From Flavobacteriia bacterium (GTDB lineage Bacteria; Bacteroidota; Bacteroidia; Flavobacteriales_D; Crocinitomicaceae), in contig CANGZT010000001.1 of the NCBI GenBank assembly GCA_947458955.1, positions 1 to 32,699 of the forward strand: a DNA stretch of 32,699 bases, in the 5' to 3' direction. Made by a program: the position numbers and the translations under genes. Shown in pieces: positions 1 to 32,699 of the stretch (its first letter is position 1; each line of letters starts with the position of its first letter). Below the pieces are notes generated by a model. It made no database searches and was not told where the DNA came from. It saw only the letters and a list, made by a program, of their open reading frames with translations.

Positions 1-146
1 CTTCGTGGAAGACATGAGACTTTAGAAGCTAAGTTATAAGTAGGGTGTTTTTGTCCGGTTTATAATCGAAAATCAATCAAAAACTAAACATGTAGAAGCC
101 TTGAAAATTCTATGTTTGGACGAGGGTTCGATTCCCTCCGGCTCCA
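1..146 (+). ncRNA. ssrA: tmRNA (SsrA), 3' part only
   Basis: This is the 3' portion of transfer-messenger RNA, which rescues stalled ribosomes and tags incomplete proteins; the 5' part and the tag-peptide frame lie outside the window. Positions 124-140 form the T-arm with its GGTTCGATTCC loop core, followed by the acceptor end GGCTCCA. The preceding stretch around positions 88-120 (ACATGTAGAAGCC...TTTGGAC) follows the usual tmRNA order of a CATGTAG-like segment before the acceptor half. The CCA tail is not encoded, since the genome continues CTTA. A terminator follows directly. The tmRNA 3' end is a frequent integration site for genomic islands, which matters for the genes downstream. Confidence 0.93.
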
Positions 147-162
147 CTTATAGAAAAAAAAT

Positions 163-206
163 AAAGCGTAACTATCTTTTTTAAAAGGTATTACGCTTTT
201 TGGTTT
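163..206 (+). terminator. Rho-independent terminator of tmRNA
   Basis: AAAGCGTAA (163-171) pairs perfectly with TTACGCTTT (191-199). A T-rich tract follows on the plus strand, 16 nt after the tmRNA acceptor end. Confidence 0.8.
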
Positions 207-302
207 TAAAAATTAGCCTACTTATTTATATTTACATTGAAAAAAAATCGAATCCCATTTATACTAAATCTTAAATGAATGATATTTTAATTATAAAATA
301 CC

Positions 303-632
303 TTTTGCTTGTTAACAAATCTGTTTAGCAAAAATTTAGAATCTAACGCAGTATATATTAACTGTAATGGTGAAGCTTAGTATAGTTATGATATTGATAA
401 TAATTTGAAAAAATCTAAGAATAATAATGATTAAATTTGATAATCGAATTTTATTAAGAAAATACTAAATTCAGAAAATATGATGACCAATCACCATGTA
501 GTTTACAAATTCTTTAAAGACACAACTGTTAAATTTAATTTCTCAGAATCCTAGGAATTAGGTAAACCTAACCATGAAATGATTAACATTTATTCAAAAA
601 ACAGAATACCAAACTTTAAAATATCCTTTTAA
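303..632 (+). pseudogene. Decayed reading frame between tmRNA and the HNH gene
   Basis: The frame starting at 303 reads as protein-like sequence for about 110 codons but is broken by in-frame stops at 378, 432, 438, 441 and around 552, ending with TAA at 630-632. Between the stops are plausible stretches such as LESNAVYINCNGEA, SYDIDNNLKKSKNN and VVYKFFKDTTVKFNF. No frame in this 500-bp gap offers an intact gene. I do not recognise the family. It may be the rotted remains of a partner of the downstream HNH gene or of an older insertion next to tmRNA. AT-rich DNA can give protein-like strings by chance, so this is a tentative call. Nothing else is visible between 207 and 675. Confidence 0.35.
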
Positions 633-675
633 CTTCATCAATTGTATTTTTTTATTGGATAAAACTCATTATTAT

Positions 676-1710
676 ATGATAAACCTTCCAGAAGATTTAA
701 ACGTTTCCGTTAAAAAACTTTCCTCCTGTTTTAATAATACTAGCACATCTTATAAATTTTACTGGTTTTTAGCAATACTTGAATCCGTTTCAAATCAAAA
801 AACACAAATCACTAAAAAAGAATTGTTTTGTAGAATGATATCTCAGTGTTGGTATACCGTCAATTACTTCCATATTTCTTTGGGGGTTCAAGATAAGTTA
901 CAAGAAGCCATAGTTCGATTAAAAGAAATTGAAAATTTGGATATTGATAGTAAATCAGAGGTCATTTTTGAAAAACTGTATTATTCGATAAATAAAGAAA
1001 CAGCAGATATATTAAAGCATTTTGATGCAAATGTTCCTTTTAAGTTTTTATCTCCATGGCTAGGATCTGGTAAACAAAGTGATGTTTATCTTATGTCACA
1101 AGAAAACTATGGATTACCACCCTACGCACTTTATAAAGATTTTATTCTTATTCAACCAGCATGGTATAATTATTTCTTTGAAAATTTAGGCTTGTTAAAA
1201 TCATTCTGTTATTGGCACCTTACCCGTTTTGTTCAAGCTAAAAATCCAAATGTGCCAGATATATCCAGTAAATTATTACGACCTGATAAACGTTCAAGTT
1301 TAACGAAACATAAAAAAGAATTTTGGGATATTGTGATTTCAAAAGAACAATGTTTAGAGTGTATTTACACAAATAATGAACTATTGATCGGGAATTATGA
1401 TGTTGAACATTTTATACCTTTTCAATTTCTTGCTCATGACTTGATGTGGAATCTAATTCCAGCACATCCAACATTTAACCGAAAAAAGGGAGACAAACTA
1501 CCTAAATTAGATGTGTACTTTGATAAATTTTATCAAATACAAATGAAAGCTATCCAGATTGTTAGAGAAAGAAATGAGAAAAATAAATTTTTAGAAGATT
1601 ATCTCTCTCTTTTTTCTAGTCTTGAAATTAACAAACAAAAATATCGAGAATGTATTGAGCCATTAATAACTTTGGCTTCAAACAATGGATTTCAATTTAT
1701 GAATTTTTAG
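676..1710 (+). CDS. HNH-type endonuclease domain protein
   Basis: A 344-residue protein with an HNH (beta-beta-alpha metal) nuclease motif in its C-terminal third. CLEC at residues 226-229 resembles a zinc knuckle, VEHFIP carries the presumed catalytic His245, and WNLIP (Asn259) and FNRKK (Asn268) supply the second and third motif positions with normal spacing. The first 200 residues are predicted helical and match no domain I can name; the start has a STSYKFYWFLAIL segment. I chose ATG 676 because an in-frame TTG at 655 would only add seven unlikely residues. The gene stands alone between tmRNA and a minus-strand operon, with a decayed frame upstream. Such solitary HNH proteins are often parts of restriction or other defence modules, but no partner is visible here, so the role is inferred only from the domain. 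Confidence 0.7.
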   Translation: MINLPEDLNVSVKKLSSCFNNTSTSYKFYWFLAILESVSNQKTQITKKELFCRMISQCWYTVNYFHISLGVQDKLQEAIVRLKEIENLDIDSKSEVIFEKLYYSINKETADILKHFDANVPFKFLSPWLGSGKQSDVYLMSQENYGLPPYALYKDFILIQPAWYNYFFENLGLLKSFCYWHLTRFVQAKNPNVPDISSKLLRPDKRSSLTKHKKEFWDIVISKEQCLECIYTNNELLIGNYDVEHFIPFQFLAHDLMWNLIPAHPTFNRKKGDKLPKLDVYFDKFYQIQMKAIQIVRERNEKNKFLEDYLSLFSSLEINKQKYRECIEPLITLASNNGFQFMNF

Positions 1711-1883
1711 TAATAAAACTATAGTATCATTCATCTATGTATTCCCCTTGAGTTATATTTCGAGTTTAACTAAATATAAGTGGAGTCTTAGTGTTTTCTT
1801 AATTTTGATTTATACCCTTAATAATAAGGTATACACGTGTTTTTACTCAACAAAAGTTTTTAAATATAATTCACTTTTTTCAC

Positions 1884-2696
1884 TTAAAACCTTTGTTTTG
1901 AAACATTAACATCTACATTTTCATCTAAATTGGGTAAACTCCCTTTATCTGTAAATTGCCAATGAATAATACGTTTATCATCAATACATTTAGGTTTGTA
2001 GGTGTATGAAGCTATCCAAAACTGATACTCTTTAAATTCATTTTTGAATTTAGTTTCAAAAAAATGTAAAGAAGTGTAAATAATAGGTTTAACTCCTGTT
2101 TCTTTTTCTACATATTCTAACCAATCGTACATGTTAGCTATTAATAGTTTATCGCTTGGTCCTTCTGTTTCCACATCTAATACTGGGGGTAAGTCTATGT
2201 CTCGATGTTTCCAGTGATTTAGAAAATGTTTCGCTTGAGGAATGGAGTAGGTGTTAGAATTTAAAAAATGATACGCTCCATTAGTTACACCTAAATCATT
2301 TAATATTTTTCTATTTTCTTCCCATTTTGAATCAATAAAATTACTTCCTTCAGTAGCTTTACAATATACAAAATCAATCAAAGTATCTAAGGGAGAACTA
2401 GAAAACCATTTCTTCCAGGGGATATCCCCTTGATGATGTGATACGTCAATGCCAACACTTTTAAATCCTTTTGGTATGTTCAGAACAAAGTCGTGTAACC
2501 TATGTTTTTCTTTTTTTATTTGATTTTTATGATATGTAAACCAAATAGCTCCTAATATTCCTGCAATGATTATTACAGAAAGAAATAGCGTATAACTTGA
2601 TTTTTTTTGGTTCTTAACAGGTTTTCTTGTGGTGGTTCTGTTTGGTTTTGTTTGGTTTTTTCGTTGCACAGGACGCATTGGATTCGATTTTGCCAT
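1884..2696 (-). CDS. Membrane-anchored GH25 muramidase (lysozyme)
   Basis: A 270-residue glycoside hydrolase family 25 protein, a family that cleaves the N-acetylmuramyl-beta-1,4-N-acetylglucosamine bond of peptidoglycan. It starts with a basic, low-complexity cytoplasmic tail (residues 1-34, many K, R, T and N) and one membrane segment (about 35-54), so the catalytic domain (about 80-270) should lie in the periplasm. GIDVSHHQG supplies Asp84 and LDVETEG supplies the DxE pair Asp174/Glu176, all typical of GH25. ATEGSNF and GAYHF are further family motifs. It is the last gene of the minus-strand run, 12 nt after the acyl-CoA dehydrogenase stop. A role in wall turnover rather than phage lysis fits the chromosomal context. 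Confidence 0.88.
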   Translation of the reverse strand: MAKSNPMRPVQRKNQTKPNRTTTRKPVKNQKKSSYTLFLSVIIIAGILGAIWFTYHKNQIKKEKHRLHDFVLNIPKGFKSVGIDVSHHQGDIPWKKWFSSSPLDTLIDFVYCKATEGSNFIDSKWEENRKILNDLGVTNGAYHFLNSNTYSIPQAKHFLNHWKHRDIDLPPVLDVETEGPSDKLLIANMYDWLEYVEKETGVKPIIYTSLHFFETKFKNEFKEYQFWIASYTYKPKCIDDKRIIHWQFTDKGSLPNLDENVDVNVSKQRF

Positions 2697-2708
2697 AAAT
2701 CGAGTAAA

Positions 2709-3602
2709 TTATGCTTTTCTAAATTTTTGAGAAACGATAAGCTCTTTGGTGCCGTGATTCCAATCATAAAAACCTTCCCCTGATTTAACTCCTAGTTTTC
2801 CCGCTGTTACCATATTCACTAACAATGGACATGGAGCGTATTTCGGTTGTCCAAAACCATCGTGTAGTACTTTTAAAATGGCTAAACAAACATCTAAACC
2901 AATAAAATCCGCTAATTGTAGAGGACCCATTGGATGTGCCATTCCTAATTTCATTACAGTATCGATTTCATTTACGCCTGCTACTCCTTCATATAGTGAT
3001 GAAATGGCTTCGTTGATCATTGGCATTAAAATACGATTTGCAATAAAACCTGGATAATCATTTACTTCAACGGGTACCTTTTGTAAACTTTCTGACAAAG
3101 TAAAAATAGTTTTTGTTACCTCGTCACTTGTGCTATAACCTCTGATGATTTCCACTAATTTCATTACAGGTACAGGATTCATAAAGTGCATTCCAATCAC
3201 TTTATCAGGTCTGTTTGTTACTGAAGCTATCTTTGTAATTGAAATGGAGGAAGTATTTGAAGCTAAAATAGTATCAATCGGAGCATACGAATCAATTTCT
3301 TTAAAAATTTGAAGTTTTAAATCAATATTTTCTGTAGCTGCTTCGACTACTAATTCTGCATTTTTCACACCTTCTTGAAGCGAGGTGTATTTTGAGATTC
3401 TATGAAGAGTAGCTGATTTATCTTCCTCAGAAATAACTCCTTTAGATACTTGTCTATCTAAGTTTTTAGAGATAGTGTTTATTCCACGTTCTAAGGCATT
3501 TTCAGAAATATCAATTAGAGCAACTTGATATCCGAATTGTGCAAAGGTGTGCGCAATTCCATTTCCCATTGTTCCTGAACCTATTACTGCAATATTTTTC
3601 AT
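2709..3602 (-). CDS. 3-hydroxybutyryl-CoA dehydrogenase
   Basis: A 297-residue cytoplasmic enzyme that interconverts 3-hydroxyacyl-CoA and 3-oxoacyl-CoA with NAD(P)(H). The N-terminal Rossmann domain has the GSGTMG dinucleotide loop at residues 8-13. ASNTSS (around 114-119) and GMHFMNPVP (His139, Asn143) are the catalytic motifs of the family, and the C-terminal helical domain starts near 183 with YPGFIANR. The length is that of stand-alone hbd/paaH-type enzymes; there is no fused hydratase. It could serve fatty-acid or aromatic degradation or acyl-CoA synthesis; the surroundings do not decide this, so I give no symbol. It lies 81 nt downstream of yidC, with a hairpin in the gap, and 12 nt upstream of the GH25 gene. 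Confidence 0.92.
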   Translation of the reverse strand: MKNIAVIGSGTMGNGIAHTFAQFGYQVALIDISENALERGINTISKNLDRQVSKGVISEEDKSATLHRISKYTSLQEGVKNAELVVEAATENIDLKLQIFKEIDSYAPIDTILASNTSSISITKIASVTNRPDKVIGMHFMNPVPVMKLVEIIRGYSTSDEVTKTIFTLSESLQKVPVEVNDYPGFIANRILMPMINEAISSLYEGVAGVNEIDTVMKLGMAHPMGPLQLADFIGLDVCLAILKVLHDGFGQPKYAPCPLLVNMVTAGKLGVKSGEGFYDWNHGTKELIVSQKFRKA

Positions 3603-3617
3603 AGTACTTTTGATAAA

Positions 3618-3650
3618 ATAAGAAGAGGCATCCCCTAAAGTTTGCCTCTT
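3618..3650 (-). terminator. Hairpin after yidC
   Basis: AAGAGGCA (3623-3630) pairs perfectly with TGCCTCTT (3643-3650) around a 12-nt loop. Read on the minus strand it is followed by a weakly T-rich stretch (CTTCTTATTTTATC), so it may act as a partial terminator or as an mRNA-end stabiliser between yidC and the dehydrogenase gene. Confidence 0.55.
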
Positions 3651-3683
3651 GAAAAATTAATAAATTTATTTAATACAAATAAA

Positions 3684-5531
3684 TTATTTTTTCATATTCT
3701 TTAATTTTTCCTGTTGCATTTTTTGCATTTGCTCTAAACGCTCACGGAAACCAGATTTTTTCTTAGGGTTTTGAGATGCTGCCATCTTTTTAGCCGCCAT
3801 TTTGTCTTTTAGTTTATCCTCATCCACAAAGAATTGTTTAATTGCTAACATAATGATGATCGAAATTAAAGTTGAGATGAAATAATAGTAACTCAAACCT
3901 GCAGAATAATTATTGAAAAAGAAAATCATCATAACAGGGAAAAAGTACATGATTACTTTCATGTTTGGCATTCCAGGTTGTTGAGGAGTAGTTACGTTTC
4001 CGCTATTGATATAGGTATAAACTAATGTTGTAGCTGACATTAATAAAGTAAACAATGAGATGTGATCACCATATAACGGAATGTAATAACCAAAGTCTAA
4101 TATCGAGTCATAAGAAGATAAATCTTCAGCCCATAAAAATGGTTTTTGACGTAATTCAAAAGCAGCAGGGAAGAAACGGAAAATCGCTAATAAAATCGGC
4201 ATCTGAATCAACATCGGTATACATCCAGCCAATGGAGAAGCACCACTTTCACGATACAAAGTCATCATGTCCATTTGCTTTTTCATTGCATCCTCTTTGT
4301 TAGGGTATTTTTCATTCAATGCATCGATTTCAGGTTTTAAAATTCTCATTTTAGCAGAAGATACATACATTTTCCATTGAATAGGGGTAAGGAATAACTT
4401 TAAAATTAATGTGATAAGTAAAATTACAATTCCAAGTTGTATTCCCATTTCAGCAAAAGCATTAAACATGGGTTGAATAGCATAAATATTGATCCAACGG
4501 AATAACCCCCAACCATAATTGATAATATCTTCAAAATTTGAATCGTAAGATTTAAGTAATTCATAATCGTTCGGTCCAAAAAACCAATTGATTTTAGCAA
4601 CACCTGTACCTGTAGTACTAATTGGTAAGCTTAAATTTGCAACGTATTTTTTGATGTGAGTTGAAAACTTAGGGTGACCTTCATTGAAGTTTACAATTTT
4701 AATCGTCGAGTTTTTAGAATCAAAACCATTTTCTGGTTTCATGATCGAAGAAAAATAACTTTGTTTGAAAGCAATCCAATCTACTTTTTTCTCTAATTTT
4801 TCTTCATCATCAGAAGTCTCACTTAGATAGTCATAATCTTCACCGTTAGATTTGAAGAAAATTGTTGATACTCTTCTTTGTTCACTAAGTAATCTTTCTG
4901 TTTTTGGAAGATTTGCTTCCCACTTAAGATTAACACTGTTTGAAGCTATTTCACCAGGTTTAAACCCATCTAATTTAACTTCAAAATCAACATCATAGCC
5001 TTTCGCATTCAATCCATAAACAAATTGGATCGTTTTGTCTTCATCCGGACTTGCTTCCAATACGATGGCGTGCTTTGATTTAGAAACTACCTCAAAATCT
5101 AAGTTCTCAGTAGAAATCTCTTTTCCTTTGTAATTAAAAGTTAATGCATTCGAATTGTTTGATTTATCGATTAACTTTAAACAGTCTTTATTTTTTTTGT
5201 TTCTAAATTGTTTATATGTTTTGAATTCTTTTAAGAAAACATTAGAAACAATCCCACCTTTCGTTGAAACTTCAACTTTGATTTTATCAGATTCTAAAGA
5301 AAGAATTTCTTCTTTTAAAGATACAGTTACTTTACTTCCTTTTACTTTAAGTGTTTTTGCAGTTGCTGCTTGTTTTTGGTTTTCCTGAATTTCTTTTTGT
5401 TGTTCGATACGAGCTTTTTCTTTTTTCGCACGATCAGCTTTTAATTCAGCCTCAGATGGTTTATTTACTAAGGTAAAGGTTACTAATATTGCACCTATTA
5501 ACCCTAGGCCAATCAAGGTATTTTTATCCAT
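3684..5531 (-). CDS. yidC: Membrane protein insertase YidC
   Basis: A 615-residue insertase that places proteins into the inner membrane, alone or with SecYEG. It has the Gram-negative layout: an N-terminal membrane segment (about 6-22), a charged linker, a large periplasmic beta-rich domain (about 60-340), then the conserved five-helix core (about 355-585). The core shows GWGLFRWINIYAIQPMF, LKLFLTPIQWKMYVSSAKM (an Arg/Lys-containing groove helix follows in QWKMY...KMR), MMTLYRESGASPLAGCIPM and a late NNYSAGLSYYYF segment. The C-terminal tail is strongly basic, as expected for ribosome contact. It begins 2 nt after the pyrG stop, so the two are almost certainly co-transcribed. Confidence 0.97.
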   Translation of the reverse strand: MDKNTLIGLGLIGAILVTFTLVNKPSEAELKADRAKKEKARIEQQKEIQENQKQAATAKTLKVKGSKVTVSLKEEILSLESDKIKVEVSTKGGIVSNVFLKEFKTYKQFRNKKNKDCLKLIDKSNNSNALTFNYKGKEISTENLDFEVVSKSKHAIVLEASPDEDKTIQFVYGLNAKGYDVDFEVKLDGFKPGEIASNSVNLKWEANLPKTERLLSEQRRVSTIFFKSNGEDYDYLSETSDDEEKLEKKVDWIAFKQSYFSSIMKPENGFDSKNSTIKIVNFNEGHPKFSTHIKKYVANLSLPISTTGTGVAKINWFFGPNDYELLKSYDSNFEDIINYGWGLFRWINIYAIQPMFNAFAEMGIQLGIVILLITLILKLFLTPIQWKMYVSSAKMRILKPEIDALNEKYPNKEDAMKKQMDMMTLYRESGASPLAGCIPMLIQMPILLAIFRFFPAAFELRQKPFLWAEDLSSYDSILDFGYYIPLYGDHISLFTLLMSATTLVYTYINSGNVTTPQQPGMPNMKVIMYFFPVMMIFFFNNYSAGLSYYYFISTLISIIIMLAIKQFFVDEDKLKDKMAAKKMAASQNPKKKSGFRERLEQMQKMQQEKLKNMKK

Positions 5532-5533
5532 AA

Positions 5534-7186
<1,653 letters not shown>

Positions 7187-7262
7187 TCAGCAAGCTCATC
7201 AGGTTTTTAGAAATTTATTTATGAACAAAACAAATTAATTAACTTCGCTCAAAATTTTGAAC

Positions 7263-8378
7263 ATGCGAAAATTATTTTCTAAGAAATGGATTAAGTATCC
7301 ATTTTTTTCGTTTCTTTTTTTGTTTGCAATTATTGGCTTTTTTATGAGTGGCACCTACATTGCTATGAAATTAAAATTGACAAATGATAGTGGTGCTATT
7401 GATCAAAATGACCGTTATTTTCAAGAGATAAGAGACAAATACAACCAATCTTTCAAAATCAAATCAAATAATCAAGAAAAAGAAAATTTTGATAATTTAC
7501 ATCGTATTTTGATTTTAAATAAATATGCCCCTCAAAATGCAAAATACATCATGGATGCTTACTTAAAAGGTAAAAATGAAGTGGAAACACGAAAGATGAT
7601 TTTTGCTGTAGAAATGTATTTAAACAAAAATAGAGCTTACAAAAATGAGGTTAAAAACTACTTACAGAATAGATATAAATTACCCAGAAAACAAGTGAAA
7701 GGAAGTATTTTTGATTGGATGAATATTTCTGAATGGCAAGATTTTAAAATTGCTTGTGCAAAAGATAAAAAACTGATTGATTCTGTTGCTGAATTGACTG
7801 GTGTAGAAGCAAGACTGATCGTTTCTTGTTTGGTGGGTGAACAGATTCGTCTTTTTAACTCGAAACGTGAGGCTTATAAAAAATGGATCGGTCCTTTGAA
7901 AATTTTAACGGTTGAGTCTCAGTTTTCGTTAGGTGTAACTGGTATTAAAGAACAAACTGCAATCGATATTGAGAAAAATTTACATGATCCTAAATCAATT
8001 TACTATTTAGGAGATGAATATGTTCATTTACTTGATTTCAAAACAGATAATCCAATAAATGAACGAGTGAAAAGGTTAGTTGATTATAAAAATCACTACT
8101 ATTCCTATATGTATGCAGCAATATTCTTGAAGCAAGTGAAAGTACAATGGGAAAAAGCTGGTTTTCCGATTGATGATAGACCTGAAATTTTAGCTACTTT
8201 ATTTAATGTTGGCTATCCGCAATCCAAACCAAAACGTAACCCAAGAGTAGGTGGTTCAACGATTAAAATCTACGATAAACCGCATTCTTTTGGAGCAATT
8301 GCGTATGAATTTTATTACTCTGGTGAATTATATGATATATTTCCTTTTAAAGAAAAACGTTTTGATTGGAATAAATAA
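7263..8378 (+). CDS. Membrane-anchored DUF1402-like protein, possible lysozyme fold
   Basis: A 371-residue protein with one N-terminal membrane segment (about residues 13-35) and a periplasmic body. The central part has a glutamate in CLVGEQIRLFNS, then SQFSLGVTGIKEQTA, and near the end EILATLFNVGYPQS and SFGAIAYEFYYSGEL. This order of Glu, SxGxxGIK and TLFNxG segments resembles the DUF1402 family, for which a lytic-transglycosylase-like fold is suspected. I recall the family from memory, and the reaction is unproven. An in-frame TTG two codons upstream (7257) is possible, but ATG 7263 begins a normal MRKLFSKK anchor. It is the first of four overlapping or adjoining plus-strand genes and lies divergent from pyrG. 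Confidence 0.6.
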   Translation: MRKLFSKKWIKYPFFSFLFLFAIIGFFMSGTYIAMKLKLTNDSGAIDQNDRYFQEIRDKYNQSFKIKSNNQEKENFDNLHRILILNKYAPQNAKYIMDAYLKGKNEVETRKMIFAVEMYLNKNRAYKNEVKNYLQNRYKLPRKQVKGSIFDWMNISEWQDFKIACAKDKKLIDSVAELTGVEARLIVSCLVGEQIRLFNSKREAYKKWIGPLKILTVESQFSLGVTGIKEQTAIDIEKNLHDPKSIYYLGDEYVHLLDFKTDNPINERVKRLVDYKNHYYSYMYAAIFLKQVKVQWEKAGFPIDDRPEILATLFNVGYPQSKPKRNPRVGGSTIKIYDKPHSFGAIAYEFYYSGELYDIFPFKEKRFDWNK

Positions 8379-9201
8379 TTATATCAAGTCTTTTTTTATT
8401 TTTTTATTCTTATTACTAGTCAATTCAAGCTGTAATAGTCAGCAGAATGAATCTGTAAACGAATGGGAGCGTGTTGCAAAAGGGGTCTTTTTTATGCAGG
8501 TAGATGCTCCAAAAAAATCCATTTTAGGCGATTCTAAACTGTCAATTATTCGTTTAAACAAAGATAGTGTTGAAGCATATCTCAAAATGGCGACTGCGAA
8601 TGATAGTGTTAGTAAAACAGTTAAGGAATGGGCAGATACATTTGATTTCCAATTGACTATTAATGCTGGTATGTATGATTTAGCAAAACCTTTGATAAGT
8701 AAAGGGTTTATGAAATCAGATAATAAATTAAATAACTCACAAGTTAACACTTCTTATAATGGAATATGCTATATTCAAAATCAAGGAATTGATCTTATTG
8801 ATTTGATGTGTGAACCTAATTTTCAATTTATGAATCAACAAGCCTGTTTTCAAGGAATGCGTTTGTTAGATTGTCAGGGAGCTGAAATGGACTGGAAACG
8901 TAAAAAACAATCATGTAGCATGTTAGTAATGGGGGAAGATAATAAAAATCAGTTGTATATCATTTTTACACGATCTCCTTATTATCATCAAGATATGGTT
9001 CGATTTTTAAAACAAATGCATTTTCAATTGGGATTGACCATGTATTTAGAGGGAGGTCCTGAAACTAGTGTTTATTTGAATACACCACACAAAAAGTTAG
9101 ATTTGATTGGTAGTTATGTTTCAAATACCTATCCAACAGATAAAAATGACCATTTTTGGCCTTTACCAAATGTAATTGGCTTTAAATTTAAATCACTGTG
9201 A
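8362..9201 (+). CDS. Lipoprotein with phosphodiester glycosidase (NAGPA/DUF2233) domain
   Basis: A 279-residue predicted lipoprotein. TTG 8362 is my choice of start: it begins a 20-residue hydrophobic signal (YIKSFFIFLFLLL) ending in the lipobox VNSSC, and overlaps the previous gene by 17 nt. The longer frame from ATG 8251 would bury this signal behind about 37 residues. The mature part follows the phosphodiester glycosidase family, related to the enzyme that uncovers mannose-6-phosphate: TINAGMYD, SKGFMKSD, YNGICYIQ, and a late YLEGGPETSVY followed by LPNVIGF. The bacterial substrates are mostly unknown; cell-wall or exopolysaccharide phosphodiesters are plausible. Its neighbours also act at the envelope. 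Confidence 0.75.
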   Translation: MIGINNYIKSFFIFLFLLLVNSSCNSQQNESVNEWERVAKGVFFMQVDAPKKSILGDSKLSIIRLNKDSVEAYLKMATANDSVSKTVKEWADTFDFQLTINAGMYDLAKPLISKGFMKSDNKLNNSQVNTSYNGICYIQNQGIDLIDLMCEPNFQFMNQQACFQGMRLLDCQGAEMDWKRKKQSCSMLVMGEDNKNQLYIIFTRSPYYHQDMVRFLKQMHFQLGLTMYLEGGPETSVYLNTPHKKLDLIGSYVSNTYPTDKNDHFWPLPNVIGFKFKSL

Positions 9202-10655
9202 TAAAACGAAATTATTCTCTAATCTTAGTTTTAGTCAGTTTTTTTCTGATTTATTGTTTGTTAGCATTAGTTAATCATTTTAGCTTTCGTACTTATGCTT
9301 TAGATTTAGGGATGTTTAATCAGGCGCTTTATTTTTTCTCTACAGGACAAAATGCGATTTATACTCTTGATTTAACTGGACAAACGTTTCCTTTTTTGGC
9401 TACTCATTTTTCTCCAATTCTAATTTTATTTTCCCCTTTTAGATACCTTTTTGGTTCTTACACCTTGTTAGTGATACAAGTATTATTTATTCTTTTTGGT
9501 GCTGTTGGTATTCACAAGATTGCCATCGATAAATATAAGTTTGAACGTCGGATTGCTTTGATTTTCGTAATTCATTTTTTATCCATTTGGGGAATTTATT
9601 CTGCTCTTTCCTTTGATTTTCATATGAATGTAATAGGTGCAATGTGTATTCCTTGGTTCATTTATTATTTCAAAGACAATCCTAAATACACATTCTTTTT
9701 TTTGTTTTTTATACTACTCACCATTGAAGTATTTGGAATTTTCTTGTTTTTTATCATTCTCACTTATATCATAAAGCTGAAGTTGTTTTCTTTGAAAGAT
9801 AATTATTTACAATACTTACAGTTATTCATTTGTATTATTTATGTATTTCTGGTAATTCTAATTATAATGCCTGCTCTTCAAAATACGGGTACTAATTTAC
9901 AATTGAAAAGGTATGAATTAATAGGTAATTCACCCTCGGAAATGATTTCATTTATTTTCACTAAACCGATTGAATTTTGGAACGTATTTATCGGAAATAA
10001 AATAGAACCAATCTATAATGGAATTAAGTTAGAAACGCTTTTAATGATTTTATTTTCAGGTGGATTGGCGTTTTTTGTAAGACCTATTTATTTAATCATT
10101 TTATTTCCAATATTGTCGATCAAATTTCTTTCAAATGAATATGGATTTTGGGGAATCAACAATCAATATTCAATTGAATTAGTACCTGTTATAAGTTTGG
10201 TTGTTATTGATTTGTCTTCAAAGTTTTATAAATATAGAAAGATTATTACCTTGTTTGTTTTGTCAACAACCATTTTAGGCACGATTCAAACGATGTTTAG
10301 TCGAAAATCAAAATGGTACAATGAAAAAAACAACAATCTTTTCGCAATGGAACATTATCAATCTGAATTTCAATATTCCAAACTTAAAAAAGTATTTGAA
10401 ACAATAGGTAAAGAGGAAAAAGTATCTGCTGTTACGAATTTTGTTCCTCATTTAGCTTTTAGAAAGGTAATTTATCACTTTCCGATTGTGAAAGATGCTA
10501 CAACGATCGTTTTAACTAAAAAAGAAGGGTTTAACTATCCTTTAACACAAGAAGAATACAATAATGAAATTAAAAAGTTTAAATTAGATTCTTCATTTAG
10601 AATTGCTTATTCTGATAAAACTTTAATTATATTTAAAAAGAAATTTAAGAAATGA
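9198..10655 (+). CDS. DUF2079 multi-pass membrane protein
   Basis: A 485-residue integral membrane protein with about ten hydrophobic segments and a short soluble C-terminal part (about 395-485). The N-terminal signature SFRTYALDLGMFNQALYFF followed by THFSPILILFSPF is that of DUF2079, a family thought to be related to GT-C type membrane glycosyltransferases; no activity has been shown as far as I know. The start is GTG 9198, which overlaps the previous stop as GTGA, and its own stop overlaps the next start as ATGA. This implies translational coupling in one transcript. With a glycosidase-like lipoprotein upstream, a role with surface glycans is a reasonable guess. Confidence 0.8.
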   Translation: MIKRNYSLILVLVSFFLIYCLLALVNHFSFRTYALDLGMFNQALYFFSTGQNAIYTLDLTGQTFPFLATHFSPILILFSPFRYLFGSYTLLVIQVLFILFGAVGIHKIAIDKYKFERRIALIFVIHFLSIWGIYSALSFDFHMNVIGAMCIPWFIYYFKDNPKYTFFFLFFILLTIEVFGIFLFFIILTYIIKLKLFSLKDNYLQYLQLFICIIYVFLVILIIMPALQNTGTNLQLKRYELIGNSPSEMISFIFTKPIEFWNVFIGNKIEPIYNGIKLETLLMILFSGGLAFFVRPIYLIILFPILSIKFLSNEYGFWGINNQYSIELVPVISLVVIDLSSKFYKYRKIITLFVLSTTILGTIQTMFSRKSKWYNEKNNNLFAMEHYQSEFQYSKLKKVFETIGKEEKVSAVTNFVPHLAFRKVIYHFPIVKDATTIVLTKKEGFNYPLTQEEYNNEIKKFKLDSSFRIAYSDKTLIIFKKKFKK

Positions 10656-11923
10656 ATCAAACAAACAATACAAACAAATTACTAGCATTACCGGTAATTG
10701 TAGCTTCATTGGGGTATTTTGTAGATATTTACGACTTACTGCTTTTTGGGGTAGAACGTACGGAAAGTTTGAAAGAGATTTTACGTATTCAATATCCTGC
10801 ACTGACCGAGGTAGCAAGAGAAGCGTTAAACTCAAAATTTGGAAAACAACTATTAAACTGGCAAATGGCTGGAATGTTAGTTGGGGGTATTTTTTGGGGT
10901 ATTCTCGGTGATAAAAAAGGAAGATTATCTGTGTTATTTGGTTCTATTTTAACCTATTCAATCGCTAATATTCTTAACGGAATGATCAATAGTGTTGAAT
11001 TATACAAATTATTGCGTTTTGTTTCTGGTTTTGGATTAGCGGGTGAATTAGGTGCTGGAATTACCCTAGTGAGTGAAAGTATGTCGAAAGAGAAAAGAGG
11101 TTATGGCGCTACGATTGTGGCAACAGTAGGTGTTTTTGGTGCTGTAGTAGCCGGATTTATGGGGGATGTTATTACCAATTGGCGATATTCATTCTATTTA
11201 GGTGGTGGTATGGGTTTGGCTTTATTGTTGTTGCGTATTGGGGTCTTTGAATCGGGAATGTTTGACAAAGTAAAAGAAGATGATAGCATCAAAAAAGGGG
11301 ATATGTTGATGTTATTCAGGTCGAAACAAAACCTTAAAAAATACTTTTGTATCATTTTTACCACCGTACCTGTTTGGTATGTAATGGGAACATTGGTCTT
11401 ATTTTCTCCTGAATATGCTTCAGCTTTCGGATTACCAAAAGACAGTATTTCTGCAGGAAAATCAATCATGTTTGCCTATGCTGGAATTACCTTAGGAGAT
11501 GTAGTTTCTGGATTGTTGAGTCAATGGTTGAAATCCCGAAAAAAGTCCTTGGCTTTATTTTTAAGTATGACTGTTGTAGGTGTCATTTTATACTTTACCG
11601 TAGCCAAACAATCTGTTTTTGCTTTTTATTCAGTTGTAGGATTTATCGGATTCGCTACCGGATATTGGGCAGTATTTATCAGTGCTGCTTCTGAATTATT
11701 TGGAACGAATATACGCGCCACTGTAGCAACGACTGCACCGAATTTTGTGAGAGCTTCCACCATATTGATTTCTTTTATGTTAGATGGGTTGATTTATGTA
11801 TTTGCAGATGATAAAATTCTTGCAACAAAAGTAGCAGGAGCCATTATTATCGTAATCGGTTTTATTGCACTTTATTTCTTAGATGAAACTTATGGTAAAG
11901 AGCTGAATTACACTGAAGAATAA
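10652..11923 (+). CDS. MFS transporter (metabolite:H+ symporter type)
   Basis: A 423-residue major facilitator superfamily protein with about twelve membrane helices. The loop after helix 2 carries the MFS motif as GILGDKKGR, and FVSGFGLAGELGAGITLVSESM plus NWRYSFYLGGG are typical of the sugar or organic-acid symporter branch. A TFGVE-like Asp-containing helix 1 (YFVDIYDLLLFG) is also seen. The substrate cannot be read from sequence. It is the last gene of the coupled four-gene unit (ATGA overlap with the DUF2079 gene). No obvious hairpin follows; fabG begins about 100 nt later with its own promoter element. Confidence 0.9.
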   Translation: MNQTNNTNKLLALPVIVASLGYFVDIYDLLLFGVERTESLKEILRIQYPALTEVAREALNSKFGKQLLNWQMAGMLVGGIFWGILGDKKGRLSVLFGSILTYSIANILNGMINSVELYKLLRFVSGFGLAGELGAGITLVSESMSKEKRGYGATIVATVGVFGAVVAGFMGDVITNWRYSFYLGGGMGLALLLLRIGVFESGMFDKVKEDDSIKKGDMLMLFRSKQNLKKYFCIIFTTVPVWYVMGTLVLFSPEYASAFGLPKDSISAGKSIMFAYAGITLGDVVSGLLSQWLKSRKKSLALFLSMTVVGVILYFTVAKQSVFAFYSVVGFIGFATGYWAVFISAASELFGTNIRATVATTAPNFVRASTILISFMLDGLIYVFADDKILATKVAGAIIIVIGFIALYFLDETYGKELNYTEE

Positions 11924-11951
11924 GTTTCACTTTTTACTTAATGAAAATCCT

Positions 11952-11959
11952 TATCTTTG
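11952..11959 (+). promoter_or_regulatory. Candidate -7 element of the fabG promoter
   Basis: TATCTTTG fits TAnnTTTG and lies 66 nt ahead of the fabG ATG, just after the MFS stop. A good -33 TTTG is missing at 17-23 nt upstream, so the call rests on the -7 box. Confidence 0.45.
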
Positions 11960-12025
11960 CGACGTGAAGTGATTGGAGAAAGTGAAAAATTAAAATAGCA
12001 AGTTTTAAAAACAATTTATATACCT

Positions 12026-12772
12026 ATGAAACTATTACAAGACAAGGTAGTTTTAATTACCGGAGCATCAAGAGGAATTGGAAAAGCAATCGCTGAAGAA
12101 TGTGTGAATCAAGGAGCAAAAGTTGCTTTCACTTATATTTCTTCAGAAGAAAAAGCAAAAGCTTTAGAGGCAGAATTAACTGCGAATGGTGGTGTTGCTA
12201 AAGGATTCAAATCAGATGCTGGTGATTTCGAACAAGCACAAAAATTAGTAGACGATGTTGTTGCTGAATTTGGAACAGTAGATGTCTTGGTAAATAACGC
12301 TGGTATCACAAGAGATACGCTATTAATGCGTATGACTGAGCAACAATGGGATGAAGTAATCAATACAAATTTAAAATCTGCATTCAACTTAACAAAAGCG
12401 GTGCAAAAACCAATGTTAAAAGCTAGATATGGTTCTATTATCAATATGTCTTCTGTAGTAGGAGTGAGTGGTAATGCTGGTCAAGCAAATTATGCTGCTT
12501 CAAAAGCGGGATTGATTGGTTTTACAAAGTCTGTAGCACAAGAATTAGGTTCTAGAAACATTCGTTGCAACGCAATTGCTCCTGGATTTATCGAAACTGA
12601 AATGACAGGTGCATTAGACGAAAAAGTGGTTCAAGAATGGAGAAATTCAATTCCTTTAAAAAGAGGTGGATCTCCGTTAGATGTTGCGAACGCAACTGTA
12701 TTTTTAGCTTCTGATATGTCTGCATACGTAACAGGACAAACATTACACGTGTGTGGCGGTATGTTGATGTAA
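12026..12772 (+). CDS. fabG: 3-oxoacyl-ACP reductase
   Basis: A 248-residue short-chain dehydrogenase of the FabG type, which reduces 3-oxoacyl-ACP with NADPH in type II fatty acid synthesis. TGASRGIG at residues 12-19 is the nucleotide loop, NNAGITRD the structural motif, and the catalytic set is Asn115, Ser143, Tyr156 and Lys160 (YAASK). The C-terminal CNAIAPGFIETEMT and VTGQTLHVCGGM match FabG rather than other SDR enzymes, and length is standard. Other acyl-carrier genes are not next to it, so a specialised SDR role is possible but less likely. It stands as a single transcript between a promoter element and a terminator. Confidence 0.93.
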   Translation: MKLLQDKVVLITGASRGIGKAIAEECVNQGAKVAFTYISSEEKAKALEAELTANGGVAKGFKSDAGDFEQAQKLVDDVVAEFGTVDVLVNNAGITRDTLLMRMTEQQWDEVINTNLKSAFNLTKAVQKPMLKARYGSIINMSSVVGVSGNAGQANYAASKAGLIGFTKSVAQELGSRNIRCNAIAPGFIETEMTGALDEKVVQEWRNSIPLKRGGSPLDVANATVFLASDMSAYVTGQTLHVCGGMLM

Positions 12773-12794
12773 TCAATAAATAAATGATTTTGAG

Positions 12795-12824
12795 AGCCTC
12801 GACTGAAAAGTTGAGGCTTTTTTA
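12795..12824 (+). terminator. Terminator after fabG
   Basis: AGCCTCGACT pairs with AGTTGAGGCT (one mismatch) around a short GAAA loop and is followed by seven T. The UUCG/GAAA-like tight loop and T run are typical of intrinsic termination. Confidence 0.85.
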
Positions 12825-12858
12825 TAAAACCATACCATTATATTTTTTTTGATTTAAT

Positions 12859-12875
12859 ACGTAAATAATTTACGT
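12859..12875 (+). promoter_or_regulatory. 17-bp perfect palindrome ahead of the ECF sigma gene
   Basis: ACGTAAAT-A-ATTTACGT is a perfect inverted repeat with a one-base centre, ending 34 nt before the sigma-factor ATG. It is too A/T-rich and too close-set for a terminator, and has the size of a dimeric regulator site. A TACCTTTA sequence at 12887-12894 may be a weak -7 box; the palindrome would then cover the -33 region, as expected for an operator. The binding protein is unknown. Confidence 0.45.
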
Positions 12876-12909
12876 TCTTCGAGTTTTACCTTTATCAAAA
12901 ATAAAGGTC

Positions 12910-13422
12910 ATGGAATCAATTAATACTTCTTCATTTTGGAATAAAGCATACCAATCTGCTTTACAAATGGCTAAATCAAAACTAGACGTACAGGATCAAT
13001 TTTGGGTAGAAGATATTGCCCAGAATGCGGTAGTTAAAGCATTTTTACAGTTTGAAAAATTCGATAGTTCGAAAGGGAGTTTTACCAATTGGTTATTAAC
13101 GATTACCAAAAATCTTTGTTTTGATTTTAGTAAGCGAAAGGAAAAATCTTTTCTCAAAAAAGAGGATACGTCGTTATTTTCAGAAATAGCAGATTACGAT
13201 CTTCAAGATAAGGTGTTGTTAGAAGAAAAATATGAAAACCTTGAAAAATGTATTTCAGAATTGAAAGAAAATGATCGTAAAATCATTATTATGAAATATT
13301 ATAATAAAGCTTCAAGTAGAGATATTGCAAATGAAACTCATATTCCAGAGGCAAACATACCAGTGTATATGAAAAGAGTGAAATTAAAATTATTCGATAA
13401 AATGACAAAAATTTCAGCTTAA
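12910..13422 (+). CDS. ECF-type RNA polymerase sigma factor
   Basis: A 170-residue sigma-70 family protein with only regions 2 and 4. Region 2 (about 10-80) shows DIAQNAVVKAFLQFEKFD, GSFTNWLLTITKNLCFDFSKR, the usual core-binding and -10 recognition layout. Region 4 (about 110-165) shows ISELKENDRKIIIMKYYNKASSRDIAN followed by a helix-turn-helix ending in MKRVKLKLF. No anti-sigma gene with a membrane anchor sits next to it; instead a 46-codon ORF follows 53 nt later. The gene is preceded by a perfect palindrome. The stimulus and regulon cannot be read from the window. Confidence 0.9.
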   Translation: MESINTSSFWNKAYQSALQMAKSKLDVQDQFWVEDIAQNAVVKAFLQFEKFDSSKGSFTNWLLTITKNLCFDFSKRKEKSFLKKEDTSLFSEIADYDLQDKVLLEEKYENLEKCISELKENDRKIIIMKYYNKASSRDIANETHIPEANIPVYMKRVKLKLFDKMTKISA

Positions 13423-13441
13423 TCTATACTAAAATTAAAAG

Positions 13442-13453
13442 TATAACGTTATA
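13442..13453 (+). promoter_or_regulatory. 12-bp palindrome ahead of the small ORF
   Basis: TATAACGTTATA is a perfect palindrome 22 nt before the 46-codon ORF and 19 nt after the sigma stop. It shares only an ACGT-like core with the larger palindrome upstream of the sigma gene. Palindromes of this size are not rare in AT-rich DNA, so significance is uncertain. Confidence 0.2.
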
Positions 13454-13475
13454 AATATAAATCAATAGATACTTT

Positions 13476-13616
13476 ATGGAAGACAATTACTCTTTAACGT
13501 TTGAATATGAGACAAATGAACCTAGTTTAGCTTGTATGGAAACAATATTAGCTTTTAGCAAATGTGTTCAGTCTTTTCAATACAATAACATTCGTTTCAA
13601 ATTAAATCTAAACTAA
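13476..13616 (+). CDS. Small protein of 46 residues downstream of the ECF sigma factor
   Basis: ATG 13476 to TAA 13614 encodes a 46-residue protein that begins MEDNYSLTFEYETNEPS and ends IRFKLNLN. It has a normal amino-acid mix with an acidic first half, two Cys and no membrane segment or signal peptide. It is on the strand of the sigma gene, 53 nt after its stop, and occupies nearly all the gap before the convergent yaaA gene. I do not recognise a named family. Its position suggests a small accessory or modulator of the sigma factor, but a chance ORF cannot be excluded. Confidence 0.5.
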   Translation: MEDNYSLTFEYETNEPSLACMETILAFSKCVQSFQYNNIRFKLNLN

Positions 13617-13629
13617 CCATCATCAGTGA

Positions 13630-14391
13630 TTACGAGCGGGTAAACACCCACTCGTTTTCATTTGATAACAAATCATTATAAGTATATCCGTCAGCATTGA
13701 ATAATTTAATTTGCTCTATGTCTGAAATTTTATTCTGAATACAAAAACGAGCCATAGCACCGCGAGCATGCTTTGCATACATCATAATTACTTTATATTC
13801 GCCATGCTTAAAATCTTTGAAAACTGGAATTATAGTTTTAATTCCAAGTTTTTTAAAATCAATAGCTTTGAAATATTCATTTGAAGCTACATTGATGATA
13901 AAATTCGGTTTTTCAGCTTTCAGTTGTTTGGTGATTTTTTCGGTCCAAAATGCATATAGATTTTTATTTTTGGAATCTATTTCCCATTTGGTTCCCATTT
14001 CAAGTCGATATGGAAACATCAAATCGAGAGGTTTTAATATACCGTAAAGTCCAGATAAGATACGCAAATGTTCTTGTGCATACTCTAGTTCTTCTTTTGT
14101 AAGAGAAGATGGGTTTAAACCTTTATATGCTTCTCCGTTAAAAACTTCAATACACGGTTTTATTAATTCTTTTTCTTCTAATGGTTGTTCCCACTGTTGA
14201 AAACGCTCATAATTTAAACTAGCTATTTCACTAGAAACATGAAATAATTTCTCTAATTTCTTTGAAGAAAATTTTCTTAGTTTTTTAACTAATTTCTCAC
14301 TTTCCTTTATAAAAATAGGTTGAGAAATAAAAGGTTTATTTGGAATTGATTGATTGTAATCTAAAGATTTAGCAGGAGATAATAAAATCAT
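13630..14391 (-). CDS. yaaA: Peroxide stress protein YaaA (UPF0246)
   Basis: A 253-residue protein of the YaaA/DUF328 family, reported in E. coli to limit iron-driven damage during hydrogen peroxide stress and to bind DNA. The opening MILLSPAKSLDY, the central FNGEAYKGL, LRILSGLYGILKPLDLMFPYRLEMGTKW and NVASNEYFKA and the late KHARGAMARF are family signatures. Length is normal. The ATG lies 2 nt after the stop of the Smr gene, so it is the last member of the OmpA-Smr-yaaA run. Confidence 0.95.
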   Translation of the reverse strand: MILLSPAKSLDYNQSIPNKPFISQPIFIKESEKLVKKLRKFSSKKLEKLFHVSSEIASLNYERFQQWEQPLEEKELIKPCIEVFNGEAYKGLNPSSLTKEELEYAQEHLRILSGLYGILKPLDLMFPYRLEMGTKWEIDSKNKNLYAFWTEKITKQLKAEKPNFIINVASNEYFKAIDFKKLGIKTIIPVFKDFKHGEYKVIMMYAKHARGAMARFCIQNKISDIEQIKLFNADGYTYNDLLSNENEWVFTRS

Positions 14392-14393
14392 AA

Positions 14394-14942
14394 CTAAAAT
14401 TTTGAATGATAAAATCGTATTTCTGTAGCTCCTTTGCCATAGTCTAGATAAGAAGCGTCGTAAAATTCTATGTGCTCTTGACGGGCTAGAAACATTCGTA
14501 TTTCATTTTTTAATACACCTTCACCCACGCCATGGATAACTATTAATTTATTAATCCTTTGTGATTTAGCTTTAGAGTAAGTACTTCTGAAATGAGTGAG
14601 CTGTTTTAGTAAAATTTCAGTATTACTTAGTCCATTATGAGAATCTAGTAAGTGTTCTATGTGTAAGTCAATTTCCCATTTACTTTCTTTTGTTTTTGTA
14701 ACCAATGAACTAGTAAACAGACTATTCTTTTTAGGTTTTGATGTCTTTATTATCTCAATATCTGAGGGTGGGTTAATATATTCAGTACCAAAAATTTTTA
14801 TCAACTCATTTTCAGGTCTAATTTCTTCAAATCCAAGATCATTTAAGATTCGGACTTGAAAATTATTTAAATAATCTAGGATTTCTGCTTTACCTTTTTC
14901 GTGAAGGAATCCAACGATTTCCCCAGGCGAAAATTTAAACAT
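14394..14942 (-). CDS. Smr-domain protein with N-terminal KOW-like domain
   Basis: A 182-residue protein. The N-terminal part (about 1-55) has GEIVGFLHEKGKAEIL...FQVRILNDLGFEEI, similar to the KOW-like domain seen before Smr in the MutS2/DUF2027 group. The Smr nuclease-like domain (about 90-182) has EIDLHIEHLL (the conserved DLH), a long helix, and LIVIHGVGEGVLKNEIR, the HGxGxGxL loop, ending with GATEIRFY. Smr domains nick or bind DNA or RNA; in MutS2 they act on recombination or on collided ribosomes. The ATPase part of MutS2 is absent, so this is a compact stand-alone form. It starts 3 nt after the OmpA-family stop. Confidence 0.82.
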   Translation of the reverse strand: MFKFSPGEIVGFLHEKGKAEILDYLNNFQVRILNDLGFEEIRPENELIKIFGTEYINPPSDIEIIKTSKPKKNSLFTSSLVTKTKESKWEIDLHIEHLLDSHNGLSNTEILLKQLTHFRSTYSKAKSQRINKLIVIHGVGEGVLKNEIRMFLARQEHIEFYDASYLDYGKGATEIRFYHSKF

Positions 14943-14945
14943 ACC

Positions 14946-16109
14946 TTATTTTTTAGGTTCTAATACAACTTTAAACATAACGCGTCTATTTTTCGCATTT
15001 TTCAAATGTTCGTCGTCTTCAGGCAAAATTTCTTCATTTGGTTCAACAACATCTGTTGGTGTTGCTATAAAACGTTCTTTTGTAATTCCTTCACTAATCA
15101 TATACTCCATTACAGAACGAATTCTTTTGTGCGCTAAATCAGCAAATGCAGGTCTTTTAAGAGATAAAACTTGCTCAACAGAATCAATGTGTCCAAATAA
15201 TTCAAGTTTGTATTCAGGATTATTTTTCATCAAATCAATCACAACATTGATGGTAGCTTTGTTTGCCTCTTGTAATTGTGCTTGACCGAAAGGAAAAAAA
15301 GTAGTATGAGCTTCAATTCTTTGGATTGCATCCATACGTTCTTCTAGCATAATTATTTTGTGGTAAAAAGCATCGGAAACTTGATCTTGATTTCCACCAC
15401 AATCACAATTCTTTTTAGGGTCTGTTTGTAAAATATTTATATCATCTATGTAATAGTAAGCTGCAATAACTGGTATACCTTTGAAAGTTGTTTTTCCTGT
15501 CTTTTCGTTTTTAGTTCCTTCATTGTTTGTGAAATTTCCTATAGTAACAAACTTTTCACCACCTTCTGCAACGTAAGTACCGCATATTTTTTCCCATCCA
15601 TAGCTAGCACTGATTACTTTTTTCTGTGGATGTAGAATGTGAGAAGGACCAATTAAAGCTCCTTTTTCTTGTTGTAAGGCTTTGCTAGTGAATTGAAAGG
15701 CTAATTGATTGGAAGCATATTTAGATAATTCAGCAAGCGAAACATACATTGAAACACAATATTTCATTCCTTTTTGCATAGGATATTTCATTTCTTTTGA
15801 AAGGTATGTTCTCTGCATTTTATCCCCATATGAAAATGCGACAATACCTGCATATTTGTCTCCATTTTTTGGTTCTTCTTTACCGAATTTGTTTGCTCCC
15901 GTAGCGATTTCTGGAATTTTATTTTCATTAATAAAAACATCGGCTTTTGCAGATGTTGGTGAAAACCAACCTTCAGCAATATCAATACCGCCTAAACCTT
16001 TTAATTTACCTTTGGTTGATTCGAAACTTCCGTTTTCAATAAAATTATTGTCTTGACCAAAAGAATAGACTGAAATAAAAAAACTTAATATTAGCTGTAA
16101 ATTTTTCAT
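14946..16109 (-). CDS. Secreted OmpA-family protein
   Basis: A 387-residue exported protein with a signal peptide (MKNLQLILSFFISVYSFGQ). The first 210 residues form a beta-rich domain beginning NNFIENGSFES, similar to jelly-roll carbohydrate-binding or choice-of-anchor type modules. A CDCGG segment and a predicted coiled region (about 232-265) follow. The C-terminal 110 residues are an OmpA-like peptidoglycan-binding domain: NPEYKLELFGHID, LAHKRIRSVMEYMISEGI and NAKNRRVMFKV. It probably tethers an outer-membrane or periplasmic structure to the wall. It is first in the run with the Smr and yaaA genes and lies 49 nt downstream of hemE. Confidence 0.85.
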   Translation of the reverse strand: MKNLQLILSFFISVYSFGQDNNFIENGSFESTKGKLKGLGGIDIAEGWFSPTSAKADVFINENKIPEIATGANKFGKEEPKNGDKYAGIVAFSYGDKMQRTYLSKEMKYPMQKGMKYCVSMYVSLAELSKYASNQLAFQFTSKALQQEKGALIGPSHILHPQKKVISASYGWEKICGTYVAEGGEKFVTIGNFTNNEGTKNEKTGKTTFKGIPVIAAYYYIDDINILQTDPKKNCDCGGNQDQVSDAFYHKIIMLEERMDAIQRIEAHTTFFPFGQAQLQEANKATINVVIDLMKNNPEYKLELFGHIDSVEQVLSLKRPAFADLAHKRIRSVMEYMISEGITKERFIATPTDVVEPNEEILPEDDEHLKNAKNRRVMFKVVLEPKK

Positions 16110-16158
16110 GATTAGATAGTTGGTTTTGATTTAAAATATTGTAAATCAATTGAATTTT

Positions 16159-17214
16159 TTAAAATTTAGCTTCTTTTATTTGATAATCTTTAACAGTTTG
16201 AATAAATGTTTTTACTTTTTCTGGATCTACATCAGGATAAACCCCATGACCTAAATTTACAATATGTCGTTGACTTTTGAAACTATCTAATAAATTAGTT
16301 GTTAATCTATGAACATCATCGTGAGAACTGTAAAGTGCGCAAGGGTCTAAATTCCCTTGGATAGTTCTGGATTCACCAATTGATTCTCTGAAAGTAGAAA
16401 TATCCATATTCCAATCCAAACCAACAGTATTACAATTAGTTGATGCGATTGACTCTAAAGATGTTAATGCACCTTTTGAGAAAATTGTTAATGGAACTTC
16501 TTGATCAATTGCATTGGCTATTTTACGTATGTAAGGCATGCTAAATTCTTCATACTGTTGGGTGCCAAGTATACCTGCCCATGAGTCAAAAAGTTGAAGC
16601 ATATGTGCTCCAGCTTTTATTTGTGCTTTAAGATAGTTTATCGTTACAGTAGTGATTTTATCCAATAAGGCATGAGATAAGGAAGGATTAGTATACAACA
16701 TCTTTCTAGATTCTGAGAATGTTTTAGAACCTTTTCCTTCAACCATATAGCAAAAAATAGTCCAAGGAGCACCTGCAAAACCAATTAGAGGAACCCTGTT
16801 GTTTAACTCTTTGTTTGTTAGTTTTATTGCCTCTAATACATAACCTAATCTATCTTCAACATCAAATTGGTCTTCAATTAATTTTAAATCTGACTCAGAC
16901 TTGATTGTTTTTTCAAACCATGGACCTTTTTGTTCAAGCATTTGATATTCCAATCCCATAGCTTCAGGAACAACTAAAATATCTGAAAAAATAATAGCTG
17001 CATCAACTCCTAGTAAATCAACAGGTTGAATAGTGACTTCAGCTGCATACTTGGGTGTTTCAACTAATTCTTTAAAGCCAGAAAGTGAAGCACGTACAGC
17101 TCTGTATTCTGGAAGGATTCTACCAGCCTGACGCATTAACCATACAGGGTATCTTTCAATTTTTTCTCCACGTGCAGCACGTAAAATCAAATCATTTTGA
17201 AGTTGTTGACTCAT
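16159..17214 (-). CDS. hemE: Uroporphyrinogen decarboxylase
   Basis: A 351-residue cytoplasmic enzyme that removes four carboxyl groups from uroporphyrinogen III to give coproporphyrinogen III in heme synthesis. The N-terminal signature [17 protein letters not shown] supplies the substrate-binding Arg residues, [16 protein letters not shown] carries the conserved Asp, [16 protein letters not shown] and [10 protein letters not shown] are further family motifs, and [16 protein letters not shown] closes the barrel. Length is standard. No other heme genes are adjacent. It has its own recognisable promoter overlapping the end of ung. Confidence 0.97.
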
Positions 17215-17254
17215 ATTACTTTAAAGTAAATATTAATTACATTGAAACTGAGCG

Positions 17255-17283
17255 CAAATATAATAAATTGAAAGTATTACCAA
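17255..17283 (-). promoter_or_regulatory. hemE promoter (-33 TTG, -7 TATATTTG)
   Basis: On the minus strand TTG (17283-17281) and TATATTTG (17262-17255) are separated by 18 nt, inside the 17-23 range of the Bacteroidota primary sigma factor. The -33 box lies within the last codons of ung and the -7 box in the intergenic gap, 40 nt before the hemE ATG. Confidence 0.65.
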
Positions 17284-17966
17284 CGAATCTCCTCTTGGTT
17301 ATTTGAGCTAAGGTAAAGGTTTGTTTCTCTAAATTGATTACTCTCCCTAAACGACCTAAAATCTTTTCCAGATTTTGTATAACCTAAAGGTGAAGGGTGA
17401 GAAGTTTTGATTACTAGATTTTTAGTTTGATCAATCAGGGGACTTATTGAATGAGCATTTTTACCCCAAAGTAGATACACTATGTTTTGTTTATGAATTT
17501 GAAGGTATTTAATTAAATTTTCGGTAAAAATTTCCCAACCTATTCCCTTATGACTAAGTGGTTGACCTTGTCTAAGAGTTAATATCGTATTAAGCAGGAA
17601 TACTCCTTGGTTAAACCATTTTTCTAAATTACCATGTTTCATATCAAAATTAGGAAATTCTCTTTTTAGCTCTTTGTAAATGTTTGAAAGACTTTTGGGT
17701 AAAGGTGTAATCTTTTCGTTTACTGAAAAACATAAACCATTTGCATGTCCAAAAGTAGGGTAGGGATCTTGTCCTAAAATAACAATTTTAATATTTTTGG
17801 GGGAAAGTTTCAAAACTTTCAGAATGAATTCTTTTTCCGGTAAAATTATATAATTGTCAAATTCTTCTTTTAGCTTAATTTCTAGATTTTTGAAATACTC
17901 TTTTGATCTTTCTTCAATAATAAATGGTAACCAATCAGCATGTACATCATCAAAATTCATGTTCAT
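17277..17966 (-). CDS. ung: Uracil-DNA glycosylase
   Basis: A 229-residue family 1 uracil-DNA glycosylase, which removes uracil from DNA as the first step of base excision repair. ILGQDPYP at residues 63-70 carries the catalytic water-activating Asp67, LLNTILTLRQGQPLSHKGIGW is the middle signature with the uracil-recognition Asn, and SHPSPLGY holds the catalytic His190. Length is typical. A second Met two codons later is an alternative start. It is divergent from trxB and is transcribed from a TTG/TAATTTTG promoter. Confidence 0.97.
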   Translation of the reverse strand: MNMNFDDVHADWLPFIIEERSKEYFKNLEIKLKEEFDNYIILPEKEFILKVLKLSPKNIKIVILGQDPYPTFGHANGLCFSVNEKITPLPKSLSNIYKELKREFPNFDMKHGNLEKWFNQGVFLLNTILTLRQGQPLSHKGIGWEIFTENLIKYLQIHKQNIVYLLWGKNAHSISPLIDQTKNLVIKTSHPSPLGYTKSGKDFRSFRESNQFRETNLYLSSNNQEEIRW

Positions 17967-17980
17967 TTATTTAAATGTTT

Positions 17981-18013
17981 CAAAATTAAATTAAAAACTA
18001 ATTTTACGTTCAA
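17981..18013 (-). promoter_or_regulatory. ung promoter (-33 TTG, -7 TAATTTTG)
   Basis: On the minus strand TTG (18013-18011) and TAATTTTG (17988-17981) are 22 nt apart. The -7 box lies 15 nt before the ung ATG, giving a very short leader. Confidence 0.5.
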
Positions 18014-18146
18014 TAAATGATTTTTCAAACTTAATTAAGTCCAGTTTTAATTTTGAAATATTTGTTAATTGTCTAGTAGTTTATTAAAATTAAACTTTTC
18101 ACAACAAACTTTTATATTAAATTCGCACAACAAAAAAATTAAGATC

Positions 18147-19100
18147 ATGAATAACCAAGAAATAGAAAAAGTAGCTTGTCTAATTATAGGTTCAGGTCCT
18201 GCTGGTTATACTGCTGCAATTTATGCTGCTAGAGCAGATATGAAACCTGTAATGTACCAAGGAATGCAACCAGGTGGTCAATTAACTACAACGAATGAGG
18301 TAGAAAACTTCCCTGGATACCCAGATGGCATTACTGGTCCTGCAATGATGTTAGAATTGGAGGCGCAAGCGAAGCGTTTTGATGCTGATATTCGTTTTGG
18401 TTTTATTACAAAAGTTGATTTTTCGGGTGAAATTCACAAGTGCTGGACTGAATCAGGACATGAGATTCATGCTGAAACAGTTATCATCGCTACAGGAGCG
18501 TCTGCTAAATATTTAGGTTTACCTTCTGAACAAAAATACTTGGAAATGGGGGGTGGAGTATCAGCATGTGCTGTTTGTGATGGATTCTTTTACAGAGGTC
18601 AAGAAACGGTAATTGTTGGTGCTGGAGATTCTGCATGTGAAGAGGCGCATTACCTTTCTAAGTTGTGTACTAAGGTAACAATGTTAGTTAGAAAAGATGA
18701 ATTTAGAGCTTCTAAAATCATGGCTGATAGAGTGAAAAACACTCCAAATATTGAGATCTTATTTAATACCGAAACGGAAGAGGTTTTAGGTGATAATAAT
18801 GGAGTTACTGGAGCAAGAGTTAAAAATATAGTTACAGGTGAAGTAAAAGACATTCCATGTACAGGTTTTTTTGTTGCTATAGGTCACAAGCCGAATACTG
18901 ATATCTTTGCTGATTTTATTGAATTAGATGAAGTTGGTTACATCAAATATGCACAGCCTGGTACTTCTAAAACGAACGTACCTGGTGTTTTTGTTGCTGG
19001 AGATGCTGCTGATAAAAATTATCGTCAAGCCATTACGGCAGCTGGAACAGGTTGTATGGCGGCTTTAGATGCTGAGAGATATTTAGCAGCTAAACATTAA
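18147..19100 (+). CDS. trxB: Thioredoxin-disulfide reductase
   Basis: A 317-residue low-molecular-weight thioredoxin reductase, a cytoplasmic FAD enzyme passing electrons from NADPH to thioredoxin. The FAD loop GSGPAG is at residues 15-20, the redox pair CAVC at 141-144, the NADPH loop GAGDSA at 158-163, and the C-terminal FAD motif reads GVFVAGDAAD followed by YRQAITAAGTGC. I use ATG 18147; the frame is open upstream to TTG 18069, but those 26 residues are not like the family and cover the intergenic promoter region. A strong terminator follows. Confidence 0.97.
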   Translation: MNNQEIEKVACLIIGSGPAGYTAAIYAARADMKPVMYQGMQPGGQLTTTNEVENFPGYPDGITGPAMMLELEAQAKRFDADIRFGFITKVDFSGEIHKCWTESGHEIHAETVIIATGASAKYLGLPSEQKYLEMGGGVSACAVCDGFFYRGQETVIVGAGDSACEEAHYLSKLCTKVTMLVRKDEFRASKIMADRVKNTPNIEILFNTETEEVLGDNNGVTGARVKNIVTGEVKDIPCTGFFVAIGHKPNTDIFADFIELDEVGYIKYAQPGTSKTNVPGVFVAGDAADKNYRQAITAAGTGCMAALDAERYLAAKH

Positions 19101-19122
19101 AGAATTTCTTAATAAATTGAGT

Positions 19123-19153
19123 AAGGCTGTTTCTATTGAAGCAGCCTTTTTTT
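19123..19153 (+). terminator. Terminator after trxB
   Basis: AAGGCTGTTTC pairs with GAAGCAGCCTT (one U-G type mismatch) around TATT, followed by seven T. The start of the next gene is only 12 nt beyond, so its promoter may overlap this structure. Confidence 0.85.
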
Positions 19154-19164
19154 ATCTTTAATTT

Positions 19165-20253
19165 GTGAAAATCTTATTTTTAATAATTCTTTTATCAATT
19201 CTCTCTGATTTTAAATCGATTGGACAGACTAAATATGGGGTTGAATTTGGTTCTAGATTTGGAGTATTGATACCACACAGACCAACTATGAAACATCTTC
19301 CTCAAGAAAACATATTTGGTTTTGATTTTTCTGTTTTCAAAATAGTAAGCGGTCTTAAAAATTGGCATTTAACTTATAAAAATCCTAAAATTGGATTGAC
19401 TGTTTATCACTCTAATCTAGGAAATCAATTGGTGTTGGGTAAGTGCTCAGGGCTAGCTTCATGGTTAGAATTCCCATTCATAAAAACTCAAAATCATACA
19501 TTAAGTTTAAATTTAAGATTAGGGTTAGCACATGTATCAAAGCCATTTGATTTAAATACCAACCCTACCAATATCGCGTTATCTTCACGTTTTAATTGTT
19601 TAGCAATAGGAGGACTTCAGTATTTATTTTCTTGGAATAAATTTTCATGTGGATTAAGGATAGAGTTAACACATTTAAGTAATGCTGCTTTAGAAGCACC
19701 AAATTTAGGTTTGAATATGATTCAGACTTCTTTTTCAGTTGGATATCATTTTTCAAAAAATAAATTGAATTTAGAATTATATCAGTCTTCAAAAGAAAAA
19801 AAGGACACCTCAAAAACAAAGCGAGATCATCTATATTTTCTTGGTTTTATTGGACAAAAGCAACTTTTTAATTATTTAAATGAAAATTTTAAAGTGTTGG
19901 GTGGGACAGTCGCTTATCAACATGTTTTTACATTGCCCGTTGGTTTAGAAGTAGGTTTTGATATTATGAATAATCAGTCTGATATTAAATTACTAGCTGA
20001 TAAAGAAATTTATGTGAATCGCAATTTAAAAACAGGTGCATATTTGGGGTATGTTCTTACATTAAACCATCTGCATTTTTTGGTCGCTATGGGACATTAT
20101 TTATATGATCCATATAGTTTAAATGATAGATTGTATCATAGAGTTGGTTTAAGATACACTTTTTTGAATCGTTTTGTAATTAATACAACATTAAAATCTC
20201 ATTGGGGTAATGCAGATTATGTTGAAATAGGGATAGGAATGAGATTTGGTTAA
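19165..20253 (+). CDS. Acyloxyacyl hydrolase / PagL-like outer-membrane protein
   Basis: A 362-residue predicted outer-membrane beta-barrel with a signal peptide (about residues 1-20). The segment IELTHLSNAALEAPNLGLN contains the HxSN pattern of PagL-type lipid A 3-O-deacylases, giving a likely catalytic His170/Ser172 with nearby Asn173. Alternating hydrophobic strands before and after it, and a final aromatic-rich strand ending GIGMRFG with a C-terminal glycine rather than phenylalanine, suit a barrel. The protein is more than twice the length of PagL, so other function is possible. The start is GTG 19165; no ATG gives a complete signal peptide. It would trim acyl chains from LPS at the cell surface. 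Confidence 0.65.
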   Translation: MKILFLIILLSILSDFKSIGQTKYGVEFGSRFGVLIPHRPTMKHLPQENIFGFDFSVFKIVSGLKNWHLTYKNPKIGLTVYHSNLGNQLVLGKCSGLASWLEFPFIKTQNHTLSLNLRLGLAHVSKPFDLNTNPTNIALSSRFNCLAIGGLQYLFSWNKFSCGLRIELTHLSNAALEAPNLGLNMIQTSFSVGYHFSKNKLNLELYQSSKEKKDTSKTKRDHLYFLGFIGQKQLFNYLNENFKVLGGTVAYQHVFTLPVGLEVGFDIMNNQSDIKLLADKEIYVNRNLKTGAYLGYVLTLNHLHFLVAMGHYLYDPYSLNDRLYHRVGLRYTFLNRFVINTTLKSHWGNADYVEIGIGMRFG

Positions 20254-20355
20254 AAAAATGTTAAACAAATTGGGTTGTTAACAATCCTTAACATGTACCA
20301 CAAAATATTTTTTCTGAGAGAACATTAATATTGTATAAGAATTAAAACAAACATT

Positions 20356-21828
20356 ATGAATACAAAATGGAAAACTTTAGGGATAGGGATATTAGGCGGT
20401 ATGATTCCAATGGGTATGTACTTGTTCTTCGCTCAATCTTACAATAGTAAATTATCGGATGAAGTTATCGATGGGAATAAAAACTTTTATGCTCGTTCAG
20501 CATCTATGTATAGCGCACCTAGTATGCCTGATAATTTTGTGGATGCTTCGGAAAATACTATAAATTCTGTTGTACACGTTACTACCAAAGTGGTTAAAAC
20601 TACCATGCAGACTGATCCTTTTTTTGAATTTTTTTATGGACCAGGATCAGGCAATAGAGAGTTTAAACAATACGGTTCTGGTTCCGGTTCTGGAGTGATT
20701 GTTTCTTCTGAAGGTTATATTGTTACTAATAATCACGTGATTGATAATGCAAGTGAAATTGAAGTAATATTGAATGATAATTCTAAATATACTGCAACAG
20801 TAGTGGGCGCAGACCCATCGACTGATATTGCAATACTAAAAATCAACGCTTCTGGTTTAAAAGCTATACCAATAGGAAATAGTGATGATATAAAAATTGG
20901 AGAATGGGTACTGGCTGTAGGTAATCCATTTAATTTAACATCTACAGTTACAGCAGGTATCGTGAGTGCTAAAGCAAGAAATATTAATCTATTAGCTGAC
21001 CGATCACGTCAAAACGTGGTTCCGATAGAATCATTTATTCAAACTGATGCTGCTGTGAATCCAGGCAATAGTGGTGGAGCATTGGTTAATACAAGAGGCG
21101 AATTAGTGGGTATCAATACCGCTATCGCTTCACAAACAGGAAGTTATTCAGGTTATTCATTTGCAGTTCCAGTAAATTTAGTTAATAAAGTAATGCGTGA
21201 TTTAATTGATTATGGAGTTGTTCAAAGAGGTTTTTTAGGTGTTCAAATTCAGGATATAAATCAAGAAATTAAAGAAAAACATGAACTTCCTTCTTTGAAA
21301 GGAGTTTTTGTTCAAAAAGTAAATGAAGATGGAAGTGCTGATAAAGCGGGGATAAAAGAAAATTCTGTTATTTTAAAAGTGGGATCTAAAGAAGTTAATT
21401 CTGTTGCAGCTTTGCAAGAGGAAATAGGAAAAAGACGTCCTGGAGATAAAGTAAACTTGACAATTCGAACCAAGAAAGGGATAGAGGAAATTGTAGAGGT
21501 TATATTAAGAAACTCTGAGGGTGAAACTAAATTGGTGAGCAAAAATGAAGTAACTAAAAATAGTGCACTTGGTGCTACGTTTATAAATTTAACAGATAAA
21601 GAAAAGAAAGAGTTGAATGTTTCTTATGGTGTGAAAATTAAAACGTTAAGTACTGGTAAGTTAAAAGGGTTAGGTTTAGAGGAAGGGATGATTATTACTA
21701 AAATAAATAATGAGCCAGTTGAAAATGTTGAACAATTAACTTCAAAATTAAGTACTGGAAATAAAGGAGTGCTACTCGAAGTGATGACTAAAAGTGGTAA
21801 AAAAGATTACATTGGTTTTGGATTATAG
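20356..21828 (+). CDS. HtrA/DegP-type periplasmic serine protease
   Basis: A 490-residue Do-family protease and chaperone that degrades misfolded envelope proteins. An N-terminal membrane segment (about 7-26) is followed by a linker and the trypsin-like domain (about 60-270) with the triad His127 (TNNHVID), Asp157 (DPSTDIAIL) and Ser239 (NPGNSGGAL). Two PDZ domains follow: about 275-385 (GFLGVQIQDI...GSADKAGIKENSVIL) and about 400-490 (GVKIKTLS...GLEEGMIITKINNEPV). The length and layout match the DegP/DegQ type with two PDZ domains; the exact paralogue cannot be named. It ends at a strong terminator ahead of rpoD. Confidence 0.93.
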   Translation: MNTKWKTLGIGILGGMIPMGMYLFFAQSYNSKLSDEVIDGNKNFYARSASMYSAPSMPDNFVDASENTINSVVHVTTKVVKTTMQTDPFFEFFYGPGSGNREFKQYGSGSGSGVIVSSEGYIVTNNHVIDNASEIEVILNDNSKYTATVVGADPSTDIAILKINASGLKAIPIGNSDDIKIGEWVLAVGNPFNLTSTVTAGIVSAKARNINLLADRSRQNVVPIESFIQTDAAVNPGNSGGALVNTRGELVGINTAIASQTGSYSGYSFAVPVNLVNKVMRDLIDYGVVQRGFLGVQIQDINQEIKEKHELPSLKGVFVQKVNEDGSADKAGIKENSVILKVGSKEVNSVAALQEEIGKRRPGDKVNLTIRTKKGIEEIVEVILRNSEGETKLVSKNEVTKNSALGATFINLTDKEKKELNVSYGVKIKTLSTGKLKGLGLEEGMIITKINNEPVENVEQLTSKLSTGNKGVLLEVMTKSGKKDYIGFGL

Positions 21829-21863
21829 TTCATAAATCAAATATTAATAAAACTTATAATTCT

Positions 21864-21902
21864 ACGAGGGAATGCAACTATTTTCAGCTTCCCTCGTTTT
21901 TA
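21864..21902 (+). terminator. Terminator after the HtrA gene
   Basis: ACGAGGGAA (21864-21872) pairs perfectly with TTCCCTCGT (21889-21897) around a 16-nt loop, followed by a T run. Confidence 0.85.
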
Positions 21903-21970
21903 TTTACAATAGGAACAATTAACAATTCAATATTCACTTATTCACTTTTAATTAATTTGGGTAAAATAAA

Positions 21971-22003
21971 TTTGGAATTCCGCGAAAATTGATTGTACAT
22001 TTG
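21971..22003 (+). promoter_or_regulatory. rpoD promoter (-33 TTTG, -7 TACATTTG)
   Basis: TTTG (21971-21974) and TACATTTG (21996-22003) are separated by 21 nt, an exact fit to the Bacteroidota primary sigma consensus. The -7 box is 46 nt ahead of the rpoD ATG. Since RpoD should itself read this site, the gene is probably self-transcribed. Confidence 0.75.
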
Positions 22004-22049
22004 CAACCTATTATTTTTGGTCAATCCTGAATAAAGCGTTTTATTTGAA

Positions 22050-22916
22050 ATGAGACAACTTAAAATTACAAAGTCGATTACTAATCGCGAGAGCCAATCT
22101 TTAGATAAATATCTACAAGACATTGGTAGAGAGGAACTAATTACTGCTGAAGAAGAAGTAGAATTAGCCCGAAAAATTAAACAAGGTGATCAAAGAGCCT
22201 TGGAAAAATTAACAAGAGCAAACTTACGTTTCGTTGTTTCTGTTGCAAAACAATACCAAAATCAAGGATTAACTTTACCAGATTTAATAAATGAAGGTAA
22301 TTTAGGTTTGATCAAGGCTGCGCAAAAGTTTGATGAAACCAGAGGTTTTAAGTTTATCTCATATGCTGTGTGGTGGATTAGACAATCTATTTTACAAGCA
22401 TTGGCAGAACAGGCTCGTATCGTTCGTTTACCTTTAAATCAAGTTGGTTCACTAAACAAGATCAATAAAGCGTATTCAAAATTAGAGCAAGAGTTTGAAA
22501 GACAACCATCTGCAGAGGAGTTGGCAGAGGCCCTAGAAGTTCCAGAAGACAAAATCAAAGAAAGTTTAAATGTATCTGGAAGACACGTTTCTATGGATGC
22601 TCCGCTTTCAACTTCAGAAGATGGAGGTACTCTAATGGATGTTATGGCTAATTCTGATGCACCAAAGGCGGATCATGCATTAATGGCTGAATCTTTACAA
22701 AAAGAAATTGAACGTTCATTAAGTACTTTAACCGATAAAGAACGCGAGATCATAAGATTGTTTTTCGGTATCGGAATGAATCATGGTTTAACCCTTGAAG
22801 AAATAGGTGCTAAATTCAATCTTACAAGAGAGAGGGTGAGACAAATTAAAGAAAAAGCAATTCGTAGATTAAGACATACATCTCGAAATAAATTGTTAAA
22901 ATCTTATTTAGGATAA
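22050..22916 (+). CDS. rpoD: Primary RNA polymerase sigma factor
   Basis: A 288-residue sigma-70 protein in the short form characteristic of Bacteroidota, without region 1.1 or the long non-conserved region. It starts with a region 1.2 segment ([24 protein letters not shown]), then region 2 ([46 protein letters not shown]), region 3 (about 130-215) and region 4 with [29 protein letters not shown], the -35-element-reading helix-turn-helix. The gene has its own promoter and terminator. The sequence fits the housekeeping factor that recognises the TTTG / TAnnTTTG promoters seen in this window. Confidence 0.97.
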
Positions 22917-22921
22917 AATCG

Positions 22922-22955
22922 ACGGCTGAAGTACTAAAATACTCAGCCGTTTTTA
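22922..22955 (+). terminator. Terminator after rpoD
   Basis: ACGGCTG (22922-22928) pairs with CAGCCGT (22944-22950), and the stem extends with AGTA/TACT past a bulged A; a T run follows. Confidence 0.85.
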
Positions 22956-22988
22956 ATTATAATTTTTTTTAAATCAAAAATCAAACAA

Positions 22989-24440
22989 ATGGAGTCTGCT
23001 GTTAGTTATGAGAAAGTTTTGAATGACCATGTTCAAAAGGAGCGTGCTGCGGTTGTGTTAGCAAGCAAAACAGGTGAGTTGTTGTACGACAAAGGAATTG
23101 AGTTAGTACTTTTTAGAAATCATTTATTAGACAGAACGGTTTCTGAATTACTAAACTTACATGACTATGCTAAAAATGTTGTAGGTAAAGAAATTGATGT
23201 GTTTACTTCTTCTGAATTAGCTACAGAAATTTACAATATGAACTTAGCTCCTGCTAAATTAGACATCGGTAAACTTTCAGCTGAGTGGATTTCGCAAAAA
23301 GATAAATATGCATCTAAAAGAGAATTTTTAGATAGCAAATTAGCTGGTTTTAACGTTGTTTCTAACGATCCAATTGAGCCTAGAGATGTAGTTTTATATG
23401 GTTTCGGACGTATCGGTAGATTGGCAGCAAGAGAATTAATCACTCAAGCTGGAAAAGGACAACAATTACGTTTACGTGCTATTGTTACTCGTGGTGCTAC
23501 AGATAAAGATATTATTAAAAGAGCAGCATTAATGAAAAATGATTCAGTTCATGGTGCTTTCAAAGGTACAGTTGAAGTGGATTTAGAAAAAAGAGCTCTG
23601 ATTATTAATGGACAAATTGTTCAAATGATTGATGCTCCAACACCTGAAGAAGTTGATTATACTTCATACGGCATCAATAATGCTTTACTAATTGATAATA
23701 CTGGTGCTTTTACAAATAGAGAAGCATTATCAAGACATTTAAAAGCTAAAGGAGTAGATAAAGTATTATTAACAGCTCCAGGAAAAGAGATTCCAAATGT
23801 TGTTTATGGTATAAACCAAGTAGAATTAGACTTAGAAAATGAAAATATCTTCTCGGCTGCTTCTTGTACTACAAATGCAATTTCTCCAATTCTGAAAGTG
23901 ATCAATGATCATTTAGGAGTTGTTAAAGGACATATTGAAACGGTTCATGCATATACAAATGACCAAAACTTGTTAGACAATATGCATAAGAGCTCTCGTC
24001 GTGGTCGTTCTGCTGCTATTAACATGGTAATTACATCAACTGGTGCAGGAAATGCTGTTACTAAAGTAATTCCAAGCTTAAAAGATAAATTGACTGCTAA
24101 CGCAGTGCGTGTACCAACTCCAAATGGTTCATTGGCAATCTTAAATTTAAATGTAGCAAAGAAAACGAATGTAGAAGAAATCAACGCTATGTTAAAAGAC
24201 GCTGCTTTAAATGGCGATTTGGTAAATCAGATTTTTTACTCTTTCGATCCTGAATTAGTTTCAAGTGATATTATCGGTAATACTTGTTGTTCAGTATATG
24301 ATTCAAACGCAACAATTGTTTCTCCTGATCAAGAAAACATTGTATTGTATGTATGGTATGATAATGAATTTGGTTATACAAAACAAGTAATTCGTTTAGC
24401 TAAGTACATTACTAAAGTACAACGTAAGATTTATTATTAA
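22989..24440 (+). CDS. Long-form glyceraldehyde-3-phosphate dehydrogenase
   Basis: A 483-residue GAPDH with a roughly 130-residue N-terminal extension that matches no domain I recognise. The Rossmann loop is YGFGRIGR (138-144), the catalytic pair is Cys293 (SAASCTTN) and His320, 27 residues apart as in all GAPDHs, and the end WYDNEFGYTKQVIRL is typical. The Asp that normally binds the adenosine ribose of NAD (in the VAxND segment of the classical enzyme at 30472) is replaced by a longer RAIVTRGATDKD loop. This suggests NADP use or a gluconeogenic role, by inference from the GapB case. The gene stands between two terminators, so it is its own transcript. Confidence 0.9.
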   Translation: MESAVSYEKVLNDHVQKERAAVVLASKTGELLYDKGIELVLFRNHLLDRTVSELLNLHDYAKNVVGKEIDVFTSSELATEIYNMNLAPAKLDIGKLSAEWISQKDKYASKREFLDSKLAGFNVVSNDPIEPRDVVLYGFGRIGRLAARELITQAGKGQQLRLRAIVTRGATDKDIIKRAALMKNDSVHGAFKGTVEVDLEKRALIINGQIVQMIDAPTPEEVDYTSYGINNALLIDNTGAFTNREALSRHLKAKGVDKVLLTAPGKEIPNVVYGINQVELDLENENIFSAASCTTNAISPILKVINDHLGVVKGHIETVHAYTNDQNLLDNMHKSSRRGRSAAINMVITSTGAGNAVTKVIPSLKDKLTANAVRVPTPNGSLAILNLNVAKKTNVEEINAMLKDAALNGDLVNQIFYSFDPELVSSDIIGNTCCSVYDSNATIVSPDQENIVLYVWYDNEFGYTKQVIRLAKYITKVQRKIYY

Positions 24441-24463
24441 TCGATTGATTAATCATTATCAAA

Positions 24464-24497
24464 AAAGGGTGTCCGTTATTCGAGACACCCTTTTTTT
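24464..24497 (+). terminator. Terminator after the long GAPDH gene
   Basis: AAAGGGTGTC pairs perfectly with GACACCCTTT around a 10-nt loop, followed by a run of T. Confidence 0.88.
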
Positions 24498-24603
24498 ATT
24501 AGTTAATTATTATTTTTTTGTTATGCTAACTTTTATTTTTGATTATACATATTCAAAAAAAGCAACTAAAATTGATTTAGATTTATAATCATGTTTATTT
24601 AAT

Positions 24604-24636
24604 AATAAAAAAGCCCCGTTGTTTCCAACGAGGCTT
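24604..24636 (-). terminator. Terminator after rpsA
   Basis: On the minus strand AAGCCTCGTTG and CAACGGGGCTT form an 11-bp stem (one U-G pair) with a GAAA tetraloop, then a T run. It lies 22 nt after the rpsA stop. Confidence 0.85.
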
Positions 24637-24657
24637 AAAATCTAAAAGTAAATAATG

Positions 24658-26436
24658 CTATTTACCATCCATTTTATCTTTCAATGCTGATAAAGCATCT
24701 AAATCACCTAAAGTAGATTTTTCAGTACTTTGGTTGATTGCTTTTACAGCTTGTGCTGTTGTGTTTCCACCTTTTTTAGCCGTAGATGCAGTTGGTTTAT
24801 CATCACCTTCTTCAAATGTACGTGTGTGAGAAACAACGATTTTCTTTGATTCTTTGTTGAATTCAATTACTTTAAAGTCTAGTGTTTCTTCAACTTTAGC
24901 ATTAGATCCGTCTGCTTTCTTTAAATGTTTAGCAGGGCAAATTCCTTCAACACCATAAGGTAAAGAAACGATACCAGATTTATCTTTAGTTTCGATTATT
25001 GTACCTTGGTGAACCGAACCTTCTCCAAAGATTGTTTCAAAAACATCCCAAGGATTTTCTTCTAATTGTTTATGTCCTAAAGAAATTCTTCTGTTTTCAC
25101 GATCGATTTCTAAAACAACAACTTGCATTTCGTCACCAACTTTACAGAATTCAGAAGGGTGTTTGATTTTCTTTTGCCAAGATAAATCAGAGATATGAAT
25201 CAATCCGTCAACACCTTCTTCTAATTCAACGAATACTCCAAAGTTTGTGAAGTTACGTACTTTAGCATTGTGTTTAGAACCTACTGAATATCTTCCTTCA
25301 ATATCCATCCATGGATCTGGCATTAATTGCTTAATACCTAAAGACATTTTTCTTTCTTCTCTATCTAAAGTTAAAACAACTGCTTCAACAGTATCACCTA
25401 CATTCATGAAATCTTGTGCAGTACGTAAATGTTGTGACCAGCTCATTTCTGAAACGTGAATCAAACCTTCAACACCAGGTGCGATTTCTACGAATGCTCC
25501 ATAATCAGCTAAAACTACAACTTTTCCAGATACTTTATCACCTACACTTACGTTAGCATCTAAAGCATCCCAAGGATGTGCTTGTAATTGTTTTAAACCA
25601 AGAGCGATACGTTTTTTGTCATCGTCAAAATCAAGAATTACAACATTTAATTTTTGATCTAATTCAACAATTTCTTCAGGGTGATTAACACGTCCCCAAG
25701 ATAGATCAGTGATGTGAATTAAACCATCAACTCCTCCTAAGTCAATGAAAACTCCATAAGAAGTGATGTTTTTAACAGTTCCTTCCAATACTTGACCTTT
25801 CTCAAGACCAGAAATAATTTGTTTTTTCTGTTCTTCTAACTCAGCTTCAATAAGAGCTTTGTGAGAAACAACAACATTACGGAATTCTTGGTTGATTTTA
25901 ACAACTTTAAACTCCATGTTTTTACCAACGTAAACATCGTAATCACGAATTGGTTTAACGTCAATTTGAGATCCAGGTAAGAATGCCTCAATTCCGAAAA
26001 CGTCAACGATAAGACCTCCTTTAGTACGACATTTAACATAACCTGTAATCACTTCTCCAGAACGTAAAACATCATTCACACGAATCCACGCTTTGTGCAT
26101 ACGAGCTGTTTTGTGAGAAATAATTAATTGTCCTGCTTTGTCTTCTTGACACTCAACATAAACGTCTACAGTGTCTCCAACTTTTAAATCAGGATTGTAA
26201 CGGAATTCACTAATTGGAACAACTCCTTCAGATTTGTAACCAACGTTAATTACCGCTTCACGCTTTGTTAAAACTACAACTGTACCCTCAATTACTTCTT
26301 TTTCATTGATTGAACTTAATGTAGCCTCGTACTTGTCAGCATATTCTGAACGTTGTACTTGAGTGTAACCGTCGTGCGCTAATGCATCCCAGTCGAAATC
26401 AGCAACTCCTTGCCCTGTTAAATTGTTATTTGCCAT
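24658..26436 (-). CDS. rpsA: 30S ribosomal protein S1
   Basis: A 592-residue protein with six consecutive S1 (OB-fold) RNA-binding repeats spanning about residues 45-545. Repeats 3 to 5 are the most regular, each with a GVFI/VxLGGVDGLIH-like strand pair (YGVFIDLGGVDGLIHITDLSW, YGAFVEIAPGVEGLIHVSEMSW, FGVFVELEEGVDGLIHISDLSW). The first two and the last are more diverged, as in other S1 proteins. The C-terminal 45 residues are charged and low complexity. S1 helps unwind and dock mRNA on the 30S subunit; it is of special weight in Bacteroidota, whose genes mostly lack Shine-Dalgarno sites. The leader upstream holds a striking pseudoknot-capable structure. Confidence 0.97.
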   Translation of the reverse strand: MANNNLTGQGVADFDWDALAHDGYTQVQRSEYADKYEATLSSINEKEVIEGTVVVLTKREAVINVGYKSEGVVPISEFRYNPDLKVGDTVDVYVECQEDKAGQLIISHKTARMHKAWIRVNDVLRSGEVITGYVKCRTKGGLIVDVFGIEAFLPGSQIDVKPIRDYDVYVGKNMEFKVVKINQEFRNVVVSHKALIEAELEEQKKQIISGLEKGQVLEGTVKNITSYGVFIDLGGVDGLIHITDLSWGRVNHPEEIVELDQKLNVVILDFDDDKKRIALGLKQLQAHPWDALDANVSVGDKVSGKVVVLADYGAFVEIAPGVEGLIHVSEMSWSQHLRTAQDFMNVGDTVEAVVLTLDREERKMSLGIKQLMPDPWMDIEGRYSVGSKHNAKVRNFTNFGVFVELEEGVDGLIHISDLSWQKKIKHPSEFCKVGDEMQVVVLEIDRENRRISLGHKQLEENPWDVFETIFGEGSVHQGTIIETKDKSGIVSLPYGVEGICPAKHLKKADGSNAKVEETLDFKVIEFNKESKKIVVSHTRTFEEGDDKPTASTAKKGGNTTAQAVKAINQSTEKSTLGDLDALSALKDKMDGK

Positions 26437-26514
26437 TTGGCTTTTATAAATTGTATTTCGTTAAAACCCCAATTAACGAAAGGATGAATACTACTGCTTT
26501 GGGGTTGGCAGTTA
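26437..26514 (-). promoter_or_regulatory. Structured rpsA leader, candidate autoregulatory RNA
   Basis: Read on the minus strand, four segments occur in the order a, b, a', b'. Segment a is AACCCCAA (26506-26499), b is TTTCGTTAA (26481-26473), a' is TTGGGGTT (26472-26465) and b' is TTAACGAAA (26464-26456). b and b' form a perfect 9-bp hairpin with a' as its 8-nt loop; a' is perfectly complementary to a. The two pairings give either an H-type pseudoknot or mutually exclusive hairpins. b' ends 19 nt before the start codon. E. coli S1 is known to repress its own leader; control of the same kind here is inferred. Confidence 0.6.
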
Positions 26515-26520
26515 TTGTTA

Positions 26521-26528
26521 CAAATTTA
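26521..26528 (-). promoter_or_regulatory. Candidate -7 element of the rpsA promoter
   Basis: TAAATTTG on the minus strand fits TAnnTTTG. Start of transcription would be near 26514, placing the structured segment a at about +8. No good -33 TTTG is visible upstream, so support is partial. Confidence 0.45.
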
Positions 26529-26595
26529 GTAATCTTTATTGAAATAATTGAGTGTTTTAGTGTATAATAACAAACAATTTATCTTTAAAAAATAA

Positions 26596-27246
26596 TTACA
26601 GTGTTTTTAAATCACTAATAGTTTTAGATGGATTGGGAGAATTAAAAACAAAGCTACCAGCAACAAGAGCATCGGCTCCAGCTAAGACTAATTCTTTACC
26701 TGTTTCTAAATTAACTCCACCATCTACCTCAATAATTAATTTTGGATTTTTAATATTTGCAATTTTACGCAATTCAGCAACTTTGTTTAAAGCATTGGGA
26801 ATGAATTTTTGTCCACCAAAACCAGGATTTACAGACATGATTAGTACTAAATCTAATTCTGAAATAATATCATTTAAAAATGATACTGGGGTATGCGGAT
26901 TTAATGCTACACCTGCTTTCATTCCTGTTTGTTTTATAGCTTGAATGGTTCTGTGAAGGTGTGTACAAGCTTCATAATGAACAGTTAAGATATCGACACC
27001 TAAATCTTTAAATGTGTTTATGTAAGAATCAGGATTTTGAATCATAATATGTACATCTAGTGGTTTTTTTGCATGTTTTTTAACAGCTTCGATGATCGGG
27101 AAACCAAAAGAAATATTAGGAACAAAAACTCCATCCATTACATCTAAATGAAACCAATCTGCTTGACTTTTATTAATCATTTCTACATCGCGTTGCATGT
27201 TTGCGAAATCACACGATAATAGGGAAGGGGATATAATTATTGACAT
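26596..27246 (-). CDS. rpe: Ribulose-phosphate 3-epimerase
   Basis: A 216-residue TIM-barrel enzyme interconverting ribulose 5-phosphate and xylulose 5-phosphate in the pentose phosphate pathway. SPSLLSCDFANM opens the barrel, WFHLDVMDGVFVPNISFG carries the metal-ligand His33 and the catalytic Asp35, LDVHIMI another His, VNPGFGGQKF the phosphate-binding loop, and EVDGGVN a second catalytic Asp. Length is normal. It lies upstream of rpsA on the same strand, but 159 nt and a separate promoter element separate the two. A TATTTTTG sequence (27268-27261, minus strand) may be its own -7 box. Confidence 0.97.
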   Translation of the reverse strand: MSIIISPSLLSCDFANMQRDVEMINKSQADWFHLDVMDGVFVPNISFGFPIIEAVKKHAKKPLDVHIMIQNPDSYINTFKDLGVDILTVHYEACTHLHRTIQAIKQTGMKAGVALNPHTPVSFLNDIISELDLVLIMSVNPGFGGQKFIPNALNKVAELRKIANIKNPKLIIEVDGGVNLETGKELVLAGADALVAGSFVFNSPNPSKTISDLKTL

Positions 27247-27378
27247 TTAATTTTTTTATACAAAAATAATTCAAATTCTTACTTTTAGTTAGTTTTTATT
27301 TGTTTATTAGTCAAAAAGTAAAGGATTATTTAATTAAACTTTGATTATATTTACCTTTTTTAAATTAATTAAATAGTT

Positions 27379-27990
27379 GTGACTATAACCTTCATTATTA
27401 TAATATTAACATGTTTGATTTCTTTCAAAGTTTTCAAAGATGAGATAATGTTCTACAAATACGCTTTTATTCCTTATCAAGTCAAACATCAAAATGAACA
27501 TTACAGACTTATAACCTATGCATTTTTACATGCAGATTTACCACATTTATTATTCAACATGTTTTCATTTTACATGTTTGGGAGTTTAATAGAAAAACAA
27601 CTAATATTTAGTTATGGTAATCTGGTAGGTAAATTTCATTTTTTAATTATATATTTTGTAGGAGCACTTATAGCAACAATCTGGCCATACATAAGAAATT
27701 CAAACAATATTAATTATATTTCAGTTGGAGCTTCAGGTGCAGTTTCTTCAGTTTTATTTGCTTCAATGCTTTGGAATCCGACTATGGAGGTAGGTCTCAT
27801 TTTTTTACCCTTTTATGTACCTTCTTATGTGTTTGCTCCTATTTATTTAGCGTTTGAGTATTGGTCTTTAAAGAGAGGTAAATCTAATATTGCACATGAT
27901 GCACACATTGGAGGTGCAGTCTTTGGTATCACCTACATTGCGTTGATTAATTTCGATAAATTAAAATTATTTTTCCATTTAATTTTCTAG
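27379..27990 (+). CDS. Rhomboid intramembrane serine protease
   Basis: A 203-residue membrane protein with about six helices. The rhomboid signature set is present: HLLFNM (His56, Asn60) in helix 2, the catalytic serine in SVGASGA (Ser119), and the catalytic histidine in DAHIGGAVFG (His176) near the C-terminus. Such proteases cut membrane proteins within or next to the bilayer. The start is GTG 27379. The stop is 1 nt before the next gene, so it is the first of three coupled genes. The substrate is unknown. Confidence 0.92.
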   Translation: MTITFIIIILTCLISFKVFKDEIMFYKYAFIPYQVKHQNEHYRLITYAFLHADLPHLLFNMFSFYMFGSLIEKQLIFSYGNLVGKFHFLIIYFVGALIATIWPYIRNSNNINYISVGASGAVSSVLFASMLWNPTMEVGLIFLPFYVPSYVFAPIYLAFEYWSLKRGKSNIAHDAHIGGAVFGITYIALINFDKLKLFFHLIF

Positions 27991-27991
27991 A

Positions 27992-28870
27992 ATGAAAGAA
28001 TTATATGTAAATAATAATGGTGCTATTTTGCCTAATAAGGGGGCTACCATTGCGGCTGGTAATCGGTCTTATCTTTATGGAGATGGACTTTTTGAAAGCG
28101 TTAGAATAATGAATGGTAAACCAATAAATCTTGAAAATCATTACAATCGATTAGTGCAAGGCGCTAAGGCAATTAAAATGAGATTTCCAGCTTTTTTTAC
28201 TGTTCAATTTTTTGAAGATAAAATTGTTGAACTGCTAAATGTATCTGAAATTAAGGAAGGGGGTAAGTGTAGGATTTCACTCGATAGAGCTTTAGGAGGA
28301 ACATATATACCTGAAACAAATGAGATCTCTTATTTTATTGAAGTTTATCCATATGAGGCTAATTATTTTGAATTAAACTCTAAAGGGTTTGAAATAGATA
28401 TTTATCAAGAGCAAAAGAAACAGAATAACTTTTTAGCAAATTTTAAAACTAAAAATGGTTTGTTATATGTGATGACTGCTATTGCTGCAAAAGAGAAGAA
28501 TCTTGATGATATGTTATTAACCAATGAAAAGGGAGTGATTATCGAAAGTTCAAATTCAAACTTGTTTATAGTTAGTAATGGTGTTTTGTATACCCCTGGT
28601 CTAGAAGATGGTTGTTTAGCAGGTACTATGAGAATGCAGGTTATTAACCTAGCTATACAACATGGTATTAAAGTATATGAATGTTCTATAATGCCACAAA
28701 ACTTATTAGCTGCTGATGAGATTTTCTTCACTAATGCAATTAGAGGAATTGTCTGGGTAGGAGGGTATAGAACCAAAAGATATTATAATTCACTAGGTAG
28801 AAAATTACAATCATTCCTAAATGAATATTGGTCTAATCATTTTGAAAAATTAGAAGGAGAAACAGAATAA
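27992..28870 (+). CDS. Class IV PLP-dependent aminotransferase
   Basis: A 292-residue fold-type IV PLP enzyme. NRSYLYGDGLFESVRI near the start, the likely PLP lysine Lys152 in NFKTKNGLL (by analogy to the KxxN pattern of PabC), and ESSNSNLFIV, LAGTMRMQVI and LLAADEIFFTNAIRGIVWV are typical. The family includes branched-chain aminotransferase (IlvE), 4-amino-4-deoxychorismate lyase (PabC) and D-amino-acid aminotransferase. The length is short for IlvE, and the KxxN pattern leans to PabC-like enzymes, but no folate gene is nearby, so I leave the symbol open. It is 1 nt after the rhomboid stop and its stop overlaps the helicase start (TAATG). Confidence 0.85.
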   Translation: MKELYVNNNGAILPNKGATIAAGNRSYLYGDGLFESVRIMNGKPINLENHYNRLVQGAKAIKMRFPAFFTVQFFEDKIVELLNVSEIKEGGKCRISLDRALGGTYIPETNEISYFIEVYPYEANYFELNSKGFEIDIYQEQKKQNNFLANFKTKNGLLYVMTAIAAKEKNLDDMLLTNEKGVIIESSNSNLFIVSNGVLYTPGLEDGCLAGTMRMQVINLAIQHGIKVYECSIMPQNLLAADEIFFTNAIRGIVWVGGYRTKRYYNSLGRKLQSFLNEYWSNHFEKLEGETE

Positions 28871-29988
28871 TGACTCAAATTACTTTTAAAACCATAGGAG
28901 TACCTGAGTATATCTTAAAATCTATCGATGAAATAGGGTATAAGTCACCTACTGAAATTCAAACTTTAGTTATTCCATATTTGTTAGAATTTAATTCTGA
29001 TTTAGTTGGTCAAGCACAAACAGGTACTGGGAAAACGGCAGCATTTTCAATTCCAATCATAAATAGGATTGATTCAAAAAATAGTGCCATTCAATCTCTT
29101 ATATTGGCTCCAACTAGAGAGTTGTGTCAACAAATACAAAAGGAAATATTTAAACTTACAAAATATACTAATGGAGTATTTTCAACAGCTGTTTATGGAG
29201 GTGAGAAAATTGAAATTCAATTATCTAAACTTTCTAGACCTACTCAAATTATAGTTGCTACTCCAGGAAGATTAATTGATTTGCTTGAAAGAAATGCGGT
29301 TAGTTTAAATGAAGTTAATACTGTGGTTTTGGATGAAGCAGATGAGATGCTCAAATTAGGTTTTCAAAAGGATGTTGAAACCATTTTAAAAAAGACACAT
29401 TTAAATAGTTTTACTTGGCTTTTTTCAGCAACTATTCCCAATAACTTAGAGTTAATTATCTCAAATTATTTATCAAAAGATGCCAAAAGATTTCAGATTT
29501 CAAAAAAGAATACAGTCAATTTAGATATTGAGCATCAATATTTTATTTGTCAACCAAAAGTCAAAATAGAATATTTACAAATGTTCTTAAAAACACAACC
29601 TAAAAAGAATGGTATTTTCTTTACAAGAACTAAAGCATCTGCACAATTTGTCTACGATAAATTATTAAAAAATAATTTAAATGTTGGTGTTTTACACGGA
29701 GATTTGATGCAGTCTGAACGTGAAAAGATGATTCGAATGTTTAAAAAAGGAACACTTCAGTATTTAGTTTGTACTGATATAGCCGCTCGTGGAATTGATG
29801 TTAAAGGTTTATCTTTTGTTTTACATTATGAATTACCAGACGATATTGAGAATTATACACATCGAAGTGGAAGGACAGGTCGTGCGGGAAATAAAGGAAT
29901 TTCGATTGCTTTCATTGAAAAGACTGAATTAAGGAAGATTTATAAAATGGAAGGTCTCTTAAATATTAAATTCAGTCAAATTAAGTGA
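28870..29988 (+). CDS. DEAD-box RNA helicase
   Basis: A 372-residue ATP-dependent RNA helicase with both RecA-like domains. The Q motif (PTEIQ), Walker A AQTGTGKT (49-56), PTREL, TPGR, DEAD (155-158), SAT (186-188) and, in domain 2, ARGIDVKGL and HRSGRTGRAG are all present. It ends within a few residues of the core domain, so it lacks the long basic tail seen on DeaD or RhlE; this is a minimal form. Ribosome assembly or RNA turnover is the usual role. It is the third gene of the rhomboid-aminotransferase-helicase unit. Confidence 0.95.
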   Translation: MTQITFKTIGVPEYILKSIDEIGYKSPTEIQTLVIPYLLEFNSDLVGQAQTGTGKTAAFSIPIINRIDSKNSAIQSLILAPTRELCQQIQKEIFKLTKYTNGVFSTAVYGGEKIEIQLSKLSRPTQIIVATPGRLIDLLERNAVSLNEVNTVVLDEADEMLKLGFQKDVETILKKTHLNSFTWLFSATIPNNLELIISNYLSKDAKRFQISKKNTVNLDIEHQYFICQPKVKIEYLQMFLKTQPKKNGIFFTRTKASAQFVYDKLLKNNLNVGVLHGDLMQSEREKMIRMFKKGTLQYLVCTDIAARGIDVKGLSFVLHYELPDDIENYTHRSGRTGRAGNKGISIAFIEKTELRKIYKMEGLLNIKFSQIK

Positions 29989-30015
29989 TTCTATTTAACA
30001 TAATTTATTTGTTTT

Positions 30016-30399
30016 ATGAATTGTCCTTGTAATCATTTAAGAAACTATGAAGAATGTTGTGGAAATATTCATCGATCAATATTTAATGCTCAAACAGCTG
30101 AAGAATTAATGAGATCAAGGTATTCAGCCTTTGTTCTCGATAAAATGGATTATTTAAAATTAAGTCACGCAAAATCTACTGTACATACATTTAATTTTAA
30201 ATCTGTTTCAAAATGGACTAAGACTGTTAATTGGATTAAACTTGAAATTTTATTTTCTACACATGGAAAAAAAAATGATTCCACAGGGTTTGTAGAGTTT
30301 AAAGCATATTATGAGGAGAATTCAATTTTAAATCATATACATGGTAAATCAAGATTTATTAAACAAGACCAACATTGGGTTTATTTAGATGAATTATAA
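30016..30399 (+). CDS. YchJ-like protein with N-terminal SEC-C motif
   Basis: A 127-residue protein of the YchJ/UPF0225 family. The N-terminus MNCPC...YEECCG is a SEC-C type zinc motif (CxC, then CC). AEELMRSRYSAFVLDKMDYL is the family hallmark, followed by an NTF2-like beta region ending SRFIKQDQHWVYLDEL. The E. coli protein has a second SEC-C motif at its C-terminus; this one stops before that point. The function is unknown. It lies 27 nt after the helicase, probably on the same transcript. Confidence 0.85.
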   Translation: MNCPCNHLRNYEECCGNIHRSIFNAQTAEELMRSRYSAFVLDKMDYLKLSHAKSTVHTFNFKSVSKWTKTVNWIKLEILFSTHGKKNDSTGFVEFKAYYEENSILNHIHGKSRFIKQDQHWVYLDEL

Positions 30400-30439
30400 T
30401 TTGTCTTATAATTAATATTATGTTAAATAGATTATAACA

Positions 30440-30467
30440 AATAAAAGGAGGTATATTTTACCCCCTC
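30440..30467 (-). terminator. Terminator after the classical GAPDH gene
   Basis: On the minus strand AGGGGGTA and TACCTCCT pair (one U-G) around a short A-rich loop and are followed by TTTTATTTG. It lies a few bases after the GAPDH stop codon, in the gap shared with the convergent ychJ-like gene. Confidence 0.65.
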
Positions 30468-30471
30468 TATG

Positions 30472-31479
30472 TTATAGTATTTCAACCAAATTTATTAATC
30501 TATTTGAATAACCTGCTTCGTTATCATACCAACCAACCAACTTAATCATATTTCCAATTACACTTGTTAATTCACTATCGAAGATTACACTAGACGAGTT
30601 ACCAATAATGTCGACTGATACAATCGGATCTTCTGTATAGCTAAGAATTCCTTTCATGTAGGTTTCTGAAGCGATTTTAAAAGCTTGATTAATTTCTTCT
30701 ACTGTTGGTGGATCTGAAACTATTAAAGTTAAGTCTGTTAAGCTACCATCTGGAACGGGTACCCTCATTCCACACCCTCCAAAATGATTTTCAAGTTCTG
30801 GATATATCTTAGTTAATGCTTTGGCAGCTCCAGTTGAAGTTGGTACAATGGATAATGATGCTGCTCTTGCTCTTCGTAAGTCTTTGTGAGGTGAATCATG
30901 TAAACGTTGATCTGTAGTAAAACTATGAATAGTTGTAATATACGCACTTTCGATATGAGTAAGTTTTCTGATTACCTCTATCATTGGAGCGGCAGAATTT
31001 GTCGTACAAGAGGCATTAGAAATAATTTTATCACCAGGTTCTAATAGAGATTCATTTACACCAAGTACTACGGTTTTAGTTTCGTCATCATTTGCTGGTG
31101 CACTTAAAATTACCTTCTTTAAATTTGGGTTTAAATCAAAATGTTTGCTGGCTTTTTCTTGAGTTAAGAATAAACCGGTTGATTCTAAGACATAACTCAC
31201 ATTGTATTTTTCCCAATGGATTAATGAAGGGTCTTTTTCTTGTATAAAAAGAATTTTCTTACCATTTTCGAATACTAGCGAATTATCCTGAATCTCAAAT
31301 TTCAACCCTACTCCACCATGAATACTATCATATTTAAGTAAGTGTGCAAGTGTTTTTATATCAGATAGATCGTTTACAACTGCAACATTTACATTTGGGT
31401 TAGATAAACTTAAACGTGTAAAATACCTACCAATTCTTCCAAACCCATTTACTCCTACAATTTTGACATGATTTTCCAT
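30472..31479 (-). CDS. gapA: Glyceraldehyde-3-phosphate dehydrogenase, classical form
   Basis: A 335-residue type I GAPDH, which oxidises and phosphorylates glyceraldehyde 3-phosphate in glycolysis. NGFGRIGR (11-18) is the dinucleotide loop and VVNDLSD keeps Asp37, the NAD-selecting residue. Cys158 (SNASCTTN) and His185 are the catalytic pair, STGAAKAL and GCGMRVPVPDGSLTDL are substrate motifs, and WYDNEAGYSNRLINL closes the protein. It is a second GAPDH besides the long form at 22989, and differs from it in the cofactor site. Only 11 nt separate it from the stop of the upstream secreted-protein gene, so read-through is likely. Confidence 0.94.
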   Translation of the reverse strand: MENHVKIVGVNGFGRIGRYFTRLSLSNPNVNVAVVNDLSDIKTLAHLLKYDSIHGGVGLKFEIQDNSLVFENGKKILFIQEKDPSLIHWEKYNVSYVLESTGLFLTQEKASKHFDLNPNLKKVILSAPANDDETKTVVLGVNESLLEPGDKIISNASCTTNSAAPMIEVIRKLTHIESAYITTIHSFTTDQRLHDSPHKDLRRARAASLSIVPTSTGAAKALTKIYPELENHFGGCGMRVPVPDGSLTDLTLIVSDPPTVEEINQAFKIASETYMKGILSYTEDPIVSVDIIGNSSSVIFDSELTSVIGNMIKLVGWYDNEAGYSNRLINLVEIL

Positions 31480-31490
31480 AGTTTAAATTT

Positions 31491-32699
31491 TTAATGTTGT
31501 AATAAAAATGTTCCGTTTCTTGTGAATTTTTCTCCGTTATTATACTCAAGATTTACTACATAAAAGTAATTTCCTTCTTCTACGGTAATTCCTTTAGGAG
31601 TTTTTCCATCCCATGCTTGAGTTAAGTCATTAGTTAAAAAAACGGAATTTCCCCAACGATTAAAAATTTCTAATTTGAAATTTTTTATATCACCTGTATT
31701 AATGAAAAATTTGTCATTTCCATTCTTAGAGCTTAAAGTTACTATGTTTGGAATTGTAAGGCATAGCTTTGTTCCTATCTTAATTATTGTATCATAAACA
31801 CAACCAAAATCGGTTACAATACTATACTTAAACTCATTGTGACCTAAAATTTTTGGTGTGATACTTGTGGTAGTATCGGTTTGTGAAATGGCTAATTTAT
31901 TATTCCAATATTGAGTTTTGATGCTATTTTGAAAAGTATCCAATACTGGAAATGATTCAGCATTAAACATTATCCCCCAATTAAAAATAAATCCATCGTC
32001 TAGGAATTGATTATCTTGAACTTTGATTTTCCATGTCCCTTTTATCGGACAACCTATTAATTTCTCAAAAGTTTCTTCTGGTGTGTAAATACCATTAGGA
32101 TTCATAGATAAATTGTTGACAATGTTTAGTTTATAGTTTTGTAACATATATTCATCAGCCATTGTACCAAAATTTGCTTTTTTTGTAGAGAAGCAATATT
32201 GCCATACAGGACTTCCGGTGTAACCAGGTTCATCAAGATCATTTCCTAGACCAACATCTTTTCCCATAAATCCTCCTGGGACAAGATCTTTTCCTTCTTT
32301 TCCAGCATAACTGTTAAATAAAACAATTTCTTGTCCGCTTGGGCATTGTAAGACCATTTCTAAATCGGACAAAGATGAATGTTCAATCGATAAACATACT
32401 TGATTTATATCTTTTGGAGATTTGATTTTAATATCGGTTCCAAAATCATCTACTTCGATAGAAGATTCGTATTTTGCAAAACCACCCGATGGGGCATCTG
32501 GTAAGTTGGTTAAAACTTTGTTAAGCCCACCCATATTGAAAGATAACATATTTAATGTAATCGGGTGTTCAAGTTTGGTTCCGTCTTTATTTTCAAATGG
32601 AAAAGTAACCGTTTTGTCCATACAAAGAGAATCAGGAAGATTTTGTAAAGCGTGAAAAATAGGTATAGCAGAAAATTTCAGTTTACATGTTCTTCTACC
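31491..32699 (-). CDS. Secreted protein with P-domain-like region and gliding-type C-terminal domain, partial
   Basis: This is the C-terminal part of a larger protein: the frame stays open past the internal ATG at 32621 up to the window edge (26 more codons, no stop), so the true start lies outside. A P-domain-like beta region, as found after subtilisin-type proteases, is seen in VCLSIEHSSLSDLEMVLQCP, GSPVWQYCFS and LIGCPIKGTWKIKVQDNQ. The last 90 residues match the gliding motility-associated C-terminal (CHU_C) domain: NIVTLSSKNGNDKFFI, FKLEIFNRWGNSVF, WDGK and GNYFYVV. Such tails serve export by the type IX secretion system. The N-terminal function is not visible. Confidence 0.85.
   Translation of the reverse strand, partial: GRRTCKLKFSAIPIFHALQNLPDSLCMDKTVTFPFENKDGTKLEHPITLNMLSFNMGGLNKVLTNLPDAPSGGFAKYESSIEVDDFGTDIKIKSPKDINQVCLSIEHSSLSDLEMVLQCPSGQEIVLFNSYAGKEGKDLVPGGFMGKDVGLGNDLDEPGYTGSPVWQYCFSTKKANFGTMADEYMLQNYKLNIVNNLSMNPNGIYTPEETFEKLIGCPIKGTWKIKVQDNQFLDDGFIFNWGIMFNAESFPVLDTFQNSIKTQYWNNKLAISQTDTTTSITPKILGHNEFKYSIVTDFGCVYDTIIKIGTKLCLTIPNIVTLSSKNGNDKFFINTGDIKNFKLEIFNRWGNSVFLTNDLTQAWDGKTPKGITVEEGNYFYVVNLEYNNGEKFTRNGTFLLQH

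Follow-up and report, generated by a model that had tools for sequence, protein, structure and literature searches.

The window, a 32,699-nt stretch of a Flavobacteriia genome (contig CANGZT010000001.1), carries rpsA on the minus strand at 26436–24658. The gene encodes ribosomal protein bS1 (592 aa), and its start codon is at 26436. Upstream on the same strand lies a gene that we take, from its sequence, to encode ribulose-phosphate epimerase (27246–26596). rpsA has a promoter-like box of its own and is the only gene behind it. The −7 consensus of Bacteroidota is TAnnTTTG, and a pattern scan found the −7-like element TAAATTTG at 26528–26521 on the minus strand. The RNA start is predicted a few nucleotides downstream of this box. 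Bacteroidota mRNAs lack Shine-Dalgarno (SD) sites, and S1 recruits mRNA to the 30S subunit. The rpsA leader of the window was read for an AGGAGG-like stretch and had none, so it lacks a canonical SD. Elsewhere, a tmRNA gene runs off the window edge, leaving its 3' part (1–149, plus strand, 76.7 bits), with a terminator-like inverted repeat after it at about 165–200. Two further genes (22989–24440, 483 aa; 30472–31479, 335 aa) presumably encode glyceraldehyde-3-phosphate dehydrogenase-like proteins, as recognised by sequence.

The original prediction had placed a 9-bp hairpin and an interlocked 8-bp match ahead of rpsA. Both were exact on the minus strand. Read 5' to 3' on that strand, the leader starts with the 5' strand of helix P1 (ACUGC, 26512–26508), close to which the predicted RNA start would lie. 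The P1 loop contains the 5' strand of helix P3 (AACCCCAA, 26506–26499), and the 3' strand of P1 follows (GCAGU, 26497–26493). The two hairpins are separated by an 11-nt linker (26492–26482), which is A/U-rich in relatives and whose last nucleotide, directly before P2, is C in 93% of leaders. P2 is the 9-bp hairpin. Its 5' strand is UUUCGUUAA (also given as TTTCGTTAA; 26481–26473) and its 3' strand is UUAACGAAA (also given as TTAACGAAA; 26464–26456). The entire P2 loop, UUGGGGUU (26472–26465), is the 3' strand of P3. As claimed earlier, this loop was exactly the second half of the 8-bp match (TTGGGGTT), and the hairpin foot was 19 nt before the ATG. An unpaired 19-nt spacer (26455–26437) reaches the start codon and has a conserved UACAA at its 5' end. 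UACAA was found directly 3' of P2 in 148 of 157 leaders, a count that is partly selected because the search anchor was [AG][AU]ACA. P2 was assigned as an exact hairpin, P3 as an exact match, and P1 by minimum-energy folding and fold comparison; all three were also assigned by covariation.

The minimum-energy fold of 26514–26420 formed P2 together with P1. The original prediction had described P2 and P3 correctly and understated the structure, as it lacked the strand and the third helix, P1. It had read the leader as pseudoknot-capable. The interlocked helices were there, but P1 encloses the 5' half of P3, which makes the fold a pair of kissing hairpins and not a plain pseudoknot. We conclude with near certainty that the rpsA leader consists of two hairpins (P1 and P2) joined by a loop–loop kissing helix (P3). 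The ColE1 RNA I/RNA II kissing complex also has loops of about 7 or 8 nt that pair fully; the likeness is in shape only, that complex being intermolecular and plasmid-borne.

A switching leader, the other earlier suggestion, was not supported. P1, P2 and P3 use disjoint nucleotides, indicating a fixed fold rather than a switch. These separate nucleotides, together with a linker long enough for stacked helices, led us to reject switching between P3 and the hairpins. With a rough estimate of 6.5 Å per linker nucleotide and 2.8 Å per base pair, linker reach left slack in 72 of 72 folds, six doubtful folds having been dropped beforehand. Linker length did not track helix length (Spearman −0.05).

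The leader was compared with shuffled sequences and with the rest of the window. When the 92-nt leader was shuffled 20,000 times with its dinucleotides preserved, only 1 shuffle had both a 9-bp hairpin and an 8-nt upstream match to its loop, in agreement with the earlier claim that their joint occurrence by chance is unlikely. Among 1,086 tiles of 120 nt on both strands, a similar motif occurred elsewhere only in tiles at about 120–270. These tiles correspond to the inverted repeat after the tmRNA. The fold energy of the single leader was unremarkable (z = −1.55; 16 of 200 shuffles were equally stable), so the case for structure rests on comparison.

For comparison, 80 loci were sampled, including Fluviicola, Brumimicrobium, Crocinitomix catalasitica, a Lishizhenia MAG, and many Crocinitomicaceae or Flavobacteriales MAGs. 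Titles such as Chryseobacterium gleum or Chitinophaga pinensis appear wrong for the MAGs that bear them, given how close their S1 is to that of the window. The leader was readable in 79 of the 80 loci; L059 starts inside the gene. Of 80 family leaders, 74 had the −7 pattern 60–140 nt ahead of the start codon, vs 11 of 80 on the reverse strand. In 69 of 78 leaders a box was found within 50 nt upstream of P1, and the first P1 nucleotide followed it by 6–35 nt. A transcription start downstream of 26499, which the original prediction had named as incompatible with its reading, is unlikely because of the −7-like box at 26528–26521.

MAFFT alone misaligned P1, and a smaller set and covariance models were therefore used. 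The fold script misplaced L029, L048, L064, and L075, gave a doubtful P1 in L014 and L018, and returned no fold in L050 and L063. The first covariance model was built on 14 leaders and described P1 and P2, with P3 not included. It gave 72 matches at E ≤ 1 in 81 sources (the 80 loci and the window; 601,603 bases). All 72 were within the rpsA leader, 9–16 nt before the start codon. A second model (R2), built on those 72, gave six further matches and left L059, L063, and L064 without one.

In the 72-row alignment (71 distinct leaders), 90.1% of the P1 and P2 pair cells were standard pairs, and two-sided (compensatory) changes were observed in 18 of the 19 pairs. The covariation score of P1 and P2 was 0.594, compared with 0.230 (sd 0.011) after shuffling, and slid pairings did not exceed 0.158; the alignment was fitted to P1 and P2 and so leans towards these helices. 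The P2 base covaried as UUUC/GAAA, UCUC/GAGA, UUCU/AGAA, UUCC/GGAA, and UCCC/GGGA. P3 was outside the model. It was paired in 81.3% of cells, vs 27–66% for slid versions, and had 74 two-sided cells, vs 31.6 (sd 5.9) in shuffles. Two of five P3 measures were not above shuffles: pairs with a double change were reached by 353 of 500 shuffles and further pair types by 330 of 500. P3 has only six variable pairs, which leaves these two measures little room to differ. The original prediction had made its case depend on covariation of its two helices in related genomes, and compensatory changes were found in both P2 and P3.

Alignment-free tests were also performed. When loops were swapped between leaders, the mean P3 energy went from −10.95 kcal/mol (native) to −7.57 kcal/mol. 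The native P3 was within the best 5% of swaps in 38 of 77 family leaders and 26 of 80 other leaders; the leaders are related and not independent, and the p-value of this swap test therefore cannot be read as a probability. On the same energy scale, native P1 averaged −9.59 vs −5.17 swapped in the family and −8.48 vs −4.82 elsewhere, and was within the best 5% of swaps in 54 of 77 family leaders and 37 of 77 others. P1, P2, and P3 were then scored jointly against 100 dinucleotide shuffles of each leader. In this joint test, p ≤ 0.05 was reached by 77 of the 78 family leaders, by 38 of 42 leaders in the other families of the order, and by 35 of 74 in the rest of the class; the other 39 of the 74 did not reach it. 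Family leaders L050 and L063, which gave no fold, were excluded from it, as were 21 leaders of less than 60 nt and four loci that lacked a start codon. A scan that omitted P1 and used 60 shuffles gave weaker results. Among 154 leaders, 132 different P3 5' strands were found. The P2 foot lay 16–21 nt from the start codon in 74 of 77 family leaders (75 of 78 in a separate family count) and in 59 of 77 of the others, the search being open to distances of about 12–36 nt. Covariation and this nearly constant distance to the AUG bear out a conserved leader structure ahead of rpsA. The predicted architecture is kept across many families while the stem letters changed.

The R2 model was run on 150 family genomes. 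At E ≤ 0.001 it gave 110 matches in 108 genomes, all 110 ahead of rpsA. On the same strand and directly before the gene were 106 of them, with a gap of 7–22 nt in 103 and of 75–115 nt in three, whose S1 is N-terminally extended. The remaining four were at or near contig ends, and an S1 N-terminus then followed. Forty-two genomes had no R2 match; seven of them had no rpsA at the cut-off, three had only a 5'-truncated rpsA, and 32 were searched locally. The element was present in 29 of these 32 rpsA upstream stretches (E up to 0.06), and thus in 137 of 140 family genomes with a readable leader. The local search gave no match in the rpsA upstream stretches of G003, G020, and G025. The window's own genome had a single R2 match even at E ≤ 10.

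Some genomes differed in gene copy or gene start. G045 and G101 each contain two rpsA copies, every copy with its own leader and match. The copies in G045 are nearly mirror-placed on one contig, which may reflect assembly or binning effects. An N-terminal extension of S1 was seen in L063, L064, L069–L074, L076, L080, and many order and class loci; in other genera S1 is short. Where read, the extension is rich in Lys, Glu, and Ala, and the leader lies ahead of the extended start.

Beyond the family, rpsA was mapped in 98 of 100 order genomes and 98 of 99 genomes of the class sample, and most leaders were read. R2, trained on one family, matched 39 of 96 non-family loci at E ≤ 1, all in the rpsA leader. 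Thirty-eight of these were placed by script and one (L190) by eye, as the script chose the wrong start codon. Over 395 phylum genomes, R2 matched only the window's own genome. An element confined to the family, as this sole match would suggest, was rejected: direct reading of the leaders showed that R2 had lost sensitivity.

A third model (R3) was built from the 39 non-family matches. It is insensitive and misses the window's own genome. At E ≤ 0.01, with one match per genome, R3 matched 33 of 150 order genomes and 15 of 395 class genomes (G011 and G015 are in both). The match was ahead of rpsA in 33 of 33 and 15 of 15 cases, in G702 by N-terminal sequence only, since the contig ends after an S1-like N-terminus. 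Thirty order and eight class matches were on the same strand upstream of the mapped rpsA, 12–496 nt before the S1 similarity. The long gaps would fit N-terminal extensions. Of the ten matches other than these, nine (all except that in G702) had an in-frame ATG 10–23 nt downstream, open into S1. Judged from sequence, other families have the same architecture built from different stem sequences.

Several Bacteroidia families had another kind of rpsA leader. An AGGAG-like sequence near the start codon was found in 11 of 137 non-family leaders with a placed start (141 read). These AAGGAG/AGGAGG leaders are L208, L209, L211, L217, L218, L219, L266, L272, L273, L275, and L277. Ten of the eleven, at 27–51 nt, fell below the length needed for the joint test. 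For L219, the remaining one, no promoter box was found and the default 100 nt was taken; it gave p = 0.93. A TTG start was chosen in five of them: L211 (f4), L217 (f88), L218, L219, and L266 (f65). By eye, L210 and L270 also belong to this kind; in both, a TTG start precedes the one picked by the script. Since some families have a short SD-like leader instead, the kissing-hairpin device is not universal. In the available part of one study, SD-bearing ribosomal genes of Bacteroidia are listed without rpsA (PMC9976891).

One genus outside the family, g30, could be related to known structures. By alignment count, its S1 shares 571 of 575 positions with PDB chain 9zcd_A. Its uS2 matches one PDB sequence, which is found in five entries (9zcd, 9oy8, 9oz9, 9ozn, and 9ozz), implying that 9zcd is a ribosome or small-subunit entry. 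PDB 9zcd includes bS1. It was absent among the best 50 PDB fold matches of the predicted S1 structure (entries released by 8 April 2026). From these protein sequences we infer that g30 is Flavobacterium, whose ribosomes have been studied (PMC9976891, in the part available). The g30 leader keeps P2 and a P3 of 7–8 bp (GAGUUUC/GAAACUC, or GGGUUUU/AAAACCC in L229); by eye, its P1 is interrupted by a UU/UU internal loop. In the joint test, six Flavobacterium-type leaders (f6) gave mixed results, with p from 0.01 to 0.25. A kissing-hairpin leader is probably present in this Flavobacterium-type genus.

The leader was compared with known RNA families. The original prediction had matched it to no named family, and an Rfam 15 search of 26380–26600 gave only chance-level matches, none above its gathering score (best, SNORA21 with 13.6 bits, gathering 80). 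In 20 relatives no leader matched Rfam either; the sole match above cut-off was Flavo-1, upstream of the leader. This Flavo-1 RNA (L207:19–94, 58.1 bits, gathering 42) belongs to a Flavobacterium-type genome, where it directly precedes the rpsA promoter region. In a search of the open-access literature, we found no description of an rpsA leader of Bacteroidota.

Several described systems resemble the leader in part. The rpsA translation initiation region of gamma-proteobacteria (E. coli bS1) belongs to the same gene and has a structured SD-less leader with presumed competition between free and 30S-bound bS1 (PMC10931766). As described there, it has a specific fold with AU-rich single strands that is kept in several families of this class; kissing loops are unmentioned in the available part, and the likeness is by description only. 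The rpsO (uS15) operators of E. coli and mycobacteria are likewise ribosomal-protein leaders that act as pseudoknots; a kissing-loops form was proposed in M. tuberculosis, and a pseudoknot lies upstream of the start in M. smegmatis (PMC8470358, in part). They differ in binding uS15, in a U-G/C-G recognition motif and in their SD-containing mRNAs (PMC8470358). The present leader precedes rpsA and does not belong to the H-type rpsO pseudoknot leaders. Eckert and Weinberg (2020) reported 20 ribosomal-leader candidates from the same kind of discovery, including S4, S15, S16, and L13 leaders in Flavobacteria or Bacteroidia (PMC7247131). Their table, in the part available, holds no S1/rpsA leader, and the terms rpsA, bS1, and pseudoknot are absent from the main text (PMC7247131). 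Autoregulation of rpsU (bS21) through an extended SD in Flavobacteriales also concerns a self-regulating small-subunit gene under initiation control in an SD-less phylum (PMC9976891). It works by SD pairing, with no folded leader in the account available (PMC9976891).

A ribosomal-protein leader should lie specifically ahead of the gene of that protein, and rpsA was the gene behind every checked model match (110/110, 33/33, and 15/15). We consider it rather likely that the element is such a leader and that bS1 represses its own mRNA through it. bS1 would be the likeliest ligand because rpsA is alone behind its own promoter-like box, following the "only gene" logic (PMC7247131, as far as available). 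The exclusive place ahead of rpsA and the known liking of S1 for pseudoknots and AU-rich single strands also point to bS1. Both kinds of RNA have been described as its high-affinity targets (PMC10931766). In F. johnsoniae, initiation on an SD-less mRNA rose with purified bS1, whereas initiation on rpsU hardly did (PMC9976891). In gamma-proteobacteria, bS1 represses its own SD-less mRNA, with free and 30S-bound protein competing (PMC10931766). By analogy, a 30S subunit carrying bS1 would load on the open spacer beside the folded RNA. Once bS1 outnumbers the ribosomes, unbound bS1 would hold the kissing pair and its A/U-rich flanks, and loading would be blocked. With the P2 foot at about the point where mRNA leaves the 30S subunit, a locked fold could prevent docking and a melted fold could favour it. 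bS1 synthesis would thereby track ribosome number. The conserved single-stranded motif in the leader is short, which counts against a bS1 operator.

The main alternative, which we regard as somewhat unlikely, is a docking or enhancer element without feedback. The kissing hairpins would fix the shape of the leader beside the mRNA exit of the 30S subunit, and bS1 and the platform would load the SD-less mRNA efficiently. The nearly constant spacing from P2 foot to AUG fits such an element, and the SD-like short rpsA leaders of some families look like an alternative loading route. bS1 is also described as opening up structured leaders so that translation can begin (PMC8470358), and the fold could therefore help expression instead of repressing it. 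A general enhancer should, however, serve other highly expressed genes, whereas every checked match was ahead of rpsA.

Next to bS1 repression, the leader might be an operator for a ligand other than bS1 (uS2, bS21, another ribosomal protein, or a small molecule) that sets the bS1 level. The adenine riboswitch, too, contains a kissing loop (PMC4464220). We consider this improbable, as rpsA was the only gene found behind the element and no metabolic gene was. About as improbable is a 5'-end stabiliser, in which P1 near the predicted RNA end, with P2 and P3, shields the mRNA from decay. It accords with the first P1 nucleotide being 6–35 nt after the −7 box in 69 of 78 leaders, but a stabiliser needs no loop–loop helix and no fixed AUG distance and would not be limited to one gene. 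Chance complementarity, or a constraint other than RNA (a promoter or protein site in the DNA), fits the modest single-sequence z of −1.55 and can practically be dismissed in view of the compensatory changes, shuffle tests, and swap tests.

Returning to bS1 repression, a broader form of it is tentatively put forward as a possibility. The kissing hairpins may be an ancient bS1 sensor of Bacteroidia. bS1 would read the 3D fold, with stems free to drift, together with UACAA, the foot at the 30S exit site, and S1 would thereby be kept in tight homeostasis in a phylum that lacks SD pairing. Lineages that lost the sensor would have switched rpsA to a short SD-like leader. If so, two unrelated initiation controls would have replaced one another at rpsA. 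The element would be a ribosomal leader defined by a loop–loop helix, a shape that nested covariance models omit. A conserved leader before the S1 gene bears on how SD-less Bacteroidota choose and control their messages. Because it is probably also present in a genus that can be cultivated and manipulated genetically, control of S1 in this phylum can be tested directly.
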